DNA of 64,000 bases from Leptotrichia hongkongensis (GTDB taxonomy: Bacteria; Fusobacteriota; Fusobacteriia; Fusobacteriales; Leptotrichiaceae). Under the pieces are notes generated by a model. It ran no database searches and was not told where the DNA came from. It worked only from the letters and a program-made list of their open reading frames with translations. The position numbers and the translations under genes are program-made. How positions within the stretch are numbered: the stretch's first letter is position 1; the number at the start of each line of letters is the position of its first letter. The DNA lies in the NCBI RefSeq assembly GCF_007990635.1, contig NZ_AP019846.1, positions 434,001 to 498,000 of the forward strand, given 5' to 3'. Below, piece by piece: positions 1-64,000 of the stretch.

Positions 1-1
1 T

Positions 2-1258
2 ATTTATACGTTTTTTACGGCGAAAATTTATTTGGAGTGGCTAAATTCGTATATGATTTTTTTGTATACGCTGTTTTTGTTTAATTTTACAAGGATATTT
101 CTGGATATTGTGAATTATAGGGAGTTTGGATGGGCTACGAAGTTTGCTAATTTTTATTTTTTTTATGATGTGAGAAATGAGATAATAAATGTTTTTCTGC
201 TAGTGTTACTGTTTACGCATCTAGGATTTTTCATTGCGATTTCAAATGAGAAGATTAATGAGATTAGAAGCAGTGTTATGCTTGAAAGCAGAAGGCTGTT
301 TACGAATGTCGGAATGGCTCTGTTTATAATTTCATTGCCTGCTTTAGCCTACAAGATGTTTATTCAGCTAAGGGTTATTTTGCGGGCTGGATACGAGGCT
401 TATTATACTGGAATTTTAAAAGGAGTTGATTATCCTGCATTTACAAAAGGCTCTGGTACAGTAATGACAATTGGATTTTTGATATTTTTAATTTCAATTC
501 CATCCAAAAGAAAATTTTTGACAATTTCTTCACTTTATCTTATGGTAAAACTGCTGGATTCGTTCAAGGGGGCAAGAGCAATATTTTTGACACAGCTGCT
601 TTTTATAATGTGGTATTACGCAAAAGTCTATGGAATCAGGATAAAAGCCAAGACGATGGTAAAATTAGTAGGATTTACCGTGATTTTTTCACAAATTCTG
701 GTGTCTGTGCGAAGTAAAAAAATATTCAGTCTGGATTTGGTAAACACAATTTTTAATTTTCTATTTTCTCAAGGAGTAAGTTATCTTGTGCTTGGCTACA
801 CAATCAATTTTAAGCACAGCATTGTTGGGAACGGAAGCTACCCCTACATCTTGCAGGGAATATTCGGCTTTAAGCCACAGTCGCTGGAAACGCTTGCCAC
901 AACCAACTCCATTGCGGATAAATTAACATATTACCTAAATTCAGGTGCTTATTTAAAAGGGGAAGGAATCGGCTCAAACTATATTGCAGAAATGTATGAT
1001 TTAGGCTACTTCTGGTTAATTGTAATTTCAATTCTGCTTGGAATTTTTATTATAAAATACGAAAAATATGTTGTAAAAAATAGATTTTTATTATTAACAA
1101 GCTATTACTTCATACCAAATTTATTTTATATCCCAAGAGGCTCATTCTTCGGAGAAGGTCTAATAAAAAATATGGCAATGCTAATAGCAGTTTATGTGAT
1201 AATTTTCAGTTTTGACTACATGTATAGGAAAATTGCGGAAAAGAAGGAATTAATTTGA
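2..1258 (+). CDS. Wzy-like O-antigen/oligosaccharide repeat-unit polymerase (5' partial)
   Basis: Very hydrophobic protein with about ten predicted membrane spans and a large extracytoplasmic stretch near its C-terminal third (roughly residues 265-315 of the visible part), the usual topology of polymerases that link polysaccharide repeat units at the outer face of the inner membrane. The frame is open to the window edge; a TTG at 32 can be read as a start but has no convincing ribosome site, so the gene very probably begins upstream. It leads a run of glycosyltransferase genes, which supports a role in surface polysaccharide assembly. The family call rests on hydropathy pattern and context, since these polymerases share little sequence. 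Confidence 0.72.
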   Translation: MYTFFTAKIYLEWLNSYMIFLYTLFLFNFTRIFLDIVNYREFGWATKFANFYFFYDVRNEIINVFLLVLLFTHLGFFIAISNEKINEIRSSVMLESRRLFTNVGMALFIISLPALAYKMFIQLRVILRAGYEAYYTGILKGVDYPAFTKGSGTVMTIGFLIFLISIPSKRKFLTISSLYLMVKLLDSFKGARAIFLTQLLFIMWYYAKVYGIRIKAKTMVKLVGFTVIFSQILVSVRSKKIFSLDLVNTIFNFLFSQGVSYLVLGYTINFKHSIVGNGSYPYILQGIFGFKPQSLETLATTNSIADKLTYYLNSGAYLKGEGIGSNYIAEMYDLGYFWLIVISILLGIFIIKYEKYVVKNRFLLLTSYYFIPNLFYIPRGSFFGEGLIKNMAMLIAVYVIIFSFDYMYRKIAEKKELI

Positions 1259-1274
1259 TTTTTTAGGGAGTTGA

Positions 1275-2216
1275 ATGGGATTGGATGAGAAAATTCAAGA
1301 GTTTAAAATGCTGTGGAGTGAAAAATTGATAAAGCTTGGAATAGCAATTTTTTTGATAGGATTAATAGTTTTTTTATTTAAAGGAAGTGAGATATTTGAC
1401 CAGCTTTTTTTGATAATATTATTGGTTGGTGTAGTAGTTTTGTTAAAGATAAATTTTGAGTTTAATCGGAAAGTAGTAATTTTAAAAGATATTTTAGTTT
1501 ATTATGAAGATGGAAGAGAATGCCATCGTGCAAAGATAACTGGAAGCAATATCAAAACGTACTATAAGGAAAAAAGAGCTTATAGAAGCAGGTACAAATG
1601 TAAGTATATGTCGATAAATAAATTTGAAATCCCTATTTATTCCCTTGGACTTAAAGCTAGTATAGAACTTGAGAAAGCAATATATGAAATTCAATATAAA
1701 AAAAATAACACAGTAATAAAAAACAGATTATTTACAATTCCTAGGGAAAGATTAATTAAAGAAAAATTTGGAAATTTTATTGTTGATACAATCGTTACAT
1801 TTTTATTGTTAATAATGGCAGCAGCTAATGCAAATACTAGAGCATTCTTTTTAATTGTTTATTTGATTATTGTTAGTTTAAATGTATTTTCTCTAATAAA
1901 ATTAAATAAACTTACACCTAAAACTATAAAAGTTACAAAAGATGTGATTATTATTGATAATGTAGAATACAACAAATCTGATATAAAAGAAATTAAAGTT
2001 ACTAATTCAGATATAGTTACTTTAACAACGCTTTTTAAAACCAGAAGATTAAAAATAACAGGAAAATTTGGAAAAAGAATATTCACATTGGGAGCTTGTC
2101 CAAATTCTGAATTTAAAAATTTCAGAAAAGATATGATTTATGAAAATTATGAAAGGCTTTATAAAGAAATAGTGAAATTTTGTGTTAAAAATGAGATTGA
2201 GTATGAGTTAGTGTAG
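1275..2216 (+). CDS. Hypothetical membrane protein with two pairs of TM helices
   Basis: Not recognised as a named family. It has two hydrophobic hairpins (about residues 18-58 and 165-208), each followed by a soluble beta-rich stretch with basic residues (about 65-160 and 215-300). This looks like an internal duplication of a module of two TM helices plus a PH-like domain, as in some bacterial PH-domain membrane proteins. The ATG at 1275 follows an AGGGAG site. It sits 16 bases after the polymerase gene and is probably cotranscribed, but nothing ties it to polysaccharide synthesis beyond position. Confidence 0.6.
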   Translation: MGLDEKIQEFKMLWSEKLIKLGIAIFLIGLIVFLFKGSEIFDQLFLIILLVGVVVLLKINFEFNRKVVILKDILVYYEDGRECHRAKITGSNIKTYYKEKRAYRSRYKCKYMSINKFEIPIYSLGLKASIELEKAIYEIQYKKNNTVIKNRLFTIPRERLIKEKFGNFIVDTIVTFLLLIMAAANANTRAFFLIVYLIIVSLNVFSLIKLNKLTPKTIKVTKDVIIIDNVEYNKSDIKEIKVTNSDIVTLTTLFKTRRLKITGKFGKRIFTLGACPNSEFKNFRKDMIYENYERLYKEIVKFCVKNEIEYELV

Positions 2217-2234
2217 AAAAATAGGAGTTTAACG

Positions 2235-2710
2235 TTGATGGAAATAGAAAATATAAAAATAATAAAAGGAATCCATTTGACTATATCAATGATATAGTCA
2301 AATGGACTAATGAAAAGGGAAAGGGCTTTCTTGAGCAATGGGCTGGAAAAAGTCTTGATTTTCCACTTACAGAAAGTCAGATTGATGATTTGAAGGGTAT
2401 TTATTCGATTTTTTGTGAGAAAGAGTTTATAGGAATCATTCAGAAAATACGAAAAGAGAGGGATAATATCCATATTGGAAGATTTCTGATTAATCCTGAG
2501 CTTACTGGAAGAGGGCTTGGAAAAAGGGCTTTGATAGAGTTTATAAATTTAATTTTTCAAGATGAGGACGTGAATTCGATTACGTTAAATGTGTTCGATT
2601 ATAATGCGGGGGCAAAGAAATTGTATGAGAAAGTTGGATTTAAAGTTGTGAATGTTACTGAAAATCCGATGAAAAAGTATATGATGATTATGAAAAAAGG
2701 TGAAAAATAG
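2235..2710 (+). pseudogene. GNAT-family N-acetyltransferase, 5' end frameshifted
   Basis: The C-terminal half is a clear GNAT acetyltransferase: an acetyl-CoA loop of the type R-x-x-G-x-G (PELTGRGLGKRAL) and the following NVFDYNAGAKKLYEKVGF strand-helix. A natural start exists at TTG 2235/ATG 2238 behind AGGAG, but that frame stops at a TAG inside a 16-bp perfect inverted repeat (2272-2306). The conserved DIVKWTNEKGKGFLEQW segment continues in another frame from about 2291. One indel near 2260-2290 would restore a protein of about 157 residues. Without it, only an internal start near 2390 gives 106 residues lacking the first helices. It may be a real mutation or an assembly error. Confidence 0.6.
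2272..2306. repeat. Perfect 16-bp inverted repeat with 3-nt loop inside the GNAT gene
   Basis: The left arm (2272-2287) is the exact reverse complement of the right arm (2291-2306) around a 3-base AAT centre. The right arm encodes the conserved D-I-V-K-W of the acetyltransferase, so the right arm looks ancestral and the left arm looks copied from it. It lies exactly where the reading frame is lost. Confidence 0.85.
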
Positions 2711-2719
2711 GAGAAAATA

Positions 2720-3487
2720 ATGATAGAAAAAAAAATATATTATGTCTGGATTGGAAACGCCAAAAAGCCAGATATTTTCTATAAATGTCTGGAATCGTGG
2801 AAGAAAAATCTGCCTGATTTTGAAATAATAGAGATAAATGAGAAAAATTTTGATATGGAAAAACATCTTGCGAAAAATAGATTTTTTCGTGAATGTTACG
2901 AAAGAAAGCTTTGGGCATATGTCTCGGATTATATGAGAGTGCATTTTATGTATGAAAATCCTGGAATTTATGTTGATACGGATATGGAAATAATTAAAGA
3001 TTTGACACCGATTTTGGAAGGAAAAGATGAATTTTCTAAAAATGGGAAGATGAATTTTTTTATTGGGTATGAGGATAAAAAACACATAAGTGTCGGGATT
3101 TTTGGGACAACGAAGCATAATGAAGTGTTAAAGGACATTAAAGATTTTTACGAAAATGACATTTGGAAAAAGCCGATTTGGACAATTCCTAAGATTTTTA
3201 CGTATACTTTTGAGAAAAAATATAATTTGAGCGAGAAAAGGGAAAATGCTTTAAAAAACGGGGAAATAGTTATTTTTCCGAAAGAATATTTTTATCCTTA
3301 TGGGTTTAAGGAAATTTATTCTGATGATTGCATAAAACCTGAAACATACGGAATTCATTGGTGGAATGACAGCTGGAGCAGTTTGAAGGCAAGGTTGTTT
3401 TTGGAAACGAAGCATTTGTCAGGAGTAAAAAAAATGATTAAAAAGATGAGGATAATTGCGAGGTTTTATTTGAAGGAAAATAGATAA
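2720..3487 (+). CDS. Glycosyltransferase with DXD motif (GT32/OCH1-like)
   Basis: Predicted cytoplasmic sugar transferase for surface polysaccharide. The N-terminus IYYVWIGN (residues 6-13), the S-D-Y-M-R segment (69-73) and the metal-binding DTD in GIYVDTDME (86-88) are the hallmarks of the GT32 'glycosyltransferase sugar-binding region containing DXD' family. A conserved H-W-W-N near residue 212 near the C-terminus also fits. Length (255) is normal for bacterial members. ATG at 2720 follows GGAGAAAATA, 9 bases after the acetyltransferase stop, so the two genes are probably cotranscribed. Donor and acceptor sugars cannot be read from sequence. Confidence 0.82.
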   Translation: MIEKKIYYVWIGNAKKPDIFYKCLESWKKNLPDFEIIEINEKNFDMEKHLAKNRFFRECYERKLWAYVSDYMRVHFMYENPGIYVDTDMEIIKDLTPILEGKDEFSKNGKMNFFIGYEDKKHISVGIFGTTKHNEVLKDIKDFYENDIWKKPIWTIPKIFTYTFEKKYNLSEKRENALKNGEIVIFPKEYFYPYGFKEIYSDDCIKPETYGIHWWNDSWSSLKARLFLETKHLSGVKKMIKKMRIIARFYLKENR

Positions 3488-3654
3488 AAATAAGGATTAT
3501 TTAGATAGAAATAAAAAAGTAAAAATAAAAAGGTTTGGTAGATACTAAAAAAAGTGATATAATTGAATGAAAAATTTGGAATAACAGATAAATTTTTATT
3601 AGAGAAACTGTTATTTTGAGAAAATAAAGAAGGATTAGGAGAAATATTGGAAAA

Positions 3655-4428
3655 ATGAGTAATTTAAAAAAAATATTGTTGTCGCTTATGATTTGTGGGG
3701 CAACTGTTAGCTGGGCGAAAGAATTTAAAATAATGACATATAATATCTATGGAGGAAGACTTACGAATGGTCAAAAACTAGGTGAAAGCATTAAGCCGTA
3801 CGAGCCTGATTTTGTATCACTTCAGGAAGTTGATAAGTTTACGAAAAGAAGTAATTTTCGTGATATAACTTCTGATATTGCGAAAGTTCTTGGTTATGAC
3901 TATTATTTCTTTAAGAAATCAAGAGATTATGATGGTGGGGAATATGGGATTTCATTTATTTCAAAATATCCGCTTGAGAAAATATATACTTATGAATTAC
4001 CATCGGAAGGGGTTGAAAAAAGACAGCTTATAGTTGCAGAACTTTCTAAAAAGACTTTTGGGAAAAAGGTGCTGGTAATGAATACGCATTTGGACTTTAA
4101 GCAACAGATAAAGCCTGAAGAAATGGAGTCACTGGACTTGCTTACAAAATTTTTTGATAAAGATGATATAAAGTTTTTGAGTGGAGATTTTAATTTTTTA
4201 CCAACAACAAAATATTACGGAGAAATAACAAAAGGCTGGAGAGATACTTACATGGAATCTAATGTTGGTGGTTTAAGAACGCTTTCGGATCCACGTATTG
4301 ACTATATTTTTGGTAGCCAGTCGAAAAAATGGAAGGTGAAATCAAGCTATTTTATTAATGATGCAACCCAGGACTGGACAAAACTGTCAGATCATCTTCC
4401 ATATATGACAATTTTAGATATAAAATAA
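3655..4428 (+). CDS. Secreted endonuclease/exonuclease/phosphatase family protein
   Basis: Cleavable signal peptide (residues 1-21, ending VSWA) followed by a complete EEP fold: MTYNIYGG (N of strand 1), LQEVDK (metal-binding Glu), MNTHLDF (catalytic His/Asp region), SGDFNFLP (D-x-N) and SDHLPYM (terminal D-H pair). These metal-dependent phosphodiesterases or nucleases act in the periplasm or outside the cell when exported; the substrate (DNA, phospholipid headgroup or sugar phosphate) is not predictable. A 167-base gap upstream suggests its own promoter. An AGGAG lies 13 bases ahead of ATG 3655, a rather long spacing; no better in-frame start exists. Confidence 0.85.
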   Translation: MSNLKKILLSLMICGATVSWAKEFKIMTYNIYGGRLTNGQKLGESIKPYEPDFVSLQEVDKFTKRSNFRDITSDIAKVLGYDYYFFKKSRDYDGGEYGISFISKYPLEKIYTYELPSEGVEKRQLIVAELSKKTFGKKVLVMNTHLDFKQQIKPEEMESLDLLTKFFDKDDIKFLSGDFNFLPTTKYYGEITKGWRDTYMESNVGGLRTLSDPRIDYIFGSQSKKWKVKSSYFINDATQDWTKLSDHLPYMTILDIK

Positions 4429-4449
4429 AAGAAAAAGGAGACATAGAGT

Positions 4450-5283
4450 ATGAAAATTTCCCTTGTAATGCCGACAATTAATGTTACAACTGAACTTGAT
4501 TTATTCCTAAAAAGCCTAAAGGCACAGACTTATAAGGATTTTGAGCTGATTGTGGTGGATCAGAATGAAGGAAATGAAGTTTTTGAAATTGTGAAAGATT
4601 ATGAAGAGGAATTTAAGATAAAATATGTAAGAAGTGATGAAAAAGGGCTAAGTTTAAATAGAAACAGAGGACTTATCCTGATGAAAGGTGAAATTGTCGG
4701 ATTTCCTGATGATGATTGCGAATATCGGCCTGATACACTTGAAAAAGTTACAGAATTTTTTAAAAGAAAGAAAAATTATCAGATTTATTCGTGTCGTACA
4801 CTTGAACGGGGAAAAGACTATGGAACAGGCGTTATGGAGAAAAAGGACATGGAAATAACGAAGGATAATGTGGATACAACTGTGAAATCCATAACTTTTT
4901 TTGTAAATTACGGTAAGGATGATATTGTCTTATTTGATGAAAATCTAGGCGTTGGTGCAACTTTTGGAAGTGGCGAGGAAACAGACTATGTGCTGACATT
5001 GCTTCACAAAGGCTATAAGGGAAGATATTTTGCAAATGATATAATTTACCATCCAGCAAAAAAGGGAAACTATAACGATCTGGAACGTGCTTATAGATAT
5101 GCATTGGGATTTGGAGCATTGGTAAAAAAGGAAGTAAAGGGCAGAAAAAACAGATTTTATATTCTGAAATACTGGAAGAGACAATTTAGAAGTTTTGCCG
5201 GAATGATTGTTACAAGAAACAGGGCATATCATAGAGTTATGATGAAGGGTAGAAAAATTGGATATACAAAATATAAAATTTAA
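4450..5283 (+). CDS. Family 2 glycosyltransferase
   Basis: GT-A fold transferase: SLVMPTINV strand at the N-terminus, the LKAQTYKDFELIVVDQ segment (about residues 23-38) and a DDD metal site in GFPDDDCEY (87-89). The usual second acidic motif appears as FGSGEETDYVL (about 174-184). Soluble, 277 residues, typical of single-domain polysaccharide glycosyltransferases. A strong AAAAGGAGA site precedes ATG 4450. It lies between the EEP gene and a TagB/TagF-like gene, all in one direction with short gaps, so it probably adds a sugar to the same surface polymer. Specificity unknown. Confidence 0.88.
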   Translation: MKISLVMPTINVTTELDLFLKSLKAQTYKDFELIVVDQNEGNEVFEIVKDYEEEFKIKYVRSDEKGLSLNRNRGLILMKGEIVGFPDDDCEYRPDTLEKVTEFFKRKKNYQIYSCRTLERGKDYGTGVMEKKDMEITKDNVDTTVKSITFFVNYGKDDIVLFDENLGVGATFGSGEETDYVLTLLHKGYKGRYFANDIIYHPAKKGNYNDLERAYRYALGFGALVKKEVKGRKNRFYILKYWKRQFRSFAGMIVTRNRAYHRVMMKGRKIGYTKYKI

Positions 5284-5299
5284 AAATTAGGAGAAGAAT

Positions 5300-6493
5300 A
5301 TGGATAAGGTAAAATGCTTGATAAATATGATAATAGCTTATCTCATTTATCCGTTTAACAAAGGAAAATTCAAAAATAGAAATATTTGGCTTGTAGGCGG
5401 AAACGCAGGAGAACTTTTTGTGGATAATGGACGTGCGATGTATGAGTATTTACGGTCAAGACAGCAGGAAGAAGTGTACTGGGTAATAAATAGAAATGCC
5501 AAGATTTCAAAAAAAATTCCAGGAGAAAAACTGATAAAAGGAAGTGTAAAAAGCTATCTGTATTTTATGAATGCAAAAGTTGCATTATTTTCTCACTCAA
5601 TTTCTGCGGATATTGTCCCATACCTGTTTGTAGTGCCACTAATAAATAAATTTCATAAAAAAGTATTCAAAGTATTCCTAAATCATGGAACAGTAGGCTT
5701 TAAAGTCCGACAGGCAATGAATCCAAAAACAGCAAAAGTAGCAGAAGCGCTTGTAAAATCTTATGATTTAAATATCTGTGATTCAGAATTTGAAAGAAAA
5801 GTAAAAACAGAAACTTGGTGGGAAGTGCCAAAGGAAACAGCAGTTATAACAGGCTACCCAAGATACGATAAATTATACAATCTAAAAATTACAGAAAAAC
5901 AAATATTCTTTATGCCGACATGGCGAAACTGGCTAAAGTCAGAAAACTCAGAAAACCCAAAATTTGAAGATACAAAATATTTTCAAAATATTGCAAATTT
6001 AATTACAGACAAGAAATTAAATAACTATTTGGAAAAAAATGATATTAAATTAAACATTTACATTCATCAGTTAATGCAAGATTATCTAAAAAACTTTGGA
6101 AATATAAAACTTGGAAAAAATATAAAAATACTCCCAAAAGAAATAAACATAACCGAAGAGCTGCAAAAATCAAAATTATTAATAACAGATTATTCAAGCG
6201 TAGCCTACGATTTTTACTATCTAAACAAGCCAATTATCTTCTTCCAGTTCGATAAACGTGAATACGAAGAAAAAGTCGGCTCTTATGTAGACCTAGACAA
6301 AGAATTGTTTGGAAAACAAGCCAAAACTGTAGAAAAATGCGTTGAAGAAATCATTGAAATCTCCGAAAATAATTTTCATTATGACAAGGAAATGAAGCAA
6401 AAATCTGATAAGTTGAGAGAAAAGTTTTTGAAGTATGTGGATAAAGGGAATTGCAAAAGAGTTTACAATGAAATTTCAAAAAAAATAAACTGA
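5300..6493 (+). CDS. CDP-glycerol:poly(glycerophosphate) glycerophosphotransferase-like (TagB/TagF family)
   Basis: Matches the glycero-/ribitol-phosphotransferase family that builds teichoic-acid-like polymers: FLNHGTVGFKV (about residues 128-138, catalytic His region) and LLITDYSSVAYDFYYLNKP (about 294-312). In a Gram-negative organism such enzymes add phosphoglycerol or similar phosphopolyol units to capsule or LPS. The first 25 residues are hydrophobic/amphipathic, consistent with membrane association. Length 397 is normal for the single-domain form. ATG 5300 follows AGGAGAAGAAT, 16 bases after the GT2 stop, so the genes are coupled. Last gene of this polysaccharide run; a repeat element follows. 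Confidence 0.83.
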   Translation: MDKVKCLINMIIAYLIYPFNKGKFKNRNIWLVGGNAGELFVDNGRAMYEYLRSRQQEEVYWVINRNAKISKKIPGEKLIKGSVKSYLYFMNAKVALFSHSISADIVPYLFVVPLINKFHKKVFKVFLNHGTVGFKVRQAMNPKTAKVAEALVKSYDLNICDSEFERKVKTETWWEVPKETAVITGYPRYDKLYNLKITEKQIFFMPTWRNWLKSENSENPKFEDTKYFQNIANLITDKKLNNYLEKNDIKLNIYIHQLMQDYLKNFGNIKLGKNIKILPKEINITEELQKSKLLITDYSSVAYDFYYLNKPIIFFQFDKREYEEKVGSYVDLDKELFGKQAKTVEKCVEEIIEISENNFHYDKEMKQKSDKLREKFLKYVDKGNCKRVYNEISKKIN

Positions 6494-6570
6494 TTATATT
6501 TTTGATATCTATTTTAGATTATTTTTATTAATAATAGTTTTTTCTTTTATAATTATAATCTTTTCTAACG

Positions 6571-6913
6571 TAAGGGCATCAGACGCCATGCCCTTACAAC
6601 CCCGCTTACCGCAAAACTTTCTTATAAAAAAAAATAGAACTCGCTTTTGAACAAAAATTATTTTATATCTAAATAAATATGTATAATTAAAAAATATTTC
6701 AAAAGCTCAAACAGCTATTTTTCTTCTAACGAAATTTTGCTCGAAAATCTTTTAATTAGAATAGTTGTTATAACTAAATTAAAATTGTCGTGATTTTTTG
6801 GAAATGAAATCGATTGTTTGAGCGAAGTTTTACGTAGCGAGTTTCGATTTTGTTTTCAAAAAATTCTTAGACGAGCGGGGATTGTAAAGGGGATGGCGAT
6901 TGCTCCCCTTTAC
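6571..6913. repeat. Dispersed hairpin-ended repeat, copies 1L and 1R in inverted arrangement
   Basis: Fills the 600-base gap before mutS. The left copy (about 6571-6760, read on the minus strand) and right copy (about 6785-6913, read on the plus strand) are diverged members of the family also seen at 20720-20905 and 35222-35449. Shared blocks, in reading direction, are GTTTGAGC, AGCGAGTT, a GCGGGG/T segment and a terminal hairpin. The left hairpin pairs GTAAGGGCAT (6571-6580) with ATGCCCTTAC (6589-6598); the right pairs GTAAAGGGGA (6884-6893) with TCCCCTTTAC (6904-6913). Both hairpins lie at the outer ends. No protein explains the conservation. Confidence 0.8.
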
Positions 6914-7028
6914 GTATAGAAAAAGAAAAAATATAAAATATAGAAAAAATGTTTATTAACAAAAATTTATTTTCTATAACTTTAATAAGAAATAAGCAGG
7001 GGATAATTTTTATTAATTTTTTAAAAAA

Positions 7029-7057
7029 TTGAAAAAGAAAATAAACTATGATAAAAT
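7029..7057 (+). promoter_or_regulatory. Predicted sigma-70 promoter for mutS
   Basis: TTGAAA at 7029-7034, a 17-base spacer and TAAAAT at 7052-7057, ending 39 bases before the mutS start. Both boxes match the consensus at five of six positions. Confidence 0.6.
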
Positions 7058-7096
7058 TTAAAGATAAAAAATAAAGAGAACAGAGGTAAAATAACG

Positions 7097-9784
7097 ATGG
7101 CAGATACACCGCTTATGAAGCAATATAAGGAGATAAAATCAAATTTTGAGGATTCTATATTGTTTTTTAGATTGGGTGATTTTTATGAGATGTTTTTTGA
7201 GGATGCGGTGAAAGCGTCACGTGAACTTGGACTTACGCTTACTTCGAGAAATAAGGAGAAGAATGTGGATATACCGCTTGCGGGAGTTCCATTTCATTCG
7301 GCAGATTCATATATAACAAAACTTGTTTCAAAAGGGTATAAAGTTGCGATTTGTGAGCAGACAGAAGATCCGAAGATGGCAAAGGGAATTGTAAAACGAG
7401 AAGTTGTGAAGATTATAACGCCTGGGACAGTTGTGGATGTGGAGGCGCTTGATGCCAAGAGCAATAATTACTTGATGAGTATTTTGAAAATTGAGAATAA
7501 ATTTGGAATTGCGTATATTGATATAACGACTGGAGAGTTTAAGGTAACGGAAGTTGAAAAGGATGATGATTTTGTAAAATTATTTAATGAGATTAATAAG
7601 ATTGAGCCTAAGGAAGTGCTTGTTACAGAGGATTTTTATGGAGAAATAAAGGAAAAGTTAGATGATTTTTTACAAAAGAATGATTCAGTTGTAACTTTTG
7701 TGAGTAAAGTTCGGGACAGTGCAAAGTATCTTATGGATTATTTTGAGATTGTGTCGCTGGAAAGTTATGGGATTAAGGATAAAAAGGCCATAATTGGAGC
7801 TGCAGCCATGGCACTTGATTATGCGGCTACTATGCAGGTTGAACATGAGCTGACTGTAGAAAAAATCGAGTTTGTGAATATTTCCAATTACGCTGAAATA
7901 AATGCGATTACAAGCAGAAATCTGGAACTTTTGAAAAATCAGAGGGAAAAAACTGTTTATGGCTCGCTTCTGTGGGTACTGGACGAGTGTAAAACTTCGA
8001 TGGGAACACGACTTTTAAAAAGATTCATAAACAATCCGCTTTTAAATATTGAAAAAATACAGAAAAGACAGGAAGATGTACAGTATTTTATTGATAATAT
8101 CTTGATTCGTGAGGATTTGAGAGAAAAACTTGAGGATATTTACGATTTAGAGCGGCTTTTGGGGAAAATAATCTTTGGAAGTGAAAATGGAAAAGATTTG
8201 ACGGCATTGAAAAAAACGATAAAATCTGCTGTTGAAATAATGAAAATTTTGGGAAATACTGATTTTTTTAAGGATATTGATACAAATATTTTGTTTGAGT
8301 GTTATAAAATAATTGATGACAGTATAAAAGAAGATGCGCCATTTTCAGTACGTGAAGGCGGAATTATAAAATCTGGATATAATGAGGAACTGGATGAAAT
8401 AAGGAATATTATGAATTCTGGGAAAGACTTTTTGCTGGATATTGAACAGCGTGAAAGGGAAGCAACTGGAATTAGAAATATGAAAATAAAGTTTAACAAG
8501 GTTTTTGGTTATTTTATTGAAATTACAAAAGCAAATCTGGATATGGTGCCAGAACATTACATAAGAAAACAGACTCTTTCAAATTCAGAGAGATACATTA
8601 CGCCTGAACTAAAAAAATATGAGGACACAATAATAAATTCCAAAGCAAAAATCGAAGATTTGGAATATCATTTGTTCAAGGAAATTAGCGGAAAACTCAA
8701 GGAACATCGGAAAATTTTGTCAGAACTTGCAGAAAGACTGGCGTATATTGATGTAATGGTGTCTTTTGCTGTAAGTGCCATTGAAAATGATTACGCAAAA
8801 CCTGAAATGAATGAGGAATATTCCTTTGAAATTGAGGGTGGAAGGCATCCAGTTGTAGAAAAGCTGATTGGAAGGACGGATTATGTTTCAAATGATACAG
8901 TTTTTACTGAAAAGGAAAGTTTTGTTGTGCTGACAGGACCTAATATGTCGGGAAAATCAACGTATATGAAGCAAATCGCATTAATTTCTATAATGGCTCA
9001 GATTGGTTCTTTTGTTCCTGCTAAAAAAGCAAATTTATCAATTATAGACAAATATTTGACACGGATTGGGGCTTCTGATGATATTTTGACTGGGCAAAGT
9101 ACATTTATGGTGGAAATGAGTGAAGTCTCCAACATTCTAAACAATGCGACTGAAAAAAGTCTGATAATACTTGATGAAGTTGGACGTGGAACTTCCACAA
9201 CCGATGGTGTTTCCATTGCGACTGCCATTTCAATGTATATTCACGATAAAATTGGTGCTAAGACAGTTTTTGCAACACATTATCACGAACTGACTGATTT
9301 AGAAAATAAATTTGCACACATTGTAAATTATCGGATAGAAGTGGATGAAAAGCAGGGAAAAGTAATGTTTTTGCGAAATATTGTAAAAGGCGGAGCAGAC
9401 AAGTCCTATGGTATTGAAGTGGCAAAATTGGCTGGTCTTCCAAAGGAAATATTGATTGAAAGCAAGAAAATATTGAAACGGCTGGAGCAGAAAAAGGAAT
9501 TGATAGAAAGAACAGTAGATGTTCACCAGTTATCACTTTTTGGAGGAAATTCAGAGTTTGAAAATGATTTTGAAGAATTTGAAGATACTAATCTTGCAAG
9601 TGATTTTGAAATCAATGAAAAAACTCAGATTTATGAAGAAAAATTAGTAGAAATTCAGGAAGAAAATGAAAAATTATCAGAAATTGTTAGCAAAATAGAT
9701 AACTATGACATAAATAATATTACACCGATGGATGCAATGAAATTTTTGTTTGAATTAAAGGAAAATATGAAAAATAGAAAGTAA
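7097..9784 (+). CDS. mutS: DNA mismatch repair protein MutS
   Basis: Full-length MutS (895 residues) that binds mismatches and uses ATP to recruit MutL. The mismatch-recognition Phe-x-Glu is present (F29-Y30-E31 in LGDFYEMF). The ATPase domain carries Walker A TGPNMSGKST (about residue 613) and Walker B LIILDEVGRGTSTTDG (about 690), followed by FATHYHEL. The C-terminal tail is acidic and coiled, ending in the usual dimer helix. ATG 7097 is preceded by AGAGG and a good promoter. It is intact over 2.7 kb, which argues against a uniformly high sequencing error rate. mutL is not in the window. Confidence 0.97.
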   Translation: MADTPLMKQYKEIKSNFEDSILFFRLGDFYEMFFEDAVKASRELGLTLTSRNKEKNVDIPLAGVPFHSADSYITKLVSKGYKVAICEQTEDPKMAKGIVKREVVKIITPGTVVDVEALDAKSNNYLMSILKIENKFGIAYIDITTGEFKVTEVEKDDDFVKLFNEINKIEPKEVLVTEDFYGEIKEKLDDFLQKNDSVVTFVSKVRDSAKYLMDYFEIVSLESYGIKDKKAIIGAAAMALDYAATMQVEHELTVEKIEFVNISNYAEINAITSRNLELLKNQREKTVYGSLLWVLDECKTSMGTRLLKRFINNPLLNIEKIQKRQEDVQYFIDNILIREDLREKLEDIYDLERLLGKIIFGSENGKDLTALKKTIKSAVEIMKILGNTDFFKDIDTNILFECYKIIDDSIKEDAPFSVREGGIIKSGYNEELDEIRNIMNSGKDFLLDIEQREREATGIRNMKIKFNKVFGYFIEITKANLDMVPEHYIRKQTLSNSERYITPELKKYEDTIINSKAKIEDLEYHLFKEISGKLKEHRKILSELAERLAYIDVMVSFAVSAIENDYAKPEMNEEYSFEIEGGRHPVVEKLIGRTDYVSNDTVFTEKESFVVLTGPNMSGKSTYMKQIALISIMAQIGSFVPAKKANLSIIDKYLTRIGASDDILTGQSTFMVEMSEVSNILNNATEKSLIILDEVGRGTSTTDGVSIATAISMYIHDKIGAKTVFATHYHELTDLENKFAHIVNYRIEVDEKQGKVMFLRNIVKGGADKSYGIEVAKLAGLPKEILIESKKILKRLEQKKELIERTVDVHQLSLFGGNSEFENDFEEFEDTNLASDFEINEKTQIYEEKLVEIQEENEKLSEIVSKIDNYDINNITPMDAMKFLFELKENMKNRK

Positions 9785-9809
9785 AATTAGTAAAATTAGG
9801 AGAAAAATA

Positions 9810-12158
9810 ATGTGGAAAAAACTAGGTTATGGAGGACTTGTATTACTACTGATATATTTTATATATGCAGTATTCTTTAAAAAAATTCCGACACCGCTTG
9901 AACAGATGCAAAAAGATATGAAAGCCAAAAAAGTTATGTATAGGCTAAAAGACGATGCTATCATTTATGCGGATGAGCAGATTGGATCTGAAGGAGATGA
10001 AGTTATCAGGTTTAAAAATGTAATTGTAGATCTGATAAAGAAAAAAATGTTAATTTCTGGAAAAGAGGGAGAAGTCAACACTAAGACATCTGATGTTACA
10101 TTAATGAAAAAAGTTGTTGGAACAACGAAGGACAAGAAATGGGAAATTTATACAGAACGTGTGGAATATAAGAAACAGGGAGATACATTAATTTCACCAG
10201 TGAGGACAAAGTTAATAAATACTGTTGATGAAACGGTTTCTGAAGCGGATAGGGTTGAAACGACAACAAAATTTGAAGTAATTGTAGCAACTGGGCATGC
10301 AAGCTATAATAATAAGAAAGATAAGAAGACATTAACAGCAGATAAGATTACGTATCATGATCCAATAAAAGTATCTGATGCAGAAGGTCATGTAGTTTAC
10401 AAGGAAGAGCAGACAAAAAGAGAATTACGTGCAGATAGAATGCGTTATGATGATATAAACAAAATTGGAAACGCTTTAGGTAATGTAATCTATACGGATC
10501 CTGAAAATAAATTAACTGGATACAAAGTTGATTATTATATGAAGGATGAACGTGTAGATGGACAGGGAAACGTAGTTTACACTGGTAAAAATAGTGTGAT
10601 TTCAGCAGATGCTGCATCATATTTCGTAAAGAAAAAGCAAGTTGATGGAAGAGGACATGTAAAATATACAAGTCAAACTCTAATAGTAACAGGAGATCAT
10701 GTATTTTATGATGAAATTGCGAAAATATTGAATGGTGATGGAAATGGAACTTATAACTATTTACCAAGAAAAACTACTGGAACATATAGAAGTGGAGTTT
10801 ATGACTTAAAAACAGAAACGCTTACAACAAATGACTACTATACTGCAAATTATGATGACTATAAAATGGATGGAACAGGACTTATATATGTGTTCCCAAC
10901 TGGAGATGCCAGAATGAATGGTCCGTTTAACGTGAAAAAGCAAAACTTTAATGTACATGGTGCAAATGGAACAATGAACACAATTTCAAAAGATATTTTT
11001 GCCAATAAAATGGAAATGACAAGTGTTCAGGGAGATAGAATTACATCTGACACAGGGCGTGGAAGTTTTGAGAAAAAGGAATTTAGGTTTGATGGGCATG
11101 TTAAAGGTAAAATCCGTGGAAATGTAAAAGATCTTGTAAATGACCCAAGACCGCTTGTAGAATCAGAAGCAGTAAACTTCATAGGAAATACTGCCAAAGT
11201 TTATTTCGTTTCACATAAAAATGGAAGCAATATGAGTATTACACGTAGTGAAATCAAAGAAAATGTGCATATGACTTATAAGGATATTACACTTGATTCT
11301 CAATATAATGAGATGGACTCTGGAAGAAACCTTATTCTTGCAAGAGACAAAGTTATGGTAGACTTTAAAAATAATACAAAGATGACAGCAAATTATCTTT
11401 ATATGGATATGAATAAGCAGGAAGGGTATGCCAGAAACAATGTAAAAATCGTAAGTACATTGCCACAGTTCAGAACGATTAATACAAGTGCTGACAAAGC
11501 TACAATTTATTTGAAAGATAAAAGAATAAAATTAAATGGAAACGTAGTAACTTATCAAGGAAAAACACAAATTTCATCTAAAAGTGCAATTTATGACATA
11601 GATAGAAGAATCCTTGAAAATGAAGGCAATATCCAAATGCAATATGAAGTTCAGAATAACGAGGAACAAGGGAAGTCAGACCCTAAAAATGCGGCAGCAA
11701 CTCAAGAAGTAATTGGAAAATTGTCAATTCCTGAAGGAGAAGTAAGTACAAGAGGCGGAATTAACTTGCCAAAATCAATGACTGCCTCAAATGGAGTTCC
11801 AGTTGCAATAAGATGGCGTTCCTCTAATTCTAGCCTGTTTTCAGTATCTGGAAGAATTAATAAGCAATTTTATGGTGGCGGAAGTAAAGGAGTAACTTTA
11901 ACTGCAACAGCTAAAGCTGGTGTAGATACAGCGGAAAGAACATTTAATGTAAGTGTTCCTACCGAATCAGCTCATGAAATGCTTGTTAGAGCTGCAAAAA
12001 ATATTTATGTTCCAGAAGATGGCGAAAATTTACCTTCATCAGTAAGGGTAAATGTAAATAAAGGAACAATAGATGTACCAATTTCTTGGAGTAAAAATGG
12101 AGATAGAAATGTGGCAACATTAAGATATGGCGGTGCATCTTATCAGAAACAATTTTAA
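9810..12158 (+). CDS. Large OstA/LptC-like LPS transport protein with C-terminal Ig-like domain
   Basis: One N-terminal membrane anchor (about residues 5-22) and then a long periplasmic part rich in short beta repeats of the type K-x-T-x-D-x-[VAI]-x-Y-[DNE] (for example DKKTLTADKITYHD, RELRADRMRYDD, NSVISADAASYF). This is the OstA/LptA/LptC jelly-roll repeat pattern. LptC proteins are normally about 190 residues; here about 600 residues of repeats could form most of a bridge by themselves. After about residue 625 comes an Ig-like segment (IPEGEVSTRGGINLPKSM, IRWRSSNSSLFSVSG, GVTLTATAKAG). ATG 9810 follows AGGAGAAAAATA, 25 bases after mutS. Inferred role: lipopolysaccharide or outer-membrane lipid transport. 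Confidence 0.75.
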   Translation: MWKKLGYGGLVLLLIYFIYAVFFKKIPTPLEQMQKDMKAKKVMYRLKDDAIIYADEQIGSEGDEVIRFKNVIVDLIKKKMLISGKEGEVNTKTSDVTLMKKVVGTTKDKKWEIYTERVEYKKQGDTLISPVRTKLINTVDETVSEADRVETTTKFEVIVATGHASYNNKKDKKTLTADKITYHDPIKVSDAEGHVVYKEEQTKRELRADRMRYDDINKIGNALGNVIYTDPENKLTGYKVDYYMKDERVDGQGNVVYTGKNSVISADAASYFVKKKQVDGRGHVKYTSQTLIVTGDHVFYDEIAKILNGDGNGTYNYLPRKTTGTYRSGVYDLKTETLTTNDYYTANYDDYKMDGTGLIYVFPTGDARMNGPFNVKKQNFNVHGANGTMNTISKDIFANKMEMTSVQGDRITSDTGRGSFEKKEFRFDGHVKGKIRGNVKDLVNDPRPLVESEAVNFIGNTAKVYFVSHKNGSNMSITRSEIKENVHMTYKDITLDSQYNEMDSGRNLILARDKVMVDFKNNTKMTANYLYMDMNKQEGYARNNVKIVSTLPQFRTINTSADKATIYLKDKRIKLNGNVVTYQGKTQISSKSAIYDIDRRILENEGNIQMQYEVQNNEEQGKSDPKNAAATQEVIGKLSIPEGEVSTRGGINLPKSMTASNGVPVAIRWRSSNSSLFSVSGRINKQFYGGGSKGVTLTATAKAGVDTAERTFNVSVPTESAHEMLVRAAKNIYVPEDGENLPSSVRVNVNKGTIDVPISWSKNGDRNVATLRYGGASYQKQF

Positions 12159-12174
12159 TAATATGTAATATGGA

Positions 12175-12203
12175 AAAAGTGGGTAGAGAATACTCACTTT
12201 TCT
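12175..12203 (+). terminator. Rho-independent terminator after the OstA-like gene
   Basis: An 11-bp stem (12175-12185 with 12191-12201, one G-U pair) and a short loop run directly into a T-rich tract, 17 bases after the stop codon. Confidence 0.6.
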
Positions 12204-12264
12204 TTAAATATGTATTTAAGATTTTATTAAATAAAACTAAAAAAGAAAGGGATTATAAAAAATT

Positions 12265-13042
12265 ATGGATATGAAAGAATTACAGGAGAAATTAACAGAA
12301 AAGAATTTAAATATTTTTCAACAAATAAGATATACTTTTTTTGTATTAGGGAAATTTATATTTAACAAGAATGATGTGTGGTGGATACTTTTTTTCTTTT
12401 TTATATCTTGTGTCAAAATTACGATAGGATTTATCAGTGTGAGTACTGGAATTTCATCATTTACAAATATACTTCAAATTTTTAAATTTTGTTATTATTT
12501 GGCATTTTTCTGTTTTATCAAAAATAATTTTTAAAATAGAAGAGAAAAATTATTCAAGATTAGATAAATCAGCTTCAAAATTTTTCCTTTTATATTTGAT
12601 ATATTACATAATTAGTTATATATTTCGATATTTGCCTTTCCCTTTGTTTTTGGATGAATTTAATTTAGCTTTTGGAATAGTGTCTTTGATGGTGCTAGTA
12701 ATTTTTTGGATTTACTTATTTTACTTCATACCGTTATTTTCTGCAAGACCATTTGATTTAAGAGAATCTTGGGATTATAATTTGCATTTAATTAAAGGAA
12801 ATAAATTAAAAATGGTATTTCCTGGTATTCTTTGCTTTATTTTTTCTTTTTCAGCAATATTTATTTTTTTACTTCCAATAGTTTCACTTTTTGAAGAGCT
12901 AGGTATTAACTTGTTACTCTTGATTTCTAATTTTGGTGTAATTGCTGGGGAATTTATTAATACTTTTATGGTTATATTTTTTATAATTTTACATAGTATA
13001 ATATATTTGAATGTAGAGTATTTAGATAGAAAGATAAAATAA
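12265..13042 (+). pseudogene. Polytopic membrane protein, frameshifted
   Basis: Two hydrophobic reading frames follow each other: 12265-12534 (89 residues, ATG after AAAGAAAGGGA) and a second one whose frame is open from about 12482 and continues to 13042. Shifting frame within the A5/T5 runs near 12518-12533 gives one continuous protein of about 259 residues with a charged N-terminus (MDMKELQEKLTEKNLN), a linker (EEKNYSRLDKSASKFF) and four to six membrane spans, resembling uncharacterised DUF975-like integral proteins. One base too many in a homopolymer explains the break. The second half alone has only an unsupported TTG start at 12596. Function unknown. Confidence 0.55.
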
Positions 13043-13497
13043 TAATTTTAACAATTTAAAGTTATTGCAGGAAATAATCAGAAGAAATAGATAGATTTTT
13101 ATTTAACATAAATCCTATTTAAATAATGGATTTATTACAAACTTTTTCAATAAAGGATAAAACCTATTATTTCAAGATAATTAAAATATTAGTTTTTTAT
13201 TTTAATAAACCGAGGGAGCCTTTTCTTTGCTCAACTGTGACTATTTAATAACTGAAAGGGCAGTTTCGGAGTTGAATAAAGAAAATTATAGTCTAGCCAT
13301 AGGTTGATTTGTAGCAATAAGTAATTCTACGAACATAAAAAAGAAAAAATATTTATTATTCAAAATATTTAAAAAATAATTTAGTTGAAAGATTATAAAT
13401 TAGTTATCAAATAGCCTTATTATAAAAAATTATTCCTATTTTTAAACAGAGTTTAGTATAAATTTTTATTAAAATACAAAAAAAATTTGATTTTGGG
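13043..13497. other. Gene-free AT-rich stretch
   Basis: No coding frame, RNA gene or recognised riboswitch could be supported. A moderately GC-richer patch (about 13210-13330, with GAGGGAGCC and GAAAGGGCAGTTTCGGAG) stands out from its surroundings and might be a structured leader or a decayed insertion, but I could not fold it into a known class. Confidence 0.3.
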
Positions 13498-13549
13498 TTG
13501 AATATAATTAAAACATCTGTTATAATAGAACAAAGTATTATAACAGGTG
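13498..13549 (+). promoter_or_regulatory. Predicted promoter with an overlapping operator-like dyad
   Basis: TTGAAT (13498-13503), 17 bases and TATAAT (13521-13526) make a near-consensus promoter. A 14-bp inverted repeat with one mismatch, CATCTGTTATAATA (13514-13527) and TATTATAACAGGTG (13536-13549), covers the -10 box and likely start site. This is the geometry of a repressor operator or a 5'-end hairpin. The next gene starts 234 bases downstream, so the leader would be long. Confidence 0.55.
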
Positions 13550-13783
13550 ATATATTTCTAAAAAAAATTAAATACATTTAATCACACAAAACAAACCAAT
13601 TAATTTATAAGTAAAATTAAATATTTTGCTAAAATTTATATGGTAAAATTTATAATATAACATTGTTATTTTAAATTTGATTTTGTATGTTAAATGACCT
13701 AAAAACAATGTGTTTAAACAATGATTTTAATCAAAGTTACATGTTTAAATATAAAAAGTATCTTTGTATTTGAAAGGAAAGAT

Positions 13784-14464
13784 ATGACTAAAAAAACTAA
13801 GAAAAGTAATAATTTATTAAATGATATACATGAACAAGCAGAAAAGTTTTCACGTGGAGAAGAAATTGCTAATTTTGTAAGTCATACTGTAGGAGCTGGA
13901 TTATCAATATTAGCTTTTATAATTTTAACAATACGTGCGAGCTGGGTTCGTGATGTGGGAACAATAATATCCTTTATGGCATTTGGCTTTGGGTTAATCG
14001 TTCTTTATACAATGTCATCTATATATCACGGACTAAAACCTGGAACAGCTAAAATGGTATTTGAAATTTTTGATCACTCGGCAATTTACATTTTGATAGC
14101 TGCTTCTTATACTCCGTTTTTATATTTAGTTGTCAATTCACCAATGAATAAAGTTATATTAGCAATTCAATGGATAGTATGTTTTTTGGGAATTTTATTT
14201 AAAGCATTTTTCACAGGAAAGTTTAAACTGTTTTCTACCTTGCTTTATTTAATAATGGGATGGATGATTGTATTTGCTTGGAATGATTTGATAAATAATA
14301 TAAACCGAGTTTCATTAATTTATTTAGTCTTGGGTGGAATTCTCTATTCACTTGGAACAATATTTTATTCATGGAAAATTTGTAAATTTAATCATATGAT
14401 TTGGCATATCTTTGTAATTATGGGAAGTATCTCGCATTTTTTCGCTGTGTATTATTTAGTATAA
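13784..14464 (+). CDS. Hemolysin III family membrane protein (TrhA/YqfA-like)
   Basis: Seven-helix membrane protein of the PAQR/hemolysin III family, shown by FVSHTVGAGLSILAF near the N-terminus (first His), SSIYHGLKPGTAK (about residues 79-91), FDHSAIYILIAASYTPF (about 98-114) and the C-terminal HMIWHIFVIMGSISHFFAVYY (metal-site histidines). Family members influence membrane energetics or lipid homeostasis; haemolysis is not a reliable prediction. I chose ATG 13784 (226 residues) because AAAGGAAAG sits just before it; an in-frame ATG at 13721 would add 21 residues without a ribosome site. A long untranslated leader separates it from the promoter at 13498. Confidence 0.88.
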   Translation: MTKKTKKSNNLLNDIHEQAEKFSRGEEIANFVSHTVGAGLSILAFIILTIRASWVRDVGTIISFMAFGFGLIVLYTMSSIYHGLKPGTAKMVFEIFDHSAIYILIAASYTPFLYLVVNSPMNKVILAIQWIVCFLGILFKAFFTGKFKLFSTLLYLIMGWMIVFAWNDLINNINRVSLIYLVLGGILYSLGTIFYSWKICKFNHMIWHIFVIMGSISHFFAVYYLV

Positions 14465-14595
14465 AAAATAGAAATGTATCTTGAGTTATATAAAATCTAG
14501 TTAAATCTATTAAAGTTTTAGTATTATTAAGAAAAAGAATTTATAATGAAAGTGTAAAAAATAAAGAATATATTTTGTTTAGAAAGGGTAATTTA

Positions 14596-15153
14596 ATGGG
14601 AAGAAAATCGAAAATATCTAATGAATTAAAAATTGAGCTTGTAAAGAAAATACTGGAAGGGAAAGGAACTGTTCAAGGATTAGCAAAGGAACACGGTATT
14701 GCAAAATCTTCATTAATGACTTGGAAGAAGAAGTATCTAGAGATTGGTGAAGAGAGTATAATGGTTGAAGATAAAAATAGGCATTATCCTCGTGAAGTTA
14801 AAGAAAAAGCTGTTCAAAGCTATTTAAATAATGAAGGTTCTTTATTTGAAATTTGTAAAAAATATGATATCGCATCTGTAAGTGTATTAAATTACTGGAT
14901 TAGAGATTATAGAAGAAGTGTAGATGTAAATGGAAACTTTTCATTATTAAAAAAACACGTAAGAAAATCTATAGATGCTAAAGTTGAAGCTGTGCGTTTT
15001 TGTCAAAAAAATGATTATGATTATAATTTGGCTATCAAAAAATACGGTATATCATACCAGCAAATTTATTCTTGGGTGAAAAAATTTGAAAAAGGTGGAA
15101 TTGACGCATTGGTAGATAACCGTGGAAAAAGAAGAACAGAAAATAAAAAATAA
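14596..15153 (+). CDS. Orphan IS3-family OrfA (two-part HTH protein) without OrfB
   Basis: DNA-binding half of an IS150/IS3-type transposase. It contains three consecutive helix-turn-helix units of the InsE/InsJ type: ELVKKILEGKGTVQGLAKEHGI (about residues 12-33), a second at about 62-92 and a third at about 116-150 (NLAIKKYGISYQQIYSWVKK). It ends in RGKRRTENKK, where OrfB would normally begin by -1 frameshift, but no rve integrase domain follows; instead a terminator and lgt on the opposite strand come next. ATG 14596 follows AGAAAGGG. Probably an insertion-sequence remnant or a domesticated DNA-binding protein. Confidence 0.75.
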   Translation: MGRKSKISNELKIELVKKILEGKGTVQGLAKEHGIAKSSLMTWKKKYLEIGEESIMVEDKNRHYPREVKEKAVQSYLNNEGSLFEICKKYDIASVSVLNYWIRDYRRSVDVNGNFSLLKKHVRKSIDAKVEAVRFCQKNDYDYNLAIKKYGISYQQIYSWVKKFEKGGIDALVDNRGKRRTENKK

Positions 15154-15176
15154 TAAAATTTAATTTTAATGGTAAT

Positions 15177-15218
15177 AAAAAAACTGTCAAATCCTTTTAG
15201 AGAAATGACAGTTTTTTT
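15177..15218. terminator. Bidirectional Rho-independent terminator
   Basis: A 13-bp perfect stem (AAAAAAACTGTCA, 15177-15189, with its complement at 15206-15218) around a 16-base loop. The A-run on one side and the T-run on the other serve both the plus-strand OrfA gene and the minus-strand lgt gene that converge here. Confidence 0.85.
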
Positions 15219-15222
15219 AGTA

Positions 15223-16131
15223 TTAATTTTTTTGAGTTTCTTCTTCTTTTTTGACAGGCACAAATTTTCTTTCTGGACTGCTAAAAATTTTTATTCCAAT
15301 AATAGCAACAATAATCATAACTATACTTATTAAATATGGAAGTCTTATCCCAAAAATTAATAAATCTTCTGCCCTAAATGTACTTACAAACATTCTTATA
15401 ATTGCATACATGATTAAATAAATCATTGATAATATTCCTGGATTGTATTCTTTTTTTCTAAAATAGAACCAAAGAATTATAAATCCGATTAAATTGAGGA
15501 ATGCTTCATAAAGCATGGCAGGGTGCAGTGGTAAATTTGGAAATTCTGACCCAGCCGGAGTGTCTAACGGAAAACTTAATCCCCAAGGAACAAGCTGTTT
15601 AAATTGAGCTTGTGCAGTAGCACTCAATGACTGGTATTTTGCCCACCATTCATTAAACTTTCCTGAAAAAATTACGCTAAGTGGAGTAAACGTAGGTACT
15701 CCATGAACTTCTCCATTTGCCAAGTTTCCAAATCTTCCTAGAAACTGTCCAAACAGTAAAGGGCCAACAGCCATGTCTGTAAGAACCCATAGGTTCATTT
15801 TGTTTTTCTTGGCATAGTAACATGAGCCTATAAATGCTCCGATAATTCCACCGTGAATTGCAAGTCCACCTTCCCAGATGTACAGGATAGATAAAGGGTT
15901 TCCAATATAGTCTGAAAATTTAAAAATAACATAATATAATCTTGCCCCGATTAATCCTGCTACTATTGTAGTAAATGCAAAATCTTCAATAATTTTTCTA
16001 TCATCAACGCCTCTTTTTTCGGCAACATCATCAGCAAGTGCGATAAACATTCCAAAAAGAAAAGCTAAAATATACATTAAACTATAAATTCTAAGTTCAA
16101 AACCTCCAATTTTAAATAAATATGGTTTCAT
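15223..16131 (-). CDS. lgt: Prolipoprotein diacylglyceryl transferase
   Basis: Inner-membrane enzyme that adds diacylglycerol to the lipobox cysteine of prolipoproteins. Diagnostic features are the AIHGGIIGAFIG loop (about residues 92-103, containing the essential His) and the family signature GRFGNLANGEVHG (about 132-144), within seven predicted membrane spans. The C-terminal tail is short and charged. Length 302 is typical. An AAAGGAG site lies five bases upstream of the start. A convergent terminator lies just beyond its 3' end. The gene is single and stands apart from lipoprotein genes, as is usual. Confidence 0.96.
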   Translation of the reverse strand: MKPYLFKIGGFELRIYSLMYILAFLFGMFIALADDVAEKRGVDDRKIIEDFAFTTIVAGLIGARLYYVIFKFSDYIGNPLSILYIWEGGLAIHGGIIGAFIGSCYYAKKNKMNLWVLTDMAVGPLLFGQFLGRFGNLANGEVHGVPTFTPLSVIFSGKFNEWWAKYQSLSATAQAQFKQLVPWGLSFPLDTPAGSEFPNLPLHPAMLYEAFLNLIGFIILWFYFRKKEYNPGILSMIYLIMYAIIRMFVSTFRAEDLLIFGIRLPYLISIVMIIVAIIGIKIFSSPERKFVPVKKEEETQKN

Positions 16132-16157
16132 TTATGCTCCTTTTCAATATTTTGAAA

Positions 16158-16186
16158 TAGAAAGTTAAAAAAATGATAACTTTCTA
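16158..16186. terminator. Possible terminator hairpin between the aminotransferase and lgt
   Basis: A 10-bp perfect stem (TAGAAAGTTA, 16158-16167, with its complement at 16177-16186). The T-run after the stem is on the plus strand, so its value for the minus-strand genes is uncertain. Confidence 0.4.
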
Positions 16187-16199
16187 TATTTTTTGTTTT

Positions 16200-17285
16200 T
16201 TATAATTGTTTTTTTAATTCTTTTTCAAAGATTACAAAGAAATCATCAATCTGCTCTTTTGAAATTTGTCCTAAAATTCCAATTCTCATAAGGCTTTCAG
16301 CATATTTTCCTTTTCCGCCTGTAACAGTGTATCCTTGTTCTTCAAGGGCTGAAATTATTGATTTTATAATAATTCCTTCTCTATAAACTGAAATTAGTGT
16401 ATTTGTTCTATTTGCCTCATTTTTAACTAATAGTTCAAACCCAAGTTTTTGAGCTTTTTCTTCAACATATTTTCTCAAATCGTGTTTTTGCTTAATTGTG
16501 TTTTCAATTCCATTTTTTATCAAGTCTTTTAATGACTGATTCAATGCTAGAATTAAAGCAATTGCTGGAGTGTATGGCGTTTCTCCGTTTTCTTCAAAAT
16601 ATTTTGCATATTGCTTCAAATCAAAATAATATTTAGGTAAATCAGAAACTTCCATAGCTTTTTTTGCTTTATCGCTTATTGCAACAAATGATAGTCCTGG
16701 AGGTATTAGAAATGCCTTTTGGCTTCCTGCAATCGCCACATCCACATGCCATCCATCAAAATCAAACTCATTTACAACAAGTCCACTGATTGTGTCAACA
16801 ATTAGCAAAATATCAGTATTTTTTGTCAAATCTCCTAAAGATTTTATGTCATTCAGAATACCAACAGAAGTTTCGCTATGAGTGGCTAAAATTCCTTTTA
16901 AATCTGGATTTTCTGAAATAACTTTCTTCACATCGTCCAAATTGTAGCTTTCTCCAAATTCATATTGTAAATTAATTACATTTAATCCATAAATTTCAGC
17001 AATTTTTCTAAATCTATCCCCAAAATATCCAGTATTTATGGCAAGAACCTTGTCACCTCTTGAAAAAAAGTTTACAATGGCAGTTTCCATTGAACCTGTA
17101 CCAGATGAAGTTATAACAGCAACATCATTTTTAGTTTTGAATACTTTTTTCAAATTTTCATTGTTTTCTTTCATAATTCTTCTAAATTCAGGTGTTCTGT
17201 GGTGGATAATATCCTTTCCAAAAATTTCCAGATATTCTTCTGGAATATTAGTTGGCCCTGGTGTCAATAATAATTTTGAACTCAT
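16200..17285 (-). CDS. Class V PLP aminotransferase (alanine-glyoxylate / serine-pyruvate type)
   Basis: Small class V aminotransferase beginning LLLTPGPTNIP, with SSGTGSMETAI (PLP phosphate site, about residues 60-70), IVDTISGL (Asp contacting the PLP nitrogen, about 172-179) and GSQKAFLIPPG, where K190 is the expected Schiff-base lysine. The 'TPGP' N-terminus and overall length (361) fit the alanine/serine-glyoxylate aminotransferase group rather than SerC or cysteine desulfurase. Substrate not determined. A perfect AGGAGG site precedes the start. It lies 37 bases downstream of kdsA on the same strand and may be cotranscribed, but a link to Kdo synthesis is not obvious. Confidence 0.86.
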   Translation of the reverse strand: MSSKLLLTPGPTNIPEEYLEIFGKDIIHHRTPEFRRIMKENNENLKKVFKTKNDVAVITSSGTGSMETAIVNFFSRGDKVLAINTGYFGDRFRKIAEIYGLNVINLQYEFGESYNLDDVKKVISENPDLKGILATHSETSVGILNDIKSLGDLTKNTDILLIVDTISGLVVNEFDFDGWHVDVAIAGSQKAFLIPPGLSFVAISDKAKKAMEVSDLPKYYFDLKQYAKYFEENGETPYTPAIALILALNQSLKDLIKNGIENTIKQKHDLRKYVEEKAQKLGFELLVKNEANRTNTLISVYREGIIIKSIISALEEQGYTVTGGKGKYAESLMRIGILGQISKEQIDDFFVIFEKELKKQL

Positions 17286-17322
17286 AAATCTATTCCTCCT
17301 AAAATTTATATTTTAAAAATTT

Positions 17323-18162
17323 TTATATTAACTCCTTTGTCAATTTATCATATTGAAGCAATTTCGTTAAGATTTTTTCTACATCGTCTAATTTTAGCAT
17401 ATTTGGACCGTCAGACAATCCTTTATCAGGTTCAGGATGTACTTCTGCAAATATTCCATCAACTCCAACAGATACTGCAGCTCTTGCAAGTGGATATACA
17501 TAAGCACGGTTACCTCCTGAAGTTTCGCCCTGTCCGCCAGGAATTTGTACTGAATGTGTAGCGTCAAATACGACTGGATATCCAAATTTTCTCATTTCCA
17601 AAAGTCCACGCATATCTACAACAAGATTATTATATCCAAACGAAGCTCCACGTTCACAAAGCATTATATTTTCGTTTCCAACTTCCTGAAATTTCTTTAC
17701 AACATTTTTCATATCCCAAGGTGCTAAAAATTGACCTTTTTTGATATTAACTGCTTTTCCAGTTTCTGCTGCTGCGATGAGTAAATCAGTCTGTCTTGAT
17801 AAAAAGGCAGGAATTTGAAGTAAATCAATAACTTTTGCAGCTTCCTTGCATTGATGTGGCTCATGAATGTCTGTAGCAAGAGCAACACCGTATTTTTCTT
17901 TAACTCTTGACAAAATTTCAAGTCCCTTTTCAAGTCCTGGTCCTCTAAATGAAGAAATAGAAGAACGGTTAGCCTTGTCAAATGAAGCTTTAAATACATA
18001 CTGAATTCCAAGTTTATCAGTAATTTCTTTCATTTTTGCAGCTACTTCCATAACTAAATCTTCTGATTCAATTACACAAGGTCCAGCTATCAAAAAGATC
18101 TTATCATTACCAATTGTGATATTATCAGTAATTTTAACTTTTTTAACTTTATCTATTAACAT
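17323..18162 (-). CDS. kdsA: 3-deoxy-8-phosphooctulonate (Kdo-8-P) synthase
   Basis: Condenses phosphoenolpyruvate with arabinose-5-phosphate, the first committed step of Kdo for LPS. Seen in the sequence: [11 protein letters not shown] (PEP site, near the N-terminus), [21 protein letters not shown] (metal-binding His region), FLSRQTDLL, and [14 protein letters not shown] followed by EVHPEP. These identify KdsA against the related DAHP synthases. I prefer the ATG at 18162 (279 residues), which has AAAGGA eight bases upstream; a TTG at 18168 lies too close to that site. Works with kdsD at 19608, which supplies its substrate. Confidence 0.96.
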
Positions 18163-18249
18163 ATCCAATTCCTTTCTAAAAAATTTTCTTATATTTTCAT
18201 TTTATCATAATATTTATTTTTTTCCTAATATTTTTCTAAAATATTCCTT

Positions 18250-18278
18250 TTGATAAAACAAATAAATTATGTTATACT
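18250..18278 (+). promoter_or_regulatory. Predicted sigma-70 promoter for manC
   Basis: TTGATA (18250-18255), a 17-base spacer and TATACT (18273-18278). It sits in the divergent region between kdsA and manC, 74 bases before the manC start. Confidence 0.65.
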
Positions 18279-18351
18279 TTTAACTGAAAAAATAATTGAA
18301 AAATAAAAAGCAGAATGATAAATAAAATTAATTGAAGAACAGGAGAAAGAT

Positions 18352-19473
18352 ATGAATAAAGTAGCTTTAATTATGGCTGGAGGAAGTGGAACAAGATTTT
18401 GGCCGTTATCTACAAATGATAAGCCGAAGCAGTTTTTGGATCTTGTGTCAAAAAAGACTATGATAAAAGAAACAATTGATAGGATAAAGAAACTTATTCC
18501 GATAGAGAGAATTTTTATTTCAACGAATATTAAGTATCTTGACATAATAAAAAAGGAATTACCTGAGATTGCTGACAGAAATATAATTTTTGAGCCAATG
18601 GCAAGAGACACGGCAGCCTGTATCGGATATGCGGCATGTATTATCAGAAAAATTTATGAAAATAGCATTATGGCAGTTTTGCCATCAGATCATTTGATTA
18701 AGAAGGAAAAGGAGTTTTTGGACAGTTTGGAGTTTGCGTTTAAAGAGGCTGAAAAAAATAAGATTGTTACTCTGGGAGTTAAGCCGACTTATGCTGAAAC
18801 TGGGTATGGATATATTGAGTATGTAGATAGAAAAAAATCAAAAGATGACAAAAATAACTGTGAAAATAAAGAAAGATTTAAGTCATATAAAGTTAAGAAA
18901 TTTAGGGAAAAGCCTAATAAGGAGCTAGCTGAAAAATATATTGAGCAGGGAAATTATCTTTGGAATAGTGGAATGTTCCTTTGGAAAACGGAATTTATCT
19001 TGCATGAAATAAAAAAACATATGGAAACTCATGGCATTATTTTGGAAAAAATTGAAGAAATGCTCGAAAATGTTGATTTAAATGAAGTTTATGGAGAAAG
19101 ACTAAGTGATTTTGTGAAGGATGAATTTGAAAAATTTGAAAAAATTTCGATAGATTTTGGAGTGATGGAGCATACAAAATCTGTTAGTGTCATACCTGTT
19201 GACATTGACTGGAACGATGTTGGAAACTTCAAGTCGCTTGAGGATATTTTTCCAAAAGACAAGGATAGCAACGTTGTGCAGGCTGATAATTTTGAGCAGA
19301 TTGAATCAGAAGGAAATATCGTAATTAATAAGGAAAATGACAAAATTATTGCTACAATTGGGCTAGAAAATATAGTTATTGTAAATACAAAAGATGCCTT
19401 GCTTGTCTGTCATAAGGATAAAAGTCAGGAAATTAAGAAAATATTGAATAAGATTGAGATGAAAAATAAGTAG
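18352..19473 (+). CDS. manC: Mannose-1-phosphate guanylyltransferase
   Basis: Makes GDP-mannose from mannose-1-phosphate and GTP, supplying mannose-derived sugars to surface glycans. The nucleotidyltransferase signature MAGGSGTRFWPLS is at residues 8-20, with FEPMARDTAACIGYA (about 81-95), LPSDHLI (about 111), KFREKP (about 182) and NSGMFLW (about 204). At 373 residues it is the monofunctional type without the C-terminal isomerase domain. ATG 18352 has AGGAGAAAGAT just upstream. It diverges from kdsA and precedes kdsD, placing it in a sugar-precursor block. Confidence 0.93.
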   Translation: MNKVALIMAGGSGTRFWPLSTNDKPKQFLDLVSKKTMIKETIDRIKKLIPIERIFISTNIKYLDIIKKELPEIADRNIIFEPMARDTAACIGYAACIIRKIYENSIMAVLPSDHLIKKEKEFLDSLEFAFKEAEKNKIVTLGVKPTYAETGYGYIEYVDRKKSKDDKNNCENKERFKSYKVKKFREKPNKELAEKYIEQGNYLWNSGMFLWKTEFILHEIKKHMETHGIILEKIEEMLENVDLNEVYGERLSDFVKDEFEKFEKISIDFGVMEHTKSVSVIPVDIDWNDVGNFKSLEDIFPKDKDSNVVQADNFEQIESEGNIVINKENDKIIATIGLENIVIVNTKDALLVCHKDKSQEIKKILNKIEMKNK

Positions 19474-19607
19474 TCAAAAACAGCATTTGATTATTTTACT
19501 TGAATTTTATTGTTATTTGAAATTTAATAGTTTGATATAAAAAAGTTTGGGTGTAATAAAAACATCAATATAAAAATATTTATTGAATAAAGGGAGCAAA
19601 ACTAAAA

Positions 19608-20588
19608 ATGGAAATAGATATTATAAAAGAAGCTAAAAATGTATTTGATATTGAAATTGCAGAACTGGAAAAATTAAAAAGTAAACTAGGAGATGATTTT
19701 CAAAAATTAGTCCGAATGATTTTAAATTTGAAAAATAACAATAAAGTTGTCGTGACAGGAATTGGAAAGTCTGGAATAATTGGTAAAAAAATTACTGCGA
19801 CACTTGCCTCAACTGGTACAACATCGGTATTTATAAATGCAGCAGAAGCACTTCATGGTGATTTGGGAATGATTAGCGATGGAGATGTGGTAATAGCCAT
19901 TTCAAATAGCGGAAATTCTGACGAAGTATTAAGCATTTTAGCGCCAATAAAAAAAATTGGAGGGAAAATAGTTGCATTTACTGGAAATCCTGATTCTATG
20001 TTGGGAAAATATGCAGAACTTGTTATAAATGTTGGAGTAGAAAAGGAAGCATGTCCGCTGGGGCAAGCGCCAATGAGTTCGACTACAGCAACTCTAGTAA
20101 CAGGAGATGCTTTGGCCGTATGCCTTATGAAATTAAAAGATTTCACAGAAAATGACTTTGCCAAATATCATCCAGGAGGAAGTCTTGGCAAACGGCTATT
20201 ATTACATGTTTCAGATTTGATGCATATTGGAGATGAATTGCCAGTTGTAAAAGAAGATGAAAAAATTGAGAATGTATTAATGGTTCTTACAAAGAAAAAA
20301 TTAGGAGCTGTGTGCATTTCGGATACAGGGCTTGAAAATGGCAAACTACTTGGAATTATAACAGAAGGAGATATTCGGCGTGCATTGGAACATAAGGAGA
20401 AATTTTTTGATTATGTTGCCTCTGATATTATGATTTCTACACCAGTAACGATTGAAAAGGATGCGATGGCTCTCGATGCACTTCATCTGATGGAAAACAG
20501 AAAAAGCCAGATTAATGTATTGCCTGTTGTGGAAAATGGAAATGTTGTAGGCTTGATACGGGTGCACGATTTAATAGGATTAAGATAG
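19608..20588 (+). CDS. kdsD: D-arabinose-5-phosphate isomerase (SIS plus two CBS domains)
   Basis: Interconverts ribulose-5-phosphate and arabinose-5-phosphate, the substrate of KdsA. The SIS domain covers about residues 35-170 (VVVTGIGKSGIIGKKI, IAISNSGNSDEVL, PMSSTTATLVTGDALA) and includes the conserved FAKYHPGGSLGKRLL at about 184-198. Two CBS domains follow (about 205-326). Length 326 matches KdsD/KpsF. ATG 19608 follows AAGGGAGCAAAACTAAAA. The GutQ paralogue has the same architecture, but no sorbitol genes are nearby while kdsA is, so KdsD/KpsF is the better reading. Confidence 0.93.
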   Translation: MEIDIIKEAKNVFDIEIAELEKLKSKLGDDFQKLVRMILNLKNNNKVVVTGIGKSGIIGKKITATLASTGTTSVFINAAEALHGDLGMISDGDVVIAISNSGNSDEVLSILAPIKKIGGKIVAFTGNPDSMLGKYAELVINVGVEKEACPLGQAPMSSTTATLVTGDALAVCLMKLKDFTENDFAKYHPGGSLGKRLLLHVSDLMHIGDELPVVKEDEKIENVLMVLTKKKLGAVCISDTGLENGKLLGIITEGDIRRALEHKEKFFDYVASDIMISTPVTIEKDAMALDALHLMENRKSQINVLPVVENGNVVGLIRVHDLIGLR

Positions 20589-20719
20589 CAACATATTTAA
20601 TTTTTTTACTAATAACAAAATTGTTTCTTAAATATACAGATAAATAATTTTTAAAAATTCTAAATTTTTTTGATTAATTGTTGTTTTTTCTATATTTTTA
20701 TATTTTTTCTTTTTTAAAT

Positions 20720-20905
20720 GTAAAGGGGATCAGTCGCTATCCCCTTTACAATCCCAGCTTGTCTAAGCATTTTTTTGAAATAAAATTGAAACTCGCTTTT
20801 TAATAACAGTTATTATCAACTCTATAAATTGATTGTAACTTAAAAGTTTCAAAAAAGCTCAAACAATCAATTTTATTCCAAAAAAATCACGACAGTCTTT
20901 AGTTT
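20720..20905 (-). repeat. Dispersed hairpin-ended repeat, copy 2
   Basis: Lies in the 545-base gap between kdsD and the flippase gene and reads on the minus strand. Its hairpin pairs GTAAAGGGGAT (20720-20730) with ATCCCCTTTAC (20739-20749) around an 8-base loop. Reading inward it shares with copy 1R the segments around GTCGTGATTTTTT, GATTGTTTGAGC and AGCGAGTTTC. The rest of the gap (20905-21133) is AT-rich with nothing else supported. Confidence 0.78.
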
Positions 20906-21133
20906 AACTATAATAGTTAATTTTAAACAAGTGAAATTTTGTTAAAGAGAAAATAATGATTTAAGAAGAAAAAATATTAATTCAAATTATCTAAAAATAA
21001 CAAAATATAGAAATCAAGATAAAAAAAATTATTTGTCTGAATACTTATAGAGATAAAATGTTGTTAAAAACTATATATTTAAAAATTAGTTTAAATAAGT
21101 AAGGTTTATGAAAAGTTTTGGAAATGGAGAGAG

Positions 21134-22594
21134 ATGGATAATAAGAATTTATTGAAGGGAACGATGGTTTATTCTCTTATGAATTTGGTTACAAAGATGG
21201 GGTCGTTTATATTTTTGCCGATAATAACGAGGTTGTTGACACAGGAAGAATTTGGGATTGTGGGAACATTGGCTCCGATTACTTCATTATTTACTGTAAT
21301 TCTAGGGCTGGGGCTTTATAATGCTCAGATGAAGAAATATGTAGATTTGAAGGAAAGTGAAGATGAATTTGGAAGTTATATGTTTTCTTCAACTTTGATT
21401 ATAGTAGTTTTTAATATACTTACTTATATTTTTTTATTTACGCCAATAGCCAAAAAACTGTTTTCATATATAGTTGATTTAAGCAAGGTAAGTTACTATC
21501 CTTTGATAATTGTCAGCGTCTTAATTGCCACAACGAACGCTTTTAACAATCTTTCGACAACTTTGTTCAGAATGAAGAGAATGTATATGAAAGTTGCAAT
21601 AGGGAGTGTTGTAAGCCTTTTCACAACTTATATTCTGGCAATTTACTTTATAAAATACTTAAAATGGGGAGTTTTTGGAAACCAGTTTGCAAATTTAATT
21701 GCGTTGCTTATAGTATTTCTGTTCTATTTTAAGGATTATTTTGGAAAATTTAGATTTAAGCTGAATTTTGATTATGTGAAATATTCGCTAAGAAATGGAT
21801 TGCCATTAATTTTTATTGAACTTACGGATCAGGTTGTGAATTTGAGTGATAGGCTTGTTTTGGCAAAATTTGTTTCTCTTGCGGTAGTTGGGGGATATAC
21901 GCTTGCATTTACTGGAGGAAGGGTTTTGTCGGTTGTTACAGGTTCTTTTGTAAACAGCTGGACGCCAGAGTTTTATGAGGCAATGAAGGAGGATAGAACA
22001 AATCCAAGAATAACACGAAGCGTGGAAAATTTTATTGCCATTATTTCCTTTGCCTGTGTAATCGCACAGTTGTTTGCTCCAGAAGGGATAAAATTGATAT
22101 TTCCAAAAAGTTATTATCAGGCGATAAATTATATGCCTTTAATTCTAGCTGGAATTGTCGTTCAGGCACTATTTTGCCTTGATTATTTTTTCCATTTTCA
22201 CGAAGATAGCATATACATTTTTTATTTTACAATGTTTGCAATGATATTTAATTTAGTTGGAAATATAATTTTTATACCGAAATTTCCAGAAATTGGGCCT
22301 ATTATTGCGGCATGGACAACGTTACTTGCCTTTTTATTTAGAGCAATAATGGAAATGATGATTATAAGGAAAAAATATAAGATTTCGTTTAATTATAAAA
22401 AATTATTTTTATATTTCATAATTATTGTGAATCCTGTAATATTCTATTTGTCAAATGATCAGCTTTCATGGATGAAATTTGGCTTGAAAATAGTTTATTT
22501 GGCGATAGTGACGAAATTGCTTGTAAATAGGGAAGTTTACGCTAAAATTGCAAATCTTGTAAATGGAATAAAAAGAAAAATTATAAAACGTTAA
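21134..22594 (+). CDS. Wzx-type polysaccharide flippase
   Basis: Membrane protein of 486 residues with about 14 predicted spans, beginning KGTMVYSLMNLVTKMGSFIF and FLPIITRLLTQEEFGIVGT. This is the characteristic start of the RfbX/Wzx 'polysaccharide biosynthesis protein' family, which flips lipid-linked repeat units across the inner membrane. Internal NGLPLIFIELTDQVVNLSDRLVL fits the second half of the MATE/MOP fold. ATG 21134 follows GGAGAGAG. It partners naturally with a Wzy polymerase such as the one at the window start, although they are 20 kb apart. It lies 35 bases ahead of a GT2 gene, likely one operon. Confidence 0.88.
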   Translation: MDNKNLLKGTMVYSLMNLVTKMGSFIFLPIITRLLTQEEFGIVGTLAPITSLFTVILGLGLYNAQMKKYVDLKESEDEFGSYMFSSTLIIVVFNILTYIFLFTPIAKKLFSYIVDLSKVSYYPLIIVSVLIATTNAFNNLSTTLFRMKRMYMKVAIGSVVSLFTTYILAIYFIKYLKWGVFGNQFANLIALLIVFLFYFKDYFGKFRFKLNFDYVKYSLRNGLPLIFIELTDQVVNLSDRLVLAKFVSLAVVGGYTLAFTGGRVLSVVTGSFVNSWTPEFYEAMKEDRTNPRITRSVENFIAIISFACVIAQLFAPEGIKLIFPKSYYQAINYMPLILAGIVVQALFCLDYFFHFHEDSIYIFYFTMFAMIFNLVGNIIFIPKFPEIGPIIAAWTTLLAFLFRAIMEMMIIRKKYKISFNYKKLFLYFIIIVNPVIFYLSNDQLSWMKFGLKIVYLAIVTKLLVNREVYAKIANLVNGIKRKIIKR

Positions 22595-22629
22595 ATTTTA
22601 AAGTTTTGGAAAATAAGGGGAAATAAAAA

Positions 22630-23508
22630 ATGAAATTTACGATTTTTACACCAACTTTTAATCGAAAGGAACTGCTTGAAAAATTGTATAAATCACTTCA
22701 AAAGCAAACCTACAAGGATTTTGAGTGGCTTATTGTAGATGATGGTTCTGCTGATGGAACTAAAGAGAAAGTAGAAGAATTTTTGAGTGAAAAAAAGCTG
22801 GATATAAAGTATTATTTTAAGGAAAATGGAGGTAAACAGCGAGCGTATAATTTTGCAACTGATAAAGCAAATGGAGAGCTTTTTATATGCCTTGATTCTG
22901 ATGATGAATATGTCGAAAATGGACTTGAAACTATTTTGAAATATTGGAAAAAATATGAAAAAAATAACGATATTGCGGGAATGGGGTATTTGTCAACTTA
23001 TCCAGATGGAGAAGTTATAGGCTCTAGTTTTCCAGAAAAAGAGATGATTTCGACACAGTTTGATATTTACAATAAATACGGAGTTAAGGGCGACAAAGGG
23101 CTTATGTTTCGGACTGAAATTATAAAAAAATATAAATTTCCAGTTTTTGATGATGAGAAATTTATTACAGAAGCTGTTGTCTATAACAGAATTTGTGAAA
23201 AATATAAGATGGCTTATGTGAATGAAAAAATTGAGATAAAGGAATATCAGGAAGATGGCTTGACAGCAAAATACAATAATTTACTGCTACGAAATCCGAA
23301 AGGACAGGCACTTTATCATAATGAAATCAATTCCCAAAATTTATCTTTTAAGCAGAAAGTTCTAAATAATGCTGTTTATTACAAATTTTGCAGGGCAGCA
23401 GGGTATAAACTTGGAAAAATATTTAAAGAAAATAAAAATAAATTGTTTTTAATTTTTGCTTTAGGAATTGGGGAATATATGTGGCAAAAAGAGAAAAATA
23501 AAAAATAA
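22630..23508 (+). CDS. Family 2 glycosyltransferase
   Basis: GT-A glycosyltransferase beginning IFTPTFNRKELLEKLYKSL, with WLIVDDGSADGT (nucleotide site, VDDGS at about residues 36-40) and the metal-binding CLDSDDEYVENG near 90-102. Single domain, 292 residues. A GAAATAAAAA leader behind AAGGGG gives a reasonable ribosome site. It follows the flippase by 35 bases in the same direction, so it probably acts on the lipid-linked unit exported by that protein. Sugar specificity is unknown. Confidence 0.87.
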   Translation: MKFTIFTPTFNRKELLEKLYKSLQKQTYKDFEWLIVDDGSADGTKEKVEEFLSEKKLDIKYYFKENGGKQRAYNFATDKANGELFICLDSDDEYVENGLETILKYWKKYEKNNDIAGMGYLSTYPDGEVIGSSFPEKEMISTQFDIYNKYGVKGDKGLMFRTEIIKKYKFPVFDDEKFITEAVVYNRICEKYKMAYVNEKIEIKEYQEDGLTAKYNNLLLRNPKGQALYHNEINSQNLSFKQKVLNNAVYYKFCRAAGYKLGKIFKENKNKLFLIFALGIGEYMWQKEKNKK

Positions 23509-23565
23509 GATTTTAAGTTTGGGAATATAGAAATTAAAAATTTAGAAAAGAGAAAGAAATACGAA

Positions 23566-24672
23566 ATGAACAAAAAATTAGATGATAAAAAAGTAGTAGT
23601 TGGAATGAGTGGCGGCATAGACAGTTCTGTCGCTGCTCTTTTGTTGAAACAGCAAGGCTATGAAGTTATAGGAGTTACATTAAAGCATTTGCCTGATGAG
23701 CTTTCAGAAAATCCTGGAAAAACGTGCTGTTCCCTTGATGATATAAATGATGCCAGATACACTTGCTACACATTGGGAATACCTCATTATGTACTAAATG
23801 TCGTGGAAGAATTTAAAAAGGATGTAATGGATTATTTTATAAAAATGTATAATGCTGGAAAAACCCCTTCACCTTGTGTAATTTGCGATGAAAAGGTAAA
23901 AATAAAAAAACTCGTAGAATTTGCTGATAAAATGGGGATAAAATACATTTCGACAGGGCATTATTCAAAAGTTAGCGAGAATAATATGCTTTTATGGGAC
24001 AAAAATAATAGAAAAGATCAGACTTATATGCTTTATCGGCTGGATAAGGATGTCGTAGAAAGATTTTTATTTCCGCTTGCAGAATACGAAAAATCAGAAG
24101 TTCGTGAAATTGCAAGACAAAATGGCATTCATACTCATAACAAGCCTGACAGCCAAGGAATCTGCTTTGCTCCCAACGGATATATTCCATTTTTGAAAAA
24201 AGTGCTTGGAAATGATGTGAAAAAAGGAAATTTTGTGGATAAAAATGGTAAAATTATTGGAGAGCACATAGGTTATCAGTTTTATACAGTTGGGCAGCGG
24301 CGTGGACTGGGCCTTAATTTAGGAAAGCCGTTTTTTGTACTGGAACTTCGCCCTGAAACGAATGAAGTAGTTGTGGGAGATTTTGAGGAATTGCTAATAA
24401 AGGAAATAGAAGTGATAAATTGTAAATTTCATTATGATTTAGAAGAAATAATTGGAAAAAAATTAACTGCACGTCCAAGATTTTCTTCAAAAGGACTGGC
24501 TGGGGAATTGAAACTTTTAAAAAGTGAAGAAAGTAATGAAAATAGGATAATTTTTGAATTTGATAAAAAGACTCACGAAAATTCAGAAGGACAGCACATT
24601 GTATTTTATTTAGGTGATGAAATTGTTGGTGGCGGCGAAATAAAAATATTTGACAAAGCCCTAAAAATATGA
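23566..24672 (+). CDS. mnmA: tRNA-specific 2-thiouridylase
   Basis: Thiolates U34 of tRNAs for Lys, Glu and Gln. The PP-loop GMSGGIDSSVAALLL sits at residues 13-27; the catalytic cysteines appear in SPCVICDEKVK (about 103-113) and GICFAPNGY (about 198-206), and the C-terminal beta-barrel carries YTVGQRRGLGLN. Length 368 is normal. The ATG at 23566 has AAAGAGAAAGAAATACGA upstream, a weak ribosome site. It is followed after 20 bases by a tRNA-Cys gene, which may be read from the same transcript. The upstream glycosyltransferase is probably an unrelated neighbour. Confidence 0.95.
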   Translation: MNKKLDDKKVVVGMSGGIDSSVAALLLKQQGYEVIGVTLKHLPDELSENPGKTCCSLDDINDARYTCYTLGIPHYVLNVVEEFKKDVMDYFIKMYNAGKTPSPCVICDEKVKIKKLVEFADKMGIKYISTGHYSKVSENNMLLWDKNNRKDQTYMLYRLDKDVVERFLFPLAEYEKSEVREIARQNGIHTHNKPDSQGICFAPNGYIPFLKKVLGNDVKKGNFVDKNGKIIGEHIGYQFYTVGQRRGLGLNLGKPFFVLELRPETNEVVVGDFEELLIKEIEVINCKFHYDLEEIIGKKLTARPRFSSKGLAGELKLLKSEESNENRIIFEFDKKTHENSEGQHIVFYLGDEIVGGGEIKIFDKALKI

Positions 24673-24692
24673 TAAACTTATCAAAGTCAAGT

Positions 24693-24767
24693 GGCGACAT
24701 GGTCGAGGGGCTTAGGCAGAGGTCTGCAAAACCTTGTACACCGGTTCGAATCCGGTTGTCGCCTCCA
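24693..24767 (+). tRNA. tRNA-Cys (GCA)
   Basis: Seven-base-pair acceptor stem (GGCGACA with TGTCGCC), anticodon loop reading CTGCAAA between pairing stems GGT/ACC, a T-arm with GGTTCGAATCC, the U discriminator typical of cysteine tRNA and an encoded CCA at 24765-24767. Confidence 0.95.
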
Positions 24768-24797
24768 TTAACTGATTACTAATAATAATTAATAGTG

Positions 24798-24829
24798 ATA
24801 ACTGCTTATTTAGGTAGTTATTTTTTTTT
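24798..24829 (+). terminator. Likely terminator after tRNA-Cys
   Basis: A short stem (ATAACT with AGTTAT) and loop is followed by a run of nine T, 30 bases after the tRNA 3' end. The stem is weak but well placed. Confidence 0.5.
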
Positions 24830-24942
24830 AGTTTAAATTTAAAAAATATTCAATATTTCCAAATCAAGATAAATATGATAGAATATATTTAAAAATAATT
24901 TTAGTATAAATTAAGAAAAGCAAAGGAAAGAGGGAAATATAG

Positions 24943-26244
24943 ATGAATACAGATAACTCAAGAAAAATTTATGAAAAAGCTAAAGAGTCAATACCAGGTG
25001 GAGTGAACAGTCCAGTTAGAGCGTTTCAGTCGGTAGATAAAGAATATCCAATTTTTATTAAAAGTGGAAATGGAAGTAAACTTTATGATGAAGACGGAAA
25101 TGAGTATGTAGATATGATAGGTTCCTGGGGACCGATGATTTTGGGACATAATTATTCGAAAGTTCTGGAAGTTGTGAAGAAAGAGCTTGAAAATGGGACT
25201 TCTTTTGGGCTTCCTACGAAAAAGGAAGTAGAACTGGCAGAACTTGTAAAGAGCTGTTTTCCGTCAATCGAGAAATTAAGATTGACTACTTCGGGGACAG
25301 AAGCGGCTATGGCAAGTGTGAGAGTTGCTCGTGCATTTACTGGAAAAAATAAGATTATAAAATTTGAAGGATGTTATCACGGACATTCAGATTCATTACT
25401 GGTTAAGGCTGGATCAGGGCTTTTAACATTTGAGCATCAGGATAGTAACGGGATTACTGAGGGAGTTGTGAAAGATACGATAACATTGCCTTTTGGAGAT
25501 TTTAACAAATTAAAGAAAACTTTGGAAAATGATAATGATATTGCATGTGTGATTATTGAGCCAATTCCAGCAAATATGGGGCTTATTGAAACAGAAAAGG
25601 AATATTTGGAAAAAGTGCGTGAAATCACGAAAGAAAAAAATGTGGTGTTAATTTTTGACGAGGTAATTTCTGGATTTAGGGTTTCATTAGGTGGTGCTCA
25701 AAAAGTATTTGGAATTACACCTGATTTAACTGTTCTTGGAAAAATTATTGGTGGTGGCTATCCAGTTGGTGGATTTGGTGGAAAAAAGGAAATTATGAAC
25801 TTAATTTCGCCAGTTGGTAATGTTTATCACGCTGGAACGCTTTCTGGGAATCCAATTTCAGTTGCTGCAGGGATAGAAACAATTTCGATTTTGAAGGAAA
25901 ATCCTCAAATTTATGAAAATGTAAATAAAAAAACGGAAAATTTGGTAAATAAAATTAATGAATTAATAAAAAAATATGATATTCCAGCAAGCGTAAACCA
26001 TTTTGGAAGTCTTTTTACAATATTTTTTGCAAAGGAAAAAGTGAAAACTTTAGAAGACGCAATGAATACAAATGATGAATTTTACAGCATATATTTTGAT
26101 ACAATGCTTGAAAATGGAGTAATTGTGCCACCTTCAAAATATGAAGCACATTTTGTTTCTTATATTCACAATGATGAGGATGTGGAAAAGTTGTTGAAGG
26201 GTGTGGAAAAGACTTTTCAAAAAATTGCTGAAAAATTAAAATAA
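24943..26244 (+). CDS. hemL: Glutamate-1-semialdehyde 2,1-aminomutase
   Basis: Makes 5-aminolevulinate, precursor of all tetrapyrroles, from glutamate-1-semialdehyde. Class III PLP enzyme starting IPGGVNSPVRAFQSV, with TTSGTEAAMASVRVARAFTG (about residues 108-127), FDEVISGFR (about 238-246) and the Schiff-base lysine in VLGKIIGGGYPVGGFGG (about 264-280). Length 433 is typical. ATG 24943 follows AAAGAGGGAAATATAG. It is 22 bases ahead of cobT, so in this organism it is more likely to feed cobalamin than haem; hemA and other steps are not in the window. Confidence 0.94.
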   Translation: MNTDNSRKIYEKAKESIPGGVNSPVRAFQSVDKEYPIFIKSGNGSKLYDEDGNEYVDMIGSWGPMILGHNYSKVLEVVKKELENGTSFGLPTKKEVELAELVKSCFPSIEKLRLTTSGTEAAMASVRVARAFTGKNKIIKFEGCYHGHSDSLLVKAGSGLLTFEHQDSNGITEGVVKDTITLPFGDFNKLKKTLENDNDIACVIIEPIPANMGLIETEKEYLEKVREITKEKNVVLIFDEVISGFRVSLGGAQKVFGITPDLTVLGKIIGGGYPVGGFGGKKEIMNLISPVGNVYHAGTLSGNPISVAAGIETISILKENPQIYENVNKKTENLVNKINELIKKYDIPASVNHFGSLFTIFFAKEKVKTLEDAMNTNDEFYSIYFDTMLENGVIVPPSKYEAHFVSYIHNDEDVEKLLKGVEKTFQKIAEKLK

Positions 26245-26266
26245 ATTTGTAAATAGAGGAATATAT

Positions 26267-27394
26267 ATGGAAATCATAAAGAGTAAAATTACAGGAGAAA
26301 TTTTATTTGATACAATAAAAAAAATAACGGCTTTAGATAGAAATAAAATGAAAAAAAAGGAAAATGAACTGAATTCATTGTTAAAAACTCCAAAAGGACT
26401 GGGAAAACTGGAAGAGTTGGCAATCAGGCTTGAGGGAATGAGCGAAAATTATAAACCTTGCAAAAAAATGGTGCTTGTAATGGCAGCAGATAACGGTGTG
26501 GAAAGAGAAAAAGTCAGCAAATCCAAAAGAGTAATAACGCAGTATGTAGTGGAAGCAATGTTAAATGGTAAATCGTCAATTAATGCTCTCTCAATGGTTT
26601 ATAATGCTGATGTGAAAGTGGTAGATCTGGGAATTGATGAGAGTTCGGACATAAAAAAAGAAATAGATTTATCAGGAATTATTAACAGAAAAATTATGAA
26701 ATCAGGTACTAATAATATTGCTAAACAAGCCGCAATGGAGTATGAAGATGCTGTGAAGGCTATAGAAACTGGGATTGAAATGGTTGACGAGTTTGTAGGA
26801 GATGGCTACAATTTATTTGCAACTGGAGAAATGGGGATTGGAAATACTACGACTAGTAGTGCTATTTTAAAGGTTCTAACAGATTTGTCACTAGATGAGA
26901 TTGTAGGATATGGAAGCGGAATAGATGACAAAACTTTGGAGCATAAGAAGAATGTTGTAAAAAAAGCAGTTGAAGTGAATGGATTATCAAAATTTTTTGA
27001 AGAAAATATAAAGGGAACGAAAAAGAAAGAAAAATTTAAAAAAAATAAAATAATAGATGTACTGGCAAAAGTTGGGGGGCTTGATATTGCTGGAATGGTG
27101 GGAACTTATCTAGGATGTGCCAAAAATCATGTACCTGTTGTGATAGATGGTTTTATTTCAGCGATTTCTGCCCTTGTTGCATATAAAATTTGTCCAAACT
27201 GCAGGGATTTTATGATTGCTTCCCACTTGAGCGAAGAGCCTGGAATGAAGTATATTATGAAGGAACTGGACTTAGAGCCAATGCTCTTTATGAATATGAA
27301 ATTGGGGGAAGGTACTGGGGCTGTTATGATGTTCCCTGTGATTGAGGGAGCTTGTAATATTACTGAAGTTGTAAGAAAATATCCTGATGTATAA
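26267..27394 (+). CDS. cobT: Nicotinate-nucleotide-dimethylbenzimidazole phosphoribosyltransferase
   Basis: Activates the lower-ligand base for cobalamin nucleotide-loop assembly. Family features: LLKTPKGLGKLEELAIRL near the N-terminus, VMAADNGVEREKVS, GEMGIGNTTTSSAIL (about residues 188-202, the signature loop) and the C-terminal SHLSEEPGMK followed by KLGEGTGAVMMFPVIEGA, where the Glu of GEGTGA is the catalytic base. Length 375 is slightly longer than usual (about 350), caused by a lysine-rich insertion near residue 250. ATG 26267 follows AGAGGAATATAT. Pairs with hemL as part of a B12 route. Confidence 0.93.
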   Translation: MEIIKSKITGEILFDTIKKITALDRNKMKKKENELNSLLKTPKGLGKLEELAIRLEGMSENYKPCKKMVLVMAADNGVEREKVSKSKRVITQYVVEAMLNGKSSINALSMVYNADVKVVDLGIDESSDIKKEIDLSGIINRKIMKSGTNNIAKQAAMEYEDAVKAIETGIEMVDEFVGDGYNLFATGEMGIGNTTTSSAILKVLTDLSLDEIVGYGSGIDDKTLEHKKNVVKKAVEVNGLSKFFEENIKGTKKKEKFKKNKIIDVLAKVGGLDIAGMVGTYLGCAKNHVPVVIDGFISAISALVAYKICPNCRDFMIASHLSEEPGMKYIMKELDLEPMLFMNMKLGEGTGAVMMFPVIEGACNITEVVRKYPDV

Positions 27395-27472
27395 AAAAAT
27401 ACATTATTTGGAATATTTAAATTTTTAAATGTATCTAGTATTATTGTCATAAATAAAATATTTAAATGTTTT

Positions 27473-27503
27473 AACTGTCTTTCAAAATTGAAGGACAGTT
27501 TTT
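27473..27503 (+). terminator. Rho-independent terminator after hemL-cobT
   Basis: A 13-bp stem with one G-U pair (27473-27485 and 27488-27500) is followed by TTT and more A/T, 80 bases after the cobT stop. Confidence 0.7.
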
Positions 27504-27682
27504 CATTATTAGAATTTAAAAATAGTAATTCTATTTTAAAACAAAAGTAGAAGAGTAAATTGGATTTATAGTTGACTCATTAATTTTTACATATTTTTAT
27601 TCTAGTTTTTAAGTGGATTGATTTGAATATAATTTATATAATAAAACTGCTTTAAAACTAAACTCAAAAGTTATGACTATTT

Positions 27683-27740
27683 TACTCAAACCCTAAATTT
27701 ATATAATTTTTAGAAGTTTAATTTTAGGTAGGTTTGAGTA
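27683..27740. repeat. Imperfect inverted repeat in the gap upstream of the barrel gene
   Basis: TACTCAAACC (27683-27692) pairs perfectly with GGTTTGAGTA (27731-27740), and an inner CTAAA/TTTAG extends the stem after a 3-base bulge. A T-rich tail follows. It may be a terminator-like hairpin, a small RNA or the end of a decayed element. Confidence 0.4.
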
Positions 27741-27855
27741 TATTTTTAAATATAGCAGATATTAGATTATCTAAAGTATTTTTCTGAAAAATGATATTTT
27801 TATTAATAATATTAAATAAAAATTAATATATTTTTTTTAAAAATTATTTTATATA

Positions 27856-27930
27856 TACAATACAATACAATACAATACAATACAATACAATACAATACAA
27901 TACAATACAATACAATACAATACAATACAA
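27856..27930. repeat. Pentanucleotide microsatellite, 15 x TACAA
   Basis: Fifteen perfect tandem copies of TACAA, followed by a partial TACA. Such short perfect arrays change length by slipped-strand mispairing. It ends about 237 bases upstream of the -35 box of the outer-membrane gene at 28252. The remainder of 27504-28167 is AT-rich intergenic sequence with no supported gene. Confidence 0.97.
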
Positions 27931-28167
27931 TACATATAAATATTTACAAAAAACTTTTAACTATTAAATTTATATTTAGATTAAGTAATTATGACATCTG
28001 TTTTTTAATAAATATTTTAAAAAGTAATAAATGATAATTTTATTAAAAATAAAGGGATTTTTTTTAACTTTTTTAGCGTTTATAAATTAATTTAAATTTT
28101 ATAATTTTCAAAATATAATAACAAAATTCAAAGAAAAATTGTTATCAAACAATAAATTTTATGAAAT

Positions 28168-28196
28168 TTGACATAAAAAATTAAATATGATAATAT
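28168..28196 (+). promoter_or_regulatory. Strong predicted promoter for the outer-membrane barrel gene
   Basis: A consensus TTGACA (28168-28173), exactly 17 bases and TAATAT (28191-28196). It is followed by a 50-base leader and a GGAGGT ribosome site at 28238-28243 just ahead of ATG 28252. The boxes predict high expression. Confidence 0.8.
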
Positions 28197-28251
28197 TTAA
28201 ACACTTATCAAAAATTATTGTTAAAAAAAACAAAAATGGAGGTAATTTAAA

Positions 28252-29595
28252 ATGAAAAAACTATTATTATTAGGAGCATTAGTTATTAGTGCAAATACAT
28301 TTTCTGCCGCTTCAATTGTTGGTGGAGGACTTAATATTAATGCAGGAACAGCAATAACAGGTGCTACAAGCTGGAATTTAGGTACTGGAACTAATACAGT
28401 TACAGCAACTGGTGGAAGTACAATATCTGCGGGAAATAAATTTATAGTTCCAGCAGGAGGAACATTAAATATAGTAACAGATTCGGGAACTGTACAAACT
28501 TATACAGGACCAACAACGGTAACATTGACATCACCATTAAATGGAGGAGTAACATCGGCAACAATAGCATCAGTAGCTAGCACAGGAGCGACACCAACAA
28601 CACCTGCTACGCCTACTACGCCATCAACACCAACAACACCATCAACTCCGGCGACACCAACAACTCCAACAACGCCTGTTGCGCCATCAACACCAACAAC
28701 ACCAGCGACTACAGGAACAATACCTACAGTTCAAGGTGCAAGATCAAGAGTTGACTATGATTTGACAAAAGTTGCAACAGCAAATAGCTTTAAGGATTTA
28801 GAACAAGCTAAAAAAGAAAATGGATTTAATTTAAATATCCAATATCTTGGTAATGCAGGATCGTATGATCAGGATTTAAAATATAATTCTAAAACTAATG
28901 GAGCAATTTTATCAGGAACAAAAAGATTTGGTAATTTTACATTAGGAGCAGGAGTAGGAGTTGAAAATTCTACTGTAAAATATAAAAAATCATTTGATGG
29001 AGTAAAAGAAAAACTAGATTCTTACCAAGTATCATTAAGTGGAAAATATGACTTTACAGACAATATAGATTTAGCATCAGCATTGACATATGGAAGTAAT
29101 AAACATAAATATAATAATTATAACAATGTAAAATTTGACTCAAATGTTTTAGATTTCCAAACTAGACTAGGATATAAATTTAGAGACGACACAGATGAGA
29201 ATACTTACGTTAAACCTTATATTGGATTAGGGGTAACAAGTGTTAAGGAAGATGGATTTACTGTAGGAAATATAAGTTATGGAAGTGCTAAAAGAAGTAG
29301 TGGAAATGCTACAGCAGGAATTTATGGACAAACTAAGGTTGGAGCTTTAGATTTATATGGAAATCTTGAATACGAACAAAGATTTAGCAAAAAATCTTAT
29401 CATGGTGAAAGAAAAATTTCTAGTAATGGTGTAGAAGTTGCTAAGTTAGCTGGATTAGATTATGATCAAGGTGTATTTAATTTAGGACTTGGAGCTAAAT
29501 ACAATGTATCAGATAACTTTAACTTGTCAGCAGGTTATGAATTATATGACACAAAAAATAGTGTATTTAAAGTAGGTTTAGGATTACAATTCTAA
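28252..29595 (+). CDS. Outer-membrane beta-barrel surface protein with Pro/Thr-rich linker
   Basis: Signal peptide (about residues 1-19, ending TFSA), a short glycine- and threonine-rich exposed segment (about 20-110), a low-complexity linker of TPTTPATP/STP repeats (about 115-157), then an autotransporter-like beta-barrel (about 165-447) of alternating amphipathic strands such as FTLGAGVGVENS and DLYGNLEYEQRF. It ends in VFKVGLGLQF; the terminal Phe is the usual BAM signal. It is much smaller than classic Leptotrichia autotransporters, so it may be an OmpA-like or mini-autotransporter adhesin. Strong promoter and GGAGGT site; an upstream microsatellite hints at variable expression. Confidence 0.82.
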   Translation: MKKLLLLGALVISANTFSAASIVGGGLNINAGTAITGATSWNLGTGTNTVTATGGSTISAGNKFIVPAGGTLNIVTDSGTVQTYTGPTTVTLTSPLNGGVTSATIASVASTGATPTTPATPTTPSTPTTPSTPATPTTPTTPVAPSTPTTPATTGTIPTVQGARSRVDYDLTKVATANSFKDLEQAKKENGFNLNIQYLGNAGSYDQDLKYNSKTNGAILSGTKRFGNFTLGAGVGVENSTVKYKKSFDGVKEKLDSYQVSLSGKYDFTDNIDLASALTYGSNKHKYNNYNNVKFDSNVLDFQTRLGYKFRDDTDENTYVKPYIGLGVTSVKEDGFTVGNISYGSAKRSSGNATAGIYGQTKVGALDLYGNLEYEQRFSKKSYHGERKISSNGVEVAKLAGLDYDQGVFNLGLGAKYNVSDNFNLSAGYELYDTKNSVFKVGLGLQF

Positions 29596-29631
29596 TAAAT
29601 TGAAATACAAAAGTTGTTTTTCTTCTAACAT

Positions 29632-30078
29632 TCATAAATAATATAAAACACTTAGGATAATAAATATCTTAGGTGTTTTTTTTATATTTTCTATTGGATT
29701 TAAATTCAGCGAATACAGCGGAAGAAATAATAGAAAATGCCCTGCTGCCTGTATTTTGTCTGTTTTTTTTCTTGTGTATCCTAATTTTTTCAGTGCCACT
29801 CTCACTGTCTCCTTTCCACAGCCAAAATCTTTTGCTATTTCACAGATGTATTTATCTGCATTCTCTGGATTTTTCATATATTCATCAAGTTTTTCAGGAT
29901 TAAGCACCTTAAATTTTCTTTTCCGTGTTCTTGATGAAAGTTCTCCTGTTTCATTCTTAAGTTTTATCCATCCGTACAATGTGCTGGAACTTATGTTGAA
30001 CTGAAATAATGTTTTTGTTTTTCCATTTTCGTAATAAAAATTTAAAATTCTTTTTCTATAATCTTTTTCATATCCCAT
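29632..30078 (-). pseudogene. IS630-type transposase with large internal deletion
   Basis: The N-terminal 105 residues form the paired helix-turn-helix DNA-binding region of an IS630/Tc1-type transposase (YEKDYRKRILNFYYENGK, STLYGWIKL, ICEIAKDFGCGKETVRVALKKLGYTRKK). The frame then jumps directly to the C-terminal end of the DDE domain (FLLFLPLYSLNLNPIENIKK; intact proteins read close to LPPYSPDLNPIE). The catalytic core with its first two acidic residues is missing, so about 150-200 residues have been lost. It cannot be an active transposase. No clear terminal inverted repeats were found at its edges. Confidence 0.7.
29646..29684. terminator. Terminator hairpin after the barrel gene
   Basis: A 14-bp stem with two G-U pairs starts with AAACAC at 29646 and closes with GTGTTT at 29673-29678, then runs into T residues. 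It lies 50 bases after the barrel stop and overlaps the tail of the truncated transposase frame on the other strand. Confidence 0.65.
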
Positions 30079-30164
30079 AAAGTTATTATTCCATATTTTT
30101 AGGTCGATTTTGTATAAGTTTCACTATAAAAATAAATTTTTTCGATTTACTTGTCTTTAAAAAA

Positions 30165-30184
30165 ATTAATTCTTAAGAATTAAT
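30165..30184. promoter_or_regulatory. 20-bp perfect palindrome upstream of the TPR gene
   Basis: ATTAATTCTTAAGAATTAAT is self-complementary. It lies about 28 bases upstream of a plausible promoter (TTGATT 30212-30217, TACAAT 30234-30239) for the gene at 30301, so it could be a regulator site. In DNA this AT-rich, chance is not excluded. Confidence 0.35.
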
Positions 30185-30300
30185 GGATTTAAGGATATTA
30201 TATGTAAAATTTTGATTTTTTTAATAATTGTGATACAATAAATGGAGAAATTTTTAATTAAACAAAAACAAAGAAATAATGAAAAAAGGTAGGTATAGAA

Positions 30301-31080
30301 ATGAAGAAATTATTAGTTTTTGTGGTAATTCTAACTAGTTTAATTTTTGGAGTGCAGGGATTTTCACAAATGAATTCTAAGGAATTTGAAAAAGTGATGG
30401 AGAAAGTATCGGAAGAATATGATAAAGGGAATAGACAGAAAGCAATATCAATGTTAAAAGAAGATATACAAAAAAATCCAACTAATGTTGTATTAAAAGC
30501 TGTATTGGGAATGTTGTATGATGACATGGGCAAAAAGAATGAAAGTGAAAAAGAATTAAATGAAGCGATAGAGATGCAGAAAAAATATCCTTTTATAGCA
30601 GATGATGGGAAGAAATATGATATAAGGCTATTAACAGGGATAGTTTATATAGGAATGGAAGAATATGAAAAAGCATTAAAGTGGCTTAGCAAAATCGATA
30701 ATAAAAATCTTGAAAGCGGGGATGAGATAAATTTTATAATGGGCTCTTTAAATTATAAATTGAAAAATCCGGAAGAAGCAAAGAAATATTTTTTGAAATA
30801 TTATAATAAAGATGCAGAAGGAGATTCAGAAAATATTTTGGGAATGATTTACCATGACGAAGGAAATCAGAAAGAAGCAATGAAATGGTATCTGAAGGCA
30901 ATTGAGAAAAATAATTTAGATGCAAAAATAAATTTAGGAGTACTTTATGCTGAATTGGGAGATAATACAAAATCATTACAATTGCTTAGAAAGGCGTTGA
31001 GTGAGGCTAGAAAAATAAAAGATACAGAAAAGATAAAAGTTATACAGGAATCTATTAGAGAAATTGAAAGCAATAATTAA
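30301..31080 (+). CDS. Exported TPR-repeat protein
   Basis: Signal peptide (about residues 1-21, MKKLLVFVVILTSLIFGVQG) and then five to six tetratricopeptide repeats: YDKGNRQKAISMLKEDIQKNP, VLGMLYDDMGKKNESEKELNEAI, IYHDEGNQKEAMKWYLKAIEKN and LGVLYAELGDNTKSLQLLRKAL. TPR/Sel1-type solenoids mediate protein contacts; a periplasmic scaffold role is likely, and no catalytic motif is seen. ATG 30301 follows AGGTAGGTATAGAA. The next gene is a diverged copy with the same layout, so a local duplication is inferred. Confidence 0.85.
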   Translation: MKKLLVFVVILTSLIFGVQGFSQMNSKEFEKVMEKVSEEYDKGNRQKAISMLKEDIQKNPTNVVLKAVLGMLYDDMGKKNESEKELNEAIEMQKKYPFIADDGKKYDIRLLTGIVYIGMEEYEKALKWLSKIDNKNLESGDEINFIMGSLNYKLKNPEEAKKYFLKYYNKDAEGDSENILGMIYHDEGNQKEAMKWYLKAIEKNNLDAKINLGVLYAELGDNTKSLQLLRKALSEARKIKDTEKIKVIQESIREIESNN

Positions 31081-31217
31081 ATTTATTATTATTTTTACGT
31101 TATATTTAAAACCAAATAAAAAATTATAAAAAGTATGAATAGATAAGAACAGAATAACTAGAATTCTTAAATAAGATTTAAAAAAATTTAAACAAGAAGT
31201 AGAGAGGAAGAAATATT

Positions 31218-31958
31218 ATGAAGAAATATTTAATTTTATTATTAGTGATTATAAACTTAGGTTTAGGGGTTCAGAGTTTTTCAGCAATGACAAAGGAGGA
31301 GAAAATAAAGCTGGAAAAACAAATACAGGAGGCATATGATAAAAATGATGAAAAGAAGGCATTGCTATTGGTTGCAAAATATGTGAAGGAATTTCCAAAT
31401 AATGCTGATTATTTAAATAAACTAGGAGTTTTATATGATAATAAAGATGATAATATAGAAGCTGAGAAATGGTATTTAAAGGCTATAGATAATGGAAGTT
31501 TTATTGCGATTTCAAACTTAGCAAATTTGTATATTGAAAAAAAAGAATATGAAAAATCAATAAAATATTACAAAGAATATCAGAAAGTAGCAGACAATAC
31601 AGAAAATTATTTTTGGATTGCAGTGGCATATGATGAGTTAGAGGATTATAAGAGTGCAAAAGAATGGTATTTAAAATCGATAAAATTTGAAAAAGATGGA
31701 TCGCCAGAAAATAGGCTAGGATTAATTTTTTATAATGAAGGAAATCAAAAAGAGGCAATAAAATGGTATAATGCATCTATTCAAAAGGGTAATTTATGGG
31801 CATATGATAATTTAGCAGTCTTGTATTTAAACTTAGGAGATTATGACGCTGCTGAAAAATTAGTACGAAAAGGATTAGGACTGGTTAAAAGTTCAGATGA
31901 TAAGGATATAAAAAAAGAATTTGAGGAAACACTTGAAATAATTAAGAAAGAAAGATAA
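31218..31958 (+). CDS. Exported TPR-repeat protein, paralogue of the preceding gene
   Basis: Same layout as the gene at 30301: signal peptide (about residues 1-22, ending QSFSA) and a TPR solenoid (NKLGVLYDNKDDNIEAEKWY, YDELEDYKSAKEWYLKSI, IFYNEGNQKEAIKWYNASI, NLAVLYLNLGDYDAAEKLV). The shared blocks GNQKEA and LGDxxxxxxLxRKxL show common descent with considerable divergence. ATG 31218 follows AGAGAGGAAGAAATATT. A 137-base gap separates them, so each may have its own promoter. Function unknown beyond scaffolding in the periplasm. Confidence 0.85.
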   Translation: MKKYLILLLVIINLGLGVQSFSAMTKEEKIKLEKQIQEAYDKNDEKKALLLVAKYVKEFPNNADYLNKLGVLYDNKDDNIEAEKWYLKAIDNGSFIAISNLANLYIEKKEYEKSIKYYKEYQKVADNTENYFWIAVAYDELEDYKSAKEWYLKSIKFEKDGSPENRLGLIFYNEGNQKEAIKWYNASIQKGNLWAYDNLAVLYLNLGDYDAAEKLVRKGLGLVKSSDDKDIKKEFEETLEIIKKER

Positions 31959-32013
31959 ATTTTAAATTCATTTAACATTAACAGAATATATAAGTCATAT
32001 ATATAATATATAT

Positions 32014-32042
32014 TTTACAAAATGATTGATTTTTGATATAAT
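32014..32042 (+). promoter_or_regulatory. Strong predicted promoter for the small membrane protein
   Basis: TTTACA (32014-32019), 17 bases and a perfect TATAAT (32037-32042), 50 bases ahead of the start at 32092. Confidence 0.65.
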
Positions 32043-32091
32043 AATTTCATACAGATAAATGAATCAAAAAATTGAAAAACTGGAGGAAATT

Positions 32092-32253
32092 ATGTCATTA
32101 TTAATTTTAGTCTTATCATTATTACTGATTATTGAAATTTTAGGAATTAAAGTTGTACAAAATAGAAAATACGTTGCCTTAAAAGTTTCTAACAATGATT
32201 TTGTTGTATCGGTAAATGATAGAGAAGTAATGGCTAATTTTACTGGGAAATAA
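32092..32253 (+). CDS. Small single-span membrane protein
   Basis: A 53-residue protein: a hydrophobic N-terminal helix (MSLLILVLSLLLIIEILGI) and a polar tail ending VNDREVMANFTGK. The start at 32092 is chosen because GGAGG lies seven bases upstream; the in-frame ATG at 32059 would place that site inside the gene. It has its own strong promoter and terminator, so it is probably really expressed as a single-gene unit. Family not recognised. Confidence 0.65.
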   Translation: MSLLILVLSLLLIIEILGIKVVQNRKYVALKVSNNDFVVSVNDREVMANFTGK

Positions 32254-32306
32254 TTGATAGAATTATATGGAATAATAAAAAAACTGTTATTGTTTTTGTA
32301 ACTTTG

Positions 32307-32340
32307 AGGCGATTTATATACAAATCGTCTTTTATTTTTT
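32307..32340 (+). terminator. Terminator after the small membrane protein
   Basis: A 9-bp stem (AGGCGATTT, 32307-32315, with AAATCGTCT, 32322-32330, one G-U pair) is followed by TTTATTTTTT. The 200 bases from here to ilvD hold a possible -10 TATAAT at 32421-32426 and no recognisable T-box or attenuator. Confidence 0.75.
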
Positions 32341-32551
32341 TAAAAAACTAGTAAAAATAAAGTATTCAATGCAATTTATAAAGAAAAATAAGTAAAAATT
32401 TTATAAAATATGTGATAAAATATAATCAAATAACTTTAGAATGATTATTTTTAAAGTTTGCTGATATTTTATAGATAAAAATATATAGGAAAATCTTAAA
32501 AATTGAGATTAACTATGTATGAAAAAAACAAATTTTAGGAGAGTGAAATCA

Positions 32552-34231
32552 ATGACAATGAAAGGAAAAGGAAGAAGTAACAACTTAACAAGAGGAGAGG
32601 CTAGAGCTCCACACAGATCACTTTTGAAAGGGTTAGGATTTACAAGTGAGGAAATGGATCGTCCTATTATTGGGATTGCTAATTCATTTAATGAAATTAT
32701 ACCGGGGCATGTTCATTTGAAAAACTTGGTTCAGGCTGTGAAAGATGGTATAAGAATGGCTGGAGGAGTTCCAATGGAATTTAATACAATTGGAATTTGT
32801 GACGGGCTTGCAATGAATCATATTGGAATGAAATTTTCACTTGTAACAAGAAACATAATCGCAGATTCGATTGAAGCAGTTGCAATGGCTACTCCGTTTG
32901 ATGCGATTGTATTTATGCCAAACTGTGATAAGGTAGTGCCTGGAATGTTGATTGCAGCTGCAAGACTAAATATACCGTCAATATTTGTAAGTGGAGGAGC
33001 GATGCTTGCGGGAGTGTATAAAGGTAAGAAGATAGGTCTTAGTAATGTGTTTGAAGCAGTTGGACAATATGAAGCTGGATTAATAACTAAAAGAGAACTT
33101 AATTCTGTTGAAGAAATGGCGTGTCCAACTTGTGGATCTTGTGCAGGAATGTATACGGCAAATACAATGAACTGTTTAACAGAAGCACTTGGACTAGGGC
33201 TTCCAGGAAATGGAACTGTACCAGCGGTATTTTCAGAAAGAATACGGCTTGCTAAAAAAGCTGGGATGCAAATTATGGAAGTATTGAAAGCAGATGTTCG
33301 TCCAAAAGATATTTTGACAAGAGAAGCATTTGAAAATGCGGTTGCAATGGATATGGCTCTTGGTGGATCATCAAATACAGCTCTACACTTGCCAGCGATA
33401 GCACATGAAGCAGGAATAAAATTGACATTGGAGGATTTTAATGAAATTGCAAAAATAACTCCGCAACTGTGTAAATTATCGCCATCTGGTGAATATTTTA
33501 TAGAAGACTTATACAGAGCAGGTGGAGTAACAGGAGTTATGAAAAGACTGCTTGAAAATGGAAGATTGCATGAAAATACAAAAACTGTAGCATTACGTAC
33601 TCAAGGAGAACTTGCAAAAGAAGCATTTATAAATGATGATGATGTAATCAAGCCTTGGGACAAGCCAGCTTACAAAACTGGTGGAATTGCAGTATTAAAA
33701 GGAAATTTAGCACCAGATGGCTGTGTTGTTAAAGAAGGAGCAGTAGATCCAGAAATGCTGCAGCATACAGGACCAGCAAAAGTATTTAATAGTGAGGAAG
33801 AAGCTGTAGAAGCAATTGTTGGTGGAAAAATCGTAGCAGGAGATGTTGTAATTATTAGATATGAAGGACCAAAAGGTGGGCCTGGAATGAGAGAAATGTT
33901 ATCGCCAACAGCTATGATTGCTGGAATGGGGCTTGACAAAGATGTTGCGTTAATTACAGATGGAAGATTTTCTGGAGCGACAAGAGGAGCTTCAATTGGA
34001 CATGTTTCTCCAGAGGCTGCTTCAGGTGGAAATATTGCTATAGTTCAAGATGGAGATATTATTGAAATTGATATTCCAAGCAGAACAATAAACATAAAAA
34101 TTTCAGATGAAGAAATTGAAGCAAGAAAAGCTAAATTGGAGCCATTCAAAATTGAAGTAAAAGGGTATTTGAGAAAATATGCAATGCACGTGTCTTCTGC
34201 GGATAAAGGAGCTATTGAGATATTGGATTAA
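32552..34231 (+). CDS. ilvD: Dihydroxy-acid dehydratase
   Basis: Fe-S dehydratase of isoleucine/valine synthesis. Cluster cysteines are seen in [10 protein letters not shown] and [19 protein letters not shown]; substrate and Mg sites in [21 protein letters not shown] and [12 protein letters not shown]; the late signature is [24 protein letters not shown] use ATG 32552 (559 residues, the normal size) because AGGAG lies ten bases upstream; a further 11 codons to 32519 lack a ribosome site. First gene of the branched-chain block; ilvA, ilvB, ilvN, leuA and leuC follow on the same strand. Confidence 0.96.
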
Positions 34232-34258
34232 TGTGCTTTTGCAAAGGAGGAGATTGAA

Positions 34259-35128
34259 ATGGGAAATGGTGGAGAAAGTAAAGTTTTAAATATCAAGCTG
34301 ACACAAGAGAAAATAAAATCAATAGTGAATGTTACTTATTCACAGCCAGTCAGCTATTTTAGAAAAAATATAAAATTGGAAATGGATATTTTGAAACCAA
34401 ATAGAGAAGGAAAGTTTCCAACAGTGCTGTTCGTAACAGGTGGCTCATTTGCACATAGCTACAAGGAAAATTATCTACAGCAAAGAATTGAAATTGCAAA
34501 GGCTGGTTATGTGGTTGCAAGCATGGAATATAGAACTATTCCTGATGGAGTATTTCCACAAAGTGTAGAAGATGTAAAATCAGCAATCAGATTTTTGAAG
34601 GCTAATGCTGATGAATATGGGATAGACAAGGAGAGAATAGCTATAATGGGAGATTCTGCTGGAGGTTATCTAGTGGCAATGGCTGGAGCGACAAATGGAA
34701 CAAGAGATTTTGACAAAGGTGAAAATTTATCTGAAAATAGCGATATAAAGGCAGTTATCGATATTTATGGAGTAACAGACTTTGGAGAAGTGGATTTTGA
34801 AATTCCAGATGATATTGATGAAGGTTACAGGGCAATATTATTATCAGTGAAATTTTGGCTAAATGATGTAAGAAATGATATAAAAGTAACAAACCCGATA
34901 TCATATATTTCCGACAAAACACCACCATTTCTATTGATGCACGGAGACGCAGACGCTTTAGTCCCTCCAATCCATACAGAAAAACTTCACAAGGCATTAA
35001 TTGAAAAAGGGATAGAATCAACAAGATATGTAGTAACTGGGGCAGGACATTCTGATGAATATTGGTTTCAGCCAGAAATTGTAAATATAATAATAGAGTT
35101 TTTAAATGAAAAGATAAAAAATGTCTAA
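34259..35128 (+). CDS. Alpha/beta hydrolase (esterase/lipase, HSL or BD-FAE-like)
   Basis: Soluble hydrolase with the oxyanion segment LFVTGGSFAHSYKEN (in place of the usual HGG), the nucleophile elbow GDSAGG (about residues 130-135), the acid in LLMHGDADALVPP and the catalytic His in TGAGHSDEYWF near the C-terminus, so the triad is complete. Length 289 fits the small esterase/feruloyl-esterase-like group. GGAGG precedes the start at good spacing. It sits 27 bases after ilvD but has no obvious place in the ilv pathway; it may be a passenger. Substrate unknown. Confidence 0.87.
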   Translation: MGNGGESKVLNIKLTQEKIKSIVNVTYSQPVSYFRKNIKLEMDILKPNREGKFPTVLFVTGGSFAHSYKENYLQQRIEIAKAGYVVASMEYRTIPDGVFPQSVEDVKSAIRFLKANADEYGIDKERIAIMGDSAGGYLVAMAGATNGTRDFDKGENLSENSDIKAVIDIYGVTDFGEVDFEIPDDIDEGYRAILLSVKFWLNDVRNDIKVTNPISYISDKTPPFLLMHGDADALVPPIHTEKLHKALIEKGIESTRYVVTGAGHSDEYWFQPEIVNIIIEFLNEKIKNV

Positions 35129-35221
35129 TATTTAAATAAAAAATAGTTAATGTAGCCGCAATTTTAAATTTTGTAAAAAGAATTATAGTTAATGGGTATT
35201 TTTTCTGTAATTTTTGTTTCT

Positions 35222-35449
35222 AAAAAATCACGGAATTTTTAACTTAACGATACTAATTGTAACAGTAAAAAGAATAAGCAAAATTTCGTTAAGGGAAAAA
35301 GAACTGTTTGAGCTTTTGGAATATATTTTGAATAAAATACATTTATTTTTATTAAAACAATTGAAATTCAAAAGCGAGTTTTCTTTTTTCTTTATAAGAA
35401 AGTTTTGCGTAAAGCGGGAATGTAAGGGCATGGCGATTGATGCCCTTAC
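35222..35449 (+). repeat. Dispersed hairpin-ended repeat, copy 3
   Basis: Fills most of the 400-base gap between the esterase and ilvA and reads on the plus strand. It shares with copy 1L, in order, AAAATTTCGTTA, CTGTTTGAGCTTTTGGA, AAAAGCGAGTT, TATAAGAAAGTTTTGCG and AAGCGGG, and ends in the same hairpin: GTAAGGGCAT (35422-35431) pairing with ATGCCCTTAC (35440-35449) around GGCGATTG. An 85-residue frame across it appears non-coding, because other copies lack an equivalent frame. Confidence 0.82.
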
Positions 35450-35541
35450 GTTAAAAAAATTAAAAATATAAATAAAAAATATTATATAAAAATAGATATT
35501 TAAAACAAATTAAAAAATAAATTTTAAAGAAGGTGAAGAGA

Positions 35542-36759
35542 TTGCATAAACTTTATGATTTTATAGAAGCAAGAGAGAGATTAAGTACTGTGATAACAAA
35601 AACTAAATTGATTCACAGTTCAGTATTCTCAAAAGAAACTGGAAATGATGTTTATATTAAGCCTGAAAACTTACAAAGAACAGGTTCATTTAAAATTAGG
35701 GGAGCATATAACAAGATTGCAAAATTGACGGAAGACGAGAAAAGAAAGGGAGTTATTGCTTCATCAGCAGGGAATCATGCTCAGGGTGTGGCTCTTGCAG
35801 CTCAAAAACTAGGAATTAAGGCAGTTATTGTGATGCCTAAATACACACCGCTTATAAAGGTGGAAGCAACTCGTCAATATGGAGCTGAGGTTATTTTGGC
35901 AGGGGAAGAATATGATGATGCCTATAATTATGCGAGAGAATTGCAGGAGAAAGAAGGGTATGTGTTTATTCATGCGTTTAATGATGATGATGTTGTGGAA
36001 GGACAGGGAACGATTGCACTTGAAGTGTTAGAAGAATTACCTGATGCTGATATAATTCTTGTGCCACTTGGAGGTGGAGGACTAATTTCAGGAATTGCAC
36101 TTGCAGCAAAACTGAAAAATCCTATGATAAAAATAATCGGTGTGGAGCCAGAAGGAGCAGCTTCGGCAATTGCGGCTCTAAAAAATGGAGATGTTGTGGA
36201 ACTGCCTGAAACAAATACGATTGCAGATGGAACGGCAGTTAGAAAAATCGGAGAATTGAACTTTGATTATATAAGAAATTATGTGGACGATATAATTACA
36301 ATTTCAGATTATGAACTTATGGAATCATTTCTTCTATTAGTTGAAAAACATAAAATTGTTGCAGAAAATGCAGGAGTTCTTTCGGTTGCGGCACTTAGAA
36401 AAATTAATGAAAAAGGGAAGAAGATTGTGTCGATTTTGAGTGGAGGAAATATTGATGTGCTGACTATTTCTTCTATGATAAATAAAGGGCTTATTGTAAG
36501 AGGTAGAATATTTAGATTTTCGGTTGACTTGCCTGATAAACCAGGACAGCTGGTTACTGTATCACAAATCTTATCTGAACAAAATGCAAATGTTATAAGG
36601 CTTGATCATAATCAGTTTAAAAATCTTAATAGATTTCACGATGTGGAACTTCAGGTAACGGTGGAAACAAATGGTGAGGAGCATATTCAAAAAATAATAG
36701 AAGAATTTAATAAAAAAGGATATGTAGTTAAAAGATTGAATTCTCAGGAGATAGAATAA
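35542..36759 (+). CDS. ilvA: Threonine ammonia-lyase (threonine dehydratase) with ACT domain
   Basis: PLP enzyme giving 2-oxobutanoate from threonine for isoleucine synthesis. Seen: TGSFKIRGAYNKIA (Schiff-base Lys), SSAGNHAQGVALAA, a PLP-phosphate loop VPLGGGGLISGIALA (about residues 177-191) and SILSGGNID. One C-terminal ACT-like domain (FSVDLPDKPGQLVTVSQIL onward) gives the about 405-residue form, shorter than E. coli IlvA. The TTG at 35542 is preferred because AGGTG lies six bases upstream; GTG 35533 overlaps that site. Its place beside ilvB and ilvN supports a biosynthetic role. Confidence 0.93.
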   Translation: MHKLYDFIEARERLSTVITKTKLIHSSVFSKETGNDVYIKPENLQRTGSFKIRGAYNKIAKLTEDEKRKGVIASSAGNHAQGVALAAQKLGIKAVIVMPKYTPLIKVEATRQYGAEVILAGEEYDDAYNYARELQEKEGYVFIHAFNDDDVVEGQGTIALEVLEELPDADIILVPLGGGGLISGIALAAKLKNPMIKIIGVEPEGAASAIAALKNGDVVELPETNTIADGTAVRKIGELNFDYIRNYVDDIITISDYELMESFLLLVEKHKIVAENAGVLSVAALRKINEKGKKIVSILSGGNIDVLTISSMINKGLIVRGRIFRFSVDLPDKPGQLVTVSQILSEQNANVIRLDHNQFKNLNRFHDVELQVTVETNGEEHIQKIIEEFNKKGYVVKRLNSQEIE

Positions 36760-36912
36760 AGAAGTCTTAGTTCTTTGCTAAAATAGTATGTAACTCAAAA
36801 TTTATTAAACATTTACTATTTAAATAGGAAATAGTATTAGGAATATTATAAATTAAGAAATTAAATTATCGAAAAATTAATAAAAAAATCAAAAAGAAAA
36901 GGTGGTTGAAAA

Positions 36913-38631
36913 ATGAGTAACGAAATGATAAATGGTGCAAGAATGCTATTGGAATGCCTTCATAGAGTGGGAGTGACTGATATGTTTGGGTATCCTGGTG
37001 GAGCGGTAATACCAATTTATGATGAAATTTACAACTTTGGTAAAATTAAACATTATTTTGCAAGACATGAGCAAGGTTCAGTGCATGCGGCAGATGGATA
37101 TGCGAGAGTTTCTAGAAAAGTGGGAGTTTGTCTTGCTACTTCGGGACCTGGAGCAACAAATTTGGTTACAGGGATTATGACTGCACATATGGATTCTGTA
37201 CCATTACTGGCAATAACAGGACAGGTAAGAAGTAACTTGCTTGGTAGAGATGCTTTTCAGGAAACTGATATTGTAGGAATTACTGTTCCAATAACAAAAG
37301 GGAATTATTTGGTGCAAAATATTAAAGATATTCCAAGAATTATAAAAGAAGCTTATTTTATAGCTTCAACAGGAAGACCAGGACCTGTACTGGTAGATAT
37401 TCCAAACGACATTCAACAGCAGGAAATATCTTATGATGAATTTAATAAGCTGTTTGACAAAGAAGTACAGCTGGAAGGATACGAGCCGACTTATGTTGGG
37501 CATCCTGTACAGATAAAAAGAGCTTTATCATTGATAAAGAAAGCTAAAAAACCGTTAATTATAGCGGGAGCGGGTGTTATGAAATCTGGAGCTTCGAAGG
37601 AACTTTTAGAGCTGGCAAATAAAATGGATATTCCAGTAACTACAACTCTTTTAGGACTTGGAGCGTTCCCTGAAAATCATGAATTATCACTTGGAATGCT
37701 TGGAATGCATGGTACTGTTCCAGCAAATTATGCCACAGACGAGGCAGATTTAGTAATTGCGGCTGGGATAAGATTTGATGACAGAATCGCAGGAAATCCG
37801 AGCAAATTTTGTGAACGTGCAAAAATAATACATATAGATATTGACCCTGCTGAAATTGATAAAAATAAAAAGGCTGATGTTCCGATAGTTGGAGATTTGA
37901 AAAATGTGCTTTCTGAAATCAATAAGGAATTAGAGCCACAGGATCACAAGGAATGGACAGATAAAGTAAAAGAATGGAAAAAAGAATATCCATTGGCACA
38001 TAGAGATGTTGGTAAGGATAAATTGCTTCCACAGGAAGTGTTAAAGGCGATTAATGATATTCTGGATGGAGATACAATTGTTGTAACAGATGTTGGACAG
38101 CATCAAATGTGGGCTGCACAATATATGACTTATAAAAATGCAAATAGCATTGTAACTTCAGGTGGAGCTGGAACAATGGGATTTGGAGTGCCAGCAGCAA
38201 TTGGAGCTCAAGTTGGAGCAAGAGATAAGAAAGTTGTATTAATCGTTGGAGATGGCGGTTTTCAAATGACGCTTGAAGAAATTATGATGATTAGACAGTA
38301 TAACTTGCCAGTAAAAATAGTAATTATAAATAATTCATTCTTGGGAATGGTTAGACAATGGCAGGAGTTATTTAAAGATAGAAGATATTCTTTTGTTGAT
38401 TTGGAATGTAATCCTGATTTTGTGAAAATTGCTGATGCGTATGGCATAAAATCGGAAAGACTGAAGACGAAAGCAGATTTAGAAAATAAATTAAAAGATC
38501 TGATTTTATCAGATGAAGGTGTGATACTGGATTGTATCGTTGAAAAGGAAGAAAATGTGTTTCCAATGATACCAGCAGGAAAAACTGTAAGTCAAATGAT
38601 AGGTAAGAAAGGGGTACTGGAAAATGATTAA
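36913..38631 (+). CDS. ilvB: Acetolactate synthase, large (catalytic) subunit
   Basis: Thiamine-diphosphate enzyme, first common step of valine/leucine and isoleucine synthesis. Seen: FGYPGGAVIPIYD, ARHEQGSVHAADGYAR (catalytic Glu, about residues 48-63), GRPGPVLVDIPND, the ThDP motif GDGGFQMTLEE followed by IINNSFLGMVRQWQ, and full length (572). The FAD-type region GLGAFPENHELSLGMLGMHG fits anabolic AHAS rather than the catabolic ALS. AAAAGGTGG precedes ATG 36913. Its last codons overlap the ilvN start by eight bases, showing translational coupling with the regulatory subunit. Confidence 0.96.
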   Translation: MSNEMINGARMLLECLHRVGVTDMFGYPGGAVIPIYDEIYNFGKIKHYFARHEQGSVHAADGYARVSRKVGVCLATSGPGATNLVTGIMTAHMDSVPLLAITGQVRSNLLGRDAFQETDIVGITVPITKGNYLVQNIKDIPRIIKEAYFIASTGRPGPVLVDIPNDIQQQEISYDEFNKLFDKEVQLEGYEPTYVGHPVQIKRALSLIKKAKKPLIIAGAGVMKSGASKELLELANKMDIPVTTTLLGLGAFPENHELSLGMLGMHGTVPANYATDEADLVIAAGIRFDDRIAGNPSKFCERAKIIHIDIDPAEIDKNKKADVPIVGDLKNVLSEINKELEPQDHKEWTDKVKEWKKEYPLAHRDVGKDKLLPQEVLKAINDILDGDTIVVTDVGQHQMWAAQYMTYKNANSIVTSGGAGTMGFGVPAAIGAQVGARDKKVVLIVGDGGFQMTLEEIMMIRQYNLPVKIVIINNSFLGMVRQWQELFKDRRYSFVDLECNPDFVKIADAYGIKSERLKTKADLENKLKDLILSDEGVILDCIVEKEENVFPMIPAGKTVSQMIGKKGVLEND

Positions 38632-39112
38632 GGAGCATGAAATATTAATAATTACAAAAAATACAAATGGAATTGTATCAAGAATAATGTCTATGTTTAA
38701 TAGAAGAGGATATTCGGTAAACAAGATGACTGCTGGAGTTACAAACAAGCCAGGTTATGCAAGATTGACACTTACAGTTGATGGTGACGACAAGGCATTA
38801 AATCAGATTCAAAAACAAGTTTATAAAATTGTTGACGTTGTAAAAGTAAAGATTTTCCCAGCAGAAGGAGTTATAAGACGTGAACTTATGCTTATAAAAG
38901 TAAAATCTGACGCTCAAACAAGAGCTCAAATCGTTCAAATTGCAGACATTTATCGTGGAAAAGTGCTAGATGTGGCACCAAACTCGCTTGTAATAGAACT
39001 TACAGGAAATGTGAAAAAATTACGTGGATTTGTGGAAATGATGAAAAGTTATGGAATACTTGAAATCGCCAAAACAGGGGTTGTAGCAATGAGTAGAGGC
39101 GAAAAAATGTAA
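38624..39112 (+). CDS. ilvN: Acetolactate synthase, small (regulatory) subunit
   Basis: ACT-domain subunit that gives the holoenzyme valine feedback control. N-terminal ACT domain: HEILIITKNTNGIVSRIMSMFNRRGYSVNKMT (about residues 3-34); C-terminal half with RELMLIKVKSD and VIELTGNVKKLRGFVEMMKSYGILEIAKTGVVAMSRG, the standard IlvN/IlvH end. 162 residues, normal. The start codon lies inside the 3' end of ilvB (overlap of eight bases). Nothing odd in sequence. Confidence 0.95.
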   Translation: MIKEHEILIITKNTNGIVSRIMSMFNRRGYSVNKMTAGVTNKPGYARLTLTVDGDDKALNQIQKQVYKIVDVVKVKIFPAEGVIRRELMLIKVKSDAQTRAQIVQIADIYRGKVLDVAPNSLVIELTGNVKKLRGFVEMMKSYGILEIAKTGVVAMSRGEKM

Positions 39113-39146
39113 TATTTAAAAAAAAGTATAGAAGGGAAGTAATAAA

Positions 39147-39896
39147 ATGAAAATAAGTCAGCATTGGGAAAAAGAAAAATATGAGAAAAATGCACGCTTT
39201 GTATCAACTTATGGAGAAGATCTGATTGAATGGTTAAATCCTCAAAAAGATGAGTATATCTTGGATTTAGGTTGTGGAGATGGAGTATTGACTAAGAAAA
39301 TCACTGAATATGGGTGCAAAGTTTTAGGACTTGATGGAAGTCAGAAATTTGTTGAAGCGGCAAGAAAAATTGGGATTGAAGCCATACAGGGAGATGCACA
39401 GAATATGAAATTTGAAAATGAGTTTGATGCGATTTTTTCCAATGCGGCGCTACATTGGATGACTAATCCAGAGAAAGTGATGGAAGGAGTAGCTCGAGCC
39501 TTGAAAAAAGGCGGACGTTTTGTAGCCGAGACGGGTCGTAAAGGAAACGTGGAAAAAATAGAAAATGCTATTTTTGAAACTGTAGAAAAACATAACTTGA
39601 AAGCTAAAAAATGCTGGTTTTTTCCAACTCCGGAAGAAAAAACGGAATTACTTGAAAAATATGGACTGAAAGTAAAAAGAATGATAAGCTTTCCCCGTCC
39701 TACTTTGCTTCCAACTGGAATAAAAGGATGGCTTCAAACTTTTTCTGCACCTGCTCTTGTAAACGTTCCAGTAGAAATGCATGAAAAACTGATTGATGAA
39801 ATAACAGAAAAAGTTGAAAAAGAACTGGAAAGAAATGAAAATGGACAAATTCTGGCGGATTATGTGAGATTGAGATTTGAGGCTGTGAAAGAATAG
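39147..39896 (+). CDS. Class I SAM-dependent methyltransferase (trans-aconitate methyltransferase-like)
   Basis: Rossmann methyltransferase: YILDLGCGDGVLTKKI is motif I (SAM glycine loop, about residues 36-51), GLDGSQKFVEAA motif II, IQGDAQNMKF motif III and FDAIFSNAALHWMTNPEKVM motif IV, which together resemble the Tam/UbiE-like group. 249 residues. Ribosome site GAAGGGAAG precedes ATG 39147. It lies 34 bases after ilvN and may ride the same transcript, but the substrate is unknown and no branched-chain connection is evident. Confidence 0.86.
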   Translation: MKISQHWEKEKYEKNARFVSTYGEDLIEWLNPQKDEYILDLGCGDGVLTKKITEYGCKVLGLDGSQKFVEAARKIGIEAIQGDAQNMKFENEFDAIFSNAALHWMTNPEKVMEGVARALKKGGRFVAETGRKGNVEKIENAIFETVEKHNLKAKKCWFFPTPEEKTELLEKYGLKVKRMISFPRPTLLPTGIKGWLQTFSAPALVNVPVEMHEKLIDEITEKVEKELERNENGQILADYVRLRFEAVKE

Positions 39897-39919
39897 AAAA
39901 TATTTATTTTGAAAGGAAG

Positions 39920-40615
39920 ATGAATTTGAAAACAATAGGACTAATAGGAGGAATGAGCTGGGAAAGCACAGTAACTTATTATAAAATAATAAATGAAACT
40001 GTGAAAGAAAAGCTTGGTGGACTTCATTCAGCTAAATGTATATTATATAGCGTTGATTTTCAGGAAATAGAAGAATGTCAGGCAAATGGCAACTGGGAAA
40101 AAAGTGGAGAAATCTTGGGAGAGGCTGCTAATAATCTTGAAAAAGCAGGAGCAGACTTTATAGTTATTTGTACAAATACAATGCATAAGGTTGTTAACCA
40201 GATTAAAGAAAAAATCTCCATTCCAATATTGCATATTGCTGAAATGACAGCAGAGAAAATATTAGAAAAAGGATTAAAAAATATAGCATTGCTTGGAACA
40301 AAATATACGATGGAACAGGATTTTTATAAATCAAAACTTATTGAAAAAGAGATAAATGTCATAATACCTGATAAAAATGATATAGAAATTATAAATAAAG
40401 TAATATATGATGAACTTTGTCTTGGAACCATAAACTCTAATTCAAAAAAGAAATTTTTAGAAATTGTTGATAAACTTAGAAGTAAAGGGACAGAGGGTAT
40501 AATACTAGGATGTACTGAAATAGGGCTTCTTATAAAAAATGAGGATACTGATGTTCCATTGTTTGATACAGCGGTTATTCATGCAGAAGAGGCGGCAATT
40601 TATTCTATATTGTAA
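39920..40615 (+). CDS. Aspartate/glutamate racemase family protein
   Basis: Cofactor-independent racemase with the GLIGGMSWESTVTYYK start typical of the AspR/YgeA group, one catalytic Cys in VICTNTMHKV (about residues 82-91) and the second in GIILGCTEIGLLI (about 193-205), so both active-site cysteines are present. Length 231 is normal. AAAGGAAG directly abuts ATG 39920, so the TTG at 39926 may be the true start. It lies immediately before the restriction-modification genes. Confidence 0.88.
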   Translation: MNLKTIGLIGGMSWESTVTYYKIINETVKEKLGGLHSAKCILYSVDFQEIEECQANGNWEKSGEILGEAANNLEKAGADFIVICTNTMHKVVNQIKEKISIPILHIAEMTAEKILEKGLKNIALLGTKYTMEQDFYKSKLIEKEINVIIPDKNDIEIINKVIYDELCLGTINSNSKKKFLEIVDKLRSKGTEGIILGCTEIGLLIKNEDTDVPLFDTAVIHAEEAAIYSIL

Positions 40616-40666
40616 TAGTAACTTTTAAATTAAGTTAAAAAAGTTAATTGGAGAAAGGGAAGGGAT

Positions 40667-41317
40667 ATGAATATAGATTTAATAAAGGAAGCGGTGGAAT
40701 TTTCAGAATTGCAAAGTAAAATTTTTCATAATAATTTATATGGAGTTACTGATGGTAAAAAAGTTGGAACTTATATTGAAAAATTATTTCAAAAGTTTTT
40801 AGAAGATAAATATGGAGATTTAGGAACAGGAAATTCTGCAAAAGGAATTGATTTGCCTGGGTTAAATACAGATATAAAAGCAACTTCCATAGTACAGCCA
40901 CAATCATCTTGTCCTTATAGAAATGCTAGACAAAAGATATTTGGATTGGGGTATAATTTAATTGTATTTGTTTATGAAAAAAAGGATTACATTGACAATG
41001 ATCAAAGATTATGTAAAATAAATTTTAAATATATCACTTTTATAGAAAAACATAGAACGGCAGATTACACAACTACACAAATGCTAATAAATATGAAAAA
41101 TGCAGGTGCTAATAAAGAGGATATAGTGTCTTATTTAAACGATAGAAGAATTCCAGGAGACGAGATAGAGCATAATATGATAGCTGAAGAGATTTTGAAA
41201 AAACCATTTGAACAAGGATATTTAACTGTTTCAAATGCTTTACAGTGGAGATTGCAGTATAAAAGAGTAATTGAGTTAAATAATCAAATAGAAGGTGTTT
41301 ACAATTATGTTAGATAA
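40667..41317 (+). CDS. Putative type II restriction endonuclease
   Basis: No close family name can be given, but GTYIEKLFQKFLEDKYGD followed by GTGNSAKGIDLPGLNTDIKAT (about residues 33-73) has the pattern of a PD-(D/E)xK nuclease core (upstream Glu, then D-x(n)-D-x-K). The gene overlaps the start of an adenine-specific DNA methyltransferase by 11 bases, the normal layout of a restriction-modification pair. 216 residues, soluble, frame intact. AGAAAGGGAAGGGAT precedes ATG 40667. It interrupts the ilv-leu order, consistent with horizontal acquisition. Odd: the partner methyltransferase is frameshifted. Confidence 0.62.
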   Translation: MNIDLIKEAVEFSELQSKIFHNNLYGVTDGKKVGTYIEKLFQKFLEDKYGDLGTGNSAKGIDLPGLNTDIKATSIVQPQSSCPYRNARQKIFGLGYNLIVFVYEKKDYIDNDQRLCKINFKYITFIEKHRTADYTTTQMLINMKNAGANKEDIVSYLNDRRIPGDEIEHNMIAEEILKKPFEQGYLTVSNALQWRLQYKRVIELNNQIEGVYNYVR

Positions 41318-42761
41318 CAAAAAAGAATACGGTGATTATCAAACTCCTTTAGATTTTGCAAGTACAGTAGTAAAATATATAAAAAATAATTATGATTTTA
41401 CACCAGATTTTATAATAGAGCCTAGTTGTGGAATAGGAAATTTCTTTGAAGCTTCAAAAAAATATTATAAATCAGAAATGTTTGGAATAGAAATAAATAA
41501 AAATTATTCAGATACTGCAAAAAAGAACAATCCAAAAGCAATAATTTATAATGAATCCATATTTAGTTACAAGTGGGACAAAGATATGGAAAAATTTGGC
41601 AAGACATTAATACTTGGAAATCCACCTTGGGTGTCTAATACAGAATTAGGAAAATTTGGTTCTAAAAATTTACCTCAAAAAACAAATTTAAAAAATACAA
41701 AGGATTAGAAGCATTATCAGGAATGTCTAATTTCGATATTTCAGAATCAATTATTTTAAATTTATTAAATAAATTCTCAAAAGAAAATTCATATTAGCTA
41801 TGTTATGCAAAAAAGTGTTGCGATTAATATCTTTAAGGAATTATACAGAACTAGCTATAAAAGTGGAAATATAAAAATAATTAATTTTGATTCAAAAAAA
41901 ATATTTAATATCAGTGTACCTGCCTGCCTTTTGATTATTGATTGTTCGAGTGATACCAAAGTTCAAAATGAAGTGAATATTTATAATTTTAACAATAGTT
42001 ATGTAGATACAATAGGATATGCTGATAATAAATTTTTTCTAAATACTAATTACAGTTCTGATTTAGATGGAAAGTGTGAATTTGAATGGAGGCAGGGAAT
42101 AAAGCATGACTGCTCTAAAATTTGTGAATTAGAATTAAATAAAAAAAATTATATGAATGGATTAAAAGAAAAAGTAGAAATAGAAGAAGATTTAGTATAT
42201 CCATTAATAAAAAGTAGTCATATTAAAAATTTTAAAGAAAATGTTTTTAAAAAATATGTTTTAGTAACTCAAAAAAAAATGAAAGAAGATACTTTATGGA
42301 TAAAGGAGAAATACCCTAAAACTTGGAATTATCTTGAAAAACATAAAGATAATTTTATGAAACGAAAAAGTTCAATTTATAAAAAAATGCCACAGTACAG
42401 TATGTTTGGAATAGGTGATTATAGTTATATGAAATATAAGGTTGCAATATCAGGATTTTATAAAGATCCAATATTTAAAGTAATTTTTTCTGAAAAACCT
42501 GTCATGGTTGATGACACTTGCTATTTTTTAGCTTTTGAAAATAAAAAAGATGCAGAGATTGTTTGTGATGTGTTAAATTCAACGGAAACAATTAGATTTT
42601 TAAAATCCATATCAGATATGACAGCAAAAAGACCATTTACAAAAAAGGTTTTATCAAGAATAGAATTTAAAAAATTTAATTATGAGATTTTAAATTACAC
42701 AGAAAAAGAAATTTTGGATTTTAAAATTAGAAATGGATTGTATATAAATAAATTATTTTAA
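41307..42761 (+). pseudogene. N6-adenine DNA methyltransferase, two frameshifts
   Basis: Begins GDYQTPLDFASTVVKYI and has FIIEPSCGIGNFFEAS (SAM motif I), GIEINKNYSDTA (motif II) and LILGNPPWVSN (catalytic N-P-P-W, TaqI/Eco57I type). The frame stops at 41706, but the protein continues in a second frame (KYKGLEALSGMSNFDISES, about 41696-41785) and returns to the first frame at about 41787 (HISYVMQKSVAIN) through to 42761. One base missing in an A-run near 41690 and one extra near 41787 explain both breaks. Intact length would be about 485. As sequenced, no functional enzyme would be made. Confidence 0.72.
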
Positions 42762-42791
42762 AAAATTAAGTTTATAGAGAGGGAGATAAAT

Positions 42792-44300
42792 ATGAAACAT
42801 ATTAAAATATTTGATACAACACTAAGAGACGGAGAACAGACACCAAGAGTTAATCTTAACGCACAGGAAAAATTGAGAATTGCAAAACAGCTTGAGAGTC
42901 TTGGAGTAGACATAATTGAAGCTGGGTTTGCTGTGGCATCGCCTGGGGATTTTGAAGCGGTTAAGATGATTTCGGAAAATGTAAAGAATTCGACAGTTTG
43001 TAGTTTATCAAGAGCTGTGAGAAAGGATATTGAGGCAGCGGGAAAAGCTTTAGAAGGTGCGGCAAAGCCTAGAATTCATACGTTTATTGCGACTTCGCCT
43101 ATTCACAGGGAATTTAAGTTGAAAATGACAAAAGAGCAAATTCTTGAAAGAGTAAAAGAAATGGTGGAACTTGCAAAATCATTTGTTGATGATGTTGAAT
43201 TTTCTTCGGAAGATGCGACTAGAACTGAAAAGGAATTTTTGGTGGAAGTATATGAAACAGCTATAAAAGCTGGAGCGACTACACTTAACGTACCTGATAC
43301 TGTGGGTTACAGAACTCCAAATGAAATGTTTGAACTTATAACTTATTTGAGAAAAAATGTTAAAGGAATTGAAAATGTTGATATTTCTGTGCATTGCCAT
43401 GATGACTTAGGACTTTCTGTGGCAAATTCGGTTGCGGCGATTCAAGCTGGAGCAACTCAGATTGAATGTACAATTAATGGACTTGGAGAAAGAGCTGGAA
43501 ATACTTCACTAGAAGAAATTGCGATGATTTTGAAAACAAGAAAAGATTTATTTGAAGAATATTACACAAACATTGATTCAAAGCAAATTTACCCAACAAG
43601 TAAATTAGTAAGCCTTTTGACGGGAGTTGCAACACAGCCAAATAAAGCAATCGTTGGAGCGAATGCCTTTGCACACGAATCAGGAATTCATCAACACGGA
43701 GTTTTAGCAAATCCTGAAACTTACGAAATTATGAGTCCAGAATCTGTTGGAAGAAATCCAGACAGCTTAGTACTTGGAAAACATTCAGGAAAACACGCTT
43801 TTGTACAAAAATTAGAATCGCTAGGATTTAATCATGTCGGAAGTGACAGAGTGGAAGAATTATTTGCACAGTTTAAAAAATTGGCAGACAAGAAAAAATA
43901 TGTTTTAGATGAAGATATTATCGCATTAGTCGCTGGAGATGCGGCAAAAATTGAAGGAAGAATAAAACTTACTCACTTTGAAATTTCAAGACAGGAAGGG
44001 AAAAAACCAAAAGCTACAGTTACAATCGACTTGGATGGAGAAAAATTGGTTAAAGAAGCTCTTGGAGATGGACCAGTTGATGCTGCTTACAATGCAGTAA
44101 ACTTAGCAGTGAGCGACACTTTTGTTTTAGAAGAATATAAATTGGAAGCAATTACAGGAGATACGGATGCACAGGCACAAGTAGTTGTGATTATCGAGAA
44201 AAATGGAAACAGATTTATCGGTAGAGGACAAAGTACGGATGTAGTTGAAGCAAGCATAAAGGCTTATATTAATGGAATAAATAGATTATATAGTAATTAA
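42792..44300 (+). CDS. leuA: 2-isopropylmalate synthase
   Basis: Condenses acetyl-CoA with 2-ketoisovalerate, first step of leucine synthesis. TIM-barrel motifs: DTTLRDGEQTPRVNL (about residues 7-21), VEFSSEDATRTEKEF, ISVHCHDDLGLSVANSVAAIQAGA (metal-site H-x-H) and INGLGERAGNTSLEEI; the C-terminal LeuA dimer domain carries leucine feedback control (from about residue 360). Length 502 is typical. GAGAGGGAGATAAAT precedes ATG 42792. Its last 99 bases recur in diverged form at 44890-44988. Confidence 0.97.
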   Translation: MKHIKIFDTTLRDGEQTPRVNLNAQEKLRIAKQLESLGVDIIEAGFAVASPGDFEAVKMISENVKNSTVCSLSRAVRKDIEAAGKALEGAAKPRIHTFIATSPIHREFKLKMTKEQILERVKEMVELAKSFVDDVEFSSEDATRTEKEFLVEVYETAIKAGATTLNVPDTVGYRTPNEMFELITYLRKNVKGIENVDISVHCHDDLGLSVANSVAAIQAGATQIECTINGLGERAGNTSLEEIAMILKTRKDLFEEYYTNIDSKQIYPTSKLVSLLTGVATQPNKAIVGANAFAHESGIHQHGVLANPETYEIMSPESVGRNPDSLVLGKHSGKHAFVQKLESLGFNHVGSDRVEELFAQFKKLADKKKYVLDEDIIALVAGDAAKIEGRIKLTHFEISRQEGKKPKATVTIDLDGEKLVKEALGDGPVDAAYNAVNLAVSDTFVLEEYKLEAITGDTDAQAQVVVIIEKNGNRFIGRGQSTDVVEASIKAYINGINRLYSN

Positions 44301-44326
44301 ATAGAAAATATTGGAGGATAAAAAAC

Positions 44327-44833
44327 ATGATAATGATGCAGTATAAAGTAAAACTTTCGAAAGATTTTGATATGAATAATATTAGAAAAAGAGTGCAAGA
44401 AAATGGATTTAAAACAGATGGATTTGAAGATTTATTTTTTAAAGCCTATTTAATCTCTGAGGAAAATAAAGAATATTCGCCATTATACTTTTGGAAAGAT
44501 AACAAAGGAATGAATAAATTCATATTCGATGGTTTCTATGATAATATTTTAAATTCTTTTGGCTGGCAGACTATAAATATTGGAATACCATTGTTGCAAG
44601 AGTTTAATGAAAACTTTTCTAAAGCAAGATATTTATTAGAAATAGAGAATGAAACAAAACCAATGGAAAAAATGAAAAGAATGGAATTTTCTATATCAGA
44701 TGATAAAATTGTCGGAAGAACATTAGTATATAACCCTGAAACTTGGAAACATACAGAGTATTATTTTTTTGAAAATGCTCCTAAAGAAGTAGAAAATTCA
44801 AAAGTGTACGAAGTTTTGCATATTTCTCAATAA
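44327..44833 (+). CDS. DUF4865-like conserved protein
   Basis: 168 residues, soluble, beginning MQYKVKLSKDFDMNNIRKRV, with FKAYLISEENKEYSPLYFWKD, NKFIFDGFYDNILNSFGWQTI and NPETWKHTEYYFFE. These segments match my recollection of the DUF4865 family, often found beside monooxygenase- or reductase-type genes; biochemical role unknown. A GGAGGATAAAAAA ribosome site precedes ATG 44327. The gene lies exactly between leuA and a diverged copy of the leuA 3' end, so it was probably inserted by recombination. Confidence 0.6.
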   Translation: MIMMQYKVKLSKDFDMNNIRKRVQENGFKTDGFEDLFFKAYLISEENKEYSPLYFWKDNKGMNKFIFDGFYDNILNSFGWQTINIGIPLLQEFNENFSKARYLLEIENETKPMEKMKRMEFSISDDKIVGRTLVYNPETWKHTEYYFFENAPKEVENSKVYEVLHISQ

Positions 44834-44889
44834 ATTAAGATGAGAGAAATAGATTTTACAGTAATCAAGATTGATTTAGGAAATATGAA

Positions 44890-44988
44890 AATGGAAACAG
44901 ATTTATTGGTAGAGGACAAAGTATAGATGTAGTGGAAGCTAGTATAAAGGCTTATATTAATGGGATAAATAGGCTTTATAATAAATAG
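44890..44988 (+). pseudogene. Diverged duplicate of the leuA 3' end
   Basis: Hand alignment with leuA 44202-44300 gives 86 of 99 identical positions without gaps, and the same frame and stop position. The encoded tail reads NGNRFIGRGQSIDVVEASIK. Differences are mostly at third codon positions, so this looks like the tail of another leuA allele rather than a fresh duplication. It has no upstream leuA sequence and cannot encode an enzyme. Confidence 0.85.
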
Positions 44989-45195
44989 TTTTTATAATAG
45001 ATATTTGTAAAAATATAAAAAAATATAAAATAGAAATGAAAAATTAAAATAAAAAGATACTGAAAAAAAATCCAAATTAAATGATATTAGAGTTATTAGA
45101 AGAATATTCGGAAAGAGGAGAATATTACTTCCTGTACATTGAAATTAGGGTTATTTTTAAAAATTTTTGGTTTCTTTGAATTTAAAGTTAAAAAA

Positions 45196-45230
45196 AGAGA
45201 ATTTATTCTCTATTTTTCTAGTTTTTTTGA
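45196..45230 (+). terminator. Possible terminator after the leuA region
   Basis: A short stem (AGAGAAT, 45196-45202, with ATTCTCT, 45205-45211) followed by TATTTTTC and another T-rich tract. The stretch 44989-45317 is otherwise AT-rich and without a supported gene. Confidence 0.4.
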
Positions 45231-45317
45231 TTCTGACAAATGACAAAAAATATAAAAACAGAAAGGAGAGTATAATTTTATATAAGGAGTTATAATATAA
45301 AATTATATAATAAAAAG

Positions 45318-45907
45318 ATGAACGATAGTTATAAAGGAATTATTGATGAGTACTTAAAAATTTAAATACAGAAAAATTAGTAAAACATATATTTCTTTTG
45401 AAACCAAGTTTAAAAATAACTTCTAAAAAAGTTTATGATATTTTTGATAAAATATCTAAAGAGTATAACATTCCCTTTAAAGATTTTAAAATCATTGGTT
45501 CAACTCATACTGGTTTTAGTTTTGTAAAACCTAAAAACTCGAAAGAAATTAAATTTTTTTCAAATGATTCAGATTTAGATATTGCAATAATAAACAAAGA
45601 TTTTTTTTATTATTTATATAAAAATACTTTGAAAATAACAGAGTATTTTAAAAATAATACTTTTTTTAGTAAACCTGAACATGAACAATTGTTTAAAGAA
45701 AATTATCTTAAAGGTTATATAAGACCTGATACTATAGGAGATAAGAAATTTAAAAGAAATTGGAGAAATTTTTTTTATGAGTTAAGTAAAGAATATAACC
45801 AAAAAATAAGTGCTGCGATATATTTAGATGAAGAAACATTTCATAATAAATTAAATGAAAGTTTAGAAATATATAAAGAAAAGTTGGAGGTATATAATGG
45901 GAAGTGA
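45318..45907 (+). pseudogene. Nucleotidyltransferase-fold protein, frameshifted near the start
   Basis: FKIIGSTHTGFSF followed by NDSDLDIAII is the G-S-x(n)-D-x-D signature of the polymerase-beta-like nucleotidyltransferase fold (as in MNT antitoxins and related small enzymes). From ATG 45318 (after AAGGAGTTATAATATAA) the frame reads MNDSYKGIIDEYLK and then stops; adding one A to the A5 run at 45356-45360 continues it smoothly as NLNTEKLVKHIF into the main frame. As sequenced, only a TTG at 45398 could start the rest (169 residues). The 3' end overlaps the next gene by 11 bases, so the two were translationally coupled. Confidence 0.6.
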
Positions 45908-47020
45908 AATTTTAGGTGGGAAATATAAATTAAATTCAGAAGATATAGGAAATTTAGAAAGTATGATGAAAAAGGGAGAATTAATCTATGCACCATATTA
46001 TCAAAGAAATTTTGTATGGGATATGAAAGATCAAATAGAATTTATTGAAACGATTTTATTAGGATATCCTTGTCCTGAAATTTTTATAGCTGAAGGTAAA
46101 AGAGATTTAGAAAAAATATCAAATATATTCATGTAATAGATGGACAACAGAGATTAACAACAATAAAAAGATTCATAAATAATGAGTTTTCAGTTAAAGA
46201 AAAATTTTATAAAGAACTTTCAGATGAAGAAAAAACAAAATTTCTTGATTATGAAATAGGTACGGTTACATTAAAGTTAAATCCAGAGCAAGATATTTCA
46301 GAAATAGAAGAAATATTTAGAAGGTTAAATAAAAATAAACATACATTGAATGAGACTGAAAAGAGAGTTTCGCTTCTTTCAAATAATAATTTTATGTTAT
46401 TTGCCAGACTTTTATCTGGAGACTTAATAATAAAACAAGATGAGGATTTAGAAGAAAATGAGGAGAAATTATTTATAGAAAATCCTATTATTTACTTTAG
46501 AATTTAAAAATTGTTCAAGATTGAAATTTGAAACCATATAATCAATCATTTTGGAGTAAGTAGGTTACACTCCGAATCAAATAAAACAAAATTATGCAAC
46601 AAAAGATATTATTGATATTATTGGTACTTATATTAAAGGAAGTTTTTTTCAAGAATTTTAGATGAAGATGAAATTGTTGAATTAACAGATAAGGTTGATA
46701 AAAAGAAAACAAAAATATTTAATCTTTTTCTAAAATAATAGATATTTTTCGTGAAACTAAATTTCCAACTTATAATTATTCACGAAAGAAAAATTATTTT
46801 ATGATAAGAGGAAATTTTTAGTTTAGTTTTAGCTTTAATGCTTAATGAAGAATTTATTGAAAATATAGATATAAAATTATTTGAGAAAAATTTAGATATA
46901 TTTTTAAAAACGATTCCTGATGAATATGTACAAGCTGCTAAAAATAGTGTTATGGACAAAAAACAAAGAGAATTAAGACATAAATATATATCAGAAATTT
47001 TATCAAAATCTTTAAATTAA
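45897..47020 (+). pseudogene. DUF262-domain protein (GmrSD/ParB-like NTPase family), several frameshifts
   Basis: Starts MGSEILGGKYKLNSEDIGNL with the family motif YAPYYQRNFVW (about residues 35-45). The frame stops at 46134-46136; a shift in the A6 run at 46111-46116 gives IKYIHVIDGQQRLTTIKRF, whose D-G-Q-Q-R-L is the DUF262 nucleotide-handling signature. That frame stops again at about 46505. Further pieces (KDIIDIIGTYIKGSFF, DEDEIVELTDKVDKKK, FRETKFPTYNYSRK, then 46838-47020) need at least three more shifts. DUF262 proteins occur in modified-DNA restriction and other defence modules. This copy looks dead unless the read is poor. Confidence 0.68.
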
Positions 47021-47075
47021 ATCCTGGACAAAATAAATAAAAAATGTTATCCTAAATAAAGAGAATGGAGGATAT

Positions 47076-48372
47076 ATGAAACCAATAGCAATTGATTTAT
47101 TTTGTGGAGCAGGAGGGATGAGTGAAGGGATTTTACAAGCAGGATTTCATATTATTTTTTCAAATGAAATAAGTAAAGATGCTTCTGAAACATATAGAAA
47201 AAGACATGAACAATTGGGATTAGTCCAAGGTGAGAATACTTGGCTTGAAGTTGGGGATATAAAGAATATAACAGGAACGTATATAAAGAGAATAATTTCG
47301 GAATTAAAAGACTTTGAAGAGAATAAAAATATAGAGATTGATGCTGTTTTTGGTGGACCACCTTGTCAAGGATTTAGTAGAGCAGGAAAGCAAGAAGAAA
47401 ATGATAATAGAAATTTATTGTTTAAAGAATATTTAAGGGTTATAAATGAAATAAAACCAAAATATTTAGTTTTTGAAAATGTTCCAGGAATAATTGATAT
47501 AAAATTTAAAAGTTTTGTATCTGATTTTGATAATGAAATTTATAAAAATAAAAATGCTATAGATATAATTGAAAATGAATTAAAAAAAGTAGAATATAAT
47601 TTATTAGAACCAAGAATATTAAATGCCTCAAATTATGGGGTTCCTCAAAATAGACATAGATTAATATTAATTGGTTTTAAGAAATGATATGAAAAAACCT
47701 AAATATCCAAAAGAAATTCAACAAAAAATTACTTTAAGAGAAGCAATATCAGATTTAACAAATTATGAATTAGATAATAAGAAATATCAAAAATCTTCTC
47801 AAAAAGGAAGAACAAAAAATATAGTAACTAATAAAACAATTTCAGAAAAAAAGAAGTATAATAATGAACTTTCAAAACATTATAACTATATAGAAGAAAG
47901 ATTTTCTCTTTTAAATGAAGGAGAAAGTAATTCACAGTTAAGGAAAAGACTAATAAAAGATGGATTAGAAATTATTAAATATCCTAATTTATTGGAATAT
48001 TTATCAAATAGATTAACTACTTCAAAGTCGGAAATAGTAAAAAAGTGTAAAAATATTTCAAAGGAGAAGAAATTATTGGATTTGATAGTTACTAAAAAAA
48101 ATTCAAGAATAAAATTATATTTAGATAAACCAAGTAATACAATCTTAACTTTGCCTGATGACTTGATTTTACCTATTTGTAATAGAATATGTTCAGTTAG
48201 AGAATTTGCAAGACTTCAATCATTTGATGATAGTTTTGTGTTTTATGGAAAAAGAACTACTGGTGGAAAAGCAAGAAAAAATGAAGTTCCTCAATATACA
48301 CAAGTTGGAAATGCAGTTCCACCATTATTGGCAAAAGCTATTGCATTTGAAATATATAAAGTTTTAAAATAA
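47076..48372 (+). pseudogene. DNA (cytosine-5)-methyltransferase, single frameshift
   Basis: All main C5-methyltransferase motifs are present across two frames. First frame: AIDLFCGAGGMSEGI (motif I), FGGPPCQGFSRAGKQ (motif IV with the catalytic Cys) and LVFENVPGI (motif VI), ending at NASNYGVPQNRHRLILIGF (motif VIII). The frame stops at 47685-47687. Removing one A in the run at about 47680 continues as RNDMKKPKYPKEIQQKITLREAI, a target-recognition region, and RICSVREFARLQSFDD (motif IX) and QVGNAVPPLLAKAIAFEI (motif X). The joined protein is about 431 residues. ATG 47076 follows AATGGAGGATAT. Probably partner of the decayed neighbours. Confidence 0.8.
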
Positions 48373-48414
48373 ATAAATATAGATTAAAAAAAACAATAAA
48401 AACAACTTTAGGGT

Positions 48415-48552
48415 GTGTTTGAAAACTTTCAAAATGACAAATTTTTAATAAATTTTTTCAAAACCCAAAATAATAAATGTTAATTTTAATGTAATTTTTA
48501 AAATAAGAAACATTAAAAATAACATAAATTTCGAGTTTTCAGACAAAGTCTA
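48415..48552. repeat. Possible MITE or IS remnant with imperfect terminal inverted repeats
   Basis: GTTTGAAAACT (48417-48427) and the complement of GTCTGAAAACT (48535-48545) agree at ten of eleven positions and frame about 130 AT-rich bases lacking any reading frame. No target-site duplication was identified. Confidence 0.35.
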
Positions 48553-48670
48553 ATTGACTTTTTTGTATATAAAGATTTTAAACAGAAATAAGTTTATAAT
48601 AAAAAAGCAAGAATATTTTTATTTTATTTGATAGTGAGAGAGAAATGATTAGAGTTTGATCTTATAAATC

Positions 48671-48698
48671 TAATTAATTAATTAATTAATTAATTAAT
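48671..48698. repeat. Tetranucleotide microsatellite, 7 x TAAT
   Basis: Seven perfect tandem copies of TAAT in the 700-base gap 48373-49082. The gap also holds the possible MITE at 48415 and otherwise nothing I can support as a gene. The array is about 385 bases from the nearest start codon. Confidence 0.9.
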
Positions 48699-49082
48699 GG
48701 GTTTAGTTTTGAGTAAATATATGTATTACACATAATTTAATTTTTACATTTTCTTCTCAAAAATGAACATAAAAATCAAAAGCTTTGTAATCTTAATAAT
48801 AATCCTGACAATAAAAAATATTATTATATGGATGAACAACTATCATTTTATTAGATTTAGCACGCAATAATACGGGAGTAAGGAGGAATATTCATCTTCT
48901 TATTTCTAGAAGTTACAGTAAAATAAATATGTTCTTTAGGTATGTATTTTTAATACAACTAGTTATAAATATACTACAGAAAAAGAAAAATGAAGAAAAA
49001 TTGACTAATGAGAAATCAAATCAAAAATAAAGTATGAGATATAAAAAAACAAAAAAACAAAAAAGGAAGAAAGGAAATAAAA

Positions 49083-49649
49083 ATGAAAACAATAGTTTTT
49101 GCACATCCATGGAATGGAAGTTTTAACAAGGCAATTTTAGATAAAGTAGTGGAAAAACTTGATGAAACAAAACAAAAATATACAATTATAGATTTGAATA
49201 AGGATAAATTTAATGCTGTAATGACAGAAGAAGAATTGTCTTTGTATTCACAAGGGAAAAGTATTGATCCTTTAGTGGAAAAATGTCAGGAAATATTAAA
49301 AAATACAGATGAATTGGTACTTGTATTTCCAATTTGGTGGATGTCAATGCCTGCAATATTAAAAGGATTTTTTGACAAAGTTATGACTAAAGGCTTTGCA
49401 TATGAAAACGCAAAAAATGGAATAAAGGGGCTTTTGACTAATATAAAAACAGCAAAAATGATTACGACAGCTGAAGTTCCTAAAATTCTACTAAGTATAA
49501 CAGGATTTGGAATTACTATGAAGAAAGCTAATCTTGGTGGTGTTGGAATAAAGAAAACGAAATGGATTCATTATAGTTTTAAGGCAAAAGGTAAAGATGA
49601 GGATAGGAAGAAATTTCTTGAGAAAGTTAAGGAATTTGTGAGTAATTAG
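49083..49649 (+). CDS. NAD(P)H dehydrogenase (quinone)/flavodoxin-fold oxidoreductase
   Basis: Flavodoxin-like fold of the NQO/KefF/MdaB type: VFAHPWNGSFNKAILDKV at the N-terminus (FMN/FAD phosphate loop, about residues 4-21), ELVLVFPIWWMSMPAILKGFFDKVMTKGFAYE (about 78-109, the usual W-W-x-x-P-A-x-L-K signature) and a central glycine segment. 188 residues. It probably reduces quinones or azo compounds with two electrons, limiting oxidative stress. GGAAGAAAGGAAATAAAA precedes ATG 49083. First gene after the decayed restriction block. Confidence 0.88.
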   Translation: MKTIVFAHPWNGSFNKAILDKVVEKLDETKQKYTIIDLNKDKFNAVMTEEELSLYSQGKSIDPLVEKCQEILKNTDELVLVFPIWWMSMPAILKGFFDKVMTKGFAYENAKNGIKGLLTNIKTAKMITTAEVPKILLSITGFGITMKKANLGGVGIKKTKWIHYSFKAKGKDEDRKKFLEKVKEFVSN

Positions 49650-49706
49650 GAAGAAAAATAGAAAATATTCGTATTTAAAACAAACGAAGAAAAGGAGTTT
49701 TATATT

Positions 49707-49898
49707 ATGAAAAATAAATTGTACAAATCAGTAAAAGATAGAAAACTTACAGGTGTATGTGGAGGAATTGCAGAATATTTTGACATTGATTCAAGTATTG
49801 TGAGGATAGTGTGGCTTGTTTTGGTTCTTTTCGCAGGAACAGGTCTGCTGGCTTATATTATTTGTGCGATAGTTCTTGATGATAATCCTAATGAGTAA
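49707..49898 (+). CDS. PspC-domain small membrane protein
   Basis: 63 residues: KLYKSVKDRKLTGVCGGIAEYFDIDSSIVRIVW is the PspC signature, followed by one membrane span (LVLVLFAGTGLLAYIICAIV) and a short acidic tail. PspC-like proteins take part in envelope stress responses, although stand-alone short members are common and uncharacterised. AAAAGGAG precedes ATG 49707 by 10 bases. No PspA or PspB homologue is visible in the window. Confidence 0.9.
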   Translation: MKNKLYKSVKDRKLTGVCGGIAEYFDIDSSIVRIVWLVLVLFAGTGLLAYIICAIVLDDNPNE

Positions 49899-49951
49899 AA
49901 TATTTTTGAAATTCCTAAATAGTTAAATAAAAAATTAGGTGGAGAATAAAG

Positions 49952-50407
49952 ATGAAAAAAGGATTTTTTTGGTTATTCTACTTATTGTTTTTAACATTTT
50001 TTGACATTGTTTTGGCGGTTATAAGGCTTAATAATAGTATTTATGAATTTTTTATAAATCTGAATATAAAGAATGAGTGGATTTTAGAAAACTTATTTTC
50101 ACTAGAAGAAATTATTTTTATCATCATTAGTTTGATTTTTGCTTATTTAATTTCAAAAATAAAAGTGAATAAAAAAAGTTTGTTAATCCCTCCATTAATT
50201 ATAGTAACAATAAAAGCGGTGATACTTTTTTTTGTATTAAAATACATAACATCCCTTGATGATACAGGAGAAAGTATATTTTTTACATTTTTCATGGTAG
50301 CAGGCTTTGGAGCTTATATGGGAATGATGAATTTATACTTTTATTTGGGGTTATTGTTTAATTTATTTAGAAGGAGAAAAAATGAAAGGAAAAAGTTGGA
50401 TTCTTAA
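49952..50407 (+). CDS. Hypothetical four-helix membrane protein
   Basis: 151 residues with four predicted membrane helices (about 5-24, 45-65, 78-98 and 110-136) and a basic C-terminus (FRRRKNERKKLDS). Family not recognised. AGGTGGAG precedes ATG 49952. Its last 26 bases overlap the start of the metallophosphoesterase gene, implying coupling. Confidence 0.6.
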   Translation: MKKGFFWLFYLLFLTFFDIVLAVIRLNNSIYEFFINLNIKNEWILENLFSLEEIIFIIISLIFAYLISKIKVNKKSLLIPPLIIVTIKAVILFFVLKYITSLDDTGESIFFTFFMVAGFGAYMGMMNLYFYLGLLFNLFRRRKNERKKLDS

Positions 50408-51224
50408 AATTTTATATGGTTTTTTAGGATTAATTATAGTATTTTTAGTGTATTCGCATTATGAATATCGAAATATAAAGATTAAAACAATTGAGATAAA
50501 GTCGAAGGATGTGCCAAAGGAGTTTGATGGCAAGAGAGTTCTGTTTGTAGCAGATTTTCAGTATGATACTATGGCACGGTATAATAGAAAACAGCAGAAA
50601 AAGGCGATTGAGCTGATTAATGCACAGAAGAAGGATATGATACTTCTGGGGGGAGATTATGCGACTTGGGAGAAAAATATTCCTAAGTTTTATGAGGATG
50701 CGAAGGATATAAAGATTCCGGAACTTGGAGTATATGCGATTTATGGGAATCATGAGTATCCAGGAGAAAAAGAAACAGCTGAAAATATGAAAAAACTTGG
50801 ATTTAATCTGCTCGTAAATGAAAATAGGAAAATAACAATAAATAATGAAAATATATATATCGCAGGAGTAACAGACTTGTGGCATGGAAAGCCTGATGCG
50901 AAAAAGGCTCTTGAAGGATTGAAAAAAGAGGACTTTGTATTATTTTTGACTCACAATCCAGAATATTTTGAGGAAATGACAGAAGATGAGAAGGAAAAGG
51001 CGGATATGACACTTGCTGGACATACACATGCAGGACAGGTTACTTTCTTTGGAAAAATTATCATGTCGGCTATAAAGGATAAGAAGAAATATGGATATGG
51101 AATGAAGGAATATAACGGTCATAAAATATACATTACTTCAGGATTAGGAGGAGCTTTCCTTGAGATGTTTATTAGATTTTTTGCACAGCCTGAGATTGTG
51201 ATTTTTGAACTTAAAAGAGGATAA
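50382..51224 (+). CDS. Membrane-anchored calcineurin-like metallophosphoesterase (YkuE-like)
   Basis: N-terminal membrane anchor (about residues 6-23) and a metallophosphoesterase domain: VLFVADFQYD (motif 1), ILLGGDY (motif 2), AIYGNHEYPG (motif 3), LFLTHNPEYF (motif 4) and LAGHTHAGQ (motif 5). It resembles YkuE/YaeI, which hydrolyse lipid-linked phosphates such as UDP-diacylglucosamine-type substrates. Odd: motif 1 reads D-F-Q where the family normally has D-x-H, so one metal ligand is replaced. ATG 50382 follows AGAAGGAGAAAAA. A paralogue with the same change is at 51764. Confidence 0.87.
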   Translation: MKGKSWILKILYGFLGLIIVFLVYSHYEYRNIKIKTIEIKSKDVPKEFDGKRVLFVADFQYDTMARYNRKQQKKAIELINAQKKDMILLGGDYATWEKNIPKFYEDAKDIKIPELGVYAIYGNHEYPGEKETAENMKKLGFNLLVNENRKITINNENIYIAGVTDLWHGKPDAKKALEGLKKEDFVLFLTHNPEYFEEMTEDEKEKADMTLAGHTHAGQVTFFGKIIMSAIKDKKKYGYGMKEYNGHKIYITSGLGGAFLEMFIRFFAQPEIVIFELKRG

Positions 51225-51314
51225 AAAATAATAAAAATTTATTATAAACTTTTTGAAACACAGAATATGAATGTTATTATTGATAAGTATGAGAATTTGA
51301 AAGGAGTTAAATTA

Positions 51315-51695
51315 ATGAGAAAAAATATAAGCGGAAATTCTCCTTGGGAGGACATTGTAGGATATTCGAGAGCAGTAAGGATAGGAAATATTTTTGAAAT
51401 AGCAGGAACAACAGCCGTTAGGGATGGAAAGCCTTATGCAGTAGGAAATGCCTATGAACAGACAAAATATATTCTTGAAAATATAAAAAAACTTCTTGAA
51501 AAGGAAGGATTGGGGTTAAAAAATGTTATTAGAACAAGAATGTTTGTTACAGATATTTCAAAATGGGAAGAATATGGAAAAGCACATGGAGAATTTTTTA
51601 GGGACATTAAACCAGTTGCAACAATGGTAGAGGTGTCTTCATTAATTGATAAGGAATTGATGATAGAAATAGAAGTAAGTGCAGTTGTTGATTAA
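51315..51695 (+). CDS. RidA/YjgF family enamine/imine deaminase
   Basis: 126-residue Rid-family protein: YSRAVRIGNIFEIAGTTAV, QTKYILENIKKLLEKEGLGLKNVIRTRMFVTDISKWEEYGKAHGEFF, then KPVATMVEVSSLIDKELMIEIEVSAV, where the Arg of TRMFV and the C-terminal Glu lie at the expected trimer-interface site. RidA removes reactive enamines, for example those released by IlvA, so it is functionally compatible with ilvA elsewhere in the window. ATG 51315 is chosen because AAAGGAG lies eight bases upstream; an in-frame ATG at 51267 has no ribosome site. Confidence 0.87.
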   Translation: MRKNISGNSPWEDIVGYSRAVRIGNIFEIAGTTAVRDGKPYAVGNAYEQTKYILENIKKLLEKEGLGLKNVIRTRMFVTDISKWEEYGKAHGEFFRDIKPVATMVEVSSLIDKELMIEIEVSAVVD

Positions 51696-51763
51696 GAAAT
51701 AAATAGAAAAGTTATAAATCTCAAAATTAGAGAGAAAATAAAACAATTGAAAAGGAAAATTTT

Positions 51764-52606
51764 ATGATAACTAAAAAAACAGTATTTTCAGTTTTAGGAA
51801 TTTTAGCAATATTTTTTATAATCTGCCTAATTTATGCACATTATGAATATACACAGCTCAAGGTCAGAACGATAGAAATTGCTTCGAAAGATATTCCACA
51901 AGAATTTGATGGAAAGAAGATTGTCTTTGCGGCAGATTTTCAGCTAGATACTTATGCGAGATTTAATCAGAAGCAGCTTGACAGAATTATTGATTTGATA
52001 AATAAGCAGGAAAAGGATATTATAATTCTGGGTGGGGACTATACTAACTGGACTGGTAAAATTCCACGATTTTACAAAGGAATGGAAAAGTTGGAAAAGC
52101 CTAAATATGGAATTTATGCAGTTTTGGGAAATCATGATTATAATTCTGTGGAAAAAAATATGGCTGGATTGAAAAGCCTTGGGTACAAAGTGCTGGTAAA
52201 TGAAAATGACAAAATAACAGTAAATAACCAGAGTATCTACATTTCAGCAGTTGACGATTTACTAAAAGGGAAACCTGATGCACAGAAGGCGCTTAATGGC
52301 ATAAAAAAAGATGATTTTAATATCTTCGTCACACATAATCCTGATTATTTTGAAGAAATGACAAATGAACAGAAAGAAAGATCAGATATGACTTTGGCAG
52401 GACATACTCACGGTGGACAGATAACATTGTTCGGCTTGATATTATGGGCAGAAATTAAACATCCTTGGAAATATGGATATGGATTAAAGGAATATGACGG
52501 AAATAAGATTTATACTACTTCAGGTGTTGGTGGCGGAGCGTTTGAAATGTTCATAAGATTTTTTGCACAGCCTGAAATTGTGGTGCTAAAATTGAAAAAA
52601 ATTTAA
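51764..52606 (+). CDS. Membrane-anchored metallophosphoesterase, paralogue of 50382
   Basis: Same architecture and length (280) as the gene at 50382: N-terminal span (about residues 8-27), VFAADFQLD, IILGGDYTNW, AVLGNHDYN, IFVTHNPDYF and LAGHTHGGQ, and an identical C-terminal MFIRFFAQPEIVV. The pair clearly arose by duplication and now flanks a RidA gene. It too carries D-F-Q in motif 1, so the change predates the duplication and is unlikely to be a random defect. AAAAGGAAAATTTT precedes ATG 51764. Probably acts on a phospholipid or nucleotide-linked lipid at the membrane. Confidence 0.87.
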   Translation: MITKKTVFSVLGILAIFFIICLIYAHYEYTQLKVRTIEIASKDIPQEFDGKKIVFAADFQLDTYARFNQKQLDRIIDLINKQEKDIIILGGDYTNWTGKIPRFYKGMEKLEKPKYGIYAVLGNHDYNSVEKNMAGLKSLGYKVLVNENDKITVNNQSIYISAVDDLLKGKPDAQKALNGIKKDDFNIFVTHNPDYFEEMTNEQKERSDMTLAGHTHGGQITLFGLILWAEIKHPWKYGYGLKEYDGNKIYTTSGVGGGAFEMFIRFFAQPEIVVLKLKKI

Positions 52607-52691
52607 ATATATACGTAAAATCAAATAAATAAAGTACTATAATAGTTTGTTAGCAGCCAGATTATTTGATTATGAATAGGATGAATAAATA

Positions 52692-53465
52692 ATGGAAAAA
52701 ATTTTAATAACAGGAGCAAGTTCAGGAATTGGTAAAGAATTGGCAAAAAAATTAGCAATTAAAAGTAAAAAAATGTATTTGCTGGCAAGATCTTCTGATA
52801 AACTGAATTTATTGAAAAAAGAACTGGAAGAAAAAAATCCCTTAATTGAATGTATTTGTATAGAATATGATTTAACAGATATAGATAATTTAAGAAATAT
52901 TGTTGAAAATTGTGATGTTGATTTGGTTATTAATTGTGCTGGTTTTGGAAAAATTACAGATTTTTTGAAATTGAGTGATAAAGAAGATTTGGATACTGTG
53001 AATGTGAATTTTGTTTCTCCGTTAATTTTAACTAAAAAATTTTCAGAAAAATTTTTGCAAAAAGGAAAAGGAATAATTTTAAACGTATGTTCAACAGGTG
53101 CTTTATATCAGCATCCGTATATGGCAGTTTATAGTTCGGCAAAATCTGCATTATTACATTATTCTTTGGCGTTAGATGAAGAATTGGCACATAAAAATAA
53201 AGATGTGAGAGTTTTATCAGTTTGCCCCGGCCCAACGGAAAGTAATTTTTTTGATAAGAATACACAGGAAAAATTTGGAAGTTCTCAAAAATTTATGATG
53301 AGTTCGGAAGAAACAGTGAAAAAAATTATAAAAGCGATGGAAAATGGAAGAAGATTTTCCATTATTGGCTTTAGGAATAGAGTGTCCATGTTTTTAATAA
53401 ATTTATTGCCAATTTCGTTACAGCTAAGGTTAGCAGGATTAGTCTTGAAAAAGGTGATTAAATGA
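52692..53465 (+). CDS. Short-chain dehydrogenase/reductase
   Basis: Classical SDR: ILITGASSGIGKELAKKL (NAD(P) glycine motif, about residues 3-20), NCAGFGK (NAG-type motif), a catalytic Ser in NVCSTGALYQHP and Y-x-x-x-K in AVYSSAKSALL (about 145-155). 257 residues with a basic, hydrophobic C-terminus that may touch the membrane. It resembles the DltE/YqjQ-like group acting on lipid or fatty-acyl substrates. First gene of a tightly spaced cluster ending with KAS III, and the next gene begins within its stop codon, so a keto-reduction in that pathway is inferred. Confidence 0.87.
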   Translation: MEKILITGASSGIGKELAKKLAIKSKKMYLLARSSDKLNLLKKELEEKNPLIECICIEYDLTDIDNLRNIVENCDVDLVINCAGFGKITDFLKLSDKEDLDTVNVNFVSPLILTKKFSEKFLQKGKGIILNVCSTGALYQHPYMAVYSSAKSALLHYSLALDEELAHKNKDVRVLSVCPGPTESNFFDKNTQEKFGSSQKFMMSSEETVKKIIKAMENGRRFSIIGFRNRVSMFLINLLPISLQLRLAGLVLKKVIK

Positions 53466-54689
53466 TAGTATTGTTTAATTTTTTATTGATATTGGCAGTA
53501 ATCTTGCTCATTTTAAAATTAATATTTTCTTTTGTTTACTTTAAAAGAATAAATAGTCTAGAAAAAAAATAAGATAGATGAGAGCAAATACACAGTAGTT
53601 CAACCTATTTTGTCTGGAGATACAAGATTGGAAGATGATTTGTCTGCCAATTTAAAAAATACTGATGACATTAAATTTATTTGGCTTGTTGATAAAAGTG
53701 ACTGTTTAGCAAGACAGACAGTTGAAAATATTTTAAAAAATAAAAATTATTCTAGCAGAGTAGAAGTGTATTACTTAGATGATGTTCCGCAAGAAGTAAA
53801 TCCAAAAGTATTTAAATTATCGCAAGCTGTAAAGAAAATAAAAACGGAATATACGGTAATTTTAGATGATGATGCAGTTATTGACAGAAAAAAACTGGAT
53901 GAATTAAGTATTTATGAAAAAGATAAGGCTGAATGGATAGTAACCGGGATTCCTTATAATTATAATATTAAAGGCTTCTATTCAAAATTAATCTCGGCTT
54001 TTATAAATTCTAATTCTATTTTTTCATACTTTTCTATGTCTTTTTTAAAGGAAAATAAGACTATAAATGGAATGTTTTATATTTTAAGGACTGATATTTT
54101 AAAAAAATATTCTGCTTTTGAAGAGATAAAATATTGGCTGTGTGATGATTTGGCACTTGCAACTTATTTACTTTCCAAAAATGTAAAAATTATACAAAGT
54201 ACTATTTTTTGCAATGTGAGAAATACTGTTCCAAATTTTAGAAAATATATTCTTCTTATGAAAAGATGGCTTTTATTTAGCAATGTTTATATGAAAAATG
54301 CATTTTCCATTAAATTTTTATTTATAATATTATTGCCTGTATTCTTACCAGCTATTCTATTATTTTTAAGTTTTTATTTTGGAATAAATCATTTTATCAT
54401 GATAATAGTGCTATTTGTAGGAAAGGTTGGATTGTTCCATATAGTGAGATTATTTATTTATCAGTCAGAAATACAAAAGAAAGGTAATTTTTTTCATAAG
54501 GCTGATGAATTGCCGTATGAGTTAGCAAGTGAATTTTTATTGCCTTTTATACTTGTCTATACTCTTTTAACACCGCCTGTGATTATATGGAGAAATAAAA
54601 AATTAGAGTTAAAGATGGGAAAATACATTATGAAGTTTAACGACTATTTAGAAAAGCTGGAAAGTCTTGATGTTTCAAAAACTTTTTAA
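53462..54689 (+). pseudogene. Membrane GT2 glycosyltransferase (HpnI/ceramide glucosyltransferase-like), frameshift at an A8 run
   Basis: ATG 53462 overlaps the SDR stop by four bases and opens with one membrane span (FNFLLILAVILLILKLIFSF), reaching RINSLEKK and a stop right at the A8 run 53562-53569. One more A continues the protein as NKIDESKYTVVQPILSGDTRLED in the frame that runs to 54689. That part has the GT2 metal motif VILDDDAVIDRK, IKYWLCDDLALATYLL and LLMKRWLLFSN, followed by C-terminal membrane helices, as in HpnI and ceramide glucosyltransferases. Joined length about 409. The A8 run could be a slippage or phase-variation site, an error, or true decay. Confidence 0.7.
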
Positions 54690-55254
54690 AAGAAGATAAA
54701 ATTGTCTTTTTATAAGTGGAAGCAGTAATCTTAAAACAGCTGCCTTAGGACAAGAAAGATTTGAGATTTTAAATATTTTTAAGCAATTTGGATACAAAAT
54801 TATAAATTCAAATTTTCCATATAATGAAGATTTTGAATATGATGAATATGAAGACATCAGCATTTTTAAAGCAAGTTTATCAAATATTGTTTATTATTCT
54901 GGCACTCTTTTTAATAAAAAATTTAAACAGGAAATTTTAAGGCACTTAGAGCCTGTTAAGCATTTAAAAGATGTGATAGTTATTTCTTTAAGCTCAGGCT
55001 TAAATGTTTGGAATAAATTTATGGATTTAGCAAATTATAATAATGAGAATATTACGATGTTTGCTTTAGGACCTGTAGCGAAAGGTTATGGAAACTTGAA
55101 AAATACAGTAGTTATTAAGGGAAGTTTAGATATTTACAGCTGGCTTCTAGATTTTCACAAGACTGATAGAATTGTAAATTGTGGACATTTGGAATATTTT
55201 AAGGATAGAAAGGTAAAAGAAATAATTTATGAATATTTACAAGGAAAAAATTGA
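54670..55254 (+). pseudogene. Unknown cluster protein, disrupted near its N-terminus
   Basis: ATG 54670 lies inside the 3' end of the GT2 gene and reads MFQKLFKRR before a TAA at 54697. The same frame then stays open without a usable start as CLFISGSSNLKTAALGQERFEIL through to 55254 (about 185 residues). Either one nonsense change or two compensating homopolymer indels (54688-54711, other frame reading EDKIVF) would explain it. An internal GTG/ATG near 54973 would give only 93 residues. The segment ISGSSNLKTAALG and later VIVISLSSGLNVWNKF suggest an alpha/beta fold, but I recognise no family. Confidence 0.5.
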
Positions 55255-56500
55255 AATTGCAGTTGTTGCTCCACCTTTTAGCGGACATCTCTATCCAGCT
55301 TTAGAGTTAGTTCTCCCTCTATTAAAGGAAAAGGACAAATACAATATCTGTATTTATACAGGTTGTCAAAAAGAGGAAGTCGTAAAGAAACTTGGATTTC
55401 CTGTAAAAGTTTTTCTTAGAGATAATCCTGCTATCTTTGAAAAAATATCTGATACTGATAAACAGACTAATCTTCGGATTATGTATAAGCAATTTAAAGA
55501 AAATATGGGACTTATGCCAGAAATAATAAGAGAAATGGAAGATTTTTTTTCTGAAAGAAAGCCTGACATAGTTATAGCAGATTTTACAGCCGTTCCAGCA
55601 GGATTTGTGTGCAAAAAAAATAATATTCCTTGGATTACAAGCATTCCAACACCATTTGCAATAGAAAGCAGAACAACAACACCTGCTTATATGGGAGGAC
55701 TATATCCAAGAGATAATTTTTTATTCAAACTAAGAGATAGTATAGCAAGAAACATTGTCAGAAATTTTAAAAGAATGGTTTGTTTTATTTTAAAAAATCA
55801 ATTAAGACAATTTAATTTCACTTTGTACAACGAAAAAGGTGAAGAAAATATTTATTCTCCATATTCCATACTAGGTTTAGGCATGAAAGAAATTGAATTT
55901 AGAGATGATTTTCCAAGTCAATTTTCTTGGGCTGGGCCTTGCTGTTCGTCCCTTTTTAAAAATAGTGTGCAATTTGAAAATAATAAAAAATTTGAAAAAA
56001 CTGTATTTTTAACTAACGGGACGCATCTAAAATGGGCTAAAAAGTTAATAATTGAGCTGGCAAAAGAACTTTCAAAAATCTATCCTGAATTTCTGTTCGT
56101 AGTCTCGTTGGGAAGTTATTTAGAAAAAGATAAGAGTATTGTAAAGGAAAATAATTTACATATTTATCATTATTTAGATTATGATGAAATTTTGCCCAAT
56201 ATAGATTATGTTATTCATCATGGCGGAGCAGGAATACTTTATTCCTGTATAAAATATAACAAGCCTGCTGTTATTGTTCCTCATGATTATGACCAGTTTG
56301 ATTATGTAGTAAGGGCTGATTTAGCTAAAATTGGAATACCAGCTAAATTAAAATCAAGAAAGTCCATTTTAAAGGCTTTTAAGAAAATGATAAAAAGAGA
56401 AGAATGGAACAATTTGGAAAAATTATCAAAAGAATTTAATAATTATTTACCAAGTGAAATGTTGAAAAAAGAAATTGACAGGCTGTTAAAAGGAGGATAG
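55229..56500 (+). CDS. GT1-family (MGT/UGT-like) glycosyltransferase
   Basis: GT-B fold transferase: IAVVAPPFSGHLYPALELVLPLLK at the N-terminus (acceptor domain with His), SPYSILGLGMKEIEFRDDFPSQFSWAG in the middle and the donor-site signature YVIHHGGAGILYSCIKYNKPAVIVPHDYDQFDYVVR (about residues 328-363), with the H-x-G-x-G-T-like core. Similar to macrolide, zeaxanthin and rhamnolipid glycosyltransferases that glycosylate hydrophobic hydroxyls. 423 residues, intact. The start overlaps the previous frame by 26 bases. In this cluster it would attach a sugar to the lipid product. Confidence 0.86.
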   Translation: MNIYKEKIEIAVVAPPFSGHLYPALELVLPLLKEKDKYNICIYTGCQKEEVVKKLGFPVKVFLRDNPAIFEKISDTDKQTNLRIMYKQFKENMGLMPEIIREMEDFFSERKPDIVIADFTAVPAGFVCKKNNIPWITSIPTPFAIESRTTTPAYMGGLYPRDNFLFKLRDSIARNIVRNFKRMVCFILKNQLRQFNFTLYNEKGEENIYSPYSILGLGMKEIEFRDDFPSQFSWAGPCCSSLFKNSVQFENNKKFEKTVFLTNGTHLKWAKKLIIELAKELSKIYPEFLFVVSLGSYLEKDKSIVKENNLHIYHYLDYDEILPNIDYVIHHGGAGILYSCIKYNKPAVIVPHDYDQFDYVVRADLAKIGIPAKLKSRKSILKAFKKMIKREEWNNLEKLSKEFNNYLPSEMLKKEIDRLLKGG

Positions 56501-56502
56501 CG

Positions 56503-57486
56503 ATGAAGGTTTTAATCACAGGGGCAACTGGTTTTCTAGGAAAATATGTAGTTGAAGAATTGAAAAATAATGGTTATCAGGTTGTTGCATTTGGAAGAAA
56601 TGAGAAAATTGGCAAGACTTTGATTGACAGTAATGTTGAGTTTTTTAAGGGAGATATAGAAAATAAGGAAGATTTGCTAGGAGCTTTGCAAGGATGCAGT
56701 GCAGTAATTCATGCTGCGGCATTATCTACAGTTTGGGGTAAATGGAGCAATTTTTATAAGGTAAATGTGTTAGGAACTCGAAATATTGTTGAAATTTGTG
56801 AGAAGCAAGGCCTAAAATTAGTTTTTGTTTCATCTCCCAGCATATATGCTGGGGGAAAGGATCAGCTAGATGTTAAGGAAAATGAGGCTCCAAAGGATAA
56901 TAACCTTAATTTTTATATAAAAAGTAAAATTATGGCAGAAAATATAATCAAGAATTCCAAGCTAAATTATATGATAATTCGCCCACGTGGATTATTTGGA
57001 ATCGGAGATACAAGCATAATTCCAAGACTTCTAGATTTGAATAAAAAAATGGGAATACCTCTTTTTGCTGATGGAAAACAAAAAGTCGATGTAACTTGTG
57101 TTGAAAATGTTGCCTATGCTTTAAGGCTGGCACTAGAAAATGAAAAGTATTCACGGCAGACTTATAATATAACAAATGATGAGCCGATAGAATTTAAGGA
57201 AATTTTGACATTGTTCTTTAACGAGATGGGAACAGAAGGTAAATATTTAAAATGGAACTACAGACTAATTTTAATTCTAGTTTCAATTTTAGAAAAAGTT
57301 TATAAACTTTTTGGAATTGAAAAAGAGCCTCCTCTTACCAAATATACGCTATATTTAATGAGATACAGCCAGACTTTGAATATTGACAAGGCAAAAAAAG
57401 AATTAGGATACTATCCCCAAATATCTGTCCTTGAAGGAGTAAAAAAATATGTTAAGCACATCAGAGAAAATGATAGAAAAAGTTGA
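56503..57486 (+). CDS. NAD-dependent epimerase/dehydratase (3-beta-HSD/OleD-like extended SDR)
   Basis: Extended SDR: VLITGATGFLGKYVVEEL (G-x-x-G-x-x-G, about residues 3-20), AVIHAAALSTVWGKWSNFYKVNVLGTRNI, VFVSSPSIYAGG (catalytic Ser) and Y-x-x-x-K in NFYIKSKIMAEN (about 135-146), then IRPRGLFGIGD. The S-T-V-W-G-x-W region and R-P-R-x-[IL]-[FY]-G-x-x-D resemble the 3-beta-hydroxysteroid dehydrogenase group that includes OleD, the 2-alkyl-3-ketoacid reductase of long-chain olefin synthesis. 327 residues. GGAGG precedes ATG 56503, only two bases after the GT1 stop. Confidence 0.87.
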   Translation: MKVLITGATGFLGKYVVEELKNNGYQVVAFGRNEKIGKTLIDSNVEFFKGDIENKEDLLGALQGCSAVIHAAALSTVWGKWSNFYKVNVLGTRNIVEICEKQGLKLVFVSSPSIYAGGKDQLDVKENEAPKDNNLNFYIKSKIMAENIIKNSKLNYMIIRPRGLFGIGDTSIIPRLLDLNKKMGIPLFADGKQKVDVTCVENVAYALRLALENEKYSRQTYNITNDEPIEFKEILTLFFNEMGTEGKYLKWNYRLILILVSILEKVYKLFGIEKEPPLTKYTLYLMRYSQTLNIDKAKKELGYYPQISVLEGVKKYVKHIRENDRKS

Positions 57487-58279
57487 ATATTTTGCCTGCG
57501 GCTATTGTACAAATGATTTAAAGAAGGTTTTTAAAGGTTTTGGTAAGACAGTAGTTGATTTTTATGCGGGAGTGTTTTTGATAAAGCATAAAAGAATGGG
57601 CTATATTCTTTATGATACTGGTTATTCTATGGATATTTTAAAAAATAAATTTAAATATTTTTTGTATAGATTTCCCAATCCGATAACCTTAAAAAAAGAA
57701 GATACAATTGATTACCAGCTTAGAAAAAAAGGTATAAGTATAGAAGAAATAAAATATATAATTGTTTCACATTTACATCCTGATCATATTGGAGGATTGA
57801 AATTTTTTCCAAACTCTAATTTAATATTAACTGAGACTTGCTATAATAGTTTTAAGTCAAAAAAAGATAATATTTTGATTTTTAATGAACTTCTGCCAGA
57901 TGATTTTGAAAATAGATTGACATTGATAAGAAAGGAAAATTATAAGGAAAACAAGTTGTTTTTGTATAAAAATAGTTTTGATTTATTTTCTGATTCATCT
58001 ATGCTTATGGTTGAGATAGATGGACATGCAAAAGGTCAGGCATGTGTATATATGCCGGAATTAAAACTGTTTATTGGTGCTGATGTATGCTGGGGGACTG
58101 AATATCTTCCGTTTACAGATAAAATGAAATGGCTTGCTAGAAAAATACAGAATAACTTTGAGGATTACCAGCAGGGAAGTGATTTTTTAAAAAAATTGTT
58201 AAAAGATGATATTTCTGTTGTAGTCAGTCATGATAATAAAGAAAAGGTAAAGAGGATATTGAATGAAAAAAATATTTAA
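57449..58279 (+). CDS. Metallo-beta-lactamase fold hydrolase (AiiA/lactonase-like)
   Basis: MBL fold with the complete dinuclear zinc set: VSHLHPDHIGG (H-x-H-x-D-H, about residues 106-116), DGHAKGQACVY (third His), IGADVCWG (bridging Asp) and VVSHDN (last His). Closest in style to N-acyl-homoserine lactonases and other lactone hydrolases, here 276 residues. The ATG at 57449 has GGAG nine bases upstream and overlaps the epimerase gene by 38 bases; ATG 57470 is an alternative. In the cluster context it may open a lactone or thioester intermediate; substrate unproven. Confidence 0.83.
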   Translation: MLSTSEKMIEKVEYFACGYCTNDLKKVFKGFGKTVVDFYAGVFLIKHKRMGYILYDTGYSMDILKNKFKYFLYRFPNPITLKKEDTIDYQLRKKGISIEEIKYIIVSHLHPDHIGGLKFFPNSNLILTETCYNSFKSKKDNILIFNELLPDDFENRLTLIRKENYKENKLFLYKNSFDLFSDSSMLMVEIDGHAKGQACVYMPELKLFIGADVCWGTEYLPFTDKMKWLARKIQNNFEDYQQGSDFLKKLLKDDISVVVSHDNKEKVKRILNEKNI

Positions 58280-59537
58280 AATTATATCAAGTTTTATAAA
58301 AATAAGATATTTTAATAAATGGAATTCACGAGATAAACTTTTGGAATACCAAAAAAAGCAGGTAAATAAACACTTAAAATTTCTAAAAGAAAAATCTCCA
58401 TATTTTAAAACTCACGAAATTTCTGAAAATTTTGTTATGAACAAGGTATTTATGATGGAAAATTTTGATGAACTTAATACTTTAGGAGTAAAAAGGGATG
58501 AAGCCATGGAAATCGCCTTAAATAGTGAAAAAACAAGAAATTTTGATCAGAAATACAAAGATATTTCAGTAGGGCTGTCTTCTGGAACTTCTGGACATAG
58601 AGGAATGTTTATTACTACTCCTGAAGAGCAAGGTATATGGGCAGGGACGATTTTGGCTAAAATGCTGCCTAAAAATAGCATTCTTGGACATAGAATAGCA
58701 TTTTTCCTAAGAGCAGACAATGATTTGTATAAATCTATAAATTCTTTTTTAATAAGTTTGGAATATTTTGACACTTTTAAAGATATTGATGGACATATTG
58801 AGAGGTTGAATGAATACAATCCAACTATTATTGTTGCTCCCCCCTCCTTACTACTAATGCTGGCTAAAAAGATAGAGGAAGGCAAATTAAAAACTTTTGT
58901 GAAAAAGGTTGTTTCAGTTGCAGAAATTTTGGAAAAACCTGATGAGGAATATATAAAAAAGCAGTTTAATTTAAAAGTAATTCATCAGATTTACCAGGCG
59001 ACAGAAGGTTTTTTAGCCTGTACTTGTGAATATGGACATCTTCATTTGAATGAAGATTTAATAAAATTTGACAGGAAATATATAGATGCAAAAAGATTTT
59101 ATCCGATAATTACAGATTTCAGGAGGACAAGCCAGCCTTTTGTAAATTACTATTTGAATGATATTCTAGTTGAATCAGAAGAACCATGTGAGTGCGGTTC
59201 TGTTTTACAGAGAATTGAAAAGATTGAAGGGCGTTCAGATGATATTTTCAGGTTTATAAATAAATTTGATAAAGAAATTACTGTATTTCCAGATTTTATT
59301 AGAAGAACAATACTTTTTGCTGAGAATATAAGAGAATATCAGGTTTTTCAAATAAATAGCAATTTACTGGAGATTGCAATTTTGAATGTAAATAATGAAC
59401 AAGAAAAGTTGGTAAGAAAAGAATTTGATAAATTGTTCAATTCTTTGGATATAGAAAATGTAGAAATCAGATTTATAGATTATAAAACAGATAGCACAAA
59501 AAAATTAAAAAGAATAATAAGAAAGGTTATAGAATGA
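58263..59537 (+). CDS. F390-synthetase/PaaK-like adenylate-forming ligase
   Basis: Adenylate-forming enzyme of the CapK/PaaK/F390-synthetase branch: SVGLSSGTSGHRGMFITT (AMP-binding loop, about residues 101-118), IIVAPPSLLLMLAKKI, VISVAEILEKP-like segment, IHQIYQATEGFLACTCEYGHLHLNED (about 240-265), NYYLNDI and a C-E-C-G-S zinc-like element (EPCECGSVLQRIEKIEGRSDD). 424 residues. It would activate a carboxylic acid as an acyl-AMP and pass it to a thiol or other nucleophile. ATG 58263 overlaps the MBL gene by 17 bases, and its own stop overlaps the KAS III start by four, showing strong coupling. Confidence 0.82.
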   Translation: MKKIFKIISSFIKIRYFNKWNSRDKLLEYQKKQVNKHLKFLKEKSPYFKTHEISENFVMNKVFMMENFDELNTLGVKRDEAMEIALNSEKTRNFDQKYKDISVGLSSGTSGHRGMFITTPEEQGIWAGTILAKMLPKNSILGHRIAFFLRADNDLYKSINSFLISLEYFDTFKDIDGHIERLNEYNPTIIVAPPSLLLMLAKKIEEGKLKTFVKKVVSVAEILEKPDEEYIKKQFNLKVIHQIYQATEGFLACTCEYGHLHLNEDLIKFDRKYIDAKRFYPIITDFRRTSQPFVNYYLNDILVESEEPCECGSVLQRIEKIEGRSDDIFRFINKFDKEITVFPDFIRRTILFAENIREYQVFQINSNLLEIAILNVNNEQEKLVRKEFDKLFNSLDIENVEIRFIDYKTDSTKKLKRIIRKVIE

Positions 59538-60463
59538 GAAGAATTCAATTTAAAGGATATGGAATAGAATTACCAAAAAATACAGTTGAACTTAAAGGAC
59601 AAGTTCGTTATAGAATAAGTGAAGGTGAAAGCCAAATTTCTCTTGCTGTTTCCGCCTGTGAAAAAGCGTTAAAAAATACAAATATAACAATTAATGATAT
59701 TGATTGCATAGTTTCAGCCAGTGCTGTCGGAATACAGCCTATACCATGCACAGCAGCCCTAATTCATGAAAAAATAGCAAAAGGGACTTCAATTCCAGCT
59801 CTTGATATAAATACTACCTGTACAAGTTTTATAACTGCACTGGATACCATGTCATACCTTGTAGAAGCAGGAAGATATGAAAGAGTACTGATAGTTTCCT
59901 GCGATGTAGCTTCAAAAGCCTTAAATCCAAAACAAAAGGAAAGTTTCCAGCTTTTCAGCGATGGAGCGGCAGCATTTGTAATTGAAAAAACTGAAAAGGA
60001 AATAGGAGTTATTGATGCAATACAGAAAACATGGTCAGAAGGAGCACATTCAACTGAAATTCGAGGAGGTTTAAGCAATTTTCATCCCAAAAATTATTCT
60101 GAAATTACAAAAGAGGAATATATGTTCGATATGAACGGAAAAACAGTATTGTCTCTTTCAATAAGCAAAATTCCTGAATTAATGAAAAATTTTCTAAAAA
60201 ATAATGGAATGAAAGTCTCAGATATAGATATGACAGTTCCCCATCAGGCTAGCGTTGCAATGCCTCTTGTAATGCAAAAATTAGGAATAGAAAAAGATAA
60301 ATTTTTAGACGAGGTCAAGGAATTTGGAAATATGGTATCAGCATCTGTTCCTATAACATTAGTTCATGGACTGGAAAATGGAAGAATTAAAAGCGGCAAT
60401 ACAATCTTGCTTATTGGAACAGCGGCTGGACTTACTACAAATATGATGCTAATTAAATTATAG
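59534..60463 (+). CDS. Beta-ketoacyl-ACP synthase III-like condensing enzyme
   Basis: Thiolase-fold condensing enzyme with the complete FabH triad: Cys96 in DINTTCTSFITAL, His236 in TVPHQASVAMPL and Asn266 in EFGNMVSASVP. The Gly-rich C-terminus is GNTILLIGTAAGLTTNMM. 309 residues, slightly shorter than housekeeping FabH (about 320), and it starts with an unusual RRIQFKGYGIELPKNTVEL. It is placed last in the glycosyltransferase/ligase cluster rather than beside fab genes, so it likely performs a special Claisen condensation, as in OleA- or alkylquinolone-type systems. The ATGA overlap with the ligase gene suggests coupled translation. Confidence 0.87.
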   Translation: MRRIQFKGYGIELPKNTVELKGQVRYRISEGESQISLAVSACEKALKNTNITINDIDCIVSASAVGIQPIPCTAALIHEKIAKGTSIPALDINTTCTSFITALDTMSYLVEAGRYERVLIVSCDVASKALNPKQKESFQLFSDGAAAFVIEKTEKEIGVIDAIQKTWSEGAHSTEIRGGLSNFHPKNYSEITKEEYMFDMNGKTVLSLSISKIPELMKNFLKNNGMKVSDIDMTVPHQASVAMPLVMQKLGIEKDKFLDEVKEFGNMVSASVPITLVHGLENGRIKSGNTILLIGTAAGLTTNMMLIKL

Positions 60464-60547
60464 CTATAATTAATAATAATTTTTTAAGTTTGGAATTTTT
60501 TATGTTAAAATAAAGAAAGTAAATGTAAAACTTGGAAGAGGTATGAA

Positions 60548-60643
60548 ATGGAAGAGAAAGAAATAAAGATTTTTCAGATGTTTTTTATCATTGGGATTGT
60601 TATTAATTATTTTACGAAAGGTCTGAAAGTCAATGAAGTTTAA
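60548..60643 (+). CDS. Possible 31-residue membrane peptide
   Basis: ATG 60548 follows AGAGGTATGAA and encodes a charged start (MEEKEIKIFQ), one hydrophobic helix (MFFIIGIVINYF) and TKGLKVNEV. It overlaps the next gene by 11 bases, so it may be a leader peptide coupling translation to it. Short length makes it uncertain. Confidence 0.3.
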   Translation: MEEKEIKIFQMFFIIGIVINYFTKGLKVNEV

Positions 60644-61577
60644 ATTTTTAAATTGTATATTTCTGATATGTTTTATATTTAGTGGTGTACTGTATTCGGA
60701 TGAAAAAAGAAAAGTTGAAGAGAAAGAAGTTGAAATTATTGATGGAAAGGCCTATGTAAAAGGAGAAAACAAGCCGTTTTCAGGGAATATAATAGTCCGA
60801 TATGATAGTGGAGAAATTTCAAGTGTATATGCTCTTAAGGAAGGGTTGAGGCAGGGAATAATCAATTATCATTATAAAAATGGAAAATTAAAAGTTGAAC
60901 TTACTTATGTTAATGATAAACTAAACGGAAATATGAAAGAGTTTTATGAAAACGGAAATATTCAATCAGAAACAGAATACAAAGATGATGTTTTATATGG
61001 AAAGAGAATAGAGCGTTATGAAAACGGGAACTTGAAAACAACATCTGAATGGAATCGATTTTTGGATGGAGAAAAAATAGAATATCATAAAAATGGTAAA
61101 ATTAAGAAAAAAGAAATTTATAAAAATGGAGAGTTGCAGAAAGATGGATTAAGTAAATTTTCGAATATTTTGGTAATATTGGCATTTGGAATACCATTTT
61201 TGACTTTACCATTTTCTTTCTTCAAAATATATAAACAGTTTCCGAAGGTAAAATTACTGGATGAATATCAGAAAGAAAAAATATTAGAAATTTTGGTAAA
61301 ATATAATTCACACATTACATCTTTACTTTCAAGTTATTCTATTAATGGAACTGGAACAACTTATGTAAAAATTAGAAATTTTAAAATTAGAGAAGAAAAA
61401 TTTTCAATTTCAGCAAAAATGTATTCAGTATTTTGGATGCCAATGCCATATATTATTGGATATATAGTTTGCCGTGATAAAGATAAAATAATTTCTTCTT
61501 TTTCAAAAGAAAGCTTTCAAAAAATAAAAGATGAAATACAGGAAAAAATCGAGAATAAAAAAACAAAAAAACTTTAG
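60633..61577 (+). CDS. MORN_2/YwqK-type repeat protein with membrane helix
   Basis: Signal peptide or anchor (about residues 1-21, FKFLNCIFLICFIFSGVLYS), then four to five MORN-variant repeats of the YwqK type (YHYKNGKLKVELTYVNDKLNG, EFYENGNIQSETEYKDDVLYG, ERYENGNLKTTSEW, EYHKNGKIKKKEIYKNG), a membrane helix near 177-198 and a cytoplasmic C-terminal domain of about 110 residues. YwqK repeats often occur in immunity proteins of contact-dependent toxins, but no toxin gene lies next to it here. AAAGG precedes ATG 60633. The C-terminal part is not recognised. Confidence 0.75.
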   Translation: MKFKFLNCIFLICFIFSGVLYSDEKRKVEEKEVEIIDGKAYVKGENKPFSGNIIVRYDSGEISSVYALKEGLRQGIINYHYKNGKLKVELTYVNDKLNGNMKEFYENGNIQSETEYKDDVLYGKRIERYENGNLKTTSEWNRFLDGEKIEYHKNGKIKKKEIYKNGELQKDGLSKFSNILVILAFGIPFLTLPFSFFKIYKQFPKVKLLDEYQKEKILEILVKYNSHITSLLSSYSINGTGTTYVKIRNFKIREEKFSISAKMYSVFWMPMPYIIGYIVCRDKDKIISSFSKESFQKIKDEIQEKIENKKTKKL

Positions 61578-61595
61578 ATATAGGAGGCAATGACT

Positions 61596-62438
61596 ATGCT
61601 GGCGGATTACCATATGCATTGTAAATATAGTGACGATTCAGATGAATTGCTGGAGAATAATATTAAAAGTGCAATAGAAAAAGGATTTAACGAAATTTGT
61701 TTTACGGATCATGTAGATTATGGAATAAAAATTGATTATGATGTTTATAAGAAATTATCAAAGGAAGATAGAAAAAATGCTGTTTTAAATGTTGATTATC
61801 CAAATTATTTTACTGAAATTGAAAAATTTCAAAAAATTTATCAGAATAAACTCGTGATAAAAAAAGGGCTGGAGTTTGGAATACAGACTCATACAATTCC
61901 ACAATTTCAAAAATTATTTGACAATTATGATTTAGATTTTGTAATTTTATCATGTCATCAGGTTGGAGATAAAGAGTTTTGGAAACAAGATTTTCAAAAA
62001 GGAAAAACTCCAGATGAGTATAATGCTGAATATTATGAAGAAATTTACAAGGTAATTAATAATTTTAAAGATTATAGCATTTTAGGACATTTAGATTTAA
62101 TTCAAAGATACAATAAACAATTTGAAGGTGAGGTTTATCCCTTTGAAAAAAATAAAGAAGTCATTACAAAAATATTGAAAAAAGTTATTGAAGACGGGAA
62201 AGGGATAGAAGTAAATACTTCAAGTTTTGCTTATGGATTAGATGATTTGACACCATCAAGAGATATATTAAAATTATATTATGAACTTGGCGGAAAGATA
62301 ATAACGGCTGGATCGGATGCTCATAAAGCGAAAGATGTTGGAAGACATATAAAAGAAATTTATAATGAATTAAAAGAAATTGGATTTAAAGAGATTTGTA
62401 CTTATGAAAAAATGAAGCCTATTTTTCATAAACTATAA
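61596..62438 (+). CDS. PHP-domain histidinol-phosphatase-like phosphoesterase
   Basis: PHP fold (HisJ/HisK type): LADYHMHCKYSDDSDE (first metal H-x-H), FTDHVDYGIKIDYD, KKGLEFGIQTHTIPQF (metal Glu), VILSCHQVGDKEFW, SILGHLDLIQRY and the final TAGSDAHKAKDVGRHI. All metal-binding motifs are there. 280 residues from ATG 61596, which has GGAGG at ideal spacing; ATG 61590 lies too close to that site. No other his genes are in the window, so the histidine role is by family only. It is 45 bases upstream of leuC. Confidence 0.86.
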   Translation: MLADYHMHCKYSDDSDELLENNIKSAIEKGFNEICFTDHVDYGIKIDYDVYKKLSKEDRKNAVLNVDYPNYFTEIEKFQKIYQNKLVIKKGLEFGIQTHTIPQFQKLFDNYDLDFVILSCHQVGDKEFWKQDFQKGKTPDEYNAEYYEEIYKVINNFKDYSILGHLDLIQRYNKQFEGEVYPFEKNKEVITKILKKVIEDGKGIEVNTSSFAYGLDDLTPSRDILKLYYELGGKIITAGSDAHKAKDVGRHIKEIYNELKEIGFKEICTYEKMKPIFHKL

Positions 62439-62483
62439 AATTAGGAATTAAAAATTTGGAGAGAAAAATTGGAGGATAAAAAA

Positions 62484-63902
62484 ATGTCAGAAATGAAAAA
62501 TGAAATGAAAAAACCAAAAACTTTGTTTGATAAAGTTTGGGAGAAACACGTAATTACAGGAGAGCCTGGAGAAGCACAATTGCTTTATATAGATTTACAC
62601 TTAATTCACGAGGTTACTTCGCCACAGGCGTTTTCAGGGTTGAGACTTGCTGGAAGAAAGGTTAGACGGCCTGACTTGACTTTTGGAACGATGGATCATA
62701 ACACGCCTACAATAATGTCACAAAGACTGAATATTAGAGATAAGATTTCTAAGGCACAGCTTGATGCACTTGCTGCGAACTGTAAGGAATTTGGGATTGA
62801 ACTTGTTGATATGTTTAATGAAAATAATGGAATTGTGCATATGGTGGGGCCTGAGCAGGGACTTACGCAACCTGGAAAAACTGTAGTTTGTGGAGATAGC
62901 CATACTGCGACTCATGGGGCATTTGGAGCGATTGCATTTGGAATTGGGACAAGTGAAGTTGAGCATGTTCTGGCAACACAGACAATTTGGCAAAAGAAAC
63001 CTAAGACAATGGGAATTGAAATTACTGGAAAATTACAAAAGGGTGTATACGCAAAAGATATTATTTTACATATAATTAAGACTTATGGAATTGGACTTGG
63101 AAATGGATATGCCTTTGAATTTTTTGGAGATACGATAAGAGGGCTTTCGATGGAAGAAAGAATGACAATATGCAATATGGCGATTGAAGGTGGGGGAAAA
63201 TCAGGAATTATCGCACCTGATGAAACCACATTTAATTATGTGAAAGGAAGAAGATTTGCACCAAAAGGTGAGGAATTTGAGAAAAAAGTGGCTGAATGGA
63301 AGGAATTGTATACAGATTCTGTAGAAGCCTTTGACAAGCATATAAAAATAGATGTTACAAATCTTGAGCCACAAGTTACTTGGGGAACAAATCCTGAAAT
63401 GGGAATCAATGTTACTGAAAAATTTCCAGAAATCAAAGATCATAATGATGAAAAAGCATACGAATACATGGGCTTAAAACCAGGACAAACTCCATTTGAC
63501 ATACCTTTAAAGCACGTATTTATCGGATCTTGTACAAATGGAAGATTGAGCGACCTGGAAATTGTCGCAAAAATTGTAAAAGGAAAGAAGGTTGCGCCAA
63601 ATATTACGGCAGTTGTAGTTCCTGGCTCACAAGTTGTTAAAAAAGCGGCTGAAGAAAATGGAATTGCACAAATCTTGAAAGATGCCGGATTTGAATGGAG
63701 AGAAGCTGGATGTTCAACTTGTCTTGGGATGAATCCTGACTTGATACCAGCTGGAGAGCATTGTGCCTCAACTTCTAACAGAAATTTTGAAGGACGGCAA
63801 GGAAAAGGAGCAAGAACACATCTAGTAAGTCCAGCGATGGCTGCTGCTGCTGCAATTTATGGGAAATTTGTGGATGTAAGGGAATTGGATGAGGTAAAAT
63901 AA
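62484..63902 (+). CDS. leuC: 3-isopropylmalate dehydratase, large subunit
   Basis: Aconitase-family Fe-S enzyme isomerising isopropylmalate in leucine synthesis. Seen: [62 protein letters not shown], the first cluster cysteine in [14 protein letters not shown] and the pair in [13 protein letters not shown]. Start ATG 62484 (472 residues) has GGAGG eight bases upstream; the TTG at 62469 lies before that site. The 15-base leader TTGGAGGATAAAAAA is shared with the gene directly after leuA. leuD is expected downstream but is not the next gene visible. Confidence 0.96.
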
Positions 63903-63965
63903 GAGAATAGATACTGGTTAATGATAATTAATAAGAATAAAAAAATTGAAAGAGAGAAAAATACT

Positions 63966-64000
63966 ATGAAAAAGATAACTTTTTATACAAATCCACGTTC
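63966..64000 (+). CDS. Start of a thioredoxin-fold protein (glutathione S-transferase- or ArsC-like), 3' partial
   Basis: Only 11 codons are in the window: MKKITFYTNPR, behind AAAGAGAGAAAAATACT. The F-Y-T-N-P-R start is the first strand and loop seen in glutathione S-transferases and in ArsC/Spx-type proteins; it does not look like LeuD. The window ends here. Confidence 0.4.
   Translation, partial: MKKITFYTNPR

What the first reader, a model, noticed from the sequence alone, without database searches (positions are those of the whole stretch)
52692..60463. Unassigned glycolipid/polyketide-like biosynthetic cluster
Eight overlapping or near-contiguous genes encode an SDR, a polytopic GT2, an unknown protein, a GT1, an OleD-like epimerase/reductase, a lactonase-like MBL hydrolase, an F390-synthetase/PaaK-like ligase and a KAS III with full Cys-His-Asn triad. 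Condensation, reduction, acid activation, lactone or thioester hydrolysis and two glycosylations form a plausible route to a glycosylated long-chain or aromatic lipid. It partly recalls ole (olefin/beta-lactone) clusters, but the glycosyltransferases and the PaaK-type ligase do not fit. Stop-start overlaps imply one transcript.
Basis: inference. Interest (0 to 1): 0.72.

Follow-up and report, generated by a model that had tools for sequence, protein, structure and literature searches.

The report
Conserved lipid-making gene cluster, product unknown
An oral Leptotrichia carries an eight-gene block, built around a four-enzyme core that recurs in the same company across several bacterial phyla (including the probiotic E. 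coli Nissle 1917); it probably makes a sugar-decorated lipid, but I found no paper describing its product or function.

Summary
Window 52692-60463 (a Leptotrichia genome) holds eight same-strand genes: SDR, GT21-like GT2, a small unassigned protein, GT1, OleD-like reductase, MBL hydrolase, TIGR02304 ligase and KAS III. The block is present or absent as one clean ~7.9 kb unit among Leptotrichia species (3 of 13 genomes). All eight genes are under purifying selection, and the cluster recurs colinearly in other Fusobacteriota. Its core (KAS III, OleD-like, MBL, TIGR02304 ligase) recurs adjacent in Bacillota and Pseudomonadota, including 674 of 5426 complete E. coli genomes, with different decorating genes in each lineage. 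It is therefore not a chance assembly of housekeeping genes.

In this assembly GT2 and the unknown gene are broken by four homopolymer indels; similar indels elsewhere in the assembly make assembly error the likelier cause. The unknown protein has a conserved Ser-Asp-His set suggesting an alpha/beta-hydrolase.

It is an analogue of the ole pathway, not a member: KAS III lacks OleA's essential Glu117, and the ligase is PaaK-type. Hopanoid and sphingolipid routes are disfavoured by missing genes. Best reading: a dedicated glycolipid pathway on a conserved acyl-condensation/activation core. Product and step order are inferred; I found no published description.

The parts
52692..53465 (+). SDR oxidoreductase (classical short-chain dehydrogenase), 257 aa
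   Evidence: PF00106 2e-40; best NCBIfam scores far below cut-offs, including mycolate reductase 98 bits against 380; dN/dS 0.11
53462..54640 (+). GT2, membrane glycosyltransferase of the ceramide-glucosyltransferase (GT21)/HpnI type; 392 aa and intact in relatives, frameshifted here (extra A at 53562-53569, missing A near 54597-54602)
   Evidence: PF13506; intact F0557 copy matches ceramide glucosyltransferase 26qf over its full length, E=2.7e-4, and HpnI at 49 bits; indels
54615..55254 (+). Small protein (213 aa in relatives), no known family; proposed alpha/beta-hydrolase (Ser in QSSGLN, Asp168, His187); split here by two missing T (54683-54687 and 54707-54711)
   Evidence: Conservation in 7 homologues; no Pfam or PDB match; indels
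55229..56500 (+). GT1 glycosyltransferase (MGT/UGT/sterol-GT-like), 423 aa; missing from the cluster in G045, G071 and F. vincentii
   Evidence: TIGR01426 55 bits; PDB: UGT203A2, Kcn28, sterol 3-beta-glucosyltransferase; absence
56503..57486 (+). CORE: OleD-like / 3beta-HSD-family reductase, 327 aa
   Evidence: OleD-type NCBIfam models 188-198 bits against cut-off 580; S110/Y138/K142 invariant in 20 homologues
57449..58279 (+). CORE: metallo-beta-lactamase-fold hydrolase, AiiA/AttM-lactonase-like, 276 aa
   Evidence: PF00753; AttM 57 bits against 390; full HxHxDH/H/D/H metal site invariant; PDB AiiA
58263..59537 (+). CORE: F390-synthetase-related adenylate-forming ligase, TIGR02304, 424 aa
   Evidence: TIGR02304 688 bits against cut-off 252; PDB PaaK 4r1l; adenylation motifs and K414 invariant
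59534..60463 (+). CORE: KAS III (FabH superfamily), 309 aa; second copy besides the FabH-type gene at G000:C1:604524
   Evidence: PF08541/PF08545; C96/H237/N266 invariant, OleA Glu117 position is Ile/Leu; PDB best MxnB 4v2p, CorB 4yuc; second copy
52604..60506 (.). Whole presence/absence block (approximate ends)
   Evidence: Window 51728-52600 and 60507-60572 are contiguous in G009 and G004, which lack the cluster

Best explanation
A dedicated accessory pathway for a glycosylated lipid, built on a widespread four-enzyme core. Most likely route: (1) the TIGR02304 ligase adenylates a free acid, either the starter or the finished hydroxy acid; (2) KAS III, by FabH-type Cys-His-Asn chemistry, condenses an acyl thioester with a malonyl-type unit to a 3-oxoacyl chain; (3) the OleD-like reductase (and the SDR) reduce it to a 3-hydroxy product; (4) the MBL hydrolase, and perhaps the small alpha/beta-hydrolase-like protein, release or edit a thioester or lactone; (5) the ceramide-glucosyltransferase-like GT2 and then GT1 glycosylate the hydroxylated lipid at the inner membrane. 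SHOWN: gene content, order, intact core active sites, selection, joint gain/loss, cross-phylum core. INFERRED: substrates, step order, product.
For: Colinear cluster in Fusobacteriota. Core adjacent in 9 of the 11 annotated plasmid records inspected, plus unannotated B. stagnalis by tblastn and the chromosomal E. coli locus. Clean empty site. Purifying selection. Complete core active sites. A separate KAS III gene exists elsewhere in the genome, so this one is dedicated. GT2 resembles ceramide glucosyltransferase and HpnI, both of which act on membrane lipids. In other lineages the core travels with lipid-type genes: OlsE-like hydroxylase, acyl-CoA desaturase and PAP2 in E. coli; sulfotransferase in Rhodobacterales.
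Against: No product or enzyme activity is known. GT2 and the unknown gene are broken in this assembly, so this strain may not make the full product if the indels are real. GT1 is dispensable in three genomes. No ACP gene lies in the cluster. The sequence does not decide between malonyl extension and head-to-head condensation, nor between an aliphatic and an aromatic acid.
Confidence: 0.5

Rival explanations
1. A non-orthologous ole-type pathway: KAS III does OleA-like head-to-head condensation of two acyl chains, the OleD-like enzyme reduces the 2-alkyl-3-keto acid, the ligase plays OleC (beta-lactone closure) and the MBL enzyme plays OleB or opens the lactone; the glycosyltransferases decorate a mycolate-like or beta-lactone lipid.
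For: The four core activities map one to one on OleA/D/C/B; the reductase is closest to OleD among NCBIfam models; the MBL enzyme is lactonase-like. PMC7064751 describes an oleACD cluster with a glycosyltransferase (Actinoplanes).
Against: OleA's Glu117 (essential, followed by Pro; PMC7064751) is Ile/Leu-Pro in all 19 homologues. KAS III scores higher against FabH/MxnB/CorB than OleA. The ligase is TIGR02304/PaaK-type and the hydrolase is MBL, not the alpha/beta-hydrolase OleB.
Confidence: 0.2
2. An MxnB/CorB-like ketosynthase joins two chains into a pyrone or diketone aglycone, later reduced and glycosylated (polyketide-like glycoside).
For: Best solved-structure matches of KAS III are MxnB (137 bits) and CorB (128 bits), slightly above FabH (123); GT1 resembles macrolide glycosyltransferases.
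Against: The score margin is small; there is no PKS and no ACP in the cluster; the partner genes in other phyla are lipid-type.
Confidence: 0.1
3. The ligase activates an aromatic acid as KAS III starter, giving a short aryl-alkyl lipid (flexirubin/dialkylresorcinol-like logic) that is glycosylated.
For: PaaK-type ligase; weak match to flexirubin ligase FlxY (55 bits against 520).
Against: No ammonia-lyase, aromatase or DarA/B homologue in the cluster; DarB match only 37 bits against 550.
Confidence: 0.12
4. The cluster is decaying or non-functional in this strain: GT2 and the neighbouring gene are true pseudogenes.
For: Four frame-breaking indels in 1.15 kb against both close relatives.
Against: All four are single-base homopolymer changes. 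The same assembly has such indels elsewhere, including three in a GHMP-kinase gene that I read as phosphomevalonate kinase, and one in a TruA-like gene. In-frame stretches of GT2 and the unknown gene keep dN/dS about 0.2, and the other six genes are intact.
Confidence: 0.25

Closest known systems
oleABCD / oleACD (olefin and beta-lactone) pathways
   Same: Four-part logic: thiolase-fold condensation, OleD-type reductase, adenylate-forming enzyme, hydrolase
   Different: KAS III lacks OleA Glu117; the ligase is TIGR02304/PaaK-type instead of OleC; MBL instead of OleB; glycosyltransferases added
NCBIfam TIGR02304 (F390 synthetase-related protein)
   Same: The ligase is a full member (688 bits, cut-off 252)
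   Different: The family name carries no tested function
KAS III core in E. coli between narI and purU (674 of 5426 genomes; Nissle 1917, ABU 83972)
   Same: KAS III, OleD-like, MBL and TIGR02304 ligase adjacent; 27-39% identity to the window proteins
   Different: Accompanied by PAP2, OlsE-like sterol-desaturase-family and acyl-CoA desaturase genes instead of SDR and glycosyltransferases; KAS III comes first
Ceramide glucosyltransferase / HpnI (GT21)
   Same: GT2 matches over its full length
   Different: Far below the HpnI cut-off; no hopanoid cyclase and no sphingoid-type synthase over cut-off in the genome
MxnB / CorB ketosynthases
   Same: Closest solved KAS III relatives
   Different: No polyketide synthase context; only about 14 bits better than FabH

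Membership tests
TIGR02304 F390 synthetase-related protein | Score above the curated cut-off (251.9 bits) | tested here: met
   688.1 bits over positions 1-429 of 430
ole pathway | OleA with catalytic Glu117-Pro | tested here: not met
   Ile/Leu70-Pro71 at the same spacing from the Cys in all 19 homologues; the Glu rule is from PMC7064751
ole pathway | OleD equivalog score | tested here: not met
   188-198 bits against cut-off 580; homologous but not an equivalog
ole pathway | OleC and OleB homologues in the cluster | tested here: not met
   Ligase is TIGR02304/PaaK-type, hydrolase is MBL fold; the small protein might be an alpha/beta-hydrolase but has no OleB match
FabH-type KAS III | Cys-His-Asn triad | tested here: met
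   C96/H237/N266 invariant in 19 sequences
FabH-type KAS III | Malonyl-ACP-dependent decarboxylative condensation | not testable with these tools
   Needs an enzyme assay
Hopanoid (hpn) glycolipid cluster | Squalene-hopene cyclase in the genome | tested here: not met
   No PF13243 match in G000; search control positive in B. subtilis
Bacterial sphingolipid pathway | Serine palmitoyltransferase / alpha-oxoamine synthase | tested here: not met
   Only a 23-bit TIGR01822 match, cut-off 493; a divergent enzyme is not excluded
Ceramide glucosyltransferase-like GT21 | Full-length homology and PF13506 | tested here: met
   PF13506 1e-21; 26qf over residues 7-386, E=2.7e-4
Ceramide glucosyltransferase-like GT21 | UDP-sugar donor and lipid acceptor | not testable with these tools
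   Needs an enzyme assay

The most novel reading that the evidence does not exclude
The KAS III / OleD-like / MBL / TIGR02304 core is an undescribed general lipid-scaffold module, convergent with but independent of ole, which lineages cap with different polar groups (sugars in Fusobacteriota, sulfate in Rhodobacterales, hydroxylation/desaturation in E. coli), giving a new class of bacterial lipids present in human oral bacteria and in probiotic E. coli.
Probability: 0.3. Interest if true: 0.8.

Novelty: new variant of a known kind. Interest (0 to 1): 0.55.

Why it matters
A four-enzyme core of unknown product recurs across at least three phyla, including about 12% of complete E. coli genomes. 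If it makes a defined lipid, that lipid has gone unassigned in a very well studied species, and it can be tested with one deletion in a harmless E. coli strain. In Leptotrichia and a Fusobacterium the same core carries glycosyltransferases, pointing to an oral-bacterial glycolipid.

Tried and rejected
Hopanoid glycolipid: rejected, no squalene-hopene cyclase. Sphingolipid: disfavoured, no alpha-oxoamine synthase over cut-off. Orthologous ole cluster: rejected on Glu117, OleC and OleB. Chance neighbourhood of housekeeping genes: rejected by the empty site and cross-phylum conservation. Foreign composition: GC of the block is like that of the window, no signal. Structure of the unknown protein: single-sequence AlphaFold gave pLDDT 41, too poor for a fold search; profile and Pfam searches gave nothing. 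Viral contigs: no relative. Genome-contig scan found only two Leptotrichiaceae contigs, because it reaches close relatives only. Literature: nothing on TIGR02304 or this cluster in the held library; the ladderane paper PMC2649909 mentions only a PCL/F390-type gene in another context. Survey of other phyla by the genome search was not possible: the centre must be a genome handle.
Full report
WHERE IT IS. The window lies in a Leptotrichia genome (G000:C1:434001-498000). The only named close relative reached is Leptotrichia sp. oral taxon 879 F0557, 98% identical in the ligase. Eight genes run on the + strand at 52692-60463. GC content and skew do not set the block apart from the rest of the window.

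FAMILIES. SDR; GT2 of the GT21/HpnI type; a 213-aa protein without any family; GT1; OleD-like 3beta-HSD-family reductase; AiiA/AttM-like MBL hydrolase; TIGR02304 ligase (688 bits, cut-off 252); KAS III. Solved-structure relatives: KAS III to MxnB 137, CorB 128 and S. aureus FabH 123 bits, OleA about 55; ligase to PaaK; GT1 to UGT203A2, Kcn28 and sterol glucosyltransferases; reductase to sterol-4-alpha-carboxylate dehydrogenase; MBL to AiiA; intact GT2 of F0557 to ceramide glucosyltransferase over its whole length.

BROKEN GENES IN THIS ASSEMBLY. Against both G001 and G011 the window has four single-base differences in homopolymer runs: one extra A at 53562-53569, one missing A near 54597-54602, and one missing T at each of 54683-54687 and 54707-54711. 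In relatives GT2 is an intact 392-aa protein and its neighbour 213 aa. As a control I compared 117 genes (119 kb) of G001 with G000: three frame-breaking indels sit in a GHMP-kinase gene that I read as phosphomevalonate kinase, and single homopolymer losses in a TruA-like gene, a TPR-protein gene and a membrane-protein gene (these names are my reading of the sequences). A mevalonate-pathway gene would be expected to be needed, so local assembly error is the likelier explanation. True pseudogenes are not excluded, since four indels in 1.15 kb is a dense cluster. In-frame stretches of the two genes keep dN/dS of 0.21 and 0.20.

A REAL UNIT. In 10 of 13 Leptotrichia genomes the cluster is absent although the flanking metallophosphoesterase-type genes and leuC are present and close together. 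In G009 and G004 the sequences flanking the block (window 51728-52600 and 60507-60572) are contiguous, so about 7.9 kb holding just these eight genes is present or absent as one unit. dN/dS between G011 and G019 is 0.07-0.18 for all eight genes. G019, of another genus, carries the cluster beside the same metallophosphoesterase and leuC genes; other genera carry it elsewhere. A Fusobacterium vincentii record has it at 77-85% identity, as close as G019, although 15 or more other Fusobacteriaceae genomes searched lack it; that pattern suggests horizontal transfer.

VARIANTS. G045, G071 and F. vincentii lack GT1. G020 and G027 lack the small protein and have the order SDR-GT2-GT1-OleD-KAS III-MBL-ligase. 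G083 holds the same seven genes in another order, and G082 shows a partial set near its locus edge.

THE CORE. Of 11 annotated plasmid records inspected that encode a TIGR02304-like ligase, nine have KAS III, OleD-like, MBL and ligase adjacent: Pontibacillus, Paenibacillus, E. coli, two Paracoccus, Ketogulonicigenium, Rhizobium, Paraburkholderia and Pseudomonas FeN3W. In Pontibacillus and Paenibacillus an ATP-grasp gene is interleaved. Pseudomonas Leaf58 has the MBL and ligase together with an OleD-like gene a few kb away, and P. amygdali has the ligase alone. Unannotated Burkholderia stagnalis also has the four by tblastn. In E. coli the locus lies between narI and the tyrT/purU region and is found in 674 of 5426 complete genomes, including ABU 83972 and Nissle 1917. 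Accessory genes differ: PAP2, OlsE-like and acyl-CoA desaturase in E. coli; sulfotransferase and TetR in Rhodobacterales; ATP-grasp and GNAT in Paenibacillus and Paraburkholderia; DUF3419 in Rhizobium. Pairwise distances of the four core proteins correlate (Spearman 0.72-0.84 over all, 0.41-0.60 among distant members). That is compatible with co-inheritance, but shared ancestry alone raises such values.

ACTIVE SITES. Nineteen to twenty homologues keep complete catalytic residues in all four core enzymes. The position of OleA Glu117, which a published study found essential and followed by Pro (PMC7064751), is Ile or Leu followed by the invariant Pro71. An OleA mechanism is therefore unlikely, and FabH-type chemistry remains possible.

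THE SMALL PROTEIN. Seven homologues share S-S-G at 122-124, D168 and H187. The order (strand, Ser elbow, helix; then Asp; then His before the last helix) resembles an alpha/beta-hydrolase. The single-sequence model places a strand at 120-125 and a helix at 130-140 around that Ser, but its pLDDT is 41, so this is a lead only.

MECHANISM. The commitment is a glycolipid pathway on a conserved acyl-condensation and acid-activation core (0.5). Gene content, conservation, selection and intact core sites are shown. Substrates, step order and product are inferred. Hopanoids and sphingolipids are disfavoured by missing genes; the KAS III is a second copy beside another KAS III gene, so it is a dedicated enzyme.

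NOVELTY. No paper in the held library describes TIGR02304 or the cluster; subscription literature and preprints were not searchable, so prior description cannot be excluded. I rate it a new variant of a known kind, interest 0.55.

Noticed in passing
53562-54711: Four single-base homopolymer indels against both close relatives, all within 1.15 kb; the rest of the eight-gene block has none.
   Followed up: yes
G000:C1 about 531361-532420 (outside the window): A GHMP-kinase gene that reads like phosphomevalonate kinase carries three frame-breaking indels in this assembly.
   Followed up: partly
60536-60640: Remnant of the 5' end of a gene that is full length in F0557 (L023:12286-13122) and G019, apparently truncated in the window just downstream of the block.
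   Followed up: partly
50382-51224 and 51764-52606: Tandem paralogous metallophosphoesterase-like genes (57% identical) upstream of the block; copy number varies between Leptotrichia genomes.
   Followed up: no
L058 (NZ_CP084075.1, Fusobacterium vincentii SB055): A 2.1 Mb chromosome-sized record filed as a plasmid; it carries the cluster without GT1 and looks like a horizontal acquisition.
   Followed up: partly
G001:C1:1811823-1813244: leuC of relative G001 holds one in-frame TAA in its assembly.
   Followed up: no
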